Of a stretch of DNA of 64,000 bases, positions 1 to 64,000 are shown piece after piece. The stretch is from positions 682,001 to 746,000 of the forward strand of contig NZ_RAPV01000002.1 of the NCBI RefSeq assembly GCF_003610295.1. The letters run 5' to 3'. How positions within the stretch are numbered: position 1 is the first letter of the stretch; every line of letters begins with the position of its first letter. Source of the stretch: Paraburkholderia sp. BL23I1N1 (GTDB lineage: Bacteria; Pseudomonadota; Gammaproteobacteria; Burkholderiales; Burkholderiaceae). Below the pieces are notes generated by a model, which was not told where the DNA came from, did not search any database, and worked only from the letters and a program-made list of their open reading frames with translations. Both the position numbers and the translations under genes were made by a program.

Positions 1-1564
<1,564 letters not shown>

Positions 1565-1568
1565 GGCG

Positions 1569-2273
1569 TTAACTCGTATATTCAATGTTTGGTTGCTGCG
1601 CCTGTAGCGCAGGCAGCTTCACGATGCGGTCGTACCATTGGCGGAAATGCGGGCATTGCTCGCGAATCCTGTCGAGACCAATGCGAGCGGCAGCGACGGG
1701 GCCGTGTCGGACCTTGCGATAGCGCGGCTGCAATTGTTCAAGACGCTTCGAAGGCGCGGTTTGTGGCGAATCGTTGATCCATTCGGGATCGTCGACGGCG
1801 GCTCGCGCTGCAATCAGCGGTGCGCTTTGTTCCTGCCAGCCGGGCTCGACGTCGCATAGCGAGGCGATGTCCGAAAATAGCAGCGATTCGAATTCGTGCG
1901 GCTGGACGTGAGGAATGAAGCGTTCCGGGCGGCAATCAGCGAAGGCGACGACGTCTTCGTGCATCAGTTTTCCGATGCTGGCCGCGCGTGCGGCTGGCGT
2001 CAGGCCCTTGGTTTCCGCGACTCCGCGAAACGTCTTGTCCAGCCCATACAGATCGAACAGCGTCGTGACGTAGGTGTCGGAGCGCTGGCGCAGCGTATGG
2101 CCGATGAATTTGCGCGCGCGTTCCAGGCTGAGCGCGCCGCCGCGCTGCTCACGTGATGTGTTGATGAGGCGTGCGCTGGCGTAGACGTGGTTCGCGCTGA
2201 GTGCTGGCGCGAGCACATCGCGTACAAAGGTTTCCTCGGTCTGGCCCTCGCCGACGACGATCGATTCAACCAT
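1569..2273 (-). CDS. DUF4276 family protein, TOPRIM-like, partner of the adjacent ATPase
   Basis: This 234-residue protein has the features of the DUF4276 family. It opens with [14 protein letters not shown], where Glu9-Gly10 and the following Glu resemble the first TOPRIM metal motif. [11 protein letters not shown] (about residues 69-79) resembles the acidic second motif, and [15 protein letters not shown] (about 121-135) is typical of the family. Its ATG overlaps the stop of the upstream ATPase gene (TAATG), which indicates translational coupling. The open frame extends further upstream, but that part is the shadow of the ATPase gene. An ATPase next to a TOPRIM-like partner is the layout of OLD-like and PARIS-like defence systems. 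Nuclease activity is an inference; the biochemical role of DUF4276 is not known to me. The module sits inside the metH operon. Confidence 0.82.
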
Positions 2274-3382
2274 TACGCCGGCCTCCCGCCCAACACGTTC
2301 TGTTTCCAGAGGTCGCCTAACGAGTAGTTGCCGAGCCAGTCTTGCAATTGGGTGGCGTCGAGGCGATGGAAGGTTGACGCGTTGTCTTTGCGGTCGACCA
2401 CGATCACGTCTTCCGGGTCTAGCCGATTCAGCAGTTCGACGGATTGCGGTGAGACGATCAATTGCTTTTGCTCTGAGGCGCGCTTCAGCAGGTCGGCGAG
2501 GAGATTGATCGCGTACGGGTGCAGGCCGAGTTCGGGTTCGTCTATCAAAATCGTCGCGGGCATCAGGTCCCACTGCTGGAGGAGAAGCGTGCTCAGACAG
2601 ATGAAGCGCAGCGTGCCGTCCGACAATGCGTGCGCAGTCAACGGCGTATCAGGGTCGCCACGTTCGGTCCATTCGAGTTGCATCTTCGAACTTGGGCCGG
2701 CGCGAAAAATGAATTCATCGAAGAACGGTGCGACGAGACGGATCGTTTCGACTATCTGGCGGTAGCTGTCGGCGTGCTCGGCTTTGAGCATGCGCAGGTA
2801 TGCGGCAAGGTTGGCGCCGTCGGCCTTGAAGCGAAGCGTGTCGTTCGAGGCGTGCAACTGCTTGACCTTGGCATTTTCGCCCGTGTCGTGGAAGTGGTAG
2901 ACACGGGTGCTGTCGAGGACGGCGGCGTATAGGGGCAGGTAAGCGTTGAGAAACGGCTTCAGCGAAGACTCTGGCACTCCACTGCTTCTGCCGGACAGAT
3001 CTCTCATCGCGCCGTCTGTTCCGTAATCCAACACCTCTTCGGAAAAGGTCACGCGGTTGTCGTTGGTTGCAGTCACGCGAACACGATAGCAATTGCGTTC
3101 GTCGGCCTCGTAGGTGTGGTGATCGCCAAAATGTAATGCGATGCTGATCTCGTCGGTCGTCTTTCGCGAAAAATGCAGCAATGCATCCGGTCCACCTTGC
3201 TGCTGCACGTACAACTGAAAGCGCCCTTCGTACATCTCCGCCAGCATCCGAAACAAACCAATAAAGTTCGACTTCCCCGCGCCATTGGCGCCAATCAACA
3301 CGTTGAGATTGCGCAACTCGAAGTCACGCAACTCACGTATCGATTTGAAACCCGCAATTGTCAGTTTGGTGACGCCAGCCAT
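2273..3382 (-). CDS. AAA family (OLD/SMC-like) ATPase
   Basis: This 369-residue ABC/AAA ATPase has a Walker A GANGAGKS at residues 31-38, a signature-like LSDGTLRF at 253-260, a Walker B TILIDEPELGLHP at 277-289 and a downstream IVSPQSVELLNRL segment equivalent to the switch region. The N-terminus (LTIAGFKSIREL) is typical of RecF/OLD-type ATPases that sense DNA or foreign proteins. It lies 31 bases after the metH homocysteine-domain gene and overlaps the DUF4276 gene, so the pair was probably acquired as a unit. By analogy with other ATPase/TOPRIM pairs the ATPase would be the sensor and scaffold and DUF4276 the effector. That division of labour is inferred, not shown by the sequence. Confidence 0.88.
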   Translation of the reverse strand: MAGVTKLTIAGFKSIRELRDFELRNLNVLIGANGAGKSNFIGLFRMLAEMYEGRFQLYVQQQGGPDALLHFSRKTTDEISIALHFGDHHTYEADERNCYRVRVTATNDNRVTFSEEVLDYGTDGAMRDLSGRSSGVPESSLKPFLNAYLPLYAAVLDSTRVYHFHDTGENAKVKQLHASNDTLRFKADGANLAAYLRMLKAEHADSYRQIVETIRLVAPFFDEFIFRAGPSSKMQLEWTERGDPDTPLTAHALSDGTLRFICLSTLLLQQWDLMPATILIDEPELGLHPYAINLLADLLKRASEQKQLIVSPQSVELLNRLDPEDVIVVDRKDNASTFHRLDATQLQDWLGNYSLGDLWKQNVLGGRPA

Positions 3383-3413
3383 CGATCGATCCCCGTCCAG
3401 GTACGCGCCGCGA

Positions 3414-4493
3414 TCAAGCCGTTTCGGTATCGGTTTCCCGATAGTTTGCCCACACCCGCGGCTTCACACCAGCCAACTGCTGAGCAATCGCCGCAATATG
3501 CTCCGGCGTCGTGCCGCAACATCCGCCGGCGATATTCACGAGGCCCGCCTGCGCGAACTCCTTCAGCAATCCCGAGGTATCCGCCGGCAATTCGTCGAAG
3601 CCCGTATCGCTCATCGGATTCGGCAAACCGGCGTTCGGATAGCACGACACATAGGTGTCGCACAGCTTCGCCAGTTCGGCGACGTACGGTCGCATCAGCG
3701 CCGCGCCCAACGCGCAGTTCAAACCGAAAGTGAGCGGTTTGGCGTGACGCAGCGAGTTCCAGAAGGCCTCGACGGTTTGTCCCGAGAGAATCCGGCCCGA
3801 TGCATCGGTAACGGTGCCCGAGATCATGATCGGCAGGCGCTCGCCGGTGTCTTCGAACAGCTCGTCCAGCGCGAACAGCGCGGCCTTGGCATTGAGCGTG
3901 TCGAAGATCGTTTCGACGAGGAACAGATCGCAGCCGCCATCGAGCAAGGCCTTCGCCTGCTCGTAGTACGCCGCGCGCAGTTCGTCGAACGTCACGTTGC
4001 GCGCACCCGGATCGTTCACGTCTGGAGAAATGCTGGCCGTCTTCGGCGTCGGTCCGATCGCGCCGGCGACAAAGCGCGGCTTGTCGGGCGTCGAATATTT
4101 ATCGCAGGCGGCGCGCGCGAGCTTCGCCGATTCGAGATTCATCTCGATGGCGAGGTCTTCCATGCCGTAGTCGGCCTGCGCAACCGTGGTGGCGCCGAAC
4201 GTGTTGGTCTCGATGATATCCGCGCCCGCCGCGAGATACTGCTCGTGAATCTCGCCGATGATCTGCGGCTGTGTGATTGACAGCAGTTCGTTGTTGCCCT
4301 TGATGTCGCGCCCGTAGTCCTTGAAGCGCTCGCCACGATAGCGGGCTTCGTCGAGCTTGTAGCGCTGGATCATCGTGCCCATCGCGCCGTCCAGAATCAG
4401 GATGCGCGACTTGAGCAGCGCGGGCAGCACAGTACCGCGCGTGTAAGCGGCGTCGGGACGGACTGGCGTGGCGGATTGAGCAGGCTGGTTCAT
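3414..4493 (-). CDS. metH: Homocysteine S-methyltransferase subunit of split methionine synthase
   Basis: This 359-residue protein is the homocysteine-binding domain of cobalamin-dependent methionine synthase. It carries [11 protein letters not shown] near residue 32, [15 protein letters not shown] and the C-terminal zinc motif GGCCGTTP at about 323-330; the cysteines ligate zinc and activate homocysteine. It corresponds to only the first third of E. coli MetH; the rest is at 1-1564. Such splitting is common in Burkholderia and relatives, where the two genes are usually adjacent. Here they are separated by the ATPase/DUF4276 pair. The start is the ATG at 4493; a TACAAT box lies about 42 bases upstream. 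No SAH or cobalamin riboswitch was recognised before it. Confidence 0.93.
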
Positions 4494-4534
4494 GGCGGAC
4501 GAGGGCTTGCGCCGACTTTTTCGGGAAACCTGTC

Positions 4535-4540
4535 ATTGTA
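4535..4540 (-). promoter_or_regulatory. Possible -10 box of the metH operon
   Basis: On the minus strand the hexamer TACAAT lies 42 bases before the metH start at 4493. The same hexamer precedes several other genes in this window. No convincing -35 box was found, so this is a suggestion only. Confidence 0.35.
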
Positions 4541-4635
4541 GCCGCAGTGGGGCGGTTCCGCCGGGCAGGGGCCGGGTGGGTGCGCGCGTGTGTCAGGCCG
4601 CGGCGGCTGCGGTTGCAACGGAATCAAAACGGTGG

Positions 4636-4675
4636 AAAACAAAACGGCCCAGTCAGGTGAAAGCCTGCTGGGCCG
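4636..4675 (-). terminator. Rho-independent terminator of the DUF3567 gene
   Basis: A strong stem pairs CGGCCCAG/CAGG with CCTG/CTGGGCCG around a short loop, with one bulged base. On the minus strand it is followed by TTTTGTTTT. It lies downstream of the DUF3567 stop and upstream of metH, insulating the two units. Confidence 0.75.
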
Positions 4676-4768
4676 CGTTACGACTGCTGACCGCCTTATA
4701 AAGGCCGCCGGCTATGCCGGACGGCGCGGTCAATGGTTGTCGCCAAACCGTTACGTCAATCCCTTCAG

Positions 4769-5026
4769 CTAGTGAAGAATCACCGGTTGATGCATCAGGC
4801 TGTCGAACTGTCCGAGGAATTCGTCGACCTCGTCCAGTGACGGCTCCTCTTCAATCAGCTTTTGCACATGCTCGCGGAAACGCGCCGCCATTGCACCGTC
4901 TATGTAGATTTCGCGCTGCAAGTTCTTGTCGACGATCTCGTAGCCTCCCGATTTCATGGCCAGCGGGCCTTCCTGCGGCGGAAACTCGACGACACAATAG
5001 TTGGGGCTGTTATAGATCATTTGCAT
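4769..5026 (-). CDS. DUF3567 family protein
   Basis: This 85-residue cytoplasmic protein starts MQMIYNSPNYCVVEF and contains the segments GYEIVDKNLQREIYIDG and SLDEVDEFLGQFDSLM, which I recognise as the DUF3567 family of Betaproteobacteria. There is no signal peptide, membrane segment or known catalytic motif, and the function is unknown. It is a single-gene unit with its own terminator. An AGGAG-like ribosome site (reverse complement of ACTCCTTA) stands close before the ATG at 5026. Confidence 0.85.
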   Translation of the reverse strand: MQMIYNSPNYCVVEFPPQEGPLAMKSGGYEIVDKNLQREIYIDGAMAARFREHVQKLIEEEPSLDEVDEFLGQFDSLMHQPVILH

Positions 5027-5143
5027 GGCGACACTCCTTATTTCCGTTGGCTCCAGGCCATTCCTGCGCCATAGATGGAGCTTGTGGTGTGGAATTCAAG
5101 GGGTGGGTCCGGATTGACGCTTGTAAAGTTCCGAACCTACCGG

Positions 5144-5932
5144 TTAGACCGGCCTTTCAAGAAACGTTTCAAGCAGTGCAGCAAAACGGTGAGATTGTTC
5201 GATGGGCGCGAGATGAGCGGCATCGAGCAGTTCGAACTGTGCGCCTTGGATGGCGTCTGCGATTGCCTGCGTTGCAGCAGGGGGCGTGCCCGTATCGTGA
5301 CGACCCGCTACGGACAAGGTTGGACGACGTATTGTTCCCAGCTTACTGCGTACGTCGAAATCGCGCAGCGCTTCGCACGCCATGGCGTAGCCTTCTGGCA
5401 ACGTATGCGTCAGCACGTCGCGGATCTGTTCGGCGGCTTCGGGATGCGCGGCCTGAAAATCGGGCGTCAGCCAGCGGCTCATGGTCGCGGGTATCAGGGG
5501 CGCCATACCTTCCGCGCGTGCCGTCGCCGCGCGTTGATCCCACAGCGCACGGCCGTCGGGCAGCGTGCCGCCCGTGGTGTCGGCAACGGTCAGTGTGTCG
5601 ACGCGCGACGGGTGGTCCAGCGTGAATTGTTGCGCGATCATGCCGCCCATCGACATGCCGACAAGATGCGTAGTGGGTGCGCCGAGCGCATCGAGCAGCG
5701 CGGCGAGATCGCGCGACAGATCGGCAATGCCGAAGGGCTCGCTCGATACCGCGGTCTTGCCGTGGCCGCGCAGGTCGTAGCGCAGCACGGTGTAGTTGTC
5801 GCGGAAGTAGCCGGCGAGCTGGTCCCACACAGACAGATCGCCGCCGAGCTGGTGAACGAACGTCAGCCACGGGCCGCCGCCCTCATTGCTCAGGACATAG
5901 CGCGTCTCGATGCCGTTGATTTTCACTTGCAT
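5144..5932 (-). CDS. Alpha/beta hydrolase, 3-oxoadipate enol-lactonase-like
   Basis: This 262-residue enzyme has an alpha/beta hydrolase fold: a nucleophile elbow GMSMGG (about 92-97), the LRYDLRGHG strand and turn at about 49-57, an acidic residue in GRHDTGTP near 210 and a catalytic His in AAHLAP near 239. Length and motif spacing resemble PcaD-type 3-oxoadipate enol-lactonases, which open the lactone of the beta-ketoadipate pathway. However, no other protocatechuate or catechol gene is nearby, so the substrate is uncertain. It is transcribed alone on the minus strand. Confidence 0.85.
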   Translation of the reverse strand: MQVKINGIETRYVLSNEGGGPWLTFVHQLGGDLSVWDQLAGYFRDNYTVLRYDLRGHGKTAVSSEPFGIADLSRDLAALLDALGAPTTHLVGMSMGGMIAQQFTLDHPSRVDTLTVADTTGGTLPDGRALWDQRAATARAEGMAPLIPATMSRWLTPDFQAAHPEAAEQIRDVLTHTLPEGYAMACEALRDFDVRSKLGTIRRPTLSVAGRHDTGTPPAATQAIADAIQGAQFELLDAAHLAPIEQSHRFAALLETFLERPV

Positions 5933-6087
5933 GCGGGCTCCTTGAAGGGGTACGCAGTGGAAAGAGCCGTTGGCGCGCTGCTCCCGCCTTCACTATAACG
6001 TGGCGGCCGCGCGAACGGTTGTCGCTCAATGTGCGAGTGAGCGCCAGCGCGGAAGTTTCAACGATCTGTTCGAGACCCTGCTCGGAT

Positions 6088-7365
6088 TCAGGGCTTTTCG
6101 GGCGGGTTGCCAGGAAGGGTCGAATTGTCCGATGAAGAGGGGGCGGCTTGAGGCGCCATGTCGGGGGCGTTAGCGGGCGGCTGGGTTGCCGAATTGTCAG
6201 GCGAAGTCATGCCGCCGCCATGGCTACTAGCGCCATCGGTGCTGCTGGTGCCATCTGCATTGAGCTTGCCGCGCCACACCAGTTCGAATTGCGTGCCGTT
6301 CGGCTCGGTTTGCATGATTCGCGCGGGCAACCAGCCGAGCGACGGCGCGAGCCATACGTCAATGCGGCGTAGATCGCCGTCATGACGAGGCAATCGTTTG
6401 AAGTGGCGTGTCTCGAGGTAACCCTGCGCGGTGCGGATGGTCTCGTCGCCGATCGTCTCCACTGGCCAGTTCTCGCCGCTATCGTTATCGACGACGAAGA
6501 ATTGCCGCGTCACCCCCGGCTTGTATGCGGCCGGGTCGCCGCGCACGAGGCTGGCAAGCTGCATCACCATGCTGAAACGGTCTTGCGCGCCGTCGGGCAG
6601 TGGCAGCGTGGCCGGGGTGCGCGTGAAGGCGATCTGTTTGTCGGTGCGATTGAAGATCGCCACGTCTTCCGGGCGCCGGCCGCGTTTTTCGATGTACTGG
6701 TCCGGCGCGAGGCCAAATGCGTCGATCCGGCCGTGGCTCGAATACACGAACGTGCCGACGAACGGCAACGGCACGGAGACAATCATCTCGTAGCTTTGTG
6801 CGTTGCTAGCCCAGTGGATTGTGCCGGGCTGGTTGCGCACGCCGTTATAGAACGTGTCGTACTGCAGTTCTCCGGATGGCGGAACGGAGAATTTCACGCC
6901 CGCCGCGGCTTTGGGTGCGCTGGCGGCGGCAGGGGCGCTGGCTGTACCGGCGGTGGTCGCACCCGCATTGGCGTTGGCATGAGTACCGGGGGCACTCGCT
7001 GCGGCCGATGCGCTTGCCGCGGCATCCGATGCGGCGGTGACCGCGGTTGCCTGCTTTGCCGGTTGCGTCGCCGTCAGCACGTGTTCGCGCGGCTTGCTCG
7101 CGGCGGCCTTGTGCGCCGGAGCAGGCGCCGCAGCCGGCTGCGCGTCGGCGGGTTTGCGCTCGATACGTTCGGGTGTCAGCAGTGCGACCTGCACAGGGAT
7201 ATGCTGGTTATCCGATGGATTCAGCGTCGCGCGGTTGCGCTCGACCCATTGCGCCGCGATCCAGTGCAGGACGGCCACCACCAACAGAACCGCAAGCCAT
7301 CGCCATACCCGCAAACCGGCGCGCGGCGTGCGATCCGATCGGCGGGTGGCAGAAGGTGAAGACAT
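6088..7365 (-). CDS. DUF3108 domain protein with N-terminal membrane anchor
   Basis: The chosen ATG at 7365 gives 425 residues. It places a short charged head (MSSPSATRRSDR) before one membrane segment (about 22-40, WRWLAVLLVVAVLHWIAAQW). The open frame continues 44 codons upstream, but that part looks non-coding. After the anchor comes a long Ala/Pro/Lys-rich linker (about 75-150) and then a DUF3108-type domain with GELQYDTFYNGV, HYEM-like and HFKRLPRHDGDLRRIDVWLAP-like segments. DUF3108 proteins are periplasmic proteins of unknown function. The protein is probably anchored in the inner membrane with its domain in the periplasm. Confidence 0.8.
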   Translation of the reverse strand: MSSPSATRRSDRTPRAGLRVWRWLAVLLVVAVLHWIAAQWVERNRATLNPSDNQHIPVQVALLTPERIERKPADAQPAAAPAPAHKAAASKPREHVLTATQPAKQATAVTAASDAAASASAAASAPGTHANANAGATTAGTASAPAAASAPKAAAGVKFSVPPSGELQYDTFYNGVRNQPGTIHWASNAQSYEMIVSVPLPFVGTFVYSSHGRIDAFGLAPDQYIEKRGRRPEDVAIFNRTDKQIAFTRTPATLPLPDGAQDRFSMVMQLASLVRGDPAAYKPGVTRQFFVVDNDSGENWPVETIGDETIRTAQGYLETRHFKRLPRHDGDLRRIDVWLAPSLGWLPARIMQTEPNGTQFELVWRGKLNADGTSSTDGASSHGGGMTSPDNSATQPPANAPDMAPQAAPSSSDNSTLPGNPPEKP

Positions 7366-7524
7366 CGGCGAATGAATTCGAACGGGCGGACGGTAAAGGG
7401 ATGGGCGGGGACACGTCCAGCGGTCCTGCGCGAGGGCAACGGTGAAAGCCTTCAGGCCCGGACACTGAACGGGCACCGAACGAGTTCGACCGCCCACCGG
7501 CGAACGGTGTTCCTGAGCTCAGCG

Positions 7525-8406
7525 TCAGCGTGGCGTCGCACTATACCCGAGCTCGTACGAGAGCTTCTGTGCACAATCGCGTAGCGCCGTATCGATCTCG
7601 CCGCCCCAGCGGATATCGAACGCACCTTCGTGACCGAGCGCGATCAGGCCGAGCGCAAGATCGCCGGTCGAGTCGAATACCGGCATGCAGAACGCGTGGA
7701 TTGTCGGCAGCAACATGCCCTCAACACGCGCCGCTTCGTGCTGCCGCACTTCAGCCAGCAGCCGCTCCACCTCTTCCGGCGTGCGCGGGCCGCCCATATG
7801 CGACGAGCGGCGCGAATCGGCCAGTTCGCGCTCGATCATCGCGGCGGTTTTGCTCGGCGGCAGATAGGCGGCAAACAGCAGACCGGTGGCGGAACTGAGC
7901 AGCGGCATCACGTCGCCGAGCTTGAGCGACGCCTTGGCCGGATGGCTCGATTCCATCCAGTGGACCATCGTCGGTCCTTGGTTGCCCCACACCGCGATGC
8001 CGACTGTCAGGTCGAGCCGGTCGCGCAGTTCAGCGAGCGCAATGCGCGCGAGCTTCACGCCGTCGACGCGTGCAAGCCGCGCGAGCCCCAATTGCAATGC
8101 GAAGCCGCCCAGTTCGTAACGGCCCGACAGCGGATCTTGCGCCACCACGCCGAGGCGCAGGAAACTCACCAGATAGCGGTGCGCCTTCGCAGGACTCATA
8201 CCCGCGCGCTGCGCCAGATCGCGCAGCATCATCGCGCGCGGTTCGTGGGTGAGCACGTCGAGCAATCTGAACCCGACTTCGATCGACTGGATGCCCGAGC
8301 GCAGCTTCTCTTCGCCCGTCTCGACGCTTTCGTCGTCGGATTCGGGCGCTTCGTGCGGTTCCGACGGTTCAGCGGAGTCGGTGTCGGTGCGGGCAGTTGG
8401 AGACAT
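7525..8406 (-). CDS. IclR family transcriptional regulator
   Basis: From the ATG at 8406 (MSPTARTDTD) the protein has 293 residues. An acidic N-terminal tail precedes an IclR winged-helix domain (SIEVGFRLLDVLTHEPRAMM, then MLRDLAQRAGMSPAKAHRYL as recognition region). It is followed by an effector-binding IclR domain with GPTMVHWMESSH, LGDVMPLLSSATG and AFCMPVFDSTGDL. The frame could start further upstream at 8490, but that tail has no sequence typical of the family. It is divergent from the fumarylacetoacetase-family gene at 8673, and a dyad lies between them, so control of that gene is likely. Confidence 0.9.
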   Translation of the reverse strand: MSPTARTDTDSAEPSEPHEAPESDDESVETGEEKLRSGIQSIEVGFRLLDVLTHEPRAMMLRDLAQRAGMSPAKAHRYLVSFLRLGVVAQDPLSGRYELGGFALQLGLARLARVDGVKLARIALAELRDRLDLTVGIAVWGNQGPTMVHWMESSHPAKASLKLGDVMPLLSSATGLLFAAYLPPSKTAAMIERELADSRRSSHMGGPRTPEEVERLLAEVRQHEAARVEGMLLPTIHAFCMPVFDSTGDLALGLIALGHEGAFDIRWGGEIDTALRDCAQKLSYELGYSATPR

Positions 8407-8630
8407 GAGCGAGGCGCACGGAGCGCGTTTAACGTTCAAAAGACAGTGGAAAAAGGAAACTGGACGGAGGTTCCCAGCCGGGCCCTGCAACAGCGTTTGC
8501 AGTCAACCCGACAACGAGGCCCGGCAATCGGTCCTTAAAGTCGGGTTCGAGTCGGGTTCGACGTCGATGCCGCCACGTTGCGCAAACCGCCGCCGGGCAC
8601 GGGCACTTGGGCCGCGCCGATTCACCATCG

Positions 8631-8648
8631 TAGAATAGATTCCTTCTA
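8631..8648. promoter_or_regulatory. Dyad, candidate IclR-family operator
   Basis: TAGAATAGATTCCTTCTA contains the inverted arms TAGAA and TTCTA. It lies 25 bases before the start at 8673 and faces the divergent IclR gene. TAGAAT could also act as a -10 box. Assignment to the IclR protein is inferred from position. Confidence 0.45.
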
Positions 8649-8672
8649 TCGTCACTAACGGTTCACTCCCCT

Positions 8673-9656
8673 ATGAAACTTGCCACGCTGAAGGACGGCA
8701 CGCGCGACGGTCAGCTGATCGTCGTGTCCCGCGACCTGCACACCGCGGCCGTCGCCGACGCGATCGCGCCCACCATGCAGCGCGTGCTCGACGACTGGGC
8801 CTTCTACGCGCCACAACTGCAGGACCTGTACGACGCGCTTAACCAGGGTCGCGCGCGCAACACCTTTCCGTTCGACGCCAGGGAATGCATGGCGCCGCTG
8901 CCGCGCGCGTTCCAGTGGGCCGACGGTTCGTCGTACGTGAACCATGTCGAACTGGTGCGCCGCGCGCGCGGTGCGGAAATGCCGCCGGAATTCTGGACCG
9001 ATCCGCTGATGTACCAGGGCGGCAGCGACGACTTCATCGGCCCGAAAGACGATGTGCTGTGCGCATCTGAAGAATTCGGCATCGACTTCGAGGCGGAGGT
9101 CGCGGTGATCACCACCGACGTGCCGATGGGTGCCACGCCCGATCAGGCGCTCAGAAGCGTGCGTCTGGTGACGCTCGTCAACGATGTCTCGCTGCGCAAT
9201 CTGATCCCCGCCGAACTCGCGAAGGGTTTCGGCTTTTTCCAGAGCAAGCCGGCCACGTCGTTCGCGCCGGTGGCGGTGACGCCCGACGAACTCGGCGAGA
9301 GCTGGCGCGAAGGGCGCCTGCATCGCCCGATGATCGTTCACTGGAACAACAAGAAAGTTGGCCAGCCTGACGCCGGCACCGACATGGTGTTCCACTTCGG
9401 GCAACTGATCTCGCACGCGGCGAAAACGCGCAACCTGCGCGCCGGCGCGATTGTCGGTTCGGGCACGGTGTCGAACAAGGACGCCAAGCGCGGCTATTGC
9501 TGTATCGCCGAGAAGCGTTGCCTTGAGACCATCGAGCACGGCGCGCCGCAAACCGAGTTCATGAAGTTCGGCGATACCGTGAAGATCGAGATGTTCGACG
9601 AAGCCGGCAAGTCGATTTTCGGTTCGATCGACCAGGGCATCGCGCCGCTGGATTAA
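8673..9656 (+). CDS. Fumarylacetoacetate hydrolase family protein
   Basis: This 327-residue protein is a member of the FAH superfamily. These metal-dependent enzymes cleave C-C bonds in beta-diketo acids or isomerise related compounds. The metal-binding acidic cluster is seen in EEFGIDFEAEVAVIT near residues 131-145, followed by VTLVNDVSLRN and, further on, GSGTVSNKD. An N-terminal FAH_N-like domain (residues 1 to about 75) precedes it, as in proteins annotated as fumarylacetoacetase in Burkholderia. Homogentisate pathway partners (hmgA, maiA) are not in the window, so the exact substrate is open. It is probably controlled by the divergent IclR protein. Confidence 0.88.
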   Translation: MKLATLKDGTRDGQLIVVSRDLHTAAVADAIAPTMQRVLDDWAFYAPQLQDLYDALNQGRARNTFPFDARECMAPLPRAFQWADGSSYVNHVELVRRARGAEMPPEFWTDPLMYQGGSDDFIGPKDDVLCASEEFGIDFEAEVAVITTDVPMGATPDQALRSVRLVTLVNDVSLRNLIPAELAKGFGFFQSKPATSFAPVAVTPDELGESWREGRLHRPMIVHWNNKKVGQPDAGTDMVFHFGQLISHAAKTRNLRAGAIVGSGTVSNKDAKRGYCCIAEKRCLETIEHGAPQTEFMKFGDTVKIEMFDEAGKSIFGSIDQGIAPLD

Positions 9657-9688
9657 GGTGCCACGTTAAGACGCCGGTTTTATGCGGT

Positions 9689-9707
9689 ACGCGGCTTGGG
9701 GCCGCGT
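9689..9707 (+). terminator. Hairpin downstream of the FAH-family gene
   Basis: ACGCGGC and GCCGCGT form a 7-bp perfect stem around a 5-base loop, 30 bases after the stop codon. There is no T-run, so it may be a weak or Rho-assisted terminator. Confidence 0.35.
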
Positions 9708-9839
9708 CCGCACGCAGTTCCGGCGTTGACGAAAGGGTTTAGCCCGATGCCGATGCCACCACGCGCCGCTACACTGACTGGCGCGCCGGCGGGCTCGGGG
9801 TAGCGGCTGTGCGTTGATTGTTAAACCGACGCCGGATCA

Positions 9840-9872
9840 ACACGAAGCCGACACGAAGCCGACATGAAGCCG
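9840..9872 (+). repeat. Three tandem copies of an 11-bp unit
   Basis: The unit ACACGAAGCCG occurs twice exactly and once as ACATGAAGCCG, head to tail, about 70 bases before the binding-protein gene at 9941. Confidence 0.85.
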
Positions 9873-9940
9873 CACGTGAGCAGGGCACAAGAAGCGCATC
9901 GGCAGTACATCAAAACGAAAAACCGACGTGAGGAGACAGC

Positions 9941-11170
9941 ATGCCGCGATTTGAATCCTTCGAACAAGGAAACCGGCGAGCAACCCAGGGCGCCCGCGCA
10001 TCGAGCGCGCGCGCAACACCATCGCGGCGCGGGCTTGCCCGCCTTGCTGCCGCGCTATGTGCCGCGTTACCCGCCATCGCCCTTGCGCAGGTGAAGATCG
10101 GCCTTGTGCTGTCGCTGACCGGGCCGGCTGCGTCGCTCGGCATTCCCGCGCGCGACACCGTCACGCTGCTGCCCAAACAGATCGGCGGGCAGAGCGTCGA
10201 ATACATCGTGCTCGACGACGCGTCCGACACCACCCAGGCGGTGCAGGACACCAAGAAGCTGATCTCCGAGAATCACGTCGACGTCATCATCGGTTCGTCG
10301 ATCACGCCGAATTCACTCTCGATGATCGATGTGGTCGCCGATGGCGAAACACCGATGATCTCGCTCGCTTCGTCGGCAAAAATCATCGAACCCGTGGATG
10401 CAAAACGCCACTGGGTATTCAAGACCCCGCAGACCGACGCGATGATGGCCTCGGCGATCGCCGCGCACGCCAGCGCGCACGGCGTCAAAACGATCGCGTT
10501 CATCGGCCAGGCCGACGCGCTCGGCGAAACGTTCTACACCGAAGTCGCCAAGTTCGCGCAACTGCATCACATCGACATGGTGGCGAGCGAGCGCTTCAAT
10601 CGTACCGATCCGAGCGTGACCGGTCAGGTCCTGAAGATTCTCGCGACCCATCCGGATGCGGTGGTGGTCGGCGCGGCCGGCACGCCCGCCGCGCTGCCGC
10701 CGAAGACGCTTCGGGAACGCGGCTACAAAGGGCTGATCTATCACAATCACGGCGTGGGCAATAACGACTTCCTGCGCGTGTGCGGCGCCGATTGCAACGG
10801 GACGTTCCTGCCCGCGAGCCCGGTGCTGGTCGCCGCGCAATTGCCGGCGGACCATCCAGCCAAACGTCTCGCGCTCGACTACATCGCGCGATTCGAGGCA
10901 TTGCGCGGACCGGGCAGCGTGTCGGCGTTCGGTTCGTACACATGGGACGCCGGCATGCTGCTCGGCAACGCGTTGCCGATCGCGCTTAAGGCGGCCGCGC
11001 CCGGCACGCCGGAATTCCGCCGTGCGTTGCGCGACGCGCTGGAAGCGACGCGCGGTCTCGCGGATACCAACGGCGTGGTCAACATGAGCGCCACGGATCA
11101 CCTCGGACTCGATCAGCGCGCGCGCGTGATGGTCGAAATCAAGAATGCGAAGTGGGTTTATCAGCCGTAG
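9941..11170 (+). CDS. ABC transporter substrate-binding protein, branched-chain amino-acid (LivK) type
   Basis: This 409-residue protein has an unusually long n-region rich in Arg, then a hydrophobic core (LARLAAALCAALPAIA) and a cleavage site near Ala49/Gln50. It is therefore exported to the periplasm. The mature part starts VKIGLVLSLTGPAAS and shows DDASDTTQAVQ and IGSSITPNSLS, typical of peripheral binding proteins of the LivJ/LivK type (Peripla_BP_6). These proteins bind amino acids, amides or aromatic acids. A good ribosome site (GAGGAG) precedes the ATG. No permease or ATPase gene is adjacent, so it is either an orphan or works with a transporter encoded elsewhere. Confidence 0.88.
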   Translation: MPRFESFEQGNRRATQGARASSARATPSRRGLARLAAALCAALPAIALAQVKIGLVLSLTGPAASLGIPARDTVTLLPKQIGGQSVEYIVLDDASDTTQAVQDTKKLISENHVDVIIGSSITPNSLSMIDVVADGETPMISLASSAKIIEPVDAKRHWVFKTPQTDAMMASAIAAHASAHGVKTIAFIGQADALGETFYTEVAKFAQLHHIDMVASERFNRTDPSVTGQVLKILATHPDAVVVGAAGTPAALPPKTLRERGYKGLIYHNHGVGNNDFLRVCGADCNGTFLPASPVLVAAQLPADHPAKRLALDYIARFEALRGPGSVSAFGSYTWDAGMLLGNALPIALKAAAPGTPEFRRALRDALEATRGLADTNGVVNMSATDHLGLDQRARVMVEIKNAKWVYQP

Positions 11171-11288
11171 TGAATTTGCAGCGGGTTTGCGCTGACATAG
11201 CGCGGAATGGGCCGGATGTGTTGGATGTGCCAAATGTGCGCTTAACGCGACGGCTTCAACAGATGGACAGATAGACGGACTGCTCACC

Positions 11289-12185
11289 ATGTCTCATGCA
11301 CCACACAGTAACGACGCGTTTTACGCGCACTACCAGTCGCTGCAATTGCACCGCCACCCGCACGGCGTGCTCGAAGTCGTGATGAGCGGCGAGGGCGCGA
11401 ACAAGAGTGGGCTGGCCACCGCTAACGCACGGATGCACTTCGAGCTCGCCGAAATCTGGCGCGATATCGATCGGGATCCCGACACGCGGGTCGCGATCAT
11501 TCGTGGCGAGGGCAGGGGTTTTTCGGCCGGTGGCGACCTGCAACTGGTCGAAGACATGGCGACCGATTTCGACGTCCGTGCACGCGTGTGGCGCGAGGCG
11601 CGCGATCTGGTCTACAACGTGATCAATTGCAGCAAGCCGATCGTGTCGGCGATGCATGGTCCGGCGGTCGGCGCGGGGCTCGTGGCCGGGCTGCTCGCCG
11701 ATATCTCGATTGCGGCGAAGTCAGCGCGAATTATCGATGGCCACACGCGCTTGGGCGTTGCGGCGGGCGATCACGCGGCCATCGTCTGGCCGCTCCTGTG
11801 CGGCATGGCGAAGGCCAAGTATTACCTGCTGCTGTGCGAGCCGGTGAGCGGCGAAGAGGCCGAGCGGATCGGCCTCGTGTCGCTCGCCGTCGACGAAAAC
11901 GATTTGCGGCCCAAAGCATTCGAAGTCGCGCAGAAACTGGCTCACGGCTCGCAAACGGCGATTCGTTGGACCAAGTATGCGTTGAACAACTGGCTGCGCT
12001 CGGCCGGGCCGGCGTTCGACGCGTCGCTGGCACTGGAATTCATGGGTTTTGCCGGGCCGGATGTGCGCGAAGGCGTGAGTTCGCTGCGCGAGCGGCGCGC
12101 GCCGGATTTTGGCGGCGCGGACCCGTGGAGCGGGCGGCCGCGCCAGACGCCGGGCGGCGGTCACTCCAGCGGTGAACGCTCCTGA
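11289..12185 (+). CDS. Enoyl-CoA hydratase/isomerase family protein
   Basis: This 298-residue crotonase-fold protein has the first oxyanion-hole segment GRGFSAGGD at about 75-83 and the second GPAVGAG at 124-130. In the usual catalytic region, the [15 protein letters not shown] segment (151-165) has no obvious glutamate at the hydratase positions. The reaction may therefore differ from straight hydration of a 2-enoyl-CoA. It follows the periplasmic binding protein with about 120 bases between them and could share its transcript. The C-terminus ends in a Gly/Arg-rich tail. The physiological substrate cannot be read from the context. Confidence 0.85.
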
Positions 12186-12363
12186 AACCGGAGACTGGCG
12201 CGTAGTGCGCAAAGCCCCGCCAGCCGGCACGTGAGGTGCCGCGCGAGCGGGGCGAACAGCAGCCTGAACCAGGCGCGATTTGCCGCGTCACGCGCGGTAT
12301 GATCGAACCGGACGCGCGCCGGACGGCGCTATTTCCTTCCCTTTATGCAGCGAGGCGACAAGC

Positions 12364-13170
12364 ATGACCGACACACCTGGCACCACGCCGCCCTTTCCCG
12401 GCTTTCCTGGTTTTCCGCCCGCTGAAATGCTCGAACAGATGTGGGGGATGATGCGTCTCTCGCCGTTCAGCTCGGCGTTTTCGGGCGCGCAGGCTGGCAG
12501 CAGCCTCGGGCCGTCGCTGTCGATGATGTCCGACATGATGGCGCCGCTGACCAACGTCGAAGAACTCGACAAGCGCATTACGGATATGCGCGCCGTCGAG
12601 CAGTGGCTGAAGCTCAATCTGAACATGCTGCAGTCCGCCATTCAGGCGCTCGAAGTGCAGCGCGCCACGCTCGCGACGCTGCGTGCGTTCGGCGCGTTCG
12701 CGCAGTCGTCGATGGCGCAGCCGGCTTCCGCGACTGCCGCACCGAGCCCCGGGCCGACTGGCTGGCCGCATCCGTCGACATCTTCGGCTGCTTCGGCTTC
12801 GGGCAGTGCGAACGCATCAGCCGCCGAGCCGGCAAGCGACGAAGGCGAGGCCGCCGCAACGCCACCGTTCGACGCCTCCGCCTGGTGGAATCTGCTGCAA
12901 TCGCAGTTCAATCAGATCGCCCAGTTTGCGATGACGCAGCCCACTGCGGCAGCCGCCGCATCAGGCGGTTCGACGCCGGACTCGCCGGCAGCGGCTTCGG
13001 CAAGAAATGCGGCTGGCGCGCCGAGCGAGGCCGCCGCAGACGCGGGGCCCGCCACCAAACGGCCGGCAGCGAAGCGGGCCGCGCCGTCGGCTTCAACGTC
13101 CGCTTCATCGTCTGCAAAACGCACGGGCAGTACGAGCACCGCAACGCGAGCGACGAAGAAAGCCACTTAA
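12364..13170 (+). CDS. phaM: PhaM-like polyhydroxyalkanoate granule regulator
   Basis: From the ATG at 12364 the protein has 268 residues. The N-terminal part (FPGFPGFPPAEMLEQMWGMM, then LTNVEELDKRITDMRAVEQWLKLNLNMLQ-type helices) matches the PhaM family. In Cupriavidus, PhaM activates the PHA synthase PhaC, sits on PHB granules and links them to the nucleoid. The middle is low-complexity Ala/Ser/Pro. The C-terminus is Lys/Ala/Thr-rich (AAKRAAPS, TRATKKAT), like the DNA-binding PAKKA tails of PhaM. Together this suggests the host makes PHA, although no pha synthase gene is in the window. An upstream ATG at 12280 is in frame but adds residues without family character. Confidence 0.85.
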   Translation: MTDTPGTTPPFPGFPGFPPAEMLEQMWGMMRLSPFSSAFSGAQAGSSLGPSLSMMSDMMAPLTNVEELDKRITDMRAVEQWLKLNLNMLQSAIQALEVQRATLATLRAFGAFAQSSMAQPASATAAPSPGPTGWPHPSTSSAASASGSANASAAEPASDEGEAAATPPFDASAWWNLLQSQFNQIAQFAMTQPTAAAAASGGSTPDSPAAASARNAAGAPSEAAADAGPATKRPAAKRAAPSASTSASSSAKRTGSTSTATRATKKAT

Positions 13171-13770
13171 CGAACGGCAGAAACGAAGCCAGGCAGCGCG
13201 ACCCTTGCGACGACGACGCAGAGCCTTGGGGGATCGGTGGTGAAAACGCAGCCAAACGAAGCGAATTCACCGCCTGTCATGGTTTTGACCCCGATCGTCG
13301 GCCACACTCCGCGAAACGGACGGTTTATTGAGAGAGGTCAATCCGGCAGGGGAAATGCGTCTGCTAGCGCACGGGATCCGTAAAGTCAGCGTGCTATCAT
13401 TGTGTAAGCTTCATTGGGCTTTTGGGCGTGCGCTGAAAACAACCAATCCAGCCGCCCTTGCTCCATTCGCCGCCGGTACTCCCGGCGCAGGGCTGGACGG
13501 TGCGGATTCATCGCAAACTGGCTCGACCTCAGGCATAGGGTATCCCTCACCCACGGTTGGCCGCGTAGCGCGTAACTTCTGGTTAGCCGCGCCGCGCAAA
13601 CGGCTGGACTTCTTTGCTGCCCGGTGCATCTGGGCGGCCGATTACCGCGTAAAATTGAATGCTTGGCCGATAAACGATGCACAAAACGGTGCGCTTCGTT
13701 CGTCATCAGCAAAAGTGCTACACGAAGTAGTTACAGACACAGACAGTATGCGCAGAACAGGGGTGGGACT
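13171..13770. other. 600-bp stretch without a recognisable gene
   Basis: The stretch between phaM and the diiron protein contains open frames on both strands, but none has a ribosome site, family motifs or plausible composition. No tRNA cloverleaf or Rho-independent terminator was seen. It may hold the promoter and a long leader for the gene at 13771, or a small RNA; the sequence alone does not decide. Confidence 0.5.
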
Positions 13771-14643
13771 ATGAACACCATGCTTTATCCGGAACTTTAT
13801 AAATCGCTCGAATCCGTTCGATGGGACATGGAGAAAGACATTCCCTGGGACAAGTTCGATGCATCGCTATTGACCGACGAGCAGGCAGCGACGATCAAGA
13901 TGAACGCGATCACCGAATGGTCGGCGTTGCCCGCCACGGAAATGTTCTTGCGTGACAACCATCACGACAGCGATTTCTCCGCGTTCATGAGCGTGTGGTT
14001 CTTCGAAGAACAGAAGCATTCGCTGGTGCTGATGGAATATCTGCGCCGCTTCAAGCCGGAAATGTGCCCGACCGAAGAAGAGCTGCACGCCGTGCGCTTC
14101 GAATTCGATCCGGCGCCGCCGCTCGAAACGCTGATGCTGCACTTCTGCGGCGAAATCCGCCTGAATCACTGGTATCGCCGTGCTGCCGAATGGCACACCG
14201 AGCCGGTCATCAAGGCCATCTACGAAACCATTTCGCGCGACGAAGCGCGTCATGGCGGCGCGTACCTGCGCTACATGAAGAAAGCGATGGTGCAAACCGG
14301 CGATATCGCGCGTGCTGCGTTCGCCAAGATCGGCGTCCTGATGGCATCGGCGCGCCGCACGGAAAAGCCGCTGCACCCCACCAACCTGCACGTGAATCAG
14401 GCGCTGTTCCCGCGCGACACGATCCAATCGCGTCTGCCGGATCCGGAATGGCTCGAGCGCTGGCTCGACGATCAGATCCGTTTCGACGACGGCTGGGAAA
14501 AGAAAGTGGTCGAGCGCATTCTGCACAACCTGTCGATTCTGTTCGAGCGCACGTTCAATACGGCGCAGGAACTGAACCGTTATCGCAAGGAAGTGGTCGC
14601 GCGCCTGCAGGCCGATCAGAAGTCGGCTGAACAGCCGGCTTGA
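13771..14643 (+). CDS. Ferritin-like diiron domain protein
   Basis: This protein of 290 residues begins MNTMLYPELYKSLESVRW. Two helical Glu/His motifs are visible: TEWSALPATEMF with FFEEQKHS (EExxH) in the first half, and ISRDEARHGGAYL (DExRH) in the second. These are carboxylate-bridged diiron ligands as in ferritin-like, acyl-ACP desaturase-like and AurF-like oxygenases. There is no signal peptide, so it is cytoplasmic. The start at 13771 is preceded by a GGGGTGGG stretch that can act as ribosome site; the upstream frame looks non-coding. The gene is followed by a strong terminator, so it forms a single-gene unit. Substrate and reaction are unknown. Confidence 0.82.
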   Translation: MNTMLYPELYKSLESVRWDMEKDIPWDKFDASLLTDEQAATIKMNAITEWSALPATEMFLRDNHHDSDFSAFMSVWFFEEQKHSLVLMEYLRRFKPEMCPTEEELHAVRFEFDPAPPLETLMLHFCGEIRLNHWYRRAAEWHTEPVIKAIYETISRDEARHGGAYLRYMKKAMVQTGDIARAAFAKIGVLMASARRTEKPLHPTNLHVNQALFPRDTIQSRLPDPEWLERWLDDQIRFDDGWEKKVVERILHNLSILFERTFNTAQELNRYRKEVVARLQADQKSAEQPA

Positions 14644-14684
14644 TGGTTTAGTCGGGGTTTAGTCGGTTTAAGGTTTCAGGAACG

Positions 14685-14716
14685 GCCCGGCAGGCGTGAG
14701 CTTGCCGGGCTGTTTT
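14685..14716 (+). terminator. Rho-independent terminator
   Basis: GCCCGGCA pairs with TGCCGGGC around a 10-base loop and is followed by TGTTTT. It lies 41 bases after the diiron protein gene. Confidence 0.85.
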
Positions 14717-14774
14717 GCTTCATGCCTTTCGCCGTGTATCGTGGCGGCACTTCTTTTTTCTTCGCGACACCATC

Positions 14775-15257
14775 ATGGCCGCTATTTTTGAACGCAAGAT
14801 TTTTACGCGCGACGCGCTGGTGAAGCTTCGCGCTTCGATGTCCGCGCCGGTTGTATTTACCAATGGGGTGTTCGACATCCTGCATCGTGGGCATGTCACT
14901 TATCTTGCCGACGCCAAAGCGCTCGGCGCTTGCCTGATTGTCGGCGTCAATAGCGATGCGTCAGTGCGCATGCTAGGCAAAGGGGACGACCGGCCGATCA
15001 ATAACGAGGCCGATCGGATGGCCTTGCTGGCGGCGCTTGAGAGCGTCGATTACGTGGTGTGCTTTGGCGAAAAGACGCCCGTGGAGCTGATTTCGGCGTT
15101 GCGGCCGGACGTGCTCGTCAAAGGCGGCGACTACGACATGGATGTTTTGCCCGAGTCGGCCATTGTGCGGGGATGGGGCGGCAAGGCTTTGGCAATTCCC
15201 TTCGAGCACGAGCGCTCAACCACCGCGCTATTGAAGAAGGTTCGCGCGCAAGGGTGA
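14775..15257 (+). CDS. rfaE2: D-glycero-beta-D-manno-heptose 1-phosphate adenylyltransferase
   Basis: This 160-residue protein is the stand-alone adenylyltransferase half of HldE. It converts heptose 1-phosphate and ATP to ADP-heptose for the LPS inner core. The cytidylyltransferase-like fold is marked by FTNGVFDILHRGHV (28-41), with the HxGH nucleotide motif at 37-40, and by VGVNSDASVR, VKGGDYD and the C-terminal ERSTTALLKK. The kinase domain found in E. coli HldE is absent, as is normal in Burkholderia where HldA is separate. The ATG at 14775 was chosen because the upstream in-frame part overlaps the preceding terminator region. It ends 3 bases from the stop of the convergent small gene at 15261. 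Confidence 0.93.
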   Translation: MAAIFERKIFTRDALVKLRASMSAPVVFTNGVFDILHRGHVTYLADAKALGACLIVGVNSDASVRMLGKGDDRPINNEADRMALLAALESVDYVVCFGEKTPVELISALRPDVLVKGGDYDMDVLPESAIVRGWGGKALAIPFEHERSTTALLKKVRAQG

Positions 15258-15260
15258 TCG

Positions 15261-15500
15261 TTACTGCGGCAGTGCCGATGCCGCGATCGGCGCGGTTGGC
15301 GCCGGGCCGCCTACGACTGCCTGGTCGGCGGCTTCGGCTGCCGTAACGGGTCGCACCTTCAACCACTCCGCATGGAACTGACGGTTCAGATGGTTCGGCT
15401 CGCGGTTGCCGGCTGTGGGCGCCGGGCCGAATACGCCGCGCACTGCGACGAAGGCCAGCATGTTGGCAAGAAACAATATGGCGATCAGCCAGCGCAGCAT
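15261..15500 (-). CDS. Small membrane-anchored or secreted protein of unknown function
   Basis: This 79-residue protein begins MLRWLIAILFLANMLAFVAV, a signal peptide or single membrane anchor, followed by a Pro/Ala-rich hydrophilic tail. It is downstream of coaX on the same strand with a 64-base gap and is probably co-transcribed with birA-coaX. The short tail contains no recognised domain. Confidence 0.65.
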   Translation of the reverse strand: MLRWLIAILFLANMLAFVAVRGVFGPAPTAGNREPNHLNRQFHAEWLKVRPVTAAEAADQAVVGGPAPTAPIAASALPQ

Positions 15501-15564
15501 CGTTAGTATTCCCCGTCGATAAGTTCAGCCGCCGTTATCCCGCGGTTATCCGTATGGCCGCGAC

Positions 15565-16380
15565 TCAGGCGTCGTGTTCCATCGCGCGTTCGGCGGCAAT
15601 CAGTGCAAGCCCCGACAGCACCAGCGAATCGTGGCGAGTATGCGGCACTTTTAGCGCGCTTGTCACTTCGTCCACGGCGCCGCCGCTTACTATGAGGCGC
15701 ACCGGCACCTGCCATTCGTCCTGCAAGTCACGCCACATCCGTTCGATCAAACCGGCTTGCGCCAATGTGCAACCGGCCGACAACGAACGCGGCGTATCGG
15801 TCGCGAAGAACGGACCGCTGCGTTCTCGATCAGACGAGGCGTCCGGGTCGAGCAGGCCGCGCGCCGCGTTGGCGTCGAGCGTCGGCAATTGCGCCGTGTG
15901 CTCGCCTAGCGAGCGCATCATCAAGGTCCAGCCCGGCGCAATCAGGCCGCCGACAAAGCAGCCGTCCGCACGCAACGCTTCCAGCGTGGTCGCCGTGCCG
16001 AACGTCGCAATGAGCAGATTCTCGCCGGGAAACGCCGCGTGCGCGCCAATCAGGCCGGCCCAGCGGTCGCTGCCGAGAGCATGGGGTGTCGTGTAGCTGT
16101 TGGTCACGCCGCATTGCTGAGCGCAGGCGCGGATCGTCGTGTACGGCAGGTGCGGCCAGTGAGCGTCGAGTAATGCGGCAATCCGCGCCGCGACACTTTT
16201 GCCCGCGACGTTCGATAACCATGCGCCGCCCGGCGTCGGCAAATCCGACCAGTCAGGTTGGTCAGCGCCGCCGTGCGCGAGCGCGCCGGCCGCGATTGGC
16301 GTGCCGTCCGGCTCCACCAGCGCCCACTTGATGCGGCTATTGCCCGCGTCGATCAACAGGTAAGGCGCGCTGCGTGTCAT
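15565..16380 (-). CDS. coaX: Type III pantothenate kinase
   Basis: This 271-residue kinase catalyses the first step of coenzyme A synthesis. It has the phosphate-binding DAGNSRIKW at residues 11-19, GSDRWAGL at 103-110 and FGTATTLE near 127-134. These are the ASKHA-fold motifs of CoaX; in the last one Phe stands where many homologues have Asp-Ala. Its ATG overlaps the stop of birA by 4 bases, so the pair is translationally coupled. The birA-coaX order is common in Betaproteobacteria. Confidence 0.94.
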
Positions 16381-17282
16381 GCAGCACCGTCGGCCAGACG
16401 CAGCGAGACGTCACCGGTCGCGACGGTCAGAGGGCCTGCCGCCGTGTTGAGCAGCAATTGCCCGCGCTCGTCGACGCCCGCCGCCACGCCGCGCGCCAGT
16501 TCCTGACCTTGCTCCAGGAGCACGACTTCGCGGCCCGCGTAGGCGTGCACGGCATTCCAGCGCGCCTGGAATGGGGCGAAGCCTTCGGCGCCGAAGCGCT
16601 GCAACGCAGGTTCGAGCGCGTTCAGTTCCGCCGCCAGCGTATCGGTGAGGTTCGCATTCGGCAGCGCGCGTTGCAGCGCCGTCGGCACGGTGCTGCGCGC
16701 TTGCGCCGGCACGTCCGCGTTCAGCGCGCCGACCTTGGCGGCAAGCTCGTCGGCACCCTTCACATTGGTGCCGATGCCGATCACCACGGCGCTCGCGTCA
16801 TCCGTGCTCCACGCCGTTTCGATCAGGATGCCGGCCAATTTGTCGCCTTCGAGCAGGACGTCGTTCGGCCACTTCAGTGCGATCTGTCCAGGACCCGCGA
16901 CCGGCAACGTGCGCAGCCCGTCGACCAGCGCCACGCCGACCGCGAGGCTCAAACCCGCCAGCCCTTCGAGCGGACGCGGCAGCACGCACGCCACCGAAAA
17001 CAGCAGCGCGTTGCCCGGCTCCGCATACCACGGGCGGCCACGGCGGCCGCGGCCGGCGGTTTGCAGATACGCGACCCGCACGATCGGCCGCGGCAGCGCA
17101 TTGGCTTTGCGCGGCAGTGCCTTGACGCGCGTCATCAGGTCGGCGTTGGTCGAGCCGGTTTCCTCGACGATTTCGATCGGCCAGTCATGCGCGTGCGGGC
17201 CGAATAGCGCGACGGCGCGTTCGCGGTCGATGCGCCAATCGGAAGCCGCGGCGGCTTGGGGTGGGGTCTTGGAGGCGTTCAT
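16377..17282 (-). CDS. birA: Biotin--[acetyl-CoA carboxylase] ligase
   Basis: This 301-residue enzyme activates biotin as biotinyl-AMP and attaches it to the carboxylase carrier protein. The biotinyl-AMP loop GRGRRGRPW is at 77-85, KWPNDV at 137-142 and the GIGTNV strand near 194-199, followed by a C-terminal SH3-like domain. The N-terminal winged helix of E. coli BirA is absent, so this form should not be a repressor. A TACAAT box on the minus strand ends only 8 bases before the ATG at 17282. Either the mRNA is nearly leaderless or translation starts further in. Confidence 0.93.
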
Positions 17283-17348
17283 GTCTCATATTGTAGCGAC
17301 AGCGAACGCTGTAAGCCCGTGAGCACGGTTCATCGGCCGCGCCTTCGT

Positions 17349-17354
17349 TACAAT
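17349..17354 (+). promoter_or_regulatory. Possible -10 box of the Mla-type operon
   Basis: TACAAT overlaps the first ATG of the mlaE-like open frame (TACAATG). If this is the -10 box, the ATG at 17353 cannot be the start, and TTG at 17389 becomes the likely start. Confidence 0.4.
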
Positions 17355-17388
17355 GACCCCTAATCCGATAACCAGATTGCAGCGATCC

Positions 17389-18522
17389 TTGAACTACGAC
17401 ACTCCGCCCGGCCTTGAAGTCGCGGCAGGCAGCCAAGGCAAGATCGTCCGGCTCTCCGGCCAGTGGACGGCGCTCGCACTCGCGCGCGACAAGGCCACTG
17501 GCCACGTGATCCCGCTATTGCGCTCGCTGACTCACGCTGAAGGCATCCGCCAATGGGACCTGTCGCGCATCGACCGGATGGACCACGTCGGCGGCCAGGC
17601 CCTGTGGCGCGTGTGGGGCCACAAGATGCCCCCGGACACCACGCTCACCGATACGCAACGCGACATTTTCGAGCGCATCGCGCTGCTCGACACGGTGCGC
17701 GAAAAGGTCGAGCCGGTGATCAGGTTCGATCCGTTCACCCGCCTGGGTCTGGCTATCTTCTCGTTCTTCGAGCATCTGTACGGCGGATTCGGCATGCTCG
17801 GACAGGTCGTGCTCGATATCCTCGCGATCCTGCGCAAGCCGAAAATCACGCCGTGGACCGAGATCTCCGCGAACGTCTATAACGCCGGCGCCAAGGCCTT
17901 GCCGATCACCGCGCTGGTCGCATTCCTGATCGGCATCGTGCTGAGCTATCTGTCGGCACAGCAACTGCGGCTTTTCGGCGCGAATCAATACATCGTCAAT
18001 ATTCTTGGGCTGTCGGTGATTCGCGAGCTGGGACCGGTGCTGTCGGCGATTCTGGTCGCAGGCCGCTCGGGTTCGGCGATCACCGCGCAGATCGGCGTGA
18101 TGCGCGTCACCGAAGAACTCGACGCCATGCGCGTGATGGGCATCCCGCACGGCCTGCGGCTGATCCTGCCGCGCGTGGTCGCGCTCGGCGTGGCCATGCC
18201 GCTCCTCGTGATGTGGACCAACATCATCGCGCTGACGGGCGGCGCGCTGGCCGCGAAGATCGTGCTCGGTATCGACATGAGCTACTTCGCGCGCGCCTTG
18301 CCGAGTGTGGTGCCGGTCGCGAACTTGTGGATCGGCCTTGGCAAGGGCGTTGCGTTCGGCATGCTGATCGCCATCGTCGGCTGTCACTTCGGCTTCCGTA
18401 TCAAGGCCAATTCGCAAAGTCTCGGCGAAGGCACGACGACCTCGGTGGTGACTTCGATCACCATCGTGATTCTCGCGGACGCGGTGTTCGCGATCCTCTT
18501 CCAGAACGTGGGGCTAGGATGA
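17389..18522 (+). CDS. mlaE: MlaE-type ABC permease with N-terminal STAS-like domain
   Basis: The inner-membrane permease of a phospholipid (MCE/Mla) transport system. Residues 1 to about 110 form a STAS-like domain (IVRLSGQWTALALA, WDLSRIDRMDHVGGQALW). The rest is the MlaE fold, with NVYNAGAKALPITALVAFLIG, IRELGPVLSAILVAGRSGSAITA-type and EELDAMRVMGI segments and 5-6 membrane helices. An ATG at 17353 is in frame, but it overlaps a TACAAT box; TTG at 17389 (NYDTPPGLEV) fits a 28-base leader better. It overlaps the ATPase gene by 4 bases. MlaE, MlaF, MlaD and a lipoprotein follow one another and should form one operon. Confidence 0.9.
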   Translation: MNYDTPPGLEVAAGSQGKIVRLSGQWTALALARDKATGHVIPLLRSLTHAEGIRQWDLSRIDRMDHVGGQALWRVWGHKMPPDTTLTDTQRDIFERIALLDTVREKVEPVIRFDPFTRLGLAIFSFFEHLYGGFGMLGQVVLDILAILRKPKITPWTEISANVYNAGAKALPITALVAFLIGIVLSYLSAQQLRLFGANQYIVNILGLSVIRELGPVLSAILVAGRSGSAITAQIGVMRVTEELDAMRVMGIPHGLRLILPRVVALGVAMPLLVMWTNIIALTGGALAAKIVLGIDMSYFARALPSVVPVANLWIGLGKGVAFGMLIAIVGCHFGFRIKANSQSLGEGTTTSVVTSITIVILADAVFAILFQNVGLG

Positions 18523-19397
18523 TCGCGCCACTCACCCAGGCCGTACGCGGCCAACCGATGCCTGAGATTGCGGAGCCAGTGATCGAGGTGATCGACATCA
18601 CCAAGCGCTATGGCCGCAACATCGTGCATCAGCATCTGGATTTCGACGTGCGGCGCGGCGAGATCGTCTCGATCGTCGGCGGATCGGGCTCGGGCAAGAC
18701 CACGCTGGTGCGTCAGATTCTCGGCCTGGAGCGGCCGTCGTCGGGAACCATCAAGCTGTTCGGTGAGGACATCGCCACCATTTCGCCGGACACCGCGCTG
18801 CTCATGCGCAGCCGCTCCGGGATGCTGTTTCAGCGTGGTGCGCTGTTCTCGTCGCTCTCGGTGTTCGACAACGTCGCGCAGCCGTTGCGCGAACTCGGCA
18901 GGGTGCCCGACGACCTGCTGCGCGACATCGTGATGCTCAAGCTCGAGATGGTCGGCCTGCCGTGCAAGCATGCGTCGAAGATGCCGTCGGCGCTCTCGGG
19001 CGGGATGATCAAGCGCGTGGGTATTGCGCGCGCCATCGCGCTCGAGCCTGAGCTGCTGTTTCTCGACGAACCGACCGCCGGCCTCGATCCGCAGGCGTCC
19101 GACGAGTTCGTCGAACTGATCTCCGCGCTGCATCGTGCGCTCGGTCTGACGGTGGTGATGGTCACGCACGATCTCGACACAATGATCGCGCTGTCTACCC
19201 GCGTCGCCGTGCTGGCGGATCGCAAGGTGCTGGTCGCCGCGCCGGTCGAGGAGGCGGCGGGCGTCGATCACCCGTTTATCCGCGAATATTTCCTCGGCCT
19301 GCGCGGGCGTCGCGCGCTGCAGGCGCTGCCGCCGGAACGCCGCGCGAAATTGCCGCGCGCCGCGCTCGAATCGGCATCGTCCGAATTGCCGCTGTGA
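18519..19397 (+). CDS. mlaF: MlaF-type ABC transporter ATP-binding protein
   Basis: This 292-residue ATPase energises the Mla-type lipid transporter. From the ATG at 18519 the Walker A is GGSGSGKTT (about 55-63), the signature LSGGMIKR, and the Walker B LLFLDEPTAGLD followed by VTHDLDT (H-loop). The LSGGMxKR signature variant is characteristic of MlaF/Mkl proteins. The ATG overlaps the permease stop (ATGA). The C-terminal tail past the ATPase core (RALQALPPERRAKLPR) has no known domain. Confidence 0.92.
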   Translation: MIAPLTQAVRGQPMPEIAEPVIEVIDITKRYGRNIVHQHLDFDVRRGEIVSIVGGSGSGKTTLVRQILGLERPSSGTIKLFGEDIATISPDTALLMRSRSGMLFQRGALFSSLSVFDNVAQPLRELGRVPDDLLRDIVMLKLEMVGLPCKHASKMPSALSGGMIKRVGIARAIALEPELLFLDEPTAGLDPQASDEFVELISALHRALGLTVVMVTHDLDTMIALSTRVAVLADRKVLVAAPVEEAAGVDHPFIREYFLGLRGRRALQALPPERRAKLPRAALESASSELPL

Positions 19398-19413
19398 ACC
19401 AGGGAACCTGACA

Positions 19414-20388
19414 ATGGAAAACAAATCACATGCCTTCTGGGCAGGGATTTTCACGGTGGCCCTGCTGGGTGCAATCGCAGTGGCGGCATTTTTGTTCAAC
19501 GTCGACCGTTCCGTGCGGGTGCCGTACGATCTGATCGCGCGCACCAACGTCACTGGGCTCTATACCGACGCGGCGGTGCGCTATCGCGGGCTCGACGTCG
19601 GCAAGGTGCAGTCGATCAAATTCGACCGGGACCATCCGGGGCAGATTCTGATCCGCATCCTCGTCGACACGCACGCGCCGATTACGCATTCCACGTTCGG
19701 CAGCCTCGGGTTCCAGGGCGTGACGGGTATCGCCTTCATCCAGCTGGATGACAGCGGGCGCGATCCGACGCCGCTCGCGTCGTCGGCGAAGCAGGTGGCG
19801 CAATTGCCGATGCGTCCGGGCTTGCTCGATCAGTTGCAGCAGCGCGGCGACGTTTTGCTGCGCAAACTCGAAAGGGTCACTGACGACGTCGACAATCTGT
19901 TGTCGCCGGAAATGGTCAGCCAGTTGCAGGGCACCGCGGCGAGTATCCAGAAGGCCGCGGATGGCGTCGCCACGCTGACCCAGCAGATGGCACCGGCAGC
20001 CGGCAAGCTGCCCGCCACGATCAACGCACTGGATCGCACGCTGGCATCGACCAATCAGTTGATCACCAGTCTGAACCGCCCGGACGGGCCGTTCGAGATG
20101 AACCTGAATAAGGTCGGGACGGCCGCGCAGCAAGCGGGGGACGCGCTGGTGTCGATGGACAGTTCGATCCAGGAGTTGTCGGCGCGCGTCGGTTACGACA
20201 CGCTGCCACGCGTCAATTCGCTCGCCGAAGACGTGCGCTCTGCGGCCCGTTCAGTGGACCGAGCGGCCGACACGTTCAGTACCAATCCGCGCAGCGTGCT
20301 GTTCGGTGCGCCGGGCGCGTCGCCAGGCCCGGGCGAGGCCGGCTTCACGTGGCCGGCCGCCCGCACCGCTACGCACGCCGCCCAATGA
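19414..20388 (+). CDS. mlaD: MCE (MlaD) family lipid-transport protein
   Basis: This 324-residue protein has one N-terminal membrane anchor (FWAGIFTVALLGAIAVAAFLF, residues 8-28) and a single MCE domain (VTGLYTDAAVRYRGLDVGKV, LGFQGVTGIAFIQL) that binds lipid in the periplasm. A long helical region follows (SIQKAADGVATLTQQM, SIQELSARVGYDTLPR), as in MCE proteins that build a channel or tunnel toward the outer membrane. It ends in an unstructured Pro/Ala tail. Gap to mlaF is 16 bases. Confidence 0.9.
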   Translation: MENKSHAFWAGIFTVALLGAIAVAAFLFNVDRSVRVPYDLIARTNVTGLYTDAAVRYRGLDVGKVQSIKFDRDHPGQILIRILVDTHAPITHSTFGSLGFQGVTGIAFIQLDDSGRDPTPLASSAKQVAQLPMRPGLLDQLQQRGDVLLRKLERVTDDVDNLLSPEMVSQLQGTAASIQKAADGVATLTQQMAPAAGKLPATINALDRTLASTNQLITSLNRPDGPFEMNLNKVGTAAQQAGDALVSMDSSIQELSARVGYDTLPRVNSLAEDVRSAARSVDRAADTFSTNPRSVLFGAPGASPGPGEAGFTWPAARTATHAAQ

Positions 20389-20416
20389 AATGAATTGAAG
20401 GTCTTGAAGAAGGAAC

Positions 20417-21049
20417 ATGGTTATGTCACGCTCGATTCACCGATTGTTGTCCTCGAGCGCCGCGCTTGCGATGCTGCTCGCGTTCGGCGTGCTGGCGGCG
20501 GGCTGCGCCGGTAACCCCGCGGCGATCTCCGACATCCGCTACGACCTCGGGCCGCCAAGCCCGGCGGCCTCGGCCGGCACGCTGCCGGCGGTGAAGGTGC
20601 TCGATGTCACCGCGCCCGATAACCTGGAATCCGACAAGCTGATTTACCGGCTCAGCTATGCCGACGCGCAGCAGACGGCGTCGTACGCGAATAGCCACTG
20701 GACCATGGCGCCGTCGCAACTGCTGACCCAGCGTCTACGCGGTGCGCTCAGTTCGCGCGGCACCGTGCTGACGGGCGCGGACGGCGTGCACGCGCCGGTC
20801 CTGAAGGTCGATCTGAGCGAGTTCGAGCAGGTCTTCGATAGCCAGTCGCAAAGCCACGCCGCGGTCACCGCGCGCGTCACGTTGACGCAAAGCGGCAAGG
20901 TGATCGGTCAGCGGACCTTCATCGCGCGTGCGCCGTCCAGTTCGGCGGATGCCGCCGGCGGCGCGCAGGCGCTTGCCGCGGCCAGCGACGATCTCGTCGC
21001 GCAGATCGGCGCATGGCTCGGCGTGCAGGCGCTGGTCGCAGCGCAATGA
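20417..21049 (+). CDS. ABC-type transport auxiliary lipoprotein (PqiC-like)
   Basis: This 210-residue lipoprotein has a signal peptide and the lipobox VLAAGC (about 25-30). The mature part has VKVLDVTAPDNLESDKLIYRLS-type and NSHWTMAPSQLLTQRL segments and FEQVFDSQSQSHAAVTAR, typical of the ABC_trans_aux/PqiC family that partners MCE proteins at the outer membrane. It completes the Mla-type operon. A second ATG lies two codons later (20423); the choice does not affect the signal peptide. Confidence 0.88.
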   Translation: MVMSRSIHRLLSSSAALAMLLAFGVLAAGCAGNPAAISDIRYDLGPPSPAASAGTLPAVKVLDVTAPDNLESDKLIYRLSYADAQQTASYANSHWTMAPSQLLTQRLRGALSSRGTVLTGADGVHAPVLKVDLSEFEQVFDSQSQSHAAVTARVTLTQSGKVIGQRTFIARAPSSSADAAGGAQALAAASDDLVAQIGAWLGVQALVAAQ

Positions 21050-21080
21050 CCGGCTCACAGCGCACGCAACGGAGCGCTGC

Positions 21081-22238
21081 ATGAGCGTTAAGCCCTGGCA
21101 GCGCCGCCCTTCGGCGCTTGCCCGCCAGGCGCTGGGGCTGTACGCGGCGCTGATCGTCTACGGTTCGTGGTATCCGTTTTCCGGCTGGCGTTCGCTCGGC
21201 CTCGCGCCGTTTGCCTATCTGTCCGATCCCATGCCGCAGTACCTGACGGCGTTCGACGTCGTGACAAACGTGCTCGGCTATATGCCGTTCGGCGCGCTGG
21301 TGGTGCTCGCGGTGTATCCGCGCTGGCGCGGTGCGCTGGCGGTCGCGCTGGCCTTCGTGCTCGGCGGATTGTTGTCGGGCGTGATGGAAGCGGTGCAAAC
21401 CTATCTGCCGACGCGCGTTGCCTCCAACCTCGATCTGGCCGCCAATGCGCTCGGCGCGCTGCTCGGCGCCGCGATCATGTCGCCGGCCACGGGTGCGTTG
21501 CTCGATCGCGGCTTGTTGCGACGTTTGCGGCTTCTCTGGTTCGAGCGCGACACGGCGGCGCTCGCGTGTCTCGTCGGCTTGTGGCCGTTCGCAACGATGT
21601 ACCCGGCGCCGCGCCTCTTTGGTCTCGGCAACTGGCCACGCGAACTCTGGCTGCGTTTCGATTCGGCGACCCAAGATGCCTTGCTCGCATGGACGCCGCC
21701 CGCCTGGCACGTCGGCACGTGGCCGGCGCTGGTTGCCGCCTGGCTGCCGGACGACGCCTGGGAAGCCGTCATCACCACGCTCAATCTGTTTGGGGCACTC
21801 GTCCTGGCTTCGCTGCCGGTACGCCGCCATGCGCCGCTCGTGCGCCTCTTGATCGTGTTTATCGTCGCGACCTTGTGCGTGAAGGCGGGCGCGACCTTTT
21901 TGCAATCGCAATCGGGCCTCGCATTCGACTGGGCGACGCCGGGCGCACTGGCGGGGCTCGTGTTCGGCAGCGTCGCGGCATTACTGGCGCTGCGCTTGCG
22001 GCGCGGATTGCGAGCCGCGCTCGCGGCCGGCGCGCTCACGGTCGCGCTGGTGTTCGTCAACCTGCTGCCGGTGAATCCGTATTTCGATGCCGTGCTGGCC
22101 GACTGGCGCCAGGGCCGGTATCTGCACTTCAACGGCCTCGCGCACTGGATTGCGTGGATCTGGCCGTATGCGGCGCTGGTGTGGCTCGCCTATCTCGTCG
22201 AACAGGTGTGGCTCAAGCGGCGCTTGAAGCACGCATGA
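21081..22238 (+). CDS. VanZ-like family membrane protein
   Basis: From the ATG at 21081 (MSVKPWQRRPS) this 385-residue protein has about 8 to 9 hydrophobic segments and the VanZ-like core near the N-terminus: YGSWYPFSGW, DVVTNVLGYMPFG and LGGLLSGVMEAVQTYLPTR with SNLDLAANALGALLGA. The upstream in-frame extension is the shadow of the lipoprotein gene. It starts 31 bases after the lipoprotein and probably belongs to the same transcript. VanZ-like proteins have no established biochemical role outside teicoplanin resistance. Confidence 0.85.
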   Translation: MSVKPWQRRPSALARQALGLYAALIVYGSWYPFSGWRSLGLAPFAYLSDPMPQYLTAFDVVTNVLGYMPFGALVVLAVYPRWRGALAVALAFVLGGLLSGVMEAVQTYLPTRVASNLDLAANALGALLGAAIMSPATGALLDRGLLRRLRLLWFERDTAALACLVGLWPFATMYPAPRLFGLGNWPRELWLRFDSATQDALLAWTPPAWHVGTWPALVAAWLPDDAWEAVITTLNLFGALVLASLPVRRHAPLVRLLIVFIVATLCVKAGATFLQSQSGLAFDWATPGALAGLVFGSVAALLALRLRRGLRAALAAGALTVALVFVNLLPVNPYFDAVLADWRQGRYLHFNGLAHWIAWIWPYAALVWLAYLVEQVWLKRRLKHA

Positions 22239-22260
22239 GGCACGCATGAGGCACGCATAG
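22229..22260 (+). repeat. Three near-tandem copies of an 11-bp unit
   Basis: GCACGCATGAG occurs twice, followed by a third, shortened copy GCACGCATAG. The first copy forms the end of the VanZ gene and contains its TGA stop; each later copy can be read as a further stop region. Confidence 0.8.
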
Positions 22261-22466
22261 AGCACACATCCGCACGGCCGGATGAGTCGCGCGAAGCTAC
22301 GCAGGGCGCACGCCAGAAGGTGCGCTGCGATCCCGGCCGGGCCGTCGAGTCGTCCTGCCCTCCGTTCAGCGACCGCCGCCCCCGCTCGCTATAATCGTTC
22401 GCACACTAGGCGCGCCGCAGCGCTTCCAGCGCCATTCCTACTCTTACAGTCTCGCCTCCGGACATC

Positions 22467-22790
22467 ATGGACTCCTTCTACAAGTACCACGTCTTCTTCT
22501 GCCTCAATCAGCGCGAACCCGGCGCGGAGCGTCCGAGTTGCGCGAATTGCAACGCACAGGCGATGCAGGAATACGCGAAAAAACGCGTGAAGCAACTTGG
22601 CCTCGCCGGCCCCGGTCAGGTGCGGATCAACAAGGCCGGTTGCCTCGAGCGCTGCGAGCTCGGCCCGACGGTCGTCGTCTATCCGGAAGGCGTCTGGTAC
22701 ACCTACGTCGACGAGAGCGACATCGATGAAATCGTCGATTCGCATCTCGTGAACGGCAAGATCGTCGAGCGCCTGAAAATCGATCAATAA
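22467..22790 (+). CDS. Thioredoxin-like [2Fe-2S] ferredoxin
   Basis: This 107-residue cytoplasmic protein has cysteines at 12, 25, 28, 59 and 63. The spacing of Cys12, Cys25, Cys59 and Cys63 (CLERC at 59-63) matches the thioredoxin-fold 2Fe-2S ferredoxin family (2Fe2S_thioredx). The C-terminus (VWYTYVDESDIDEIVDSHL) is conserved in stand-alone proteins of this type. It lies 9 bases before the hydrolase gene and is probably co-transcribed with it. The redox partner is not evident. Confidence 0.9.
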   Translation: MDSFYKYHVFFCLNQREPGAERPSCANCNAQAMQEYAKKRVKQLGLAGPGQVRINKAGCLERCELGPTVVVYPEGVWYTYVDESDIDEIVDSHLVNGKIVERLKIDQ

Positions 22791-22798
22791 GCCTCGTC

Positions 22799-23443
22799 AT
22801 GAATGCACATACGAAGAAATATCTGATCGACGGCCCGGTCGGCAAGATCGAAGTCGCGCTGGATCTGCCCGACGACGTGCGTGAAAACGGCGCCGCACCG
22901 CGCGGCATCGCGCTGGTCGCGCACCCGCACCCGCTATTCGGCGGCACGATGGACAACAAGGTCGCGCAGACGCTCGCGCGCACGCTTGTGCAGTTGAACT
23001 ACGTGACATACCGCTCAAATTTCCGGGGTGTCGGCGAAACGCAAGGCGAGCATGACGCCGGCATCGGCGAGCGCGGCGATCTGCGCGCCGTGCTCGATCA
23101 CATGCGCGCGCAAGCGGGCCAAAGCGATCTGCCCCTCGTACTGGCGGGTTTTTCGTTTGGCACTTTCGTGCTGTCGCACGTGGCTGCGAAGCTGCGCGAA
23201 GAAGGCCAGGCGATCGAGCGGATCGTGTTCGTCGGCACCGCGGCGAGCCGGTGGGAGGTCGCGCCCGTGCCGGAAAACACGCTCGTGATTCACGGCGAAA
23301 CCGACGAGACCGTTCCGATTCAGTCGGTGTTCGACTGGGCGCGGCCGCAGGAATTGCCGGTCGTCGTGATTCCGGGGGCAGAGCATTTTCTGCATCGCAA
23401 GCTGCACGTCCTGAAGCGGATCATCGTCGACGCGTGGCGTTAA
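22799..23443 (+). CDS. Alpha/beta hydrolase (dienelactone hydrolase-like clan)
   Basis: This 214-residue hydrolase has VAHPHPLFGGTMDNKV near 40-55, YRSNFRGVGETQG, a nucleophile elbow AGFSFG (about 116-121), the acid region HGETDETVP near 164-172 and the catalytic His in PGAEHFLH near 192-199. This HPHP...FNFRG pattern defines a family of cytoplasmic hydrolases of unknown substrate that is widespread in Proteobacteria. It follows the ferredoxin gene closely. Confidence 0.85.
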   Translation: MNAHTKKYLIDGPVGKIEVALDLPDDVRENGAAPRGIALVAHPHPLFGGTMDNKVAQTLARTLVQLNYVTYRSNFRGVGETQGEHDAGIGERGDLRAVLDHMRAQAGQSDLPLVLAGFSFGTFVLSHVAAKLREEGQAIERIVFVGTAASRWEVAPVPENTLVIHGETDETVPIQSVFDWARPQELPVVVIPGAEHFLHRKLHVLKRIIVDAWR

Positions 23444-23772
23444 TGAGGTGCGGGGGCGTGCCGCGTGTGTTTTTCGGGGTACAGGTACGTGCAAACGCAA
23501 ATTAATCGCCACCCTTTGGTCAAAGATACCAGGACAGCGCGCGTATAATGGGCGCTCTTTTTTGGGCGCAGCTTCGCCCACCCGGCAGTTCGCGCGACGC
23601 GTAGCTTTTTTGCGCGCGCAGCGGTGCCGGATGCGAGGCGTGCTGCGCGAACCGATCGCGTGGCCGGAAGTCCAATGGGCGCCGCGCCGTTTTTACGGCC
23701 TGACGCTCGCCGACCGGCTCCTCAAAACTATGCGCCTTGCGCGCGATGTATTTTTCCGCACGAATCGACCCT
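23444..23772 (+). promoter_or_regulatory. Leader region of dacC with TATAAT box
   Basis: A consensus -10 TATAAT lies at 23544-23549. No clear -35 hexamer stands at the right distance. If used, it gives an untranslated leader of about 220 bases that includes a run of six T directly after the start point. Confidence 0.45.
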
Positions 23773-25002
23773 ATGCGTTTCTCCACCTCCGGCCGCACGT
23801 CATTCCCGTCAGTTTCTTCTTTCGTTCCCACTACGCTTAGCCGTGCCGTCACCCTCGGCGTCGTGTTGCCGGCAACGCTCGTTGCCAGCACGGCGTTCGC
23901 GCAAGTGCCGCCGCCCGCGGTGAATGCGCGCTCGTGGGTGCTCGTCGACGCAACCAGCAATCAGGTGCTCGCATCGGGCAATGCCGACGAACGCGTCGAA
24001 CCGGCCTCGCTGACCAAGCTGATGACCGCGTACCTCGTCTTCGAAGCACTGCAGACGAAGAAGATCACGATGGACCAGACGGTGATGCCGAGCGAAGCGG
24101 TGCGCCGCGTACGCACCGACGAATCGCGCATGTTCATCGAAGCGAACAAGCCGGTGACCGTGCACGATCTGGTGTACGGCATGATCATCCAGTCGGGTAA
24201 CGACGCGGCGATCGCGCTGGCCGAACTGGTGGGCGGCAGCGAGTCGCAGTTCGTCAACATGATGAACACCGAAGCGGCGAAGCTCGGCATGAAGAACACG
24301 CATTTCGCCGACGTGAACGGCATGCCCGACCCGCAGCACTACACCACGGCGGGCGACCTCGCAGTGCTGTCGGCGCGCCTGATTCGTGACTTCCCCGACT
24401 ACTACAACATTTTCTCGGTCAAGGAATTCACGTACAACAAGATCAAGCAGCCGAACCGCAACCGTCTGCTGTGGATCGACCCGACGGTGGACGGTCTGAA
24501 GACCGGCCACACGCAAGCTGCCGGCTACTGTCTGATTGCGAGCGCGAAGCGTTCGCTGCCGGGCACGGCTGACGGTTCGCGCCGTCTCGTCTCGGTGATG
24601 ATGGGCGAGACCAAGGAACACGACCGCGTGCAGGACAGCCTGAAGATGCTGAACTACGGCTACACCGCGTACGACACGGTGCGTCTGTACAAGGCGAATC
24701 AGGTGGTGGGCACGCCGCGCGTCTACAAGGGTGCGCAGGACACCGTGCAGATCGGCGTGAAGGGCGATCAGTACATCACCGTGCCGAAGGGCATGGGCGA
24801 CAAGGTGAAGCCGCAGATCGAGCAGATCGATCCGCTGATCGCACCGATCGCGAACGGTCAGCAGGTCGGTACGGCGAAGCTCGTGGCCGACGGCAAGGTG
24901 CTGGCGCAATTCCCGATCGTCGCGTTGCAGGCTGTGCCGCAAGCCGGTGTGGTCGGCCGCGTGTGGGATTCGCTGATGCTGATGTTCAACAAGAAGAAGT
25001 AA
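23773..25002 (+). CDS. dacC: D-alanyl-D-alanine carboxypeptidase (PBP5/6 family)
   Basis: From the ATG at 23773 the signal peptide ends near Ala43 (AFA/Q). The three active-site motifs of low-molecular-weight penicillin-binding proteins are SLTK (79-82, nucleophile Ser79), SGN (141-143) and KTG (243-245). A PBP5-type C-terminal domain follows, and the tail (VVGRVWDSLMLMFNKKK) is an amphipathic membrane anchor. The enzyme removes the terminal D-Ala of peptidoglycan stem peptides in the periplasm. The adjacent D-amino-acid transaminase gene suggests linked D-alanine metabolism. An ATG 12 codons upstream is possible but lengthens the n-region unhelpfully. Confidence 0.94.
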   Translation: MRFSTSGRTSFPSVSSFVPTTLSRAVTLGVVLPATLVASTAFAQVPPPAVNARSWVLVDATSNQVLASGNADERVEPASLTKLMTAYLVFEALQTKKITMDQTVMPSEAVRRVRTDESRMFIEANKPVTVHDLVYGMIIQSGNDAAIALAELVGGSESQFVNMMNTEAAKLGMKNTHFADVNGMPDPQHYTTAGDLAVLSARLIRDFPDYYNIFSVKEFTYNKIKQPNRNRLLWIDPTVDGLKTGHTQAAGYCLIASAKRSLPGTADGSRRLVSVMMGETKEHDRVQDSLKMLNYGYTAYDTVRLYKANQVVGTPRVYKGAQDTVQIGVKGDQYITVPKGMGDKVKPQIEQIDPLIAPIANGQQVGTAKLVADGKVLAQFPIVALQAVPQAGVVGRVWDSLMLMFNKKK

Positions 25003-25015
25003 GAGCCTGATTGCG

Positions 25016-25990
25016 ATGACCGCTGTTTCCGATGTGTCGCTCGACCCGATCGTTTATCTGAACGGCGAGCTGGTGCCCTTGTCCGAAGCGCGCGTGCCGG
25101 TTCTCGACCGCGGCTTTATTTTCGGCGACGGGATTTACGAAGTCGCGCCCTTGTATCCGCATGCGAGCGGCCGCACGGCGTTTCGCTTCAAGCATCATCT
25201 CGCGCGCCTCGCGCGTTCGCTGGACAAGATCGGCATCGTCAATCCGTTCGACAACGCCGGCTGGCGCGAGCTGATCGAACGCGTGGTCGCGGCCAATGAA
25301 ACGGACGCGGGTCTGCGCGCCGATCAGGACGCGATTGCCTACGTTCAGGTCACGCGGGGCGTTGCGAAGCGTGGTCACGCGTTTCCGTCCGGCGTTCAGC
25401 CGACCGTGTTCGTGATGGTCACGCCGCTGAACCTGCCGGACGCAGCACAGCGCGCGCAAGGCGTGCGCTGTGTTACCGCCGAAGACCGTCGCTGGCTCAA
25501 TTGCGACATCAAATCGGTGTCCCTGCTCGGCAACGTGCTGATGGCGCAATACGCCGCCGAAAACGACGCGTTCGAGACAATCCAGTTTCGCGACAGCATG
25601 CTGACCGAGGGTTCGTCTTCGAATATCTGGATGGTGAAGGACGGCGTGCTGTACGCGCCGCCGCGCAGCAACAAGATTCTCGAAGGGATTCGCTACGGTC
25701 TGATCGAAGAGCTGACGAGCGAATGCGGCATCCGCTTCGAAGCGCGCGAGATCGCCGAAGCCGAGCTGCGTGCCGCGGACGAGATTCTGGTCAGTTCCGC
25801 CACCAAGGAAGTGCTGCCGGTCACGCAGCTCGATGGTCAACCGGTTGGCAACGGCAAGCCGGGGGCGGTGTTTGCCGCGTTGTACGCGGCCTATCAGCGA
25901 GCCAAGGCCAAGGAAGCGCAAGAGGCGCAAGAAGCGCACGAAGCGTTGCAAGGAGTAGAAAGTGAATCCCGCGAAAGAATCATTGCTTGA
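25016..25990 (+). CDS. dat: D-amino-acid aminotransferase
   Basis: This 324-residue fold-type IV PLP enzyme has VLDRGFIFGDGIYEV (29-43), the PLP-binding lysine Lys166 in CDIKSVSLLGN and the phosphate loop EGSSSN (199-204). It interconverts D-Ala/D-Glu with their 2-oxo acids, or could be a branched-chain aminotransferase-like variant; the YEV start and Dat-like gene context favour the former. The C-terminus ends in a repetitive Lys/Glu/Ala tail (KAKEAQEAQEAHEAL) from a 9-bp DNA repeat, and the last codons overlap the DUF493 gene. Confidence 0.88.
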   Translation: MTAVSDVSLDPIVYLNGELVPLSEARVPVLDRGFIFGDGIYEVAPLYPHASGRTAFRFKHHLARLARSLDKIGIVNPFDNAGWRELIERVVAANETDAGLRADQDAIAYVQVTRGVAKRGHAFPSGVQPTVFVMVTPLNLPDAAQRAQGVRCVTAEDRRWLNCDIKSVSLLGNVLMAQYAAENDAFETIQFRDSMLTEGSSSNIWMVKDGVLYAPPRSNKILEGIRYGLIEELTSECGIRFEAREIAEAELRAADEILVSSATKEVLPVTQLDGQPVGNGKPGAVFAALYAAYQRAKAKEAQEAQEAHEALQGVESESRERIIA

Positions 25991-26231
25991 GTTTCCGTGC
26001 GACTTTCCCATCAAGATCATGGGCAAGTCGCATCCCGAGTTCGCCGAGACGATGGTCACGGTGGTTCAGCAGTTCGATAACGAAGTCGACCCCGCACGTG
26101 TGGAAACTCGGCCATCCAGTGGTGGCAACTACACGGGTTTGACGATCACGGTGCGCGCCACGAGCCAGGTGCAGCTCGACGATATCTACCGCGCGCTTAC
26201 CGGCCATCCAATGGTGAAGGTGGTGCTTTAA
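25962..26231 (+). CDS. DUF493 (YbeD) family protein
   Basis: This 89-residue protein starts with GTG at 25962 (ribosome site AAGGAG 5 bases before) and overlaps the end of the aminotransferase gene by 29 bases. LLEFPCDFPIKIMG, FAETMVTVVQQFD and SSGGNYTGLTITVRATS are the DUF493 hallmarks, an ACT-like fold. In most Proteobacteria this gene stands immediately before lipB; here a LysR/DUF2917 pair separates it from lipB. Function unknown, with a suggested regulatory role in lipoate metabolism. Confidence 0.9.
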   Translation: MNPAKESLLEFPCDFPIKIMGKSHPEFAETMVTVVQQFDNEVDPARVETRPSSGGNYTGLTITVRATSQVQLDDIYRALTGHPMVKVVL

Positions 26232-26253
26232 CGCCAGGCTTGGTGCTTGGCGT

Positions 26254-27222
26254 TTATGGCGTGACGCGCAACGCGTCCGCCGCCAGATCGGCGCATGCTT
26301 CAGGCCCGACCTCGCAAGCTTGGTCAAAAAGCTGTTTGAACCGCCCGACTTCTTCGAATACCCAGGCACGGAACGCCTTGACGCGCGCAGTTTCAAGCAT
26401 CTGCGGCGGGCAGATGAAGTAGTACTGCCACGGGCTCGGTCCATCCACGTCGAATAGCCGTACCAGGCGGCCTGCTGCGATCTCGTGCATTGCCAGCGAA
26501 CGGCGCGTGAGCGCGATCCCCTGACCGTCGATGGCCGCCTGCAGCAGATTTGACGAATCCTGGTACAGCACTCCGCGCTTCGGTTCCGGCCAGTCGACGA
26601 GGCCGGCGGCGTCGAACCACGGACGCCAGAGTTCGTCGTCCGAGCGCAGCAACGGGACCTTGGCCAGATCGGCCGGCGTTTTCGGCAGTTTGCCGCCGTT
26701 GAAATTCGGCGCGCAGGCCGGAAAGAAAATCTCCTCCAGCAGCAACTCCGAGTGCAGCCCCGAATATTTGCCGTAGCCGAAGCGGATCGCTACGTCGACG
26801 TCGTCGCGCGCGAAGTCCGTTAGCGCGTTAGTGGACAGCAGTTCGAGGTCCCATTGGGGGTGCGCCTCGATAAAGCTGCCGAGGCGCGGCGTCACCCAGC
26901 GTGCCGCAAACGAGGTCAGCATGGAAACGACCAGGCGCCGCTCGCGGTCGCCGGCGCGGATTTCGCGGGTGGCGTCGACAAGCGCCGTCAGCCCGGCGCG
27001 CACGCGCGCGGCGTAGCGGCGGCCCGTGTCCGTGAGCCGGACGCGTTTGCCGTCGCGGGCGAAGAGCGCGACGCCCAGCTCCGCTTCAAGTGCGCGAATC
27101 TGGTGGCTGACGGCGCCGTGCGTGACAAACAGTTCGTCCGCGGCGCGCGAGAAGCTCTCGTGGCGGGCTGCAGCTTCGAACGCCTTGATGGCGTTCAGCG
27201 GGGGGAGTTGCCGGAGGTCCAT
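26254..27222 (-). CDS. LysR family regulator, GcvA-like
   Basis: From the ATG at 27222 the protein has 322 residues. MDLRQLPPLNAIKAFEAAAR and the helix-turn-helix SFSRAADELFVTHGAVSHQIRAL (about 23-45) match the GcvA subgroup of LysR regulators. The substrate-binding half includes LLSTNALTDFARDDVDVAIRFGYG. An alternative start five codons upstream lacks a ribosome site. It is divergent from the DUF2917 gene, with about 100 bases between them, a conserved pairing in Burkholderia. Confidence 0.88.
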   Translation of the reverse strand: MDLRQLPPLNAIKAFEAAARHESFSRAADELFVTHGAVSHQIRALEAELGVALFARDGKRVRLTDTGRRYAARVRAGLTALVDATREIRAGDRERRLVVSMLTSFAARWVTPRLGSFIEAHPQWDLELLSTNALTDFARDDVDVAIRFGYGKYSGLHSELLLEEIFFPACAPNFNGGKLPKTPADLAKVPLLRSDDELWRPWFDAAGLVDWPEPKRGVLYQDSSNLLQAAIDGQGIALTRRSLAMHEIAAGRLVRLFDVDGPSPWQYYFICPPQMLETARVKAFRAWVFEEVGRFKQLFDQACEVGPEACADLAADALRVTP

Positions 27223-27320
27223 CGCAATATTTCTCACATAGAGGTGAAAATAGATCGTTTTGCGTAAACCCTTGCTACGCCTACGATTGTAGTCACGAAA
27301 CGAACTTTGGCGAGGGCATC

Positions 27321-27647
27321 ATGCGAGAAATTTCCTCTAGCATCGGGTTTGAAATCCGCAACGGCGAAACTATTCCTATGAAGGTAGCACGCAGCACCAA
27401 GCTGGTAGTGCACGGCGGCGCGGTGTGGGTCACGCGCAGCGACGATACCGAAGACTACTGGCTGCAGCCAGGCCACACACTGCGGCTGCGGCGCGGTGAA
27501 CGGTTGTGGTTGAGCGCCGAGGGCAGCACGCATGCGAAGGTCGCGTTTTCGGTGCCGACGCGCTGCGACGAACGTGCGCTGAACTGGCTCGCGCGGGTCG
27601 GCGAACGGCTGGCGGCCCGGATGCGCGGGGGCTGGCGCACGGTGTGA
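27321..27647 (+). CDS. DUF2917 domain protein
   Basis: This 108-residue protein has the DUF2917 core: LVVHGGAVWVTRSDDTEDYWLQPGH split over about 29-53 and LRRGERLWLSAEG near 57-69. The family is small, cupin-like and cytoplasmic, of unknown function. The C-terminal tail is Arg-rich. Divergence from the GcvA-like regulator suggests it is the regulator's target. Confidence 0.85.
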   Translation: MREISSSIGFEIRNGETIPMKVARSTKLVVHGGAVWVTRSDDTEDYWLQPGHTLRLRRGERLWLSAEGSTHAKVAFSVPTRCDERALNWLARVGERLAARMRGGWRTV

Positions 27648-27658
27648 CGATGCGCTCG

Positions 27659-27700
27659 GGCCGTTTAGCGAGGGCGCACCTGCGTCGCCGCTAAACGGCC
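27659..27700. terminator. 12-bp perfect inverted repeat, possible terminator
   Basis: GGCCGTTTAGCG and CGCTAAACGGCC flank an 18-base spacer just after the DUF2917 gene. There is no T-run, so it may be a factor-dependent terminator or a protein site. Confidence 0.5.
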
Positions 27701-27796
27701 GCGACGGCAAAGGCGCGCCAGATGTTCGATGTGCCGGCGCCGCGAATGCCGGCACGTCCGGCGGGGTTTCCCAGATTTCGGTAAACTGTCGGGATC

Positions 27797-28522
27797 ATGT
27801 GTGCCACCCCGGTTTCTCCGTCTCCCTTGCCCGCCACGGCGCCGCTTACGCTGCGCTGGCTTGGCAACGAATCATACGAAGCCAGTTTCGAAGCGATGCG
27901 CGCGTTCACCGACGCGCGCATCGCCGATACACCCGACGAAATCTGGCTGGTCGAACACCCTCCTGTCTTTACGCTCGGCCAGGCCGGCGATCCGGCGCAT
28001 CTACTGGCCGCCGATAGCGGCATTCCACTGGTCAAGGTCGACCGGGGCGGGCAAATCACGTATCACGGGCCCGGACAGGTCGTCGCCTATCTGCTGCTTG
28101 ACCTGCGCCGGCGCAAGCTGATGGTGCGCGAGATGGTCACGCGGATCGAGCAGGCCGTGATCGACACCCTCGCGGCGTATAATCTCGCCGGAGAACGCAA
28201 GGCGGGCGCCCCCGGTATCTACGTGGCGCCCGGGCCGGACGCCGTGCTGCACGCCGGTGCCAAGATCGCGGCTCTGGGTCTGAAAATCCGCAACGGCTGC
28301 AGCTATCACGGCGTGAGCCTGAATGTGAACATGGACTTGCGGCCGTTTCTGGCCATCAACCCATGCGGCTACGCGGGGCTCGAAACAGTCGATATGGCAA
28401 CGCTGGGCGTTGCCGCCGGCTGGGACGACGTGGCCCGTACCTTTGCAGCACGCCTCACCGCAAACCTCGACGGCAGTCCCGCGGCCGTCGCCCAACCGCA
28501 GGCCGGTGCTCTCACCGCCTGA
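27797..28522 (+). CDS. lipB: Octanoyltransferase
   Basis: This 241-residue enzyme transfers octanoate from acyl carrier protein to lipoyl domains. It carries [12 protein letters not shown] (83-94), the catalytic Lys156 in AKIAALG and the catalytic Cys190 in NPCGYAG, all expected for LipB. It lies 13 bases before lipA, and the two form the lipoate operon. The N-terminal 16 residues are Pro-rich and not conserved; a downstream start is possible but none is better supported. Confidence 0.95.
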
Positions 28523-28535
28523 CTGGACCGAACGA

Positions 28536-29543
28536 ATGACTGACGTTACCGCGAACCTCGCAGCCTCTCCCGCTCCCGACGCCGTGCCGGCTTTCGCCGC
28601 TGCTTACGACGCTACCGCGAAGCAGAAAGCACAAGCCAAAACCGCCCGTATCCCGATCAAGATCGTCCCGATCGAAAAGCTGAAAAAGCCGGACTGGATC
28701 CGCGTCAAAGCGGCCACCGGCAATTCACGCTTCTACGAAATCAAGCAGATTCTGCGCGAGCACAACCTGCACACAGTGTGCGAAGAAGCGAGCTGCCCGA
28801 ATATCGGCGAATGCTTCGGCAAGGGCACCGCGACGTTCATGATCATGGGCGACAAGTGCACGCGCCGCTGCCCGTTCTGCGACGTCGGCCACGGCCGCCC
28901 CGATCCGCTCGACGTGGACGAGCCGGGCAATCTGGCTCGTACCATCGCCGCGCTGAAGCTGAAGTACGTGGTGATCACGAGCGTGGACCGTGACGATTTG
29001 CGCGACGGTGGCGCGGCTCACTTCGTGGAATGCATTCGCCAGACGCGCGAACTGTCGCCGGAAACGCGCATTGAAATTCTGACGCCGGACTTCCGCGGCC
29101 GTCTGGACCGCGCGATCGGCATTCTGAACGCCGCACCGCCGGACGTGATGAACCACAACCTTGAAACGGTGCCGCGTTTGTACAAGGAAGCGCGCCCGGG
29201 TTCGGACTACGCGCATTCGCTGAAGCTGCTGAAGGACTTCAAGGCGCTGCATCCGGACGTCGCGACCAAGTCGGGTCTGATGGTCGGCCTCGGTGAAACC
29301 GAAGAAGAAATCCTGCAGGTGATGCGCGATCTGCGCGAGCACAATGTGGACATGCTGACGATCGGCCAGTATTTGCAACCGTCGGAGCACCATCTGCCGG
29401 TGCGCTCGTATGTGCATCCGGACACCTTCAAGATGTACGAAGAAGAAGCGTACAAGATGGGCTTCACGCATGCAGCGGTAGGCGCGATGGTTCGCTCGAG
29501 CTACCACGCCGATCTGCAGGCGCATGGAGCTGGGGTGGTCTGA
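28536..29543 (+). CDS. lipA: Lipoyl synthase
   Basis: This 335-residue radical SAM enzyme inserts two sulfurs into protein-bound octanoate. The auxiliary cluster ligands are Cys82, Cys87 and Cys93 ([12 protein letters not shown]); the radical SAM cluster is Cys108, Cys112 and Cys115 (CTRRCPFC). The C-terminal RSSYHA provides the Ser ligand of the auxiliary cluster. The ATG at 28536 follows the lipB stop; the longer in-frame ORF overlaps lipB and is rejected. A strong bidirectional terminator follows. Confidence 0.96.
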
Positions 29544-29569
29544 ACGGTTGAGTGTGCTGTCAGTTTGAA

Positions 29570-29606
29570 AAAACAAAGCCCGCACGCGTTGCGGGCTTTG
29601 TTTTTT
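29570..29606. terminator. Bidirectional Rho-independent terminator after lipA
   Basis: AAAACAAAGCCCGCA pairs with TGCGGGCTTTGTTTT around a 5-base loop. Both strands end in T-runs, so it can stop lipA from the left and the small membrane-protein genes from the right. Confidence 0.9.
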
Positions 29607-29657
29607 GGGGCTTGCCGTTGCCGCTTGAGTGATGCGTTGGCAGTCTACTCGAGCGAG

Positions 29658-29792
29658 CTACCGGTAATACCTTGCAAGTAGCATTGAAATCGAGGCCAAG
29701 GTTCCACCGATGATGGTGAAAGGGTACATGAAGTAGATAAAGCGCTCGCGAAACGCACGGTTCTCGATGACGTAGTCGATGAGATTGGGCAT
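29658..29792 (-). CDS. 44-residue membrane protein of unknown function
   Basis: A small gene with an AGGGGG ribosome site 7 bases before its ATG at 29792. It reads MPNLIDYVIENRAFRERF, then one strongly hydrophobic segment (residues 19-41, YFMYPFTIIGGTLASIS followed by MLLAR) and ends LARYYR. The charged N-terminus and single helix suggest a small inner-membrane protein. It lies 56 bases after the membrane-protein gene at 29849 on the same strand and just before the shared terminator, so the two probably form one transcript. No family recognised. Confidence 0.6.
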   Translation of the reverse strand: MPNLIDYVIENRAFRERFIYFMYPFTIIGGTLASISMLLARYYR

Positions 29793-29848
29793 CTTGGTTC
29801 CCCCTGCGAGAGTGGTTGAAAAAGTATATCCCAACGGCTTTAAATTAG

Positions 29849-30295
29849 TTAGGTTAACGAATAATTAGATATGGAAAAGGAGAACGCTACGATTGCTGTC
29901 ATCAACGGCGAAAGCCATATCAGCCCCTGGTCACGTGCTCTCTCGCGCTCGTTATATACCGGGCAGGATGCCGAATCCGCCGCGGCAAACGACACGAGTA
30001 CGGAGGCCGCGACGATAAACAGCACGTGCCAGATCAGTCCTGCCAACATGAAAGAGAGCGTGAGGTTCGTCGACGCTTCGCCAAGCGCACAACCAATTTC
30101 ATAGCAGGCGCTGGCGCACATCGAAATGACGACCCATGGCAACTGGCCGTCTCGAATGGCTCTCGTCGCGATGCCTTTCGACGCGTGGCGATAGAGGCGC
30201 GAGAAGCTCAATAGAGGCAGCAGGGCAATCGGCGCGAACACCGGTACACCGACGTTGAAAAACAACCGGCTCAAGCGGCTAAGATAATCGACCAT
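29849..30295 (-). CDS. Four-helix membrane protein of unknown function
   Basis: From the ATG at 30295 (MVDYLSRLSRLFF) the protein has 148 residues with four predicted membrane segments near 15-33, 56-76, 86-110 and 125-145 (for example FMLAGLIWHVLFIVAASVL). The frame is open further upstream to 30463, but those residues are Gly/Pro-rich and unlike a membrane protein start. Composition is more AT-rich than neighbouring genes, compatible with transfer. I do not recognise a family. It is followed by the 44-residue gene; together they form a small cassette between lipA and the taurine operon. Confidence 0.6.
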   Translation of the reverse strand: MVDYLSRLSRLFFNVGVPVFAPIALLPLLSFSRLYRHASKGIATRAIRDGQLPWVVISMCASACYEIGCALGEASTNLTLSFMLAGLIWHVLFIVAASVLVSFAAADSASCPVYNERERARDQGLIWLSPLMTAIVAFSFSISNYSLT

Positions 30296-30569
30296 AGGAA
30301 TGCGAATTGAAGGAAACCTGCTGATCATGCCGCTGCTGCGGAAGCGCGACAATCCGCCGAACGGCCAGCTTGCGCCCAGGCGTCCCAAGCCGTCATCATC
30401 CGCTTGAGCCGCGTCGCCAGGGATCGCGGCCGGCGGTCCCGTCCAACCGAACGTGAAAAGCAATGCTCGAACAGCATCATTAGCAATCGCGGATTAATTG
30501 GAACCGCCCGCGGACAAACTCCCTATAGTCGAAAGCCTCCCAGACAACACGCACTAAAGGGGCTTCCCG

Positions 30570-31592
30570 ATGAACCGCTTCCTCCGTCCGCTCGCCGCGT
30601 TCGCTACGCTACTGGCACTGTCCGCGCCGTTTTCTTCCGCGGCATACGCCGACACCAAAGAAGTCGTGATCGCGTATCAGGACATGGTCGTGCCGTGGCG
30701 CTTTGCGCAGGCCACGGGCGTTGTCGAGAAAGCCACCGGCTACAAGGTCACCTACCGCAAGCTCGGCAGCGGCGCCGACGTAATCCGCGCGCTGGCTTCG
30801 GGCTCGGTGCAACTCGGCGAAGCAGGGGCGGGCCCGATTGCAGCCGGACTGTCGCAAGGCGCCGATATCTCGCTGTTCTGGATTCTGGACAACATCAACG
30901 ACGCTGAAGCGCTGGTCGCGCGCGACGGTTCCAACGTCACCAATATCGCCGGCTTGAAGGGAAAGAAGATCGGCGTGCCGTTTGTGTCCACGTCGCACTT
31001 TCACACGCTGGTCGCGCTGCAGAACGCCGGCGTGAATCCGTCCGATGTGAAGATCGTCAATCTGCGCCCGCCTGAAGTCGCGGCGGCGTGGGAGCGCGGC
31101 GACATCGACGCGACTTACATCTGGGACCCGGTGCTGGCGAAGGTGAGGAAGAACGGCAAAGTGCTGATCACATCGGGTCAGGTTGCGCAGCAAACCGGTA
31201 AGGCAACTTTTGACGGCTTCGTTGTCGATCGTAAGTTTGCTAGCCAGAACGCCGATTTTGTCGCGCGCCTTGTGAAGGTGCTGGCCGCGACCGATGCGAG
31301 CTACCGCGATCACACGTCGGCATGGACGGCGACGTCGCCTCAGGTCGAAGCGGTGGCGAAGGAATCCGGCGCCACCGCGCAGGAAGTGCCCGCGAGTCTC
31401 GCGTTGTATGCGTTCCCGACGCCGGCCCAGCAGGCGTCGAATGCATGGCTTGGCGGCGGTGCGCAATCCGGCGCGGCCAAATCGCTCGCCGCGACGGCTG
31501 CATTTCTGAAGACGCAAGGCACGATCCAGAATGTGCTGGCCGATTACTCGACCGGCGTCGACCCCCAGTTCGTGCAGCGTGCGGCGCATTGA
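30570..31592 (+). CDS. tauA: Taurine ABC transporter, periplasmic binding protein
   Basis: This 340-residue protein has a signal peptide cleaved near Ala27 (AYA/D). The mature part KEVVIAYQDMVVPWRFAQA, LGSGADVIRALASGSVQLG, KKIGVPFVSTSHFHTL and LRPPEVAAAWERGDIDATY closely parallels E. coli TauA. It binds taurine or related alkanesulfonates. A good ribosome site (AAGGGG) precedes the ATG. First gene of a tauABC operon; no taurine dioxygenase gene follows. Confidence 0.9.
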   Translation: MNRFLRPLAAFATLLALSAPFSSAAYADTKEVVIAYQDMVVPWRFAQATGVVEKATGYKVTYRKLGSGADVIRALASGSVQLGEAGAGPIAAGLSQGADISLFWILDNINDAEALVARDGSNVTNIAGLKGKKIGVPFVSTSHFHTLVALQNAGVNPSDVKIVNLRPPEVAAAWERGDIDATYIWDPVLAKVRKNGKVLITSGQVAQQTGKATFDGFVVDRKFASQNADFVARLVKVLAATDASYRDHTSAWTATSPQVEAVAKESGATAQEVPASLALYAFPTPAQQASNAWLGGGAQSGAAKSLAATAAFLKTQGTIQNVLADYSTGVDPQFVQRAAH

Positions 31593-31633
31593 CGTTTGCG
31601 GATACTTATCCATCAGCATCATGAGGCACGGCG

Positions 31634-32440
31634 ATGAGCGGTCTTGAGATACGGCGGTTGCACGTCGCTTACGAAGGCGCGCGCGGCGCGGCGCCGCACA
31701 TCGCGCTCGCTGACGTCGATTTGCGCATCGAGCCGGGCGAATTCGTCGTCGCGCTGGGTGCGTCCGGTTGCGGCAAAACGACCTTGCTGAACTGCATCGC
31801 CGGTTTCATTCAGCCGACTGCAGGCGAGGTGCGGTTGAACGGTGAGCCCGTGCCTGGGCCGGGCGCGGACCGCGGTGTCGTGTTCCAGAAGTACGCGCTG
31901 ATGCCTTGGCTCGACGTGCTCGGCAACGTCGCGCTCGGCTTGCGTTTTCAGCGTGTGCCGAAGGCGCAGCGCGAGCGCATCGCGCTGGAGATGCTGGCAC
32001 TGGTTGGGCTTGAGAAGCATGCGCGCTCGCGGGTCTATGCGCTGTCGGGCGGCATGCAGCAGCGCGTGGGTATTGCACGCGCGCTGGCAAGCGATCCGCA
32101 AGTGCTGCTGATGGACGAACCGATGGGCGCGCTCGATGCGATGACACGCGAGTCGATGCAGGAACTCGTGCTGGATGTCTGGGGCCGCACGCGCAAGACG
32201 GTGTTCTTCATCACGCATAGCGTGGAGGAAGCGCTGTTTCTGGCGACACGCCTCGTCGTGATGACGCCGGGGCCGGGCCGCATCGCCGAGAGCTACGACC
32301 TGCCATTCGCGCGGCGCTTTCTGGAGACACGCGACGCACGTGCGGTCAAGTCGTCGCCGGAATTCATCGAATGGCGCGAACGGCTGGTGCGCCGTCTGCA
32401 CGAACGGAGTGAACGGAATCAGGAAGAGGTGCTGTCGTGA
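31634..32440 (+). CDS. tauB: Taurine ABC transporter, ATP-binding protein
   Basis: This 268-residue ATPase has Walker [10 protein letters not shown] (42-50), Q-loop [11 protein letters not shown], signature LSGGMQQR (137-144), Walker [13 protein letters not shown] (157-168) and H-loop THSVEEA. The Q-loop context and the position between tauA and tauC match TauB/SsuB proteins. Its stop overlaps the GTG start of tauC, indicating coupling. Confidence 0.92.
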
Positions 32441-33307
32441 CGGCTTCGCGTAAATCTTTGGGCACTGTGCCGCTGACCCAGGCAAGCGAGCCGTCGCGAC
32501 GTAAAGCGCGGCCGGTGCGCGGCTGGCGTTTGCCGGGCGAAGGCCCGACCGCGGCGCTGAGCGCAGTCTCGGTAACGACGCTCGCGGCGCTTTGGTGGCT
32601 TGCTACGCATCTGCACTGGCTGCCGCCGCTGTTTCTGCCGACGCCCGAGGCTGTCTGGGCCGCGTTTCTGGACGCCTGGCACGGCCGCATTCAAGGCGGT
32701 TTGCCACTCTCCGAACATCTCGCGTGGAGCGCGCTGCGCGTGTTCGGCGCGTTCGCGCTGGCCGCGGTCACGGCTGTGCCGGTTGGAATCTCGATGGGCG
32801 TGAGCCGGGTTGCGCGCGGTTTGCTGGATCCGCCGCTGGAGTTCTATCGGCCGTTGCCGCCGCTTGCGTATCTGCCGCTGGTGGTGATCTGGTTCGGCAT
32901 CGACGAAACGGCGAAGATCGTCGTGATCTATCTCGCCTGTTTCGCGCCGATTGCGATGGCGGCGCGTGCCGGCGTGCGCAGTGCGACCATCGAGCAGATT
33001 CATGCCGCGTATTCGCTAGGCGGCCGCTTTACCCAGATCGTGCGCGACGTGGTTCTGCCGGCGGCGTTGCCTGAGATTCTGACCGGCTTGCGGATTGCCA
33101 TCGGCTTCGGCTGGACCACGCTGGTGGCCGCCGAGATGGTCGCGGCCACCGCCGGCCTCGGTCAGATGGTGCTCAACGCGTCGAGTTTTTCTGCGTACCG
33201 ATGTGGTGGTGATGGGCATCGTGCTGATCGGATTGATCGCCTGGCTGTTCGATCTCGGCATGCGCGCGCTGGAGCGGCGGCTGGTGCCGTGGAAGGGGCG
33301 TGTGTAG
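32437..33307 (+). pseudogene. tauC: Taurine ABC permease with a one-base frameshift
   Basis: The gene starts with GTG at 32437, overlapping the tauB stop. Up to about codon 250 it reads as a normal TauC inner-membrane permease (SALRVFGAFALAAVTAVPVG, YRPLPPLAYLPLVVIWFG, the EAA-like loop AAYSLGGRFTQIVRDVVLPAALPE). At the run TTTTT (33186-33190) the frame breaks: in frame it continues SAYRCGGDGHR, while the +2 frame continues LRTDVVVMGIVLIGLIAWL to a natural end at 33307 (RRLVPWKGRV), as in TauC. One T fewer would restore the protein. It is either a true inactivating mutation, a phase-variable tract or a sequencing error. Confidence 0.85.
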
Positions 33308-33345
33308 CTGTCAGCCCGTGCCGGCACGCGCCAAGCCCACACAGT

Positions 33346-34029
33346 TCAGGCAAACAGTTCAATCACCGGCCAGCCGCGTTCCGTGGCAATGACGCGCAAC
33401 CGCGGGTCGGGATTGGTCGCGACCGGATGCGTGACACGCTCGAGCAACGGCACGTCGTTGATCGAATCGCTGTAGAACCAGCTCTTCGGAAAGTCCTGCA
33501 GACGGTGGCCGAGCGAAGCCAGCCAGCCCTCGGTGCGCGTAATCTTGCCTTCGCGGAAGGTCGGTACGCCGACGGCGTTTCCCGTAAAGCGCGCCAAGGG
33601 ATCGCCGCCCTCGGTGCCGAGATCGATCCCAAGCAGATGTTCGAAGCCGAGTGCTTTGCCGATCGGCTTCGTAATGAACACATTGGTGGCCGTGACGATG
33701 CAGCACAGATCGCCTGCTTCGATGTGGCGCTGCACGAGCTCTCGCGCGGCCGGCAGGATGACTGGCGCAATCACATCGTTCATGAACTGCGCATGCCATG
33801 CGTCGAGCTGCTCGCGCGAGTGGCGAGCCAGCGGCGCCAATGTGTAGTTCAGGTAAGCGGTCATATCGAGCGTGCCGGCCACATATTGCCGGTAATAATC
33901 GTCGATTTCTTCCGCGTGCCGCGCAGCGCCTTCTATGCCCAATCCGGCGATGAAGTGGGCCCACGCCTGATCGCTGTCGAGCGGCAGCAGCGTATGGTCC
34001 AGGTCAAACAGCGCAAGGTTGCGGCTCAT
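33346..34029 (-). CDS. HAD-IB family hydrolase, SerB-like
   Basis: This 227-residue phosphatase has the nucleophile motif FDLDHTLLP with Asp9 and Asp11, motif II CCIVTATNVF and the motif IV DSINDVPLL. The cap domain and length match HAD-IB hydrolases annotated as phosphoserine phosphatase-like in Burkholderia. The substrate may be phosphoserine or another small phosphate ester. It converges with tauC (39-base gap). Confidence 0.88.
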   Translation of the reverse strand: MSRNLALFDLDHTLLPLDSDQAWAHFIAGLGIEGAARHAEEIDDYYRQYVAGTLDMTAYLNYTLAPLARHSREQLDAWHAQFMNDVIAPVILPAARELVQRHIEAGDLCCIVTATNVFITKPIGKALGFEHLLGIDLGTEGGDPLARFTGNAVGVPTFREGKITRTEGWLASLGHRLQDFPKSWFYSDSINDVPLLERVTHPVATNPDPRLRVIATERGWPVIELFA

Positions 34030-34225
34030 CCAGAGTCCTCATGATGAAGTGGGCAATTTAAATAGTTGAGCGAATCGCGTGCCCGGGCCATCAGCCGGCA
34101 CACAGCGATCCACCGCTTTGCGCGAGCGTATAGTTAAAAGCACAAAATTACAATAAGGCAAAAATGTGCAACACTACTGTCATAAACGCCCCGGGTGCCG
34201 GTTCGTGCGGCATGCGGTTCGGATC

Positions 34226-35923
34226 ATGGCAGCAGGAACGGATGCGCAGCGCCTTATGTTGATTCTCCTAAACCTCCTGGCTGGTGTGGCGCTCCTCGTG
34301 TGGGGGTCGCACATCGTACGTACGGGCATCCTGCGCGTGCTCGGCGCCGATCTGCGCAGCGTCCTCGGCCGCAGCATCAGCAGCCGCTGGTGTGCCTTCC
34401 TCGCGGGCGTCGGCGTCACGAGTCTCGTGCAGAGCAGCAACGCAACGACGGTGATCGTCACGTCCTTCGCGGCACAAGGTCTATTGCCGCTCGCCAGCGG
34501 CCTTGCGATCATGCTTGGCGCCGACGTCGGCACCGCGCTGATGGCGCGCTTGCTGACACTCGATCTGTCATGGCTGTCGCCGATCCTGATTCTGTCTGGC
34601 GTGCCGATCTTTCTGTCGCGCAAGCAAACCCGCCTCGGCCAGATTGGTCGTACGCTGATCGGGCTCGGCTTGATCCTGCTGGCGCTGCATCTGATCGTCG
34701 AAGCCGCCCAGCCGATGATGCAAGGCGCCGGCGTGCGCGTGATGTTCGGCGCGCTAACCGGCGACACCATGCTCGACGCGCTGGTCGGCGCGGCATTTGC
34801 AATGCTGTCCTATTCGAGTCTCGCTGCGGTCCTGCTGACAGCGACGCTTGCCCCGTCCGGCGTGATCTCGCTGAAGGTGGCGCTGTGTCTCGTGATCGGC
34901 GCGAATCTCGGCAGCGGCTTGCTGGCGCTGATGGGCACGTTCGCGCAGAACGTGGCGGCGCGGCGTCTGGCCTTGGGCAGTCTGGCGTTCAAGCTGGCCG
35001 GCGCATTGCTTATCCTGCCGTTCGCGCCGCTGCTTGCGCGCGGCCTGCCGGTGCTGATCGCGAATCCACGCGAAGCGGTGGTCGGCTTTCACGTGATCTA
35101 CAACACGCTGCGTTGCTGCGCGTGCCTTTCGCTGATCGATCCGGTGGCGCGCATCTGCACGCGGATGTTGCCCGACCGGCCGCAGCCCAACGGCGAACTA
35201 CGGCCGCTGCATCTGGATACCGCCGCGCTTTCCACACCCACGCTCGCACTCGCGCACGCTGCACGCGAGGTGCTGCGGATCGGTGACATCGTGCGAACCA
35301 TGCTCGATAACGTCGCGGACCTGATCCATGACAACAGCCTCGAAAAGGCGCGTGAAACGATTCGCATGGACGATGACGTGGACGAACTCTACGCCGCGGT
35401 CAAAAGCTATTTGACACTGATCTCCCGCGAGCAGCTCGACGAAGCCGAGAGCCGCCGCTGGACCGACATCATCTCGTTGACGATCAACCTGGAGCATGCG
35501 GGCGACATCATCGAGCGGATCGTCTGCGATATTGAGGAAAAGAAGATCGCGCACCGGTTATCGTTTTCGGAGGAGGGGCTAGGCGAACTGGACGACCTGC
35601 AGGCGCGGCTCGTCAGCAATCTGCAGCTTGGCCTGTCGGTGTTTCTGAACAACGATCTGCGTTGCGCCGAGCGGCTGCTGGCGGAGAAGGAGCGCTTTCG
35701 CGATCTGGAGCGCGCGTATTCCTATAAACACCTTGACCGGCTCGCTGGGCAAACCTTGCGCAGCATCGAGACCAGCGCATTGCATCTGGATTTGATCAGC
35801 GACATGAAGCGGCTCAATTCGCTGTTCTGTTCGACGGCCTATCCAGTGCTCGACGCAGCCGGCGCACTGCGCGACTCGCGCTTGCGCAAGCGCGTGCTCG
35901 ATACGATGCATGTGAAGGAGTAG
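34226..35923 (+). CDS. Na/Pi cotransporter family protein with PhoU-like domain
   Basis: From the ATG at 34226 this protein has 565 residues. Two inverted Na_Pi_cotrans repeats carry the motif SLVQSSNATT (about 63-72) and a second, less conserved AMLSYSSLAAVLL. Eight or so membrane helices are followed by a cytoplasmic PhoU-like helical domain (REVLRIGDIVRTMLDNVAD, ISLTINLEHAGDIIERI). It probably moves phosphate across the inner membrane. Another ATG at 34256 (MLILLNLLAG) is equally plausible. A TACAAT box lies at 34149-34154. Confidence 0.88.
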   Translation: MAAGTDAQRLMLILLNLLAGVALLVWGSHIVRTGILRVLGADLRSVLGRSISSRWCAFLAGVGVTSLVQSSNATTVIVTSFAAQGLLPLASGLAIMLGADVGTALMARLLTLDLSWLSPILILSGVPIFLSRKQTRLGQIGRTLIGLGLILLALHLIVEAAQPMMQGAGVRVMFGALTGDTMLDALVGAAFAMLSYSSLAAVLLTATLAPSGVISLKVALCLVIGANLGSGLLALMGTFAQNVAARRLALGSLAFKLAGALLILPFAPLLARGLPVLIANPREAVVGFHVIYNTLRCCACLSLIDPVARICTRMLPDRPQPNGELRPLHLDTAALSTPTLALAHAAREVLRIGDIVRTMLDNVADLIHDNSLEKARETIRMDDDVDELYAAVKSYLTLISREQLDEAESRRWTDIISLTINLEHAGDIIERIVCDIEEKKIAHRLSFSEEGLGELDDLQARLVSNLQLGLSVFLNNDLRCAERLLAEKERFRDLERAYSYKHLDRLAGQTLRSIETSALHLDLISDMKRLNSLFCSTAYPVLDAAGALRDSRLRKRVLDTMHVKE

Positions 35924-35946
35924 CCCAGTGCGCCAGGTCTCACGCA

Positions 35947-36717
35947 CTAAGCCAGCACGATCTCTTCCAGCTTCTTTTTGAGCGCTGCAAAGTCGGCGGT
36001 TTCGGCCGCTTTTTTGTTGGTGACCAGCACGTCGATCCGATCAACCGGACAGTACGAAATCCGGCTGCGCTGACCGATCTTGCTGTAGTCGGCGAGGATC
36101 ACCACGCGGTCTGCGTTGGCGACCATGGCGCGCGCCACTTCGGTTTCAGCGTGATCGTAGCTGGTCGCGCCGTGCCGATGATCGATGCCGACCGGCGAGA
36201 GCAAGGCCATGTCCGCACGATAGCGCTGGATGTCGAGCACGGTGGTGGCGCCGGTGGTCGCCATGGCGCGATCGCTGATCGAGCCGCCGAGCAGGATCAC
36301 TTCGTTGGCCGCCTCCGTTTGATCCGCGACGCCACGCATTTTCAGCGCGACGTCGATGGAATTGGTGACGATCGTCAGGTTCGCCAGTTTCGCCAGCTCT
36401 TCAGCGAGCGCCGTGGTGGTGGTGCCCGCGTCGATGAAAAGTGTCTGCCCGCTTGTGATTAGTCCGGTGGCTGCCTTCGCGATCGCCGTTTTGGCTTTGA
36501 CACGCATGTGGGCGCGCTCGGCGATCGGCGCCTCGTCGGCGGGTTTGATTGCGCCGCCATGCACGCGCTTCAGCTCACCGAGTGCTTCCAGGTCGAGCAG
36601 ATCGCGCCGCACTGTTTCGCGCGATACCCCAAGGTCCGCCATGATCCGTTCGGTCGACACGCGTTGAAGCGTGGACAGCAACGCGCGAATTCTCTGATGA
36701 CGGTCTTCCTGCCACAT
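35947..36717 (-). CDS. DeoR family regulator, GlpR-like
   Basis: The start at 36717 is preceded by AAGGAA 6 bases away, better than the upstream ATG. The 256-residue protein has a DeoR helix-turn-helix (STERIMADLGVSRETVRRDL, 21-40) followed by LKRVHGGAI, and a sugar-phosphate-binding domain with FIDAGTTTTALAEEL, VTNSIDVALKM, GGSISDRAMATTG and ADYSKIG. It is closest in motifs to GlpR, which responds to glycerol 3-phosphate. It is divergent from ugpQ and the ABC operon and probably represses them through the half-sites at 36904-36951. Confidence 0.9.
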   Translation of the reverse strand: MWQEDRHQRIRALLSTLQRVSTERIMADLGVSRETVRRDLLDLEALGELKRVHGGAIKPADEAPIAERAHMRVKAKTAIAKAATGLITSGQTLFIDAGTTTTALAEELAKLANLTIVTNSIDVALKMRGVADQTEAANEVILLGGSISDRAMATTGATTVLDIQRYRADMALLSPVGIDHRHGATSYDHAETEVARAMVANADRVVILADYSKIGQRSRISYCPVDRIDVLVTNKKAAETADFAALKKKLEEIVLA

Positions 36718-36903
36718 GCGTTTTTCCTTGGATGCGAACGCGCTCACACGGCTCGTTTTTTAATAGTGCCATCGTGGACATGGATGTGTGTCCGGACGAT
36801 GTCAAGCGTACTACTTTAGCCGGATTGTGTTGTATTTTTTTGGCAGCTTGCAAGTTTGTGTATTTCATCTTAGCCTTCGCAAATCGAAGCGCCTTGCCGA
36901 TTT

Positions 36904-36951
36904 CGAACATCAAATGTTCGGAAAGGAATTGGAATATCCGATTTCGAGCAT
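36904..36951. promoter_or_regulatory. Candidate GlpR-type operator half-sites
   Basis: CGAACAT (36904-36910) and ATGTTCG (36914-36920) form a perfect inverted repeat around CAA, and CGAGCAT lies at 36945-36951. ATGTTCG/CGAACAT are the half-sites of the E. coli GlpR operator, here in everted order. They lie in the AT-rich 443-base region between the DeoR gene and ugpQ. Confidence 0.5.
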
Positions 36952-37160
36952 TTTGCGGCGTTTTTTGGCAATTTGCATGATTCATGTCGTTGCCATTTAT
37001 GGATACTGGAATCTGCCGCCTGAACCATTCGCTGCTGCATCCGGCGCTGCCTGGAAACCGCACGGTTCGGCATCCTGACAATCAGATTGCAGGGCGTCGC
37101 GGGTAGCTGGGAACGTGCCGAGAGCATACTTGATCCGCTCAATCTGGAAGGTAACGAGAC

Positions 37161-37946
37161 GTGGCAAACGGGATTGATCGCACTTTATCCGCAGACTGGC
37201 CGTATCCGCAGCTGGTTGCGCATCGTTGCGGCGGCACACTGGCGCCGGAGAACACGCTGGCCGGTGTCGACGCGTGCGTGCGCTACGGCTACCGCATGGT
37301 CGAATTCGACGCCAAGCTCTCCGCCGACAATCAGCTCTTTCTATTGCACGACGACACGCTGGAACGCACGACCAACGGCCATGGCGCCGCGGCGGAACAC
37401 GCGTGGGACCAACTGGCCGCGCTCGATGCCGGCGTCTGGTTCGGTCCGCAGTTCGCCGGCACGCGCCTGCCGACGCTCGCCGAGGCCGCCGGGCGCTGCG
37501 CGCGGGACGGCATTGCCGCCAACATCGAAATCAAACCCTGTCCGGGTCGCGACGAGATCACCGGGCGTCTCGTCGCAAGCGGCGCGCTGACTTTGTGGCA
37601 AGGGCAGACGCCGCCGCTGCTGTCATCGTTTTCGTTCGAGGCGCTCGCCGCGGCGCGCGATGCAGCGCCCTCGTTGCAACGCGGCATGCTGTTCGAAGAG
37701 GTCCCGGTGGACTGGCTGCGCGTCGTGCGGGAACTGGATTGCGTGTCCTTGCACGCGAGCCACCGGCATCTGAGCGAGCCGCTGGTTGCCGAAATCAAGG
37801 CGGCCGGATTGCGCGTGCTGGCCTACACGGTGAACGACCCTGAGCGTGCAAAGCTGCTGGCCCAATGGGGCGTCGACATGATTTGTACAGATCGCATCGA
37901 TAGACTGGACTACGACATGTTTTCGGCGCCGGCGAATCCGGACTGA
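37161..37946 (+). CDS. ugpQ: Glycerophosphodiester phosphodiesterase
   Basis: This 261-residue enzyme starts with GTG at 37161. It hydrolyses glycerophosphodiesters such as glycerophosphocholine to glycerol 3-phosphate and an alcohol. GDPD-family residues are visible: HR at 21-22, PENT at 29-32, EFDAK at 48-52, HDDTL at 63-67 and EIKP near 122-125. There is no signal peptide, so it acts in the cytoplasm after uptake, like UgpQ of E. coli. The ABC importer directly downstream supports a combined uptake and hydrolysis role. Confidence 0.92.
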   Translation: MANGIDRTLSADWPYPQLVAHRCGGTLAPENTLAGVDACVRYGYRMVEFDAKLSADNQLFLLHDDTLERTTNGHGAAAEHAWDQLAALDAGVWFGPQFAGTRLPTLAEAAGRCARDGIAANIEIKPCPGRDEITGRLVASGALTLWQGQTPPLLSSFSFEALAAARDAAPSLQRGMLFEEVPVDWLRVVRELDCVSLHASHRHLSEPLVAEIKAAGLRVLAYTVNDPERAKLLAQWGVDMICTDRIDRLDYDMFSAPANPD

Positions 37947-38058
37947 ACATGGCGCGGGCGCGTGCGAGCTTGTTCAGGGGCGCGCCCATGAAGCTGGAAA
38001 CAGCTAGAAACTAGAAATTTTCCAAACGTAGCAGTTTCGACAGAGGATGGGGAAGACC

Positions 38059-39171
38059 ATGAAGCGCACCGCGTTAGCTCGTTTATTTTCGATGTCAGCC
38101 GCTGCGGGTGTCGCCGCAGCCGGCGTGAGCAGCGCCACCGCCGCGCCGCTCGACGCTCTGATCGCAGCCGCCAAGCAGGAAGGCCAACTCACCGTGATCG
38201 CGTTGCCGCACGATTGGTGCAACTACGGTCAACTGGTGGCCGGCTTTCAGAAGAAGTACGGCATCAAGATCAACGAACTGAATCCGGATGCGGGTTCGGG
38301 CGACGAAGTGGAAGCGATCAAGGCGAACAAGGGCAACAAGGGTCCGCAAGCGCCCGACGTGATCGACGTGGGTTTGTCGTTCGGTCCGACCGCGAAGGCC
38401 CAGGGTTTGCTTCAGCCGTACAAGGTGGCTACGTGGAACTCGATTCCGAAAGAGTCGAAAGACGCCGACGGCTATTGGTATGGCGATTACTACGGCGTCC
38501 TGTCGTTTGAAGTGAACGCCGACATGATCGACAAGGCGCCGGCCGACTGGAGCGATCTGCTCAAGCCCGACTATAAGAACGCTGTCTCACTGGCAGGCGA
38601 CCCGCGCACGGCCAACCAGGCGATCCAGGCCGTGTTCGCCGCAGGCCTGTCGCAAAGCAAGGGCGATGTGAGCAAGGCCGACCAGGCCGGCCTCAAGTAC
38701 TTCGCGGACCTGAACAAGAGCGGCAACTTCGTGCCGGTGATCGGCAAGGCCGCATCGCTTGCGCAGGGCACCACGCCGATCATCGTGCGTTGGGACTACA
38801 ACGCGCTCGCCGACCGCGACACGCTGAAGGGCAATCCGAAGGTGCAGGTGGTGATTCCGAAAACGGGCGTGCTCGCCGGTGTGTACGTTCAGGCGATCAG
38901 CGCCTACGCGCCGCATCCGAACGCCGCCAAGCTGTGGATGGAATATCTGTACTCCGACGAAGGCCAGATCGGCTGGCTGAGCGGCTATTGCCATCCGATG
39001 CGCTATAACGAACTGGTGGCGGCGAAGAAGGTTCCGCAAGCGCTGCTCGACAAGCTGCCGCCGCCGTCGTCATACAAGAATGTGGTCTTCCCGACGCTGT
39101 CCCAACAGGACGCGTACAAGGACACCATCACGAAGCATTGGGACGAAGCGGTCGGCGCGAACGTCAAGTAA
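38059..39171 (+). CDS. ABC transporter periplasmic binding protein (spermidine/putrescine-iron type fold)
   Basis: The ATG at 38059 is preceded by GGGGA and gives 370 residues; an ATG 12 bases earlier lacks a spaced ribosome site. The signal peptide is cleaved near Ala28 (ATA/A). The mature part begins LDALIAAAKQEGQLTVIALP and is an SBP_bac family protein with YWYGDYYGVLSFEVN, WSDLLKPDYKNAVSL and the tail EYLYSDEGQIGWLSGY. This family serves iron, phosphonate, spermidine and phosphoglycerate-type ligands. The neighbouring ugpQ and GlpR-like gene suggest a glycerophosphodiester or related phosphate ester; this is inference. Confidence 0.88.
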   Translation: MKRTALARLFSMSAAAGVAAAGVSSATAAPLDALIAAAKQEGQLTVIALPHDWCNYGQLVAGFQKKYGIKINELNPDAGSGDEVEAIKANKGNKGPQAPDVIDVGLSFGPTAKAQGLLQPYKVATWNSIPKESKDADGYWYGDYYGVLSFEVNADMIDKAPADWSDLLKPDYKNAVSLAGDPRTANQAIQAVFAAGLSQSKGDVSKADQAGLKYFADLNKSGNFVPVIGKAASLAQGTTPIIVRWDYNALADRDTLKGNPKVQVVIPKTGVLAGVYVQAISAYAPHPNAAKLWMEYLYSDEGQIGWLSGYCHPMRYNELVAAKKVPQALLDKLPPPSSYKNVVFPTLSQQDAYKDTITKHWDEAVGANVK

Positions 39172-39330
39172 TCGTCGCGGCGCAAGCGGTTGCGGCGGCA
39201 GCGGAGCAGCGATCATTCGCTTGCTGCGCGTGCCGCAGCTTCTAACCGCAACGTGCAGTTTCCAAAGATGACGCGCCGCTCAACCAGAGCGGCGCGTCTG
39301 GTGTTAGCCAACGGGCCCCAAGGGTGAGCT

Positions 39331-40269
39331 ATGAGCGCTTCATCGAATGCTGGATCGGTGCAGCCGGAATTAATGGTTCCGCCTGTGCCTACGCCAACGC
39401 CTCGCGTCGACGGTCCGCGTCGCGCGTCGCAGTTTCTCGCCTGGATCGGCGTGGTGCCGTTTTTCACCTTCGCGCTGTTATTCCTGATTCTGCCGACCGG
39501 CTTTCTGATGGTCGGCGCTTTCCAGGATCCGCAGGGCCATTTCACGCTCGCCAATTTCCGCGACCTGTTCCAGCCCACGGTGATGGACGCCTACTGGATC
39601 AGCTTCAAGGTGAGCGCGGCATCCGCGCTCGGCGGCGCGCTGATCGGCTCGCTGCTCGCGTGGGCGGCGGTGCAAGGCAAATTGCCGGGCTGGATTCGTC
39701 CCACGCTGATGACGTTCTCGGGCGTCGCCTCGAATTTTGCGGGCGTGCCGCTTGCGTTCGCCTTCATCTGCACGCTGGGGCGTGTCGGTCTCGTGACCGT
39801 CTTGCTGAAGAAGTACCTCGGCTTCAATCTGTACTCGACAGGCTTCAGCATCCTGAGCTTCTCGGGGCTCACACTGACGTATCTGTACTTCCAGATTCCC
39901 TTGATGGTGCTGATCGTCACGCCCGCGCTCGACGGCCTGAAGCGCGAATGGCGTGAAGCCTGCGACTGCCTCGGCGGCACCGCTTTCCAATATTGGCGTC
40001 ACGTAGCGTTACCGGTGTTGTGGCCGAGCGTGCTCGGCGCCACGCTGCTGCTGTTCGCCAATTCGTTCGGCGCGGTCGCCACGGCTTACGCGCTGACCGG
40101 CAGTTCGCTGAACATCGTCACGATCCTGCTCTATGCGCAGATTCGCGGCGACGTGATGCACAACCAGAACCTCGGCTACGCGCTCGCGCTCGGCATGGTG
40201 CTCGTGACGGGGCTCTCGAACGGCGGCTACATCTGGTTGCGTTCACGCGCTGAAAGGGGGCGTCGATGA
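39331..40269 (+). CDS. ABC transporter permease (first)
   Basis: This 312-residue permease has an N-terminal Pro-rich tail, six membrane helices and the EAA loop EWREACDCLGGTAFQYWRHV with LPVLWPSVLGA. It belongs to the binding-protein-dependent permeases of the PotB/UgpA type. Its gene overlaps the second permease by 4 bases (ATGA). Confidence 0.9.
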   Translation: MSASSNAGSVQPELMVPPVPTPTPRVDGPRRASQFLAWIGVVPFFTFALLFLILPTGFLMVGAFQDPQGHFTLANFRDLFQPTVMDAYWISFKVSAASALGGALIGSLLAWAAVQGKLPGWIRPTLMTFSGVASNFAGVPLAFAFICTLGRVGLVTVLLKKYLGFNLYSTGFSILSFSGLTLTYLYFQIPLMVLIVTPALDGLKREWREACDCLGGTAFQYWRHVALPVLWPSVLGATLLLFANSFGAVATAYALTGSSLNIVTILLYAQIRGDVMHNQNLGYALALGMVLVTGLSNGGYIWLRSRAERGRR

Positions 40270-41057
40270 AAAGCCAATCGCGTGTGGGCGCATGGACCGC
40301 GATGATCGTCGGTTCGCTGTACTTTCTGATTCCGTTGCTCGCCACCTTCGAATTCAGCCTGCGCATGAAGCGCGGTGTGTATAGCTTCGAAGCATATAGC
40401 GTTGTGCTCGGCGACCCGCGTTTTCAGGCCTCGTTCGGCTATTCGATCCTGATGGCGGTGCTGACGATTATCGTCGGCATCTTGCTGGTGGTGCCGACTG
40501 CGTACTACGTGCAATTGCGGTTGCCGAAACTGCGGCCGGTCGTGGAATTCATCACGCTGTTGCCGCTGGTGGTGCCGGCGATCGTGATCGTGTTCGGCTA
40601 TCTGCGGATCTATAACAGTAGTTCGATTTTGCCGCTCACCGGCAACGAACGCGCGACCGACCTGCTGCTCGTGTTCGGCTACGTCACGCTCTCGCTGCCG
40701 TACATGTATCGCGCGGTCGACGCCGGTTTGCGCGCCGTCGACGTGCGCTCGCTGACCGAAGCCGCCGAGTGTCTCGGGGCGAACTGGCCGACGATCCTGT
40801 TCAAGGTGATCTTCCCGAATATCCGCTCGGGCATTCTGTCCGGCGCGTTTCTCACCTTTGCCGTGGTGATTGGCGAATTCACGCTGGCGAGTTTGCTCGA
40901 CCGCCCGGCGTTCGGGCCGTATCTGCAATTGATCGGTGCGAACCGCGCCTACGAACCCTCGGCACTCGCGATCATCGCGTTCGTGATTACGTGGGCCTCG
41001 ATGGGGCTGATCCAGGTGTTCGGCTCAGCCCGCGCGCTGAGCGGCCAGAAAGTTTGA
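40266..41057 (+). CDS. ABC transporter permease (second)
   Basis: This 263-residue permease has six membrane helices and the EAA loop LTEAAECLGANWPTILFKVIFP, of the PotC/UgpE type. It would pair with the preceding permease as a heterodimer in the inner membrane. A 13-bp triplicated repeat fills the short gap to the ATPase gene. Confidence 0.9.
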   Translation: MKSQSRVGAWTAMIVGSLYFLIPLLATFEFSLRMKRGVYSFEAYSVVLGDPRFQASFGYSILMAVLTIIVGILLVVPTAYYVQLRLPKLRPVVEFITLLPLVVPAIVIVFGYLRIYNSSSILPLTGNERATDLLLVFGYVTLSLPYMYRAVDAGLRAVDVRSLTEAAECLGANWPTILFKVIFPNIRSGILSGAFLTFAVVIGEFTLASLLDRPAFGPYLQLIGANRAYEPSALAIIAFVITWASMGLIQVFGSARALSGQKV

Positions 41058-41091
41058 CGCACTAATTTGACGTACTAATTTGACGTACTAA
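41053..41091 (+). repeat. Three tandem copies of a 13-bp unit
   Basis: TTTGACGCACTAA is followed by two exact copies of TTTGACGTACTAA, from the end of the second permease gene to 12 bases before the ATPase start. The first copy contains the permease TGA stop. Confidence 0.9.
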
Positions 41092-41102
41092 GGCAGCGAA
41101 TC

Positions 41103-42173
41103 ATGGCATTCCTTGAGATCGAAAATCTGCATAAGGCTTTCGGGGCGAACACGGCGCTGCATCACTTCGACATGAAGATCGAGCGCGGCGAATTCATCAC
41201 GTTCCTGGGACCGTCCGGCTGCGGCAAGACCACGGTGCTGCGAATGATCGCCGGCTTTGAAACGCCGACGCGCGGCATCATCCGGCTGGATATCAAGGAC
41301 GTGACGCATTTGCGTACGCGGCAGCGCAAGGTCGGGATGGTGTTCCAGTCGTATGCGCTGTTTCCGAACATGACGGTGGCCGACAACATCGGCTTCGGGC
41401 TGAAGATCGCGCACCGTCCCCAGGCAGAGATCAAGAAGCGCGTCGAGGAGATGTTGCAACTGATCAAGCTGCCGCATCTGGGCGAGCGCTATCCGTGGCA
41501 ATTGTCGGGCGGTCAGCAGCAGCGCGTGGCGTTGGCGCGCGCGTTGGCCGGCAAACCGCAGGTGCTGTTGCTCGACGAACCGCTCTCGGCGCTCGACGCG
41601 AAGATTCGCATTTCCTTGCGGCAGGACATTCGCGCCTTGCAGCGCGAGTTGGGTATCACGTCGATTTTCGTCACACACGATCAGGAAGAGGCGCTGTCGA
41701 TTTCGGACCGCATCGTGGTGATGAACGAGGGGCGCGTCGAACAGGTCGGCTCGCCTTCGGAGATCTACAACTATCCGCGCACGCGCTTTGTCGCTTCGTT
41801 TGTCGGCACGCTGAACATTCTGGCGGGGCATGTGATCGATCCGAAAACCGGCAAGATGGTTGTCGACGGTCAGGAGCTCACTACCTCGCAAGAACTGTCG
41901 GCAGACGATGCTGGCAAGCAACGCATGCTCGCGCTGCGGCCCGAAGCCATTGTGCTGGAACCGGCCGCGCCGGGCCGCAACACGCTGAACGCGATCGTCG
42001 AGGAGGTGAATTTCCTCGGCGCGGTGGTGCGCATCAGAACGCGCGTGAAAGATGCGGTCATTTCGCTCGATGTGTTCAACGACCCGAATCGCGGTTTGCC
42101 CGAACGCGGCCAACCGGTGTCGCTGGGTTTCTCGCATGAGAACTTGCTGGTGCTGGAAGAGGGCGGTGCATAG
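41103..42173 (+). CDS. ABC transporter ATP-binding protein
   Basis: This 356-residue ATPase has Walker A GPSGCGKTT (36-44), LSGGQQQR (134-141), Walker B LLLDEPLSALD (155-165) and H-loop THDQEEA, then a C-terminal TOBE-type domain (LNILAGHV, EEVNFLGAVVRIRTRV). It is of the PotA/UgpC/FbpC group and completes the importer encoded from 38059. Confidence 0.92.
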   Translation: MAFLEIENLHKAFGANTALHHFDMKIERGEFITFLGPSGCGKTTVLRMIAGFETPTRGIIRLDIKDVTHLRTRQRKVGMVFQSYALFPNMTVADNIGFGLKIAHRPQAEIKKRVEEMLQLIKLPHLGERYPWQLSGGQQQRVALARALAGKPQVLLLDEPLSALDAKIRISLRQDIRALQRELGITSIFVTHDQEEALSISDRIVVMNEGRVEQVGSPSEIYNYPRTRFVASFVGTLNILAGHVIDPKTGKMVVDGQELTTSQELSADDAGKQRMLALRPEAIVLEPAAPGRNTLNAIVEEVNFLGAVVRIRTRVKDAVISLDVFNDPNRGLPERGQPVSLGFSHENLLVLEEGGA

Positions 42174-42344
42174 AAACCGAATGGCGTGCCCGATGTGAGC
42201 GGGAGGTGAGCGAGAAGTGAGCGAGCGCCGCGCACAAAAGCCCAGCGGTTTCAGCTGAAACAGGCGAACGCCGCAGCGCAAAAGGCGCTCCGGGTTTTCC
42301 CGAATTCGTGGCCTCGACCGATTCCGGATTCCCCGACACCCCTC

Positions 42345-42368
42345 GTCCGGATTTCCGGAATCCCGGAC
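42345..42368. promoter_or_regulatory. 24-bp imperfect palindrome, candidate DctD site
   Basis: The segment has outer arms GTCCGG and CCGGAC and an inner TTCCGGAA; 20 of 24 positions are symmetric. Its centre lies about 100 bases before the predicted dctA start point, a usual distance for an NtrC-type activator. A related GATTCCGGATTCC lies at 42320-42332. Binding by DctD is inferred. Confidence 0.6.
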
Positions 42369-42430
42369 GGTGAGCGTTGTGCCTCGCTGAAAAACCTATA
42401 AAAATCAAAGCGATTCATTTCGTATCAAGC

Positions 42431-42446
42431 TGGCATCGACCTTGCA
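42431..42446 (+). promoter_or_regulatory. Sigma-54 promoter of dctA
   Basis: TGGCATCGACCTTGCA matches the -24/-12 consensus (TGGCAC, five bases, TTGCA) with one mismatch. It lies upstream of dctA, whose regulator DctD is a sigma-54 activator encoded two genes downstream. Confidence 0.82.
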
Positions 42447-42497
42447 ATTTAGAATCCGCGGCCGCAACGGCCCGACAACTAAAGCAAGGAGACAACG

Positions 42498-42527
42498 ATG
42501 TCTGATTTCTCTTTCCGGTATTTCTGA
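42498..42527 (+). CDS. 9-codon leader ORF upstream of dctA
   Basis: AAGGAG at 42486-42491 stands 6 bases before an ATG that opens a reading frame MSDFSFRYF and stops. It lies between the sigma-54 promoter and dctA, in the predicted leader mRNA. The ribosome site is stronger than that of dctA itself. It could be a regulatory leader peptide or the remnant of a start region; translation is unproven. Confidence 0.4.
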   Translation: MSDFSFRYF

Positions 42528-42635
42528 ATTCGTCGTCTTGTCGCGGCCTAATGCCGTGCACAGGCGTGACGATTTTTCGTTCGCATGATGCGCAGCGTGG
42601 CAGGCCTTGAGCTCACCCATATCGCAGGAAACATC

Positions 42636-43916
42636 GTGAAGAAACCTATCCACAAAGTGCTGTACGTCCAGGTGATCGTGGCGATCATCATCGGCATCGC
42701 GCTCGGCCATTATTCGCCGGACTTCGCCATCGACATGAAGCCGCTCGGCGACGGCTTCATCAAGCTGATCAAGATGGTGATCGGGCCGATCATCTTCTGT
42801 ACGGTGGTGACGGGTATCGCCGGGATGGAAGACATGAAGAAGGTTGGGCGCGTGGGCGGCAAGGCGCTGCTGTACTTCGAAATCGTCTCGACGTTCGCGC
42901 TGGTGCTCGGCCTGATCGCGACGCACGTGCTCAAGCCCGGCGTTGGCTTCAATATCGATCCGGCCACGCTCGACGGCAAGGCGGTCGCGTCGTATGCCGC
43001 GAAGGCACACGGCCAGACCACGGTCGACTTCCTGATGCACATCATTCCGGACACGATGGTATCGGCGTTTGCCCAGGGCGAAATCCTGCAGATCCTGCTG
43101 ATCGCGCTGCTGTTCGGCGCGGTGCTGGCCACCGCTGGTGAGAAGGGCAAGGTCGTCACGAACTTCATCGACGGGCTCTCGCATGTGCTGTTCGGCATCG
43201 TGCGCATCATCACGAAGCTGGCGCCGATCGGCGCGTTCGGCGCGATGGCGTTCACGATCGGCAAGTACGGCATTGGCTCGCTGTTGCCGATGCTCAAGCT
43301 GATCGGCACGTTCTATCTGACGTCGATCGTGTTCGTGGTGGTCGTGCTCGGCATCATCGCGCGCGCGGTGGGCTTCAACATCCTGCGCTTTGTCGGCTAC
43401 ATCAAGGAAGAAATGCTGATCGTGCTCGGTACGAGCTCGTCGGAAGCCGCGTTGCCGCAACTCATGCTGAAGCTCGAAAAGCTCGGCTGCTCGCGCTCGG
43501 TGGTGGGCCTCGTGGTGCCGACCGGTTACTCGTTCAACCTCGACGGCACCAACATTTACATGACGATGGCCGTGCTGTTCATCGCTCAGGCAACGAACAC
43601 CGACCTCACGTGGACGCAGCAGCTCACGCTGCTGGCGGTGACGATGCTGACTTCGAAGGGCGCGAGCGGCGTGACGGGCGCAGGCTTCATCACGCTGGCC
43701 GCAACGCTCGCTGTGGTGCCGACGATTCCGCTGTCGGGCATGGTGCTGATTCTCGGTATCGACCGCTTCATGAGCGAATGCCGCGCGCTGACGAACATCG
43801 TCGGCAACGGTGTGGCGACGGTGGTGGTGTCGGCATGGGAAAAGGAACTGGACCGCAACAAGCTGAACGCCGCGTTGCGGGGTGACGTGGCGGTCAAAGA
43901 GCCGGCTGGCGTTTAG
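42636..43916 (+). CDS. dctA: C4-dicarboxylate transport protein DctA
   Basis: A start with GTG at 42636, preceded by AGGAAA, gives [13 protein letters not shown], the expected DctA N-terminus, and 426 residues, the usual size. The ATG at 42585 is in frame but adds an unrelated head. This DAACS-family Na+ or H+ symporter takes up succinate, fumarate and malate. Motifs include [14 protein letters not shown], the serine-rich [26 protein letters not shown] and [13 protein letters not shown]. It is controlled by the DctB/DctD system directly downstream. Confidence 0.95.
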
Positions 43917-43976
43917 GCTGCGTACCGGCCTTCGACACCTTCCTGGGATCCCAGGCACGGCGGCGGACGCTCGCTC

Positions 43977-45977
43977 ATGAAAGCGTCGGCCGTGCGCCGT
44001 GACCCCGCGCCGCCGGCCGACGAAGCTCGCGCCGGCGGCGCGTCGCCTTATGCCACAATAGCCGATCCACACCGATCGGGAATTGCCAACGTGACGCGCC
44101 GCCTGCTGATTCTCTTCGCGCTCGTCGCTGGGCTCGTGGCGGCGTGCGGGCTCACCTACAGCATCGCGTGGCAGAGCGGGATCGACACTTTGCGGCGCAA
44201 CGCCGCAGTGCGGGTCGATCGCACGACCAACGCGCTGAAGAGCACGCTTGAGCGCTACGAATCGCTGCCTTATCTGCTGGCCGAACATCCCATCGTCCAA
44301 GACGTGCTGGTCAATCCCACCCTGGCCAACGTCGAACGCGCCAATCTGTACCTCGAAGACCTCAACCGCCACGCGCGGGCAACGGTCACCTACATCATTC
44401 CGCTCGACGGCTACTGCGTTGCCGCGAGCAACTGGCACGGGCCGGGCAGTTTCATCGGCGCGGGCTATCAATTCCGGCCGTATTTTCTCGATGCCGTCAA
44501 AGGCGGCGTGGGCCGTTTCTTCGGCATCGGCACGATCTCGCAGGCGCCGGGTTACTACATTTCGCAGCCGGTGCGGCGCGACGGCAAGATCGTCGGCGTA
44601 GCGGTCGTCAAACTCGATCTCGAATGGTTTCAGGGCGCTGATGCGTCCGAGCCGCTGGTTGTGACCGACGACCACGGCGTGATCTTTTTGTCTTCGATGC
44701 CGGCGTGGAAATATCACACGATCCGGCCGTTGTCGGGACAGGTCGCCGATTCGATCTACCAGGCGCGCCAGTACGCGCAGCAACCGATCGCGCCGCTGCC
44801 GGTGACGATCGAGCGCACGCTCGAAGGCAATGCGCAAATCGTGCGGATCGGCGGCGGCCGCTATGCACCGCGTTATCTGGCGTCGCGGCGCGGCATGGGC
44901 GAGCCGGACTGGCATCTGATCACAATGTCGCCTGTCGATCCGGTCGACGCCGACGCGCGCAAAGCGACCATCGTTACCGGCTTCGGATACGTGTCACTGG
45001 TGCTGCTCGCGTTCTACTGGAGAATGCGCCGCGCCCGGGTGCGCGAAGTGATGCGCAGCCGTTCCCTGCTGCAAAAGGCGTACGCTGAATTGAACCAGCG
45101 TGTGGCCGAGCGCACCGCGGATCTCTCGCAAGCGAATGAGCAGTTGCAGAAGGAAGTCGCCGAGCGTACGCGCGCCGAGCAGGAACTACGCGCCGCGCAC
45201 GATGAGTTGATCCAGGCGAGCAAACTCGCCGCACTCGGTCAGATGGCGGCCGGCATCACGCATGAATTGAATCAGCCGCTCGCGGCGCTGCGCGGTTTCT
45301 CGGACAACACACGCGTGCTGCTCGAACGCGGCGACCAGGTCTCGGCGCGCGAAAATCTCGAAGCGATCGCGGCGCTCACCGAGCGCATGGGCAAGATCAC
45401 CAATCAGTTGAAGCTCTTTGTGGGACGCGCGCGGCCGCGCAGTGCGCGTGCGCCGATCATGCGGGCGTTGCGCAACGTTATCGCGCTGCTGCAAAAGCGG
45501 CTGCAAGGCGTCGACGTCGAATTTGCGTTGCTCGACACGGGCACTGGCGTGCGCACACCGCTGAATCTCGCCGACGATCATCCCGAGCTGGTTGCCCATT
45601 GCGACGATCTTCGGCTCGAACAGGTGCTGATCAATCTGCTCGGTAACGCGCTCGACGCAACGGCGGCGATGACGCCGCCGCGCATTTCGATCGAGATCGA
45701 CGCGGCGGAGTCGAGCGTGTCGTTTGCCGTGCGCGACAACGGCCACGGCATTCCCGACGACGTACTGCCGCGCCTGTTCGAACCGTTCTTCACGACGAAG
45801 GAGATGGGCCAGGGGCTGGGACTTGGACTTGCGATTTCGTCGTCGATTGCGCGTGACTGCGACGGCACACTGGTGGCGCGCAACGCGCCGGACGGCGGTG
45901 CATTATTCGTGTTGACGTTGCGCCGCGCGCGCGTGCAGACGAGCCCTACCTCGGACCCGCTCACCACCGGCTCCTGA
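43977..45977 (+). CDS. dctB: C4-dicarboxylate sensor histidine kinase
   Basis: This 666-residue kinase has two membrane segments (about 42-62 and 330-348) that bracket a periplasmic PDC/dCache sensor with the IIPLDGYCVAASNWHGPGSF-like motif and FRPYFLDAVKG, typical of DctB dicarboxylate sensing. A cytoplasmic coiled coil (about 365-410) leads to the HisKA box with His429 in GITHELNQPL, then N-box NLLGNALDA, G1 DNGHGIPDD and G2 GLGLGLAIS. It starts 60 bases after dctA. Confidence 0.94.
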   Translation: MKASAVRRDPAPPADEARAGGASPYATIADPHRSGIANVTRRLLILFALVAGLVAACGLTYSIAWQSGIDTLRRNAAVRVDRTTNALKSTLERYESLPYLLAEHPIVQDVLVNPTLANVERANLYLEDLNRHARATVTYIIPLDGYCVAASNWHGPGSFIGAGYQFRPYFLDAVKGGVGRFFGIGTISQAPGYYISQPVRRDGKIVGVAVVKLDLEWFQGADASEPLVVTDDHGVIFLSSMPAWKYHTIRPLSGQVADSIYQARQYAQQPIAPLPVTIERTLEGNAQIVRIGGGRYAPRYLASRRGMGEPDWHLITMSPVDPVDADARKATIVTGFGYVSLVLLAFYWRMRRARVREVMRSRSLLQKAYAELNQRVAERTADLSQANEQLQKEVAERTRAEQELRAAHDELIQASKLAALGQMAAGITHELNQPLAALRGFSDNTRVLLERGDQVSARENLEAIAALTERMGKITNQLKLFVGRARPRSARAPIMRALRNVIALLQKRLQGVDVEFALLDTGTGVRTPLNLADDHPELVAHCDDLRLEQVLINLLGNALDATAAMTPPRISIEIDAAESSVSFAVRDNGHGIPDDVLPRLFEPFFTTKEMGQGLGLGLAISSSIARDCDGTLVARNAPDGGALFVLTLRRARVQTSPTSDPLTTGS

Positions 45978-45993
45978 ATCAAACGAGAACGAC

Positions 45994-47346
45994 ATGCTGA
46001 ACCACGGCCTGCAAGTGCTTTACATCGAAGACGATGAACTGGTGCGGCGCGCCAGCGTGCAGAGTTTGCAACTGGCGGGCTTCGACGTGATCGGCCACCC
46101 CTCGGCGGAATCCGCCGCGAAGATCATCAGCGCGGATTTCTCGGGAGTGATCGTCAGCGATATTCGCCTGCCGGGCGCAAGCGGCCTCGAACTGCTCGCG
46201 CAGTGCCACGAGCGCGCGCCCGACGTGCCGGTGATTCTGGTCACCGGTCATGGCGATATTTCGATGGCCGTGCAGGCCATGCGTGACGGCGCGTATGACT
46301 TCATCGAAAAGCCGTTCGCGTCCGAGCGCCTGATCGAAACCGTACGGCGTGCGCTGGAGCGCCGCAAGCTGGTGCTCGAGAACCACGCGCTGCGGCGTGA
46401 ACTTGCCGGGCAGAACTCGGTGGCGCCGCGCATCATCGGCCGTAGTCCGGCGATCGAGCAGGTGCGGCGGCTGATCGCGAATATTGCGCCGACGGATGCG
46501 TCGGTGCTGATCAATGGCGACACCGGCGCCGGCAAGGAATTGATCGCCCGGAGTCTGCATGAACTGTCGCCGCGGCGGGACAAGCCGTTTATCGCGGTGA
46601 ATTGCGGCGCGCTGCCCGAGCCGATGTTCGAGTCGGAAATGTTCGGCTATGAACCGGGTGCCTTCACTGGCGCGGCAAAACGCCGGATCGGCAAGCTCGA
46701 ACATGCTTCGGGAGGCACGCTGTTTCTCGACGAAATCGAGAGCATGCCGCTCGCGTTGCAGGTCAAGTTATTGCGTGTTTTGCAGGACGGCGTGCTGGAA
46801 CGGCTCGGCTCGAATCAGCCGATTCGCGTGAATTGCCGCGTGGTGGCGGCCGCGAAGGGCGACATGGCCGAGCATGTCTCGGACGGTTCGTTCCGTCGCG
46901 ATTTGCTGTACCGGCTGAACGTGGTGACGATCGCGCTGCCGCCGTTGGGCGAGCGTCGCGAAGACATCGTGCCGCTCTTCGAACACTTCCTGCTGGATGC
47001 GGCGGTGCGTTATCAGCGCCCCGCGCCGATTCTCACCGATCGGCAGCGCGCCAGCCTGATGCAGCGCGAATGGCCGGGGAATGTGCGCGAACTGCGCAAT
47101 GCCGCCGATCGCTTCGTGCTCGGCGTGGCCGACGATCCGGTCATGTCTTTCGCCGACGAGGACGCGGCCGCCCAACCGTTGAAGGAGCGGGTCGAGCAAT
47201 TCGAGCGGGCGGTGATCGCGGAGGCGTTGGAGCAGGCAGGGGGGGGAGTCGCGGTCGCGGCGGACAGGCTGCAACTTGGCAAGGCGACACTCTACGAGAA
47301 GATCAAGCGATATGGCCTCGCGGCCAAAGGGGAAGGGGAGCGGTGA
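45994..47346 (+). CDS. dctD: Sigma-54 activator DctD, response regulator
   Basis: This 450-residue NtrC-family protein has an N-terminal receiver with Asp56 (VSDIRLPG) and Lys106 (EKPFA). The AAA+ core has Walker A GDTGAGKE (175-182) and the sigma-54 contact loop GAFTGA (222-227). A Fis-type helix-turn-helix (ADRLQLGKATLYEKIKRYG) is at the C-terminus. It is the partner of DctB and should activate the sigma-54 promoter of dctA at 42431. Confidence 0.94.
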   Translation: MLNHGLQVLYIEDDELVRRASVQSLQLAGFDVIGHPSAESAAKIISADFSGVIVSDIRLPGASGLELLAQCHERAPDVPVILVTGHGDISMAVQAMRDGAYDFIEKPFASERLIETVRRALERRKLVLENHALRRELAGQNSVAPRIIGRSPAIEQVRRLIANIAPTDASVLINGDTGAGKELIARSLHELSPRRDKPFIAVNCGALPEPMFESEMFGYEPGAFTGAAKRRIGKLEHASGGTLFLDEIESMPLALQVKLLRVLQDGVLERLGSNQPIRVNCRVVAAAKGDMAEHVSDGSFRRDLLYRLNVVTIALPPLGERREDIVPLFEHFLLDAAVRYQRPAPILTDRQRASLMQREWPGNVRELRNAADRFVLGVADDPVMSFADEDAAAQPLKERVEQFERAVIAEALEQAGGGVAVAADRLQLGKATLYEKIKRYGLAAKGEGER

Positions 47347-47355
47347 GAATGTGAA

Positions 47356-47388
47356 ACGCCGGCGGCAAGGTGCGGCGCCGGCGTGTTT
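47356..47388. terminator. Terminator hairpin between dctD and the thioredoxin gene
   Basis: ACGCCGGCG pairs with CGCCGGCGT around an 11-base loop and is followed by GTTT on the plus strand. It lies between the converging dctD and TlpA-like genes. Confidence 0.6.
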
Positions 47389-47424
47389 GAATCAGTAAGA
47401 TCGACTTCAGGCGTTGTGCGGCAA

Positions 47425-47955
47425 TCAGGCCGCGTTCAGCGCTTTTTCCAGCAACTGGTCGAGTTCCGCGAATTGCGGCTCGCCGACGTAGCGCTTCAGA
47501 ATCTTGCCGTCCTTGTCGACCAGGAAGGTGGTCGGCGTGAGCTGGACGTTGCCGAACTGCTTGGCGGCCGAGCCGTCGTCCATCGCAACCTTGAACGGCA
47601 ACTGGCGAGTTTGCGTGTAGTTGGCCACGTACATCGGCGCGTCGTAGTTCATGGCGACGGCGACGAATTCGAGCCCTTTGCCCTTGAAGCGGTTATAGGT
47701 CTGGACCATCTGCGGCATTTCCTTCATGCAGGTGTCGCAGCTGGTTGCCCAGAAGTTGACCAGGTAGACCTTGCCTTTCAGGTCGGCGGTGGACACTTTC
47801 TGGCCCGACAGCAACGTGAAGGTCGCATCGGGCACACGCTGCTGGCCGGCGAACGCGAAATAGCCGGCAATCGCGATCGCGACGGCCACGACGGCGATGA
47901 TGATGTACCGAATCGGATTCGCGCGCCGCGCGGCGGTGGACTGGGTGGAGCTCAT
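47425..47955 (-). CDS. TlpA-like membrane-anchored thioredoxin
   Basis: From the ATG at 47955 the protein has 176 residues: a signal-anchor (IRYIIIAVVAVAIAIAGYF, 15-33) then a redoxin/TlpA domain with the active site FWATSCDTCMKEM (Cys73-Asp-Thr-Cys76) and the cis-proline region TPTTFLVDKDG. It likely reduces periplasmic disulfides, for example in cytochrome c maturation. The frame runs open to 48381, but that part overlaps the divergent lipoprotein gene. Confidence 0.9.
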   Translation of the reverse strand: MSSTQSTAARRANPIRYIIIAVVAVAIAIAGYFAFAGQQRVPDATFTLLSGQKVSTADLKGKVYLVNFWATSCDTCMKEMPQMVQTYNRFKGKGLEFVAVAMNYDAPMYVANYTQTRQLPFKVAMDDGSAAKQFGNVQLTPTTFLVDKDGKILKRYVGEPQFAELDQLLEKALNAA

Positions 47956-48139
47956 GAACGGAACCTCGAGAGTCGCGCAGAACGCGCGGAACAGTGCGTT
48001 GGTTTGGACAGCGTTGGGACGATTAAATCCGGTGCTGCCAAGCGTCGCCATTGTAGCCCCATTCCGGGCGCGCGGCAGCGAGCGGCCCGGGAGGGGATAA
48101 TAGGACTTTACGTTCCGGTTACCCCGTTCTTCTGTCCCC

Positions 48140-48817
48140 ATGCTCCGAACCGCTTTTCGCCTCCTCGCCCGGATCTCGACAATCCCGTTTGGCCGTTCCG
48201 TTAGCCGTTCCTCAAGTGTCTCCCTGGCCGATGTGGCCGATGGCCGTCCGGCCGGCGCCGCTTCCCGCTTGCCACGGACGCGCCCGGTGCTCGGTACGAT
48301 AGCCTGTGTGCTGGCCTTGACCGGCGCGTTGGCGGCATGTTCGCCGACCTTCGACTGGCGCACCATCATGAATAATGACAACGGTTACGCGGTCGACCTT
48401 CCGGCCAAGCCTGGCAACGATCAACGTACGGTCATGATCGACGGCAAGCAGATGCAAATGGCCATGCAGACCGCCGAGGCCGGCGACGCCGTGTTCGCCG
48501 TTGGCACCGTCATGCTGCCGAGCGACGACGAAGCAACCCAGCGCGCCGCCCTCGAATTCCTGCGAACGGGCCTTGCCCGTAACGTCGGCGCCGCACCGGA
48601 CGCGCACGCCGTGCAAATTCCGCTCGCCGCCGGCGGCCAGGTGCTGGGTCTGGAAATGAAGCTGACTGGCGAAGCCGGTTCGCAACATGAGACTCGCACC
48701 GTCTATGCACGGCTGGTCGCGCGCGGCCGGCATGTGTATCAGGCGGCGATCATCGCTTCCAGACCCTTGCAACAGGAACAGGTCGACCAGTTTTTTTCGT
48801 CGTTCCAACTGTATTGA
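48140..48817 (+). CDS. Predicted lipoprotein of unknown function
   Basis: This 225-residue reading frame has a hydrophobic segment (about 50-64) ending in the lipobox ALAAC, so the mature protein starts at Cys67 (CSPTFDWRTI). The annotated ATG gives an unusually long Arg/Ser-rich head. A TTG at 48269 would give a normal signal peptide (PRTRPVLGTIACVLAL). The mature part, NGYAVDLPAKPGNDQRTV and HVYQAAIIASRPL, recalls small periplasmic lipoproteins but no family is recognised. Confidence 0.7.
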   Translation: MLRTAFRLLARISTIPFGRSVSRSSSVSLADVADGRPAGAASRLPRTRPVLGTIACVLALTGALAACSPTFDWRTIMNNDNGYAVDLPAKPGNDQRTVMIDGKQMQMAMQTAEAGDAVFAVGTVMLPSDDEATQRAALEFLRTGLARNVGAAPDAHAVQIPLAAGGQVLGLEMKLTGEAGSQHETRTVYARLVARGRHVYQAAIIASRPLQQEQVDQFFSSFQLY

Positions 48818-49664
48818 GCGCCGCAGTTCTGATCGACTCGGCGCGCGGGAGGATTGAAGTGCGTAGTGAAAGTTCCTTCGCAGCATCGCGCGCTAATTCC
48901 CGGTTTACGTTGAAGTTTTTCGATTACTCACAGGCCCTGTGGATAACTCTGTTGAGAACTTCGCGTTTTTTGCCGCTAATGCCCATCCGGTGGGCCTTCT
49001 GTCAGCGCGAGTCCGCTTCGGGCGCTCGAAATAACCCAATTAAATCAATGCCGTCTGGATGTATGCTTCCATGTGCCTTTCAGATGTTTCCAGATTTATC
49101 TGGAACGCGAACATGTGCATAAGTCAAGTCTTGACAGGCGATTTTTCGCCTTATACCGACCCAAAAGCGCGCCGATACTGGATGGCTTCACCGATCTGCG
49201 CGGCGCTCGTCGCCCAGAGGACGACGCGCCATTCGTTTCAGAATCCTTCGGTGGTGCTGTTCCGCCCGGAATAGGCCTTACACCGCTTGCAGATTGGCTT
49301 GCCCTTTCACAGCCGCATCTCTATGCCAGCGAAATGTGGGCCGTCGATCCGTTTCGGCTGGCCGAAAAAAATTGACCGACCTCCTCGAACGTCCCTTCGT
49401 GGCCGGGTGTCGCCTCATGCGATTGGCATGCCTGCTTCGACCTTGCGCGGCTGCGAACAGCAGCACGCGACCCGCTCCGGCCGTTCGCCGTCTCTCCGAG
49501 CTGACGGCAGCTTTCGAGTGCGGAGCGGCCACTGACGTAGGCTGACCTTGGGGCAGCGAATGATCGTTTAGGGCCGTTATTCGCAGCTTTGCGACGATTG
49601 ACAGCGTAGAGCGACCGGCTTCGGTTAATTCGATCTCCCTCAAGTTCGCCCTCATGCATCGTCT
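48818..49664. other. Gene-free stretch of about 850 bases between conserved and accessory blocks
   Basis: No reading frame here is convincing. Arg-rich open frames on both strands around 49278-49655 lack ribosome sites and look like degraded repeat DNA of the kind that accompanies inserted elements. A DnaA-box-like TGTGGATAA lies at 48938-48946. This stretch probably contains the left boundary of the accessory block. Confidence 0.5.
48938..48946 (-). other. DnaA-box-like 9-mer
   Basis: TGTGGATAA is the complement of the consensus TTATCCACA. It stands alone, with no second box or replication gene nearby, so chance or a minor titration site is likely. Confidence 0.4.
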
Positions 49665-50642
49665 TCAAGTTACCGGAGCGCCTAACCATTCGCGGAGCGC
49701 CTGTTCGATCAGTTTCACACCGGGAGGGACGGTGTTTTGCGCAGAGGTAATGAAGAGCATATGGCCGGTCGAAAACGGCGGTGCTGTCTGGATCGCCCGG
49801 ATCCTTGAGCGATCCGCATAGTGCCGCACTGCGCACTCCGGCGCGACAGTAACGAAATGGCTGCCGGCAACGAGTGGCAAGCTCGTATGAAAGGAAATCG
49901 ATTCGATATGACAGACGGGAGGAATCAGGCCGACATCAAGGAAGTGCTGATCAAATACGCGACGCGTGTACGAGGACGGAGGTGGCAGTATCCAGTCGCC
50001 GTCCTGCAACGCGGACAACGGTACTTTGTCGCCATGCACGAGCGGATGGTCAAGCGAGGCGACTGCGACGATTCGTTCGGCCCAAAGCGGCTTTACGTTG
50101 AAGCGTGCAATCGATTGGGCGGCCTCGCGCGATTCGAGGCGGCCAATCACGCAGTCCAGTTCTCCGGCGAGCAATAGCTCCAGCAGGTTGTCTACCGTCG
50201 CCTCGCGCAGGATCAGCCGGGGCAGGTTTTGCTGCGTGGCGAGGCTAGCAACCACGTGGGGCATGGCTTCGACGCCAACGAGGGGCAGCATGCCGACCCG
50301 AACCAACGGCTCTTCCGGCCGCACAGCGAGCGCCGCGCGAGCCGCATCAAGTTCACCTAGCGCGACGCGCAGTCGGTCAAGCGCATGTGAGCCCGCGCGA
50401 CTCAGGTGGCCGCCGCGTGTGTTGCGCTCAATCAGATTGCAGCCGAACGCGCTTTCGAGTTCCTGAAGCATCTTCGTCGCCCCAGGTTGGCTGATGCCCA
50501 GTTCCTGCGCTGCTGCACTGAGCGATCCGGTGTTTGCCACGAGTTCCAGCAGACGCAGGTGGCGGATGCGCAAGCGATCGATACGTGACGCCAGTTGGCG
50601 ACTGGTGAGCACCTCTGACGAAGCGCGGGACATTTCAGTCAT
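49665..50642 (-). CDS. LysR family regulator of the accessory catabolic block
   Basis: From the ATG at 50642 the protein has 325 residues. The helix-turn-helix reads SLSAAAQELGISQPGATKML (about 37-56), near the GbpR/PcaQ-type LysR subgroup, with an effector domain containing GMLPLVGVEAMPHVVASLA and LLAGELDCVIGRLE. It is divergent from the CoA-transferase gene at 50883 with 240 bases between, so it probably controls that gene and the following ones. Its effector is unknown. Confidence 0.88.
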   Translation of the reverse strand: MTEMSRASSEVLTSRQLASRIDRLRIRHLRLLELVANTGSLSAAAQELGISQPGATKMLQELESAFGCNLIERNTRGGHLSRAGSHALDRLRVALGELDAARAALAVRPEEPLVRVGMLPLVGVEAMPHVVASLATQQNLPRLILREATVDNLLELLLAGELDCVIGRLESREAAQSIARFNVKPLWAERIVAVASLDHPLVHGDKVPLSALQDGDWILPPPSSYTRRVFDQHFLDVGLIPPVCHIESISFHTSLPLVAGSHFVTVAPECAVRHYADRSRIRAIQTAPPFSTGHMLFITSAQNTVPPGVKLIEQALREWLGAPVT

Positions 50643-50882
50643 ATCAATTCGTGAAGAGTGTTTTCGAATTTGATAATTGTCTGCTATGGCCGACGTAGGC
50701 ACAATCAGCATCAACCTGAGGGAGACGGTTGGAATATCAGGTGCCCGGCAACCAGGTCGGAAAATGCCGGCCGGCGTCGACGGTCAACTGGCTGCAAAGA
50801 TTTCGCGCCACGCAACGCACGCCCATATTCGCCGTTTTGCCTCAGATCCTGAAACTTTGTCTGTCACCCACTAAAGCGACTC

Positions 50883-52010
50883 ATGACCACCAGCCGTGCG
50901 CCGTCCACTTCGAATACAGCCTTCGCGCCGCTCGCCGGTGTGAAAGTGCTGGACTTTTCCCACGTAATCGCCGGTCCTTTTGCCACGTTTCTGCTTGCGC
51001 AGCTTGGTGCCGACGTCATCAAGGTAGAGAGTGCGGACGGCGGCGACGTGATGCGGCGCACCGGGCGAGGGCGGCAAAGTTTCGTCGCGCTCAACGCAGG
51101 CAAACGAACCACCGTGCTCGACCTTGCGACTAACGAAGGGCGCGAGCAGGCGATGCTGCTGGCGGCCGAGTGCGATGTACTGGTCGACAACCTGCGCCCG
51201 GGCGTGCTGGAAAAGCATGGCTTGGGCTTCGATGCGGTCCATGCCGCTTATCCCCGCCTGCTCTATTGCAGCATTTCCGGATTCGGGCGAGGCGCGCAGG
51301 CGTGGCGGCACCGGCCCGCCTACGATCACGTGATTCAGGCTGCGACCGGCATGGCGTGGATGGCCGGCAATGAAGGCGATCTGCCGATCAAGACCGGCTT
51401 TCCCGCGGTAGATTCGGCGACCGGTCTCCTCGCTGCGTTCGCAATCCTCGCGGGGCTGCGCGAAATAGAGCAGACCGGCACGGGGCTGCTGCTCGATGTG
51501 TCGATGGCCGGTGCGAGCCTTCAGTTGATGTACCCGATGGCGTGCGCCGCGCTGACGTCTGGCGAAACACCGCCGCGCGTTGGCAACCAGGGATACTCCA
51601 ACAGCCCCGCGGCCGATTTCTTCCGAACCCGCGACGGCTGGCTGGCGCTCGGCGCGAATACGCCGCGTCAGCTGCTTGCGCTGCTGGACGAACTGGGCCT
51701 TGGTTCGCTGGCGACCGATCCGGCGTTTTTCGCCGTGCCGCTTAGTAGCGATGCACCGCCCGCATTTGCCCGCTCGGTCGATCCGGAAAGGCTGAAGAAA
51801 GCACTCGCCGACGTTTTGTGCAATTGCGATGCCGCCGAAATGGAACGGCGACTGAACGAGCGGCAGGTGCCGGCTGCGCGCCTGCGCACGCTCGGCGAGT
51901 TTGCCGACGAGGTGCGGGAGAACCATTGCGTCGACGTCACGACGCTGAGCGAGGACGACGTGACGGTTCGGTCCCCAGGACTCGGGTTCACCGTATATCG
52001 CCCGCACTAA
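50883..52010 (+). CDS. CaiB/BaiF family CoA-transferase
   Basis: This 375-residue class III CoA-transferase has LAGVKVLDFSHVIAGPFAT, LGADVIKVE and DNLRPGVLEKHGLG, with the putative catalytic Asp177 in FPAVDSATG. Such enzymes transfer CoA between carboxylic acids. First gene of the plus-strand run after the LysR regulator; 43 bases before the serine hydrolase gene. The acceptor acid is probably the substrate imported by the MFS protein or released by the hydrolase. Confidence 0.9.
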   Translation: MTTSRAPSTSNTAFAPLAGVKVLDFSHVIAGPFATFLLAQLGADVIKVESADGGDVMRRTGRGRQSFVALNAGKRTTVLDLATNEGREQAMLLAAECDVLVDNLRPGVLEKHGLGFDAVHAAYPRLLYCSISGFGRGAQAWRHRPAYDHVIQAATGMAWMAGNEGDLPIKTGFPAVDSATGLLAAFAILAGLREIEQTGTGLLLDVSMAGASLQLMYPMACAALTSGETPPRVGNQGYSNSPAADFFRTRDGWLALGANTPRQLLALLDELGLGSLATDPAFFAVPLSSDAPPAFARSVDPERLKKALADVLCNCDAAEMERRLNERQVPAARLRTLGEFADEVRENHCVDVTTLSEDDVTVRSPGLGFTVYRPH

Positions 52011-52053
52011 CCGGGCACCTTAAAAAATTACTACGAATACAGGAGACGTCAGG

Positions 52054-53334
52054 ATGCAAGAACCCATTCGATTCGCTGCGCCGGCAGCAGTGCCAACAGA
52101 TGCCCAATCCACAGAGGCAAACGCCGGCGCTGAGGACGATACGTCCGTCATGCGGGGCTTTCCGCCCGCCCCGGAAAATCAGGTGACCTTGCATAACGCG
52201 TCAAGTCCCCGCTTTTTGCGCTGGAGTTTGATGAACGGAGCGTCCCTCCACCCTACCGTTCGCGTACTGCGCGGCGAGGGGACCGCAATGCCGCTTCCAG
52301 CGGGCGAGCCGTTCGATCCGGAAAGTCTGGGCCTCGATGACGAGTGCGGTGACACTCTGACGGTTGAGCGTTACTTTCGCGAATGCCGGATCGATGCGAT
52401 GCTGATCATGCACCGCGGCCGCATCGTCTACGAGCGCTATCTCGGTGAGATGCGGCCCAACCGGCTGCATTCGCTGTTTTCGTCCACAAAGAGCCTGATC
52501 GGCACGCTTATCGCGGTGCTCGCGCACGATGGCGTACTGGATTTAAATGCAACCGCCGCGACCTACGTGCCGGAGCTTGCGCATTCAGCGCTAGGTAGCG
52601 CGACGTTGCAGCAACTGCTCGATATGCGTGCGAACTTCCGCTTCGGCGAACAAATGCACCTTGGCGATCGCGTGCAGGTTGATTTCCACCAGGCGCTTGG
52701 CGTACTCGGCAGACCCGCGGACTACGATGGCCCCGACGGCGCCTATGCGCTACTGAAGTCGGCGAAACCTGCGGGCGAGCATGGCATTGGTCCCTTCCGC
52801 TATGACAACGGCAGCACGGAAACGCTGGGCTGGGTAGCGCGCCGTGCGACTGGCAGACCGCTCGCGCAGTTATTGGGCGAACGTTTCTGGGAGCCCCTCG
52901 GCGCGCAGCAGGACGCCGACCTCACACTGGACTGCCGCAAATCGGAATGGGCTGCGGCCGGCATGAGTACAAACCTGCGCGACCTCGCCCGCTTCGGCGA
53001 AATGATGCGGCTGGATGGGACGTGGCAGGGCAGGCAGATAGTGCCACGAGCCGTCGTCAGCGATATTCGCCGTGGCGGCGACCGTGCCGCCTACGCTGCA
53101 AGCGGATCGACATTCAAGCGCCCGGGGGGCTCCTACCGGAATCAATGGTGGGTGCACCATGACCGGTACGACTCGTTCAGCGGAAACGGACATTTCGGGC
53201 AATGCCTCTGGATAGCCCCGAAGGGCGAAACGGTTATCGCGCGCTTCGCATCCGACCCGCAGCCGACCGGCACATTCGAGGCGTCGCACCGTCGCGTCGG
53301 CTATGCGGTCATCGACGCGCTGCAGGCCCGCTGA
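52054..53334 (+). CDS. Serine hydrolase, class C beta-lactamase/NylB-like
   Basis: This 426-residue protein has the SxxK motif SSTK at 143-146, the YxN motif YDN at 250-252 and a HFG near the C-terminus in place of KTG. The AMLIMHRGRIVYERY strand before the active site and the length match 6-aminohexanoate-dimer hydrolase (NylB)-like and esterase members rather than true beta-lactamases. There is no signal peptide, so it is cytoplasmic and may cleave an amide or ester inside the cell. The gene context with a CoA-transferase and an MFS importer supports a catabolic role. Confidence 0.88.
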   Translation: MQEPIRFAAPAAVPTDAQSTEANAGAEDDTSVMRGFPPAPENQVTLHNASSPRFLRWSLMNGASLHPTVRVLRGEGTAMPLPAGEPFDPESLGLDDECGDTLTVERYFRECRIDAMLIMHRGRIVYERYLGEMRPNRLHSLFSSTKSLIGTLIAVLAHDGVLDLNATAATYVPELAHSALGSATLQQLLDMRANFRFGEQMHLGDRVQVDFHQALGVLGRPADYDGPDGAYALLKSAKPAGEHGIGPFRYDNGSTETLGWVARRATGRPLAQLLGERFWEPLGAQQDADLTLDCRKSEWAAAGMSTNLRDLARFGEMMRLDGTWQGRQIVPRAVVSDIRRGGDRAAYAASGSTFKRPGGSYRNQWWVHHDRYDSFSGNGHFGQCLWIAPKGETVIARFASDPQPTGTFEASHRRVGYAVIDALQAR

Positions 53335-53391
53335 GCAATCCTTCCGCTCCGATTCCGAGCGGGCAGATCCGGAAGACGCAGAAAGTCCCCG

Positions 53392-54792
53392 ATGAAGCCG
53401 CTTGCGCAGGGCTCGTTTATCAGGCGTTGCACCGTCGACGCAAAAGGCGCGCACAAAATGTCACAGGACTATCGGGCCGGGCGGGCGTGGATCGTTACCG
53501 CCATGCTGACACTACTGATGTTGATCAATTTCCTCGACAAGGTAGTAGTCGGACTCACTGCGGTGCCGATCATGCGCGAACTCGGCCTCACGCCGCGCGA
53601 ATTCGGCTGGATCGCAGGGAGCTTCTTTTCATTATTCTCGGTGTCGGCCGCAGCGGTCGGCTTCGTCGCGAACCGCGTCGCGACACGGTGGCTGCTGTTC
53701 ACCCTGGCGGCTATCTGGTCCGTGATCCAGGTGCCGTTTCTATTCACGTCGTCGGTGGTGATTGTGATCGTGTGCCGCGTTATTCTGGGTGCCGCGGAAG
53801 GACCTGGTACGCCCGTGGCCACGCATGCGCTCTATAAATGGTTTCCGGACCGCAAACGCAATCTGCCCATCCTGGTCATGAACCAGGGCGCGGTGGCTGG
53901 CCTGTTGCTCGCTGGAATCGGCATCCCCTGGATCAGCAACCATTGGGGCTGGCGCATGAACTTCGGGATCCTCGGTGTGGCGGGACTCGTATGGTGCGCT
54001 ATATGGCTCGTGCTGGGCCGGGAAGGGTCTGTCGCACGCCCCAGCACGGTGCCCGGCGCGAGCGCTGACATGCGCGTTCCTTACCGTGTGCTGCTGGGCG
54101 ACGCCACAATTCTCTGCACGTACCTGACGGGCTTTGTCACCTATGCAGGGCTTGCATTGATGCTGACCTGGATGCCGGTGTACCTGCAGCTGGGGCTCGG
54201 CTATGACCCGATCCATGCCGGGCGCATTTTCGCCGTGATCGTCGCCGTCAGCGCGCCTGTCAGTCTCATGTTCGGCAGTTGGTCGCAGCGGCTTCTTAAA
54301 CGCGGCACGTCATCACGCGCTGCTCGCGCGATCTTCTCCAGCGTCTGCGTGATTGGCGCAGGAGCGCTCCTAGCCGGCCTGCTGATTCCAGGACTGGCTC
54401 CGGTTCAAAAAGTATTGCTACTCGCGATCGCCGGCGCGATGCCTCCTGTGATCTATTCGCTGCACGCGGCGATTCTGGCCGAGGTAGCACCGGATGCACA
54501 GCGCGGCGGCATCATCGGCCTAGGTACCGCGGTTTCCAGCCTGGCGGGTCTGATTGCACCCGTGATATGCGGGCAGCTGGTTCAGGCATATTCGCACCCC
54601 GTGTCGCGTGGCTATGAAATCGGATTCGCCGTGGCGGGTCTGGCGATGATGGCGGGCGGCATCGCGGGATTGATCTGGATGAAGCCGGAGGACTCCACGC
54701 GCCGCGTGCGCATGTCGGCGGCCTTCGGACGCCGTGTGGGCAATCGGCAATCCGACCTACCGGCGACGGAGCAACTGATACATAAACAGTGA
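53392..54792 (+). CDS. MFS transporter, ACS/phthalate-permease-like
   Basis: This 466-residue protein has 12 membrane segments and MFS loops (WSVIQVPFLF, VILGAAEGPGTPVATHALYKWFP), of the anion:cation symporter group (phthalate/glucarate type). It likely imports an organic acid. A second start at 53458 (MSQDYRAGRAW) would place the N-terminus closer to the first helix and is at least as likely. It follows the serine hydrolase by 57 bases. Confidence 0.88.
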   Translation: MKPLAQGSFIRRCTVDAKGAHKMSQDYRAGRAWIVTAMLTLLMLINFLDKVVVGLTAVPIMRELGLTPREFGWIAGSFFSLFSVSAAAVGFVANRVATRWLLFTLAAIWSVIQVPFLFTSSVVIVIVCRVILGAAEGPGTPVATHALYKWFPDRKRNLPILVMNQGAVAGLLLAGIGIPWISNHWGWRMNFGILGVAGLVWCAIWLVLGREGSVARPSTVPGASADMRVPYRVLLGDATILCTYLTGFVTYAGLALMLTWMPVYLQLGLGYDPIHAGRIFAVIVAVSAPVSLMFGSWSQRLLKRGTSSRAARAIFSSVCVIGAGALLAGLLIPGLAPVQKVLLLAIAGAMPPVIYSLHAAILAEVAPDAQRGGIIGLGTAVSSLAGLIAPVICGQLVQAYSHPVSRGYEIGFAVAGLAMMAGGIAGLIWMKPEDSTRRVRMSAAFGRRVGNRQSDLPATEQLIHKQ

Positions 54793-55173
54793 CAATTATT
54801 CGGGTGTCGCTGACGCGGCATCCGAACCAGCGCGGCTCACGATCAGAGACTCCGATCTCCTTTGGCAGTGGATCAGCAAGCCAGATATAGGTAAAAAATA
54901 AGCGGCGAAATAACGATCCTGATAAGGGAGACACGCGGAAATACACGCGCATCCGGAAAGAAAAGGGTTGCGGCGCAGTCGATCGGCGTGCTCACGCTTC
55001 AGCGTCACGCCGGCCAGATCTGACTTGACTCTGTACTCAGAAAAGCCCGGCCACCATCCAGCCTGGCTAGTTTTCGGGCTACGCATGTCGACTTCACTTC
55101 GTCATTGCAACTTCAGGTAGTAGCACGTCGCACGAAAATATAATTAGTTATACTTATATTATAAGGAAATAAA
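54793..55173 (+). promoter_or_regulatory. Porin upstream region
   Basis: No gene is seen in this 381-base stretch. The last 55 bases are strongly AT-rich and include TATAAT (55139-55144) 30 bases before the porin start; a matching -35 is not clear. Confidence 0.4.
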
Positions 55174-56253
55174 ATGGAGATATTTGTACCCTGTATAAGA
55201 AAGCTATTGCTAACAGCAGCGCTGGGTGTGCTCTCGAACGCGTCGCATGCGCAGTCGAGCGTGACACTGTATGGCAACATCGGTGGCGGAGTCCGATGGA
55301 CGAACGGTGTCAAAGGCGGTGCGGCCGTTGCTTTTAACAACAACATCATTGCCGGCAACCAGTTCGGCTTTACTGGCAAGGAAGACCTGGGAGGCGGGCT
55401 CAAAGCCATATTCAAGCTAGAAGGCTCGTTCAACAGCGGCACGGGCGCGCTGAAAACGCCAGGCACGCTGTTTTCACAGGCGGCTTTCGTGGGTTTGACC
55501 GGTGATTTCGGGCGCCTGACGCTTGGGCGGCAGCTCAATGCCAACGAGGACTTCGGCATTCTGATCGACCCGAGCGGCGGACAGGGGCAGTCCCTCGCGA
55601 TTGAACCGGGGGTCGTGTTCGGAGCCAACTACTTCACGCTCGACTCTCGATTCAACAACACGATCAAGTACCTCGCGCGGGTTGGCGGCTTCCGCTTCGG
55701 GGCAAGCTATTCGCCGGGCGGCGTCACCGGCAACACGCGTGCCGGCACGAACTTCTCTGGCGCGGCGATGTACCAGTGGGGGCCCGTGCTGGCTGGCGCC
55801 TCCTATCAGAAAACCTGGAACGCGAACGCAACGCAGTGGGCACAGACGTTCCAGACCGGCGGAACGCTTCAGCTTGGCGGAGCGCGCCTCTATCTGAGCT
55901 ACAACGACCTGAGCGTCACGGGCAGCGCCCTGAGCGCGCCCAGACGTCGTGACAGGATTCCGGGCGGCGGCATCGTATGGGTCTTCGCGCCGACGTTCCA
56001 GGTCACCGCGGCCTTTTATGACGATATCGCCAGCAACCTTGGCAACGTTGAGGCAGCTGGCGGTCACAAGCTCACGACTTATGCGCTCGCCGAATATTTC
56101 CTCTCGAAGCAGACCGAACTCTACGCCGAGCTGGATTGCAATGGCTTTTCCGGCGCCTATCGGTACGATCCGGCCAACATTGCGGCGCTTGGGCTCAATC
56201 GCGGCGGTCGTACGTTAACGGGCGCGTCGCTTGGCTTTATGACCCGGTTCTAG
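55174..56253 (+). CDS. Gram-negative trimeric porin
   Basis: This 359-residue protein has a signal peptide ending near residue 26 (SHA/QSS) and the Burkholderia-type porin start SSVTLYGNIGGGVRW. Conserved porin segments follow: KEDLGGGLKAIFKLE, FSQAAFVGLTGDFGRLTLGRQ and YFLSKQTELYAE. The C-terminal residue is Phe (ASLGFMTRF), as needed for outer-membrane assembly. A clear AAGGAA ribosome site precedes the ATG. It probably supplies the MFS substrate across the outer membrane. Confidence 0.93.
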   Translation: MEIFVPCIRKLLLTAALGVLSNASHAQSSVTLYGNIGGGVRWTNGVKGGAAVAFNNNIIAGNQFGFTGKEDLGGGLKAIFKLEGSFNSGTGALKTPGTLFSQAAFVGLTGDFGRLTLGRQLNANEDFGILIDPSGGQGQSLAIEPGVVFGANYFTLDSRFNNTIKYLARVGGFRFGASYSPGGVTGNTRAGTNFSGAAMYQWGPVLAGASYQKTWNANATQWAQTFQTGGTLQLGGARLYLSYNDLSVTGSALSAPRRRDRIPGGGIVWVFAPTFQVTAAFYDDIASNLGNVEAAGGHKLTTYALAEYFLSKQTELYAELDCNGFSGAYRYDPANIAALGLNRGGRTLTGASLGFMTRF

Positions 56254-56315
56254 GTAACGCCTGCGGCGTCATGAGCGCCGCGCTCCCCCTCATTCATATT
56301 GACCGAAGGAATTGC

Positions 56316-56687
56316 ATGACCAATCACCACCAAACTCTGCGGGCTCTGTTCGCTACAGCGCTGATCGCACTTTCCGGCAGCGCATCCGCTCAAGCCGCCG
56401 CCGCGGATGGAGCGAGCGCGGCTTCCAGTTCGTTGACCGCGGAATCCGCTAAAGCATCGAAAGCCGCGGACAGGAAACTCGCCCACAGCATCGAGAACGC
56501 GATCACCCGAACCCGCGGACTGAACGCCACGCGCATCCTCGTCAAGGCTCGCGACGGCCACGTAACGCTGTCTGGTTCAGTGACGGATAATGAACAGATC
56601 CAGTTGGCCATTGATGCGGCGCAGCAAGTCAAAGGAGTGAAGTCCGTCCAGAATTTCCTCCGCGTCATTTCAGGGCCAGCGCCATAA
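56316..56687 (+). CDS. BON domain periplasmic protein
   Basis: From the ATG at 56316 (GAAGGA ahead of it) the protein has 123 residues: a signal peptide (LFATALIALSGSASAQA) and a single BON domain (LAHSIENAITRTRGL, VKARDGHVTLSGSV, VKGVKSVQNFLRVI). BON proteins bind phospholipid or stabilise the envelope. It ends the accessory block on the plus strand. Confidence 0.88.
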   Translation: MTNHHQTLRALFATALIALSGSASAQAAAADGASAASSSLTAESAKASKAADRKLAHSIENAITRTRGLNATRILVKARDGHVTLSGSVTDNEQIQLAIDAAQQVKGVKSVQNFLRVISGPAP

Positions 56688-56839
56688 CGGATTCAGGACA
56701 TGCGGGCGGTAGCGCCGCTGACACGTGCCGTGCGGTTACAGGCGTTTGCCTCCGGCCATCCGCGCGTGAGTTCGCGGATAACCGACTATAGTGGCGCCAC
56801 GATCCGCACGCTCGGTGGGGTGCCTGGGCCGACTACGCG

Positions 56840-57074
56840 ACGGGTATGACCGGCGCACGAATGACTCTTGCCTGAGTGGAACGGTCATCTGAACGTCCGC
56901 TAGAAATAGCACGCCGCTGTCCGTACCTGGCCGACAGTCGCCAATTGCGGGAAGGCGAACTCATTTGGCGCCTATTTGTAGTGAGGCCATCAGTTGGTCG
57001 CATGAGCGACCACGAGCAAACAGACACGAGGCTAACCCGGTTACAAGTGGGGTTTAATTGGCCACAAGTCAACA
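56840..57074. mobile_element. Insertion-sequence-like end remnant
   Basis: At 57074 the comM reading frame breaks. Reading leftward on the minus strand the new sequence starts TGTTGACTTGTGGCCAATTA and continues with two ACCCCACTTGTAACC-like blocks, which resembles the outer end of IS21-like elements. No transposase gene, opposite end or target duplication is visible, so only a remnant is present. The left limit is uncertain. Confidence 0.4.
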
Positions 57075-57816
57075 CATGGTGTCCACCGGCCGCGGCGACT
57101 TCAAGTGCGCGGCGCGCGCCGCGCTGGCCGATCACGTCGGTCATGTCAGGGGCAGTGGCAGGTGCGCTCTCGCTGAGGTCGGGTGCCGCGACCGGGTAGA
57201 GCCGGGCGTCAGGCGCTCCCGCCAGATGCGCGCACAGCGACGGCAGATCGGCGGCTCCGTAAACATCGACACCCGGCACGAGTGCTGCCTCCGCTGCACT
57301 TGCCGCGGGTAGATAGAGCTGCGGCGTCTGCTGAACGCCCGTTCCGGGTGCCTGCTCGCTGGACATGGCGAACGTTGGAGTACTACCAGAAGCGCCGCCC
57401 AGACCGCCGTGAGAAGCGCGACTGCGGGCTGTTCCGCAGGCCATCGCGAACGCCCCGCGCATCGGCCGCAACGCGCCGGTGAGTGAGAGCTCACCGGCAA
57501 ATTCACGATGCAGCAAAGACTCCGGCGGAATTTGCCCGCTCGCCGCCAGAATGCCTAAAGCGATCGGCAGAACGAAGCGGCCGGACTCCTTCGGCAAATC
57601 GGCCGGCGCGAGGTTGACGGTAATACGCCGCACGGGGAAATCGAAGCTGCAGTTCTGCAGCGCCGCGCGCACGCGCTCGCGGCTTTCGCGCACTTCCAGA
57701 TCGGGAAGGCCGACGATCGAAAAAGAGGGTAATCCGTTCGCGAGGTGAACCTCGACGGTTACTTCGGGCGCGCGGCCAGAGGCCGGCGCGCGACTGCGCA
57801 CCACGGCAAGCGACAT
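57075..57816 (-). pseudogene. comM: Truncated ComM (YifB) Mg-chelatase-like protein
   Basis: The reading frame from the ATG at 57816 reads as ComM for about 247 codons: MSLAVVRSRA, VEVHLANGLPSFSIVGLPD, SRERVRAALQN, VNLAPADLPKESGRFVLPIALGILAASGQ in part, and later LYLPAASAAEAALVPGV and the start of the ATPase domain GHHVL. It then leaves the family exactly before the expected Walker A (GPPGAGKS) and runs on in unrelated sequence to 56833. A full ComM has about 500 residues; the ATPase core and C-terminus are missing from the window. The branch-migration function in natural transformation should be lost. Confidence 0.85.
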
Positions 57817-57936
57817 GTTTTCTCCCGTCGGACGGCGCGCCGAGGGCGCGCGCAAATCCCCTAAAACGCTGATGACGTCACGGCTCGCTTGCCAGTGATG
57901 TGCAGCACGGCGCAGCTAAGGCGCTGCGAGCAAACC

Positions 57937-58194
57937 TTAGGAGGTCTGCGTGGTGACCGGCAGCTTCTGCTCGAGCTCGGCGACGCGGCGCTCCAGCTCT
58001 TCCAGGCGCGCACGGGTACGCACCAGCACCTGGGTTTGCGTATCGAATTCCTCACGCGTAACCAGGTCGAGCTTGGAAAAGCCCTGCGACAGCATGGCTT
58101 TCACATTGCGTTCGACATCTTTGGCCGGCGAGTTCTTGAACAGCTCGCTCATGCGGGCCTGAAAATCGGTAAAGACATCGTTCGGTTGTTTCAT
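57937..58194 (-). CDS. ubiK: UbiK accessory factor family protein
   Basis: From the ATG at 58194 this 85-residue protein is all-helical: an amphipathic first half (DVFTDFQARMSELF, DVERNVKAMLSQGFSKLDLV) and a C-terminal coiled coil (TRARLEELERRVAELEQKL). It matches the BMFP/UbiK family, which assists ubiquinone synthesis. A start 7 codons upstream overlaps the NtrC-like site and is rejected. It precedes the broken comM on the same strand. Confidence 0.85.
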   Translation of the reverse strand: MKQPNDVFTDFQARMSELFKNSPAKDVERNVKAMLSQGFSKLDLVTREEFDTQTQVLVRTRARLEELERRVAELEQKLPVTTQTS

Positions 58195-58208
58195 GGCGTT
58201 CCCCTTGG

Positions 58209-58225
58209 TGCACAAAAAATGTGCA
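58209..58225. promoter_or_regulatory. NtrC-type binding site
   Basis: TGCACAAAAAATGTGCA is a 17-bp palindrome with the TGCAC-N7-GTGCA arrangement of NtrC sites. It lies 230 bases before the sigma-54 promoter of glnK and 15 bases before the ubiK start. Confidence 0.65.
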
Positions 58226-58454
58226 TGTTTCGTTACGTCTGTGCTTTGATGCGGCGTATGTTCCGTCTTGGTGCATGGCCTGTTGCCCGGCGCTGTCGCA
58301 TGAGCCCCTTTGGTGCGCGCTCAAACGTTAAATACCTTCGAACACTCTAGCAACGATCCATACGCCGCGCCACCGTGCCCCGCCAACGTTGGCCGTCCGG
58401 CCAGGGCCGCCTGAGCCCGTTTTGCAGCACGCCCCGGACGAAGTCTGACACAAC

Positions 58455-58470
58455 TGGCATGCGAGTTGCT
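58455..58470 (+). promoter_or_regulatory. Sigma-54 promoter of glnK-amtB
   Basis: TGGCATGCGAGTTGCT fits the -24/-12 consensus with correct spacing, 122 bases before the glnK start. With the NtrC site it indicates nitrogen control. Confidence 0.8.
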
Positions 58471-58579
58471 ATTACTGCCCCGCGCGCACTGCCGGGTACT
58501 TTCTGCCGGCAGCGGAACGAGACCACGCGAACGGGTTACAGGTACGCAAACAGGGTTACGCAACGGGTTACGCAACTAA

Positions 58580-58930
<351 letters not shown>

Positions 58931-58973
58931 CACCAAAAGATAGCGACACAGATAGCGACAAGAGGAAACAAAG

Positions 58974-60482
58974 ATGCGCAAACTATTGATGTCCATGCTG
59001 ATGGCCGGTTCGCTGCTCGCGGGCGGTATCGGCGCCGCCCTCGCGGACGACGCTTCCGCCCCCGCAGCCGCCTCGGCAGCTGCTTCCGATACGACGGCGA
59101 GCGCGCCGGCACCGGACGCCTCGGCAGCCCCTGCTGCCGCCGCGGCTTCGGCACCGGCCGCTGATGCGTCCGCCGCACCGGCTGCCAGCGCCGCCGCAGC
59201 TGCGCCGGCAGCATCGGACGCAGCGCCTGCCGCGCCGACCGCGCCGTTCTCGGTCGATTCGTCGAAGATCAATTCGGGCGACACCGCCTGGATGCTGACC
59301 TCCACCGCGCTCGTGCTGTTCATGACGATCCCGGGTCTGGCGCTGTTCTACGGCGGCATGGTCCGCAAGAAGAGCGTGCTCGCGATCCTGATGCAAAGCT
59401 TCGCGATCACCTGCCTGGTGTCGATCATATGGGTCATCGTGGGCTACAGCCTCGCTTTCACGCCGGGCAACTCGTTCATCGGCGGCTTCTCGCGCTTCTT
59501 CATGGCGGGCATGAACTACATCAAGGGCGACAAGGCCACGACGCTGACCGTCAGCCACCTCGCACCGACGATCCCGGAAACGGTCTACGTCGTCTATCAG
59601 ATGACGTTCGCGATCATTACCCCGGCGCTGATTACGGGCGCATTTGCCGACCGCATGAAGTTCTCGGCGATGCTGGTGTTCATGACGCTTTGGTCGATCA
59701 TCGTCTACTCGCCGATCGCGCACATGGTCTGGGAACCGAGCGGCTGGCTGGCTAGCGCGGGCATCCTCGACTTCGCGGGCGGCACGGTGGTGCACATCAA
59801 TGCCGGTATCGCGGCGCTGGTCTGCGCGCTGGTGCTCGGCAAGCGTGTCGGCTACGGCAAGGAAGCGATGGCGCCGCACAACCTGACGCTCACGCTGATC
59901 GGTGGCGCCATGCTGTGGGTGGGCTGGTTCGGCTTCAACGCGGGTTCGGCAGTGGCGGCTGACGGCCGTGCCGGCTTCGCCATGTTCGCAACGCAAGTGG
60001 CAACCGCAGCAGCAGCACTCGCCTGGATGTTCGCCGAATGGGCAACCAAGGGTAAGCCGTCGGTGCTCGGTATCGTGTCGGGCGCCGTGGCAGGTCTGGT
60101 GGCGATTACGCCGGCTTCGGGCTTCGTCGGTATGACGGGTTCGCTGGTGATCGGCATCGCGGCAGGCGTGATCTGCTTCTGGTCGGCAACGTGGCTCAAG
60201 CACAAGCTCGGTTACGACGATTCGCTCGACGCGTTCGGCGTGCACTGCATCGGCGGTATCGTGGGTGCGCTCCTGACCGGCGTGTTCGCGGTCAAGGACA
60301 TCGGCGGCGCGGACGGCAGCGTGATCCTGCAAGCGAAGGGCGTGCTGACGACGCTGGTCTACAGCGGCGTGGTGAGCTACATCCTGCTGAAGGTCATCGA
60401 TATGGTGATGGGCATCCGCGTGACGGAAGAAGAGGAACGCGAAGGCCTGGACGTGAGCCTGCACGGCGAACACGTCGAATAA
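58974..60482 (+). CDS. amtB: Ammonium transporter AmtB with Ala/Pro-rich N-terminal extension
   Basis: This 502-residue inner-membrane channel has a signal peptide (about 1-22), then an unusual low-complexity Ala/Pro/Ser/Asp segment (about 24-85), followed by the Amt domain with about 11 helices. Typical segments are FYGGMVRKKSVL, FAGGTVVHINAG and DDSLDAFGVHCIGGIVGALLTG. The extension is absent in E. coli AmtB but seen in betaproteobacterial proteins. It forms the nitrogen-regulated glnK-amtB operon. Confidence 0.95.
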   Translation: MRKLLMSMLMAGSLLAGGIGAALADDASAPAAASAAASDTTASAPAPDASAAPAAAAASAPAADASAAPAASAAAAAPAASDAAPAAPTAPFSVDSSKINSGDTAWMLTSTALVLFMTIPGLALFYGGMVRKKSVLAILMQSFAITCLVSIIWVIVGYSLAFTPGNSFIGGFSRFFMAGMNYIKGDKATTLTVSHLAPTIPETVYVVYQMTFAIITPALITGAFADRMKFSAMLVFMTLWSIIVYSPIAHMVWEPSGWLASAGILDFAGGTVVHINAGIAALVCALVLGKRVGYGKEAMAPHNLTLTLIGGAMLWVGWFGFNAGSAVAADGRAGFAMFATQVATAAAALAWMFAEWATKGKPSVLGIVSGAVAGLVAITPASGFVGMTGSLVIGIAAGVICFWSATWLKHKLGYDDSLDAFGVHCIGGIVGALLTGVFAVKDIGGADGSVILQAKGVLTTLVYSGVVSYILLKVIDMVMGIRVTEEEEREGLDVSLHGEHVE

Positions 60483-60543
60483 GGACCGTTTCGTAACCGC
60501 AAGCTCCAGGGCTTGCGGATCAGAATCAAGCGCAGCGACTTTG

Positions 60544-60568
60544 GCCCGCCTTCATGGCGGGCTTTTTT
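60544..60568 (+). terminator. Rho-independent terminator of glnK-amtB
   Basis: GCCCGCC pairs with GGCGGGC around TTCAT, followed by six T. Confidence 0.92.
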
Positions 60569-60695
60569 CTTGCCCCGTATCTTGTATCTTGTAAACAGAC
60601 AGCAGTTTTCTCCGCCTATCATGGCGATAGCGAGAATGCATTCGTATCGGCTTGCGAATGGAGAAACCGTCCCCAAATGGACAAAGCATTTGCTC

Positions 60696-60701
60696 TACAA
60701 T
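60696..60701 (+). promoter_or_regulatory. Possible -10 box of gshA
   Basis: TACAAT followed by a T-run, 28 bases before the gshA ATG. No clear -35. Confidence 0.35.
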
Positions 60702-60728
60702 CTTTTTTCTCCAGTCTGCGAGTGATCA

Positions 60729-62018
60729 ATGGTTCCGCACCTAGTTACGGCGTTAAACGGCCCGCTGCTCGATCTCGAGCGGAAGATCCTCGACGCTACG
60801 CCCGCCATCGAACGCTGGTTCCGGCTCGAATGGCAGGAGCACACGCCGCCGTTCTATTGTTCAGTCGATCTGCGTAACGCGGGCTTCAAGCTCGCGCCGG
60901 TCGACACCAATCTGTTCCCCGGCGCATTCAACAATCTGCCGCAGGAAGTGCTGCCGCTCGCCGTGCAGGCCGCGATGGCGTCGATCGAGAAGATCTGCCC
61001 GGACGCGAAGAATCTGCTGGTGATTCCGGAGCGCCATACGCGCAACGCGTTTTATCTCGAGAATGTCGCCCGTCTGGCCGCGATCATGCGTCAGGCCGGC
61101 TTGAACGTACGTTTCGGCACGCTCGACGAAAGCATCGTCGGGCCGGTCACGATCGCCTTGTCCGACGGGCAGAAGCTCGTGCTCGAACCGCTCGAGCGCT
61201 CGCCGCGGCGACTCGGTCTGAAGAATTTCGACCCGTGTTCGATTCTGCTGAACAATGATCTGTCAGGCGGCATTCCGCCGGTGCTGGAAAATCTGCACGA
61301 GCAGTATCTGCTGCCGCCGCTGCATGCCGGCTGGGCCGTTCGCCGCAAATCGACGCACTTCTCCTGCTATGACGACGTCGCGAAGAAGTTCGCAAAGATG
61401 GTCGAGATCGATCCGTGGATGATCAATCCATACTTCGCGCATGTCGAAGGCGTCGATTTCCAGGAGCGCACCGGTGAAGAAGCGCTGGCGGATGCGATCG
61501 ACGGCGTGCTCAAGAAGATCGCCAGGAAGTATCGCGAGTACGGCATTTCCGAGAAACCGTATGTCGTCATCAAGTCGGATGCGGGCACCTATGGCATGGG
61601 CGTGATGACCGTGCACGACGCGTCGGAAGTGGCCGCGCTGACCAAGCGCGAACGCGCCAAGATGGCTACCACCAAAGACGGCCTCGAAGTGCATGACGTG
61701 ATCGTGCAGGAAGGCGTGTACACCTTCGAGCGCATCGGTGAGGAAGTCGCCGAGCCGGTCGTGTATATGATCGACCGTTACGTGGTGGGCGGCTTCTACC
61801 GCGTGCATGGCAGCCGGGAGCGCGATCAGAATCTGAACGCGCCCGGCATGCACTTCGTGCCGCTTGGCTTCGAACACACGGCGCTGCCGGATGCTCACGC
61901 TAAGCCCGGCGCGGCGGTGCCGAACCGCTTCTATATGTACGGCGTGGTGGCGCGGCTCGGGTTGCTGGCCGCATCGGTCGAACTGGAAAAGACCGATCCG
62001 GAAGCGATCCAGGTTTGA
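60729..62018 (+). CDS. gshA: Glutamate--cysteine ligase (betaproteobacterial type)
   Basis: This 429-residue enzyme makes gamma-glutamylcysteine, the first step of glutathione synthesis. It is of the proteobacterial ATP-grasp-like type found in Betaproteobacteria rather than the E. coli type: FNNLPQEVLPLA, CPDAKNLLVIPERHTRN, VIKSDAGTYGMGVMTV and the C-terminal FYMYGVVARLGLLAASVE. gshB follows after 101 bases. Confidence 0.93.
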   Translation: MVPHLVTALNGPLLDLERKILDATPAIERWFRLEWQEHTPPFYCSVDLRNAGFKLAPVDTNLFPGAFNNLPQEVLPLAVQAAMASIEKICPDAKNLLVIPERHTRNAFYLENVARLAAIMRQAGLNVRFGTLDESIVGPVTIALSDGQKLVLEPLERSPRRLGLKNFDPCSILLNNDLSGGIPPVLENLHEQYLLPPLHAGWAVRRKSTHFSCYDDVAKKFAKMVEIDPWMINPYFAHVEGVDFQERTGEEALADAIDGVLKKIARKYREYGISEKPYVVIKSDAGTYGMGVMTVHDASEVAALTKRERAKMATTKDGLEVHDVIVQEGVYTFERIGEEVAEPVVYMIDRYVVGGFYRVHGSRERDQNLNAPGMHFVPLGFEHTALPDAHAKPGAAVPNRFYMYGVVARLGLLAASVELEKTDPEAIQV

Positions 62019-62119
62019 GCCTCGTGAGATGAACGATGGCGGCATGCGTGCCGCCATCGCCATTTTCAACGACTATATTTACGATCAATGCCAAGCCCTA
62101 AGGGCGCACCGGAATCCCC

Positions 62120-63076
62120 ATGGACATTCTTTTCATCGCCGATCCGCTTACGCAGTTCAAGATCTACAAGGACTCGACCTACGCGATGATGGCCGAAGCC
62201 GCGCGTCGCGGTCATACGCTCTACACGTGCGAGCCGAAGCATCTGGCGTGGACGGGCGGCGACGTCGAGGCGAACGTCCAGCGTTTTGCGATCGTGGGCG
62301 ACACGACGGACCTGCATCGCGATACCTGGTACGCCGCTGAAGCCGCCGCGCCGCGTTCGCTGAAGCAATTCAGCGCGGTCGTGATGCGTAAAGACCCGCC
62401 GTTCGATATGGAATACGTGACGTCGACCTGGCTGCTGGAAATGGCCGCGCGCGGCGGCGCGCGTATCTTCAACAAGCCGCAGGCGATTCGCGATCATTCG
62501 GAAAAGCTGGCGATCGGCGAGTTCGCGCAGTTCGTGGCGCCGACGCTGGTGACGCGCGACGCCGCCCGTTTGCGCGCGTTCCATGAAGAACACGGCGACG
62601 TGATCCTGAAGCCGCTCGACGGCATGGGCGGCATGGGCGTGTTCCGCGTGAAGGCAGACGGCATGAATCTCGGCTCGATCATCGAGATGCTGAGTCACGA
62701 CGGCGCGCGCTCGGTGATGGCGCAAAAGTTCATCCCCGAGATCAAGGAGGGCGACAAGCGCATTCTCCTGATCGGCGGTGAGCCGGTACCGTTTTCGCTC
62801 GCGCGCATCCCTCAGGGCAATGAAGTGCGCGGCAATCTGGCGGCCGGCGGACTGGGCGTGGCGCGCCCGCTCACCGAGCATGACCGCAAGATCGCCGACA
62901 CGCTCGCGCCGGTGCTTGCCGCGCGCGGTCTGCTGCTGGTCGGGCTGGACGCGATCGGCGACTGGCTCACCGAGGTGAACGTCACGAGCCCGACGTGTTT
63001 CCGCGAGATCATGGAGCAGACCGGCTTCGACGTGGCCGCGATGTTCATCGACGCGCTGGAGCGTGCGGCAGCTTGA
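62120..63076 (+). CDS. gshB: Glutathione synthetase
   Basis: This 318-residue ATP-grasp enzyme joins glycine to gamma-glutamylcysteine. It shows MDILFIADPLTQFKIYKDST, VVMRKDPPFDMEYV, VILKPLDGMGGMGVF, the RILLIGGEPVPFSLARIP loop and EVNVTSPTCFREI, as in the prokaryotic GshB family. Confidence 0.96.
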   Translation: MDILFIADPLTQFKIYKDSTYAMMAEAARRGHTLYTCEPKHLAWTGGDVEANVQRFAIVGDTTDLHRDTWYAAEAAAPRSLKQFSAVVMRKDPPFDMEYVTSTWLLEMAARGGARIFNKPQAIRDHSEKLAIGEFAQFVAPTLVTRDAARLRAFHEEHGDVILKPLDGMGGMGVFRVKADGMNLGSIIEMLSHDGARSVMAQKFIPEIKEGDKRILLIGGEPVPFSLARIPQGNEVRGNLAAGGLGVARPLTEHDRKIADTLAPVLAARGLLLVGLDAIGDWLTEVNVTSPTCFREIMEQTGFDVAAMFIDALERAAA

Positions 63077-63431
63077 GGCGCAACCCTTGAATCGCCGCCG
63101 CGGCCCCCAAACTGTGTAGTAAATCCGCATCAAGCCCGCATCAAGCGAAACACCGGCTTTGGCGCGAAAATGAGCCTGATACAATGCCCGCTCTCCCGCG
63201 CCAAGCTGAATCGATGGCGTCTGCCGGACACTGCAGGCATGGATTGCGGACTGTTGCGATCTGTAACCGAGCGGGTTTCCGCGCACGCCGCCGTGGCATC
63301 AGGCGCCGCGGGCCGCTCGTCAGATGATGCGTTCCGGTCCTCACGACCCACGGCCGGTCGAGGGCGCTTACGAACCGGGCTTTGTCCCGGTCCACGGTTC
63401 GGGGCCGTTGTTCTTTTGCAGCAAGGGTGAC
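63077..63431 (+). promoter_or_regulatory. Leader of the PTS gene with TACAAT box
   Basis: TACAAT at 63180-63185 with a TTTGGC 16 bases before it is a reasonable promoter. It would give a leader of about 240 bases. No other gene is seen. Confidence 0.4.
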
Positions 63432-63959
63432 ATGGCAGGCATTCTGATCATTGCGCACGCTCCGTTCGCCACCGCGTTGCGCGATTGTATTTCGCACATT
63501 TACGGTGGCTTGCCGGCGCGTATCGGCGTGATCGACGTATCGCCGGATTGCGATCCCGTTCAGCAGGTCGCGTTCGCGCATTCCGAAATTGAGCGGCTCA
63601 AGGAAGAAAACGGCGCGCTCGTGCTCACCGATATGTTCGGCGCCACGCCGGCGAATATCGCCGGGCGGCTCGCTTCGGTGCCGAACGTCCGTGTGCTGTG
63701 CGGCGTCAATCTGCCGATGCTGGTGCGCGCCGTTTGTTATCGCGCGACGCCGCTCGACACGCTGGTCGACAAAGCGCTCGCCGGAGCCACCAAGGGCGTG
63801 CACGCAATCGGGCCTGCCACGCCGGCGCCGGTTGCGCCACCCGCGGGGTGCAGCGACTGTTTGCCGGCTTTGCCGCCCGATACCGCTGCCGCAACCTGTT
63901 TGCCCGCGTTGCCGCCTGAGGCCGACCTGACCCAGAAAGCCGGCTCGACCGGGTTGTAA
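63432..63959 (+). CDS. Mannose-family PTS IIA protein with Cys/Pro C-terminal repeat
   Basis: The ATG at 63432 has an AAGGGTG ribosome site and gives 175 residues. The EIIA-Man fold is seen in MAGILIIAHAPFATAL, with the phosphorylated His9, and GALVLTDMFGATPANIA. Betaproteobacteria with a partial PTS use such a IIA with HPr and EI, usually encoded next; here the window ends. The last 45 residues are Pro/Ala-rich and carry CLPALPP twice (CLPALPPDTAA, CLPALPPEAD), outside the fold. Confidence 0.88.
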   Translation: MAGILIIAHAPFATALRDCISHIYGGLPARIGVIDVSPDCDPVQQVAFAHSEIERLKEENGALVLTDMFGATPANIAGRLASVPNVRVLCGVNLPMLVRAVCYRATPLDTLVDKALAGATKGVHAIGPATPAPVAPPAGCSDCLPALPPDTAAATCLPALPPEADLTQKAGSTGL

Positions 63960-64000
63960 GCGGATCGCACGGCTTTAAACAATGGCGATCGGGTTGCGAC

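What the first reader, a model, noticed from the sequence alone, without database searches (positions are those of the whole stretch)
1569..3382. ATPase/DUF4276 module embedded between the two halves of methionine synthase
An OLD-like ATPase and a DUF4276 protein with TOPRIM-like acidic motifs are translationally coupled (TAATG). They sit in the metH operon with 31 bases to the first half and 4 bases to the second. In related genomes the halves are normally adjacent, so the pair looks like an insertion that kept the operon intact. Constitutive co-expression with a housekeeping gene would suit a defence or toxin-type system. The ATPase/TOPRIM layout is known from OLD and PARIS systems; whether this pair is described is uncertain.
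Basis: partly seen in the sequence, partly recalled or inferred. Interest (0 to 1): 0.78.

Follow-up and report, generated by a model that had tools for sequence, protein, structure and literature searches.

The report
Putative immune cassette inside methionine-synthase operon
Some soil bacteria carry a two-gene module, which looks like an anti-virus alarm plus a nucleic-acid-cutting enzyme, slipped between the two genes for methionine synthase, and one stretch of the alarm protein varies far more than the rest, as a part that recognises an enemy might.

The parts
3414..4493 (-). metH1, homocysteine-binding half of methionine synthase (359 aa); host gene upstream of the pair
   Evidence: PF02574 E 7.4e-97; present in 143 of 144 genus genomes
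3417..3458 (-). changed 3' end of metH1 ([14 protein letters not shown]) that goes with occupancy in 10 of 12 occupied genus genomes
   Evidence: 48 of 48 empty sites read have the native KPRxWPxxYR-type tail; G028 and G108 are occupied but keep the native tail
3383..3413 (-). 31-base junction metH1 to ATPase
   Evidence: sequence
2273..3382 (-). ABC-type ATPase, HEC-01A, 369 aa, proposed sensor
2909..3157 (-). hypervariable segment, ATPase residues 76-158
1569..2273 (-). DUF4276 protein, HEC-01B, 234 aa, proposed Toprim-like nuclease effector (E9, E13, D74, E127, E129 invariant in 61 sequences)
   Evidence: PDLC04188 E 4.4e-73; PF14103; fold; conservation
1565..1568 (-). 4-base junction DUF4276 to metH2
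   Evidence: sequence
1..1564 (-). metH2, pterin/B12-binding half of methionine synthase (start of gene; continues beyond the window)
   Evidence: PF00809, PF02607, PF02310; present in 144 of 144 genus genomes

Best explanation
The pair is a HEC-01-type, PARIS-like sensor-effector immune module that lives as a cassette, with no room for a promoter of its own, inside the metH1-metH2 operon. Proposed mechanism: the OLD-type ABC ATPase holds the Toprim-like DUF4276 protein inactive; a phage product (unknown) is recognised through the hypervariable segment 76-158; the ATPase then releases or activates DUF4276, which cuts nucleic acid (tRNA or other RNA as AriB does, or DNA) and stops growth. Transcription comes from metH. 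SHOWN: gene order and embedding, presence/absence at one fixed site, conservation of the pair, predicted folds, invariant acidic residues, strong variability of one segment with mostly saturated dS. INFERRED: nuclease activity and target, caging, trigger binding, defence, read-through transcription, and allele exchange as the cause of the variability.
Against: No functional data. Most neighbours identified outside are not defence genes. Fold match is moderate (Foldseek E 3.7e-3; hhalign 9-22%) and the Toprim motif is altered (Y76). Two of eight outside control pairs also have a raised middle (L104/L105, L119/L120), so hypervariability is not wholly confined to the metH clade, and clade and site are confounded. 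The window's own ATPase has unusual residues (P270Q, T312P) and may be weakened.
Confidence: 0.55

Rival explanations
1. The variability of residues 76-158 is relaxed constraint or rapid drift in a tolerant surface region, not a recognition segment; the pair may still be a defence module with specificity elsewhere.
For: Indels occur in the segment; some of its blocks have lower model confidence (pLDDT 64-79); some raised variability also in two outside pairs.
Against: dS is raised with dN and nucleotide identity recovers within about 10 codons at both sides; relaxed constraint alone would not raise dS. In outside relatives the segment averages 0.57-0.80 identity over the flank-identity bins from 0.70 up.
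Confidence: 0.25
2. An addiction (toxin-antitoxin-like) or anti-plasmid/anti-mobile-element module: the ATPase neutralises DUF4276 and the pair persists by stability in the metH operon rather than by phage defence.
For: Close coupling, small size, patchy presence, occurrence on 12 plasmid records at 34-45% identity.
Against: Empty sites are the common state (131 of 143), so addiction is not strongly keeping it; the variable sensor segment has no obvious role in addiction.
Confidence: 0.2
3. A housekeeping accessory: the pair serves methionine/B12 metabolism or nucleic-acid repair and is co-regulated with metH for that reason.
For: Every Burkholderia-group copy of at least 53% identity that was read sits in the metH operon; an archaeal OLD-family ATPase works in the cell cycle and not in defence (PMC12796447, abstract in the listing).
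Against: Absent from 131 of 143 relatives with metH; outside the group no metH half lies beside the pair; hypervariable segment.
Confidence: 0.1

Closest known systems
HEC-01 (Hma-embedded candidate 01, PADLOC-DB 2.0)
   Same: Same two families, same order and adjacency; both proteins hit its models with E 1.2e-135 and 4.4e-73.
   Different: Here embedded in the metH operon, not in an Hma system; hypervariable ATPase segment in this clade. HEC systems are listed under unknown mechanism in PMC10855318 (passages).
PARIS (AriA/AriB, proposed class 4 OLD)
   Same: OLD-type ABC ATPase and Toprim(-like) protein on separate adjacent genes (PMC10568477 and PMC12796447, passages).
   Different: Effector is DUF4276, with no AriB model hit at E <= 1 in PADLOC; ATPase best model is HEC-01A, not AriA.
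OLD nucleases (class 1/2, GajA)
   Different: ATPase and Toprim-like parts are separate proteins; D-x-Y in place of D-x-D.
MADS component MAD3
   Same: Related ATPase: NF047739 96.9 bits, PDLC04135 E 3.6e-27.
   Different: Far below the curated cut-off of 420 bits; no other MADS gene in this operon (searches cover only the four operon proteins).

Membership tests
HEC-01 | ATPase matching HEC-01A | tested here: met
   PDLC04175 E 1.2e-135 over residues 4-368
HEC-01 | DUF4276 partner matching HEC-01B, adjacent | tested here: met
   PDLC04188 E 4.4e-73, residues 1-220; TAATG overlap
HEC-01 | antiviral activity | not testable with these tools
   PMC12988326 (passage) says several HECs, HEC-06 named, were active; whether HEC-01 was among them is not stated there; the preprint is not held
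PARIS (AriA/AriB) | ABC ATPase and Toprim protein encoded separately and adjacently | tested here: inconclusive
   Layout present; Toprim nature of DUF4276 rests on a moderate fold match
PARIS (AriA/AriB) | effector of the AriB family (DUF4435, name recalled) | tested here: not met
   only DUF4276 in Pfam at E <= 0.01 and only HEC-01B models in PADLOC at E <= 1
OLD family nuclease | ATPase and Toprim in one chain (classes 1-3) | tested here: not met
   two ORFs
Toprim domain | Toprim fold | tested here: inconclusive
Toprim domain | conserved Glu of motif 1 and D-x-D of motif 2 (motif recalled) | tested here: inconclusive
   E9 and D74 invariant in 61 sequences, but position 76 is Y in 58 and V in 3; register from weak hhalign alignments
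MADS (MAD3) | NF047739 score over cut-off 420 | tested here: not met
   96.9 bits

The most novel reading that the evidence does not exclude
HEC-01-type pairs are immune modules that need no promoter of their own: they live inside housekeeping operons. In the Burkholderia group one lineage has settled in a single spot between metH1 and metH2, comes and goes there by allelic recombination, and renews its trigger specificity by exchanging an 83-residue segment of the sensor ATPase while sensor core and effector stay constant, a split-nuclease analogue of the exchange of target-recognition domains in type I restriction enzymes.
Probability: 0.38. Interest if true: 0.78.

Novelty: new variant of a known kind. 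Interest (0 to 1): 0.6.

Why it matters
It would give a catalogued but unexplained candidate system (HEC-01) a testable mechanism: the variable segment predicts where the sensor meets its trigger, and natural alleles offer ready-made swaps. It also suggests that immune genes can live outside defence islands by borrowing the expression of core operons, where island-based searches would tend to miss them.

Tried and rejected
Riboswitch upstream of metH1: no Rfam match above gathering score in 3300-6000. Hotspot for varied cargo: not supported; all 12 large gaps of 143 hold the same pair. Donor copies of the variable segment in the same genome: the only other ATPase match is weak (33% and 41%, two pieces, C1:2147207-2148361) and does not cover query residues 70-157. 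Phage carriage: no match in 50,697 phage records at E 1e-5; 2 loci in viral contigs at 36-37% identity, contexts not read. In print: 0 held papers with 'DUF4276'; HEC and PADLOC terms gave a usage table and one statement on HEC activity; the MADS search returned unrelated papers; the search for hypervariability with AriA led to one paper whose passages speak of another protein family; the search for housekeeping-operon insertion was spoilt because 'metH' also matched 'meth...'. The library holds no bioRxiv preprints, so absence there says little. Co-evolution of the variable segment with DUF4276: not supported (partial rank correlation 0.06). A purely vertical history with deletions is doubtful, because the 48 empty sites read keep a native metH1 tail and their own intergenic DNA, so gain and loss more likely pass through recombination with an occupied or empty allele; this is inference. 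The apparent fusion P0154 lacks the N-terminal part of DUF4276 including motif 1 and D74, so it is not evidence for a working fusion.

Limits: the label 'other' for five Burkholderia-group proteins (P0147, P0152, P0161, P0186, P0197) in the ATPase tree means that their site was not read. With them, the 19 metH-site copies form one supported group (99/97) of 24 rows in that tree; the DUF4276 tree of the same call is poorly resolved and puts a Ralstonia protein beside B. guangdongensis (90/56). The metH tree uses 60 of the 143 genus genomes plus 7 occupied loci of other genera and no empty loci of those genera. The split of metagenome ATPases into 'metH clade' and 'outside' is by nearest flank identity, not by reading their loci; one row undecided was counted as outside. 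Pairs are not independent. My note gives 14 and 6 for the family survey; searches give 13 genomes at metH (14 matches) and 7 elsewhere.

Full report
WHAT IS THERE. The window begins inside a split methionine synthase operon on the minus strand. Between the homocysteine-binding half (metH1, 4493-3414) and the pterin/B12 half (metH2, from 1564) lie an ATPase (3382-2273, 369 aa) and a DUF4276 protein (2273-1569, 234 aa). Pfam gives AAA_21 (E 4.5e-26) and DUF4276 (E 1.1e-51). The genome has one DUF4276 gene.

ALREADY CATALOGUED. PADLOC-DB names the two HEC-01A (E 1.2e-135) and HEC-01B (E 4.4e-73). HEC stands for Hma-embedded candidate and is listed under unknown mechanism in PMC10855318 (passages). 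PMC12988326 says that several HECs, HEC-06 named, have shown antiviral activity (passage); the preprint behind this is not held. So the pair is a known candidate, not a new family.

AN ACCESSORY INSERTION AT A FIXED SITE. Of 144 genomes of the genus, 13 encode a DUF4276 relative. In the 143 in which both metH halves were found, 131 gaps are 58-165 bp and 12 are 1830-1950 bp; these 12 are pair carriers. The thirteenth carrier (G017) has a 41% relative on another contig and an empty metH site. Among 398 genomes of the family 20 carry a relative: the 13 with at least 53% identity have it at metH, the 7 with at most 43% elsewhere. A scan of named genomes gave 46 loci: 16 from Paraburkholderia, Burkholderia, Caballeronia and Trinickia (two of them from one strain), all at metH; in the other 30 no metH half was found, except a metH1-like gene about 7 kb away on the other strand in L101. 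On a tree of 67 metH sequences occupancy needs 10 changes, 9 forced by supported branches.

JUNCTIONS. metH1 and metH2 of occupied genomes match empty sisters up to the junction: G142 against the empty G026 is 0.93-1.00 in every 40-codon window but the last of metH1, 0.90. In the main Paraburkholderia group the right junction keeps the native ACGCCATG. The left one often carries a changed metH1 tail: 10 of 12 occupied genus genomes end in [12 protein letters not shown] tails and four Caballeronia-group loci in WPSHYRE-type tails ending AETV, while G028 and G108 keep the native tail seen in all 48 empty sites read (of 131). The left junction thus has several forms, from repeated entry or later change.

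A HYPERVARIABLE SEGMENT. Among ten close metH-site ATPases, 15-residue blocks outside residues 76-165 are 72-100% identical, blocks within 76-150 only 17-56%, and 151-165 65%. G000 and G043 share 95% of DUF4276 and 90-95% of the ATPase flanks, but 25% of the middle. In 171 pairs of 19 metH-site copies, dS in the middle is above 2 or saturated in 141 and median dN is 0.81; metH1 and metH2 have median dS 0.73 and 0.54 and never exceed 2; ATPase flanks 1.35 and 1.55 (above 2 in 49 and 48 pairs), DUF4276 1.66 (59 pairs). The whole cassette is thus more diverged than metH, whose codon use may be more constrained, and the middle most of all. Raised dS with sharp return of identity at both sides suggests replacement by diverged alleles rather than fast point change alone. 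The control is the outside clade: at flank identity 0.85-0.90 its middle averages 0.73 (92 pairs) against 0.34 (245 pairs) in the metH clade. The middles of 84 metH-clade ATPases form 37 clusters at 50% identity (24 flank clusters at 85%); those of 80 outside ones form 16 (36 flank clusters). Against a clean contrast: two of eight outside control pairs, L104/L105 and L119/L120, also have a raised middle, and in three more pairs dS is too high or saturated to tell; clade and site cannot be separated. Four metagenome ATPases of the metH clade (P0142, P0150, P0151, P0169) have a middle like the family consensus, which suggests that the conserved form is ancestral (inference).

LIFE ELSEWHERE. Of the 30 outside loci, 28 have the ATPase directly upstream; L112 and L113, both with partial DUF4276 matches, do not. 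Of these 28, 13 have a co-directional ORF within 60 bp upstream, 11 downstream and 7 on both sides; ORFs are mechanical calls, at least one (downstream of L101) looks spurious, and some loci are close relatives (L094/L095, L104/L105, L119/L120). Identified neighbours: LytB/IspH upstream and SRP54/Ffh downstream (L119), IF-3 (L110), an Exo_endo_phos gene and an amino-acid kinase with PUA domain, proB-like (L106), a chorismate-binding, trpE-like gene (L118), UvrA (L107), BtrH_N/DUF4872 and an ABC transporter (L094); HsdS, a ThsA-like gene and HsdR around the pair in L096, and HsdS two genes upstream in L093. Of 107 neighbour ORFs scanned (from 26 of the 30 loci; 190 ORFs were called), 5 match a mad3 model, 4 a type I methylase and 3 type I specificity models; many others are core or unknown genes. 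Twelve plasmid records carry relatives at 34-45% identity; no phage record does.

INTERPRETATION. The layout (ABC ATPase plus separate Toprim-like protein) is that of PARIS, where AriA senses phage proteins and AriB cuts tRNA (PMC12409363, passages), but the effector family differs, so I do not file it as PARIS. The variable segment does not track DUF4276 beyond ancestry, which fits an outward-facing recognition role. Expression by read-through from metH is implied by spacing, not measured. The window's own ATPase has P270Q (P in 54 of 55) and T312P (T in 51, S in 3 of 55); T312 lies beside the position that I take, from recall, for the H-loop, so this copy may be weakened.

VERDICT. Observation confirmed; interpretation right in kind but unproven in function; family already catalogued; the fixed operon site, the recurrent tight embedding and the variable sensor segment are the parts I did not find described in the searches made.

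Noticed in passing
window 2573-2571 and 2447-2445 (ATPase residues 270 and 312): The window's ATPase has Gln at 270 (Pro in 54 of 55) and Pro at 312 (Thr in 51, Ser in 3 of 55); this copy may be weakened.
   Followed up: partly
L007 (G101), DUF4276 from 1501: DUF4276 ends early at 225 aa by a TAA, while similar coding sequence continues to the usual end.
   Followed up: no
G000:C1:2147207-2148361: A second, distant ATPase of this type (33-41% in two pieces, open frame 412 aa) in the window's genome.
   Followed up: no
G000:C1:805269-805478 and C1:2286123-2286329: Two OLD-like Toprim domains in the window's genome; the second lies in a frame of only 190 aa.
   Followed up: no
L245 and L246 (viral contigs): Two uncultivated viral contigs encode DUF4276 relatives at 36-37% identity.
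   Followed up: no
L117, L119, L120 (downstream of the pair): A 448-aa ORF, SRP54/Ffh in L119, lies 3-10 bp behind the pair in three loci; identified by Pfam only in L119. It may be a second recurrent site like metH.
   Followed up: partly
L120 4812-7865: Between the LytB-length ORF and the pair L120 has two further ORFs (488 and 189 aa) that L119 lacks (judged from ORF lengths).
   Followed up: no
P0154: A 507-aa metagenome protein joins the ATPase to the C-terminal part of DUF4276, without motif 1 and D74.
   Followed up: partly
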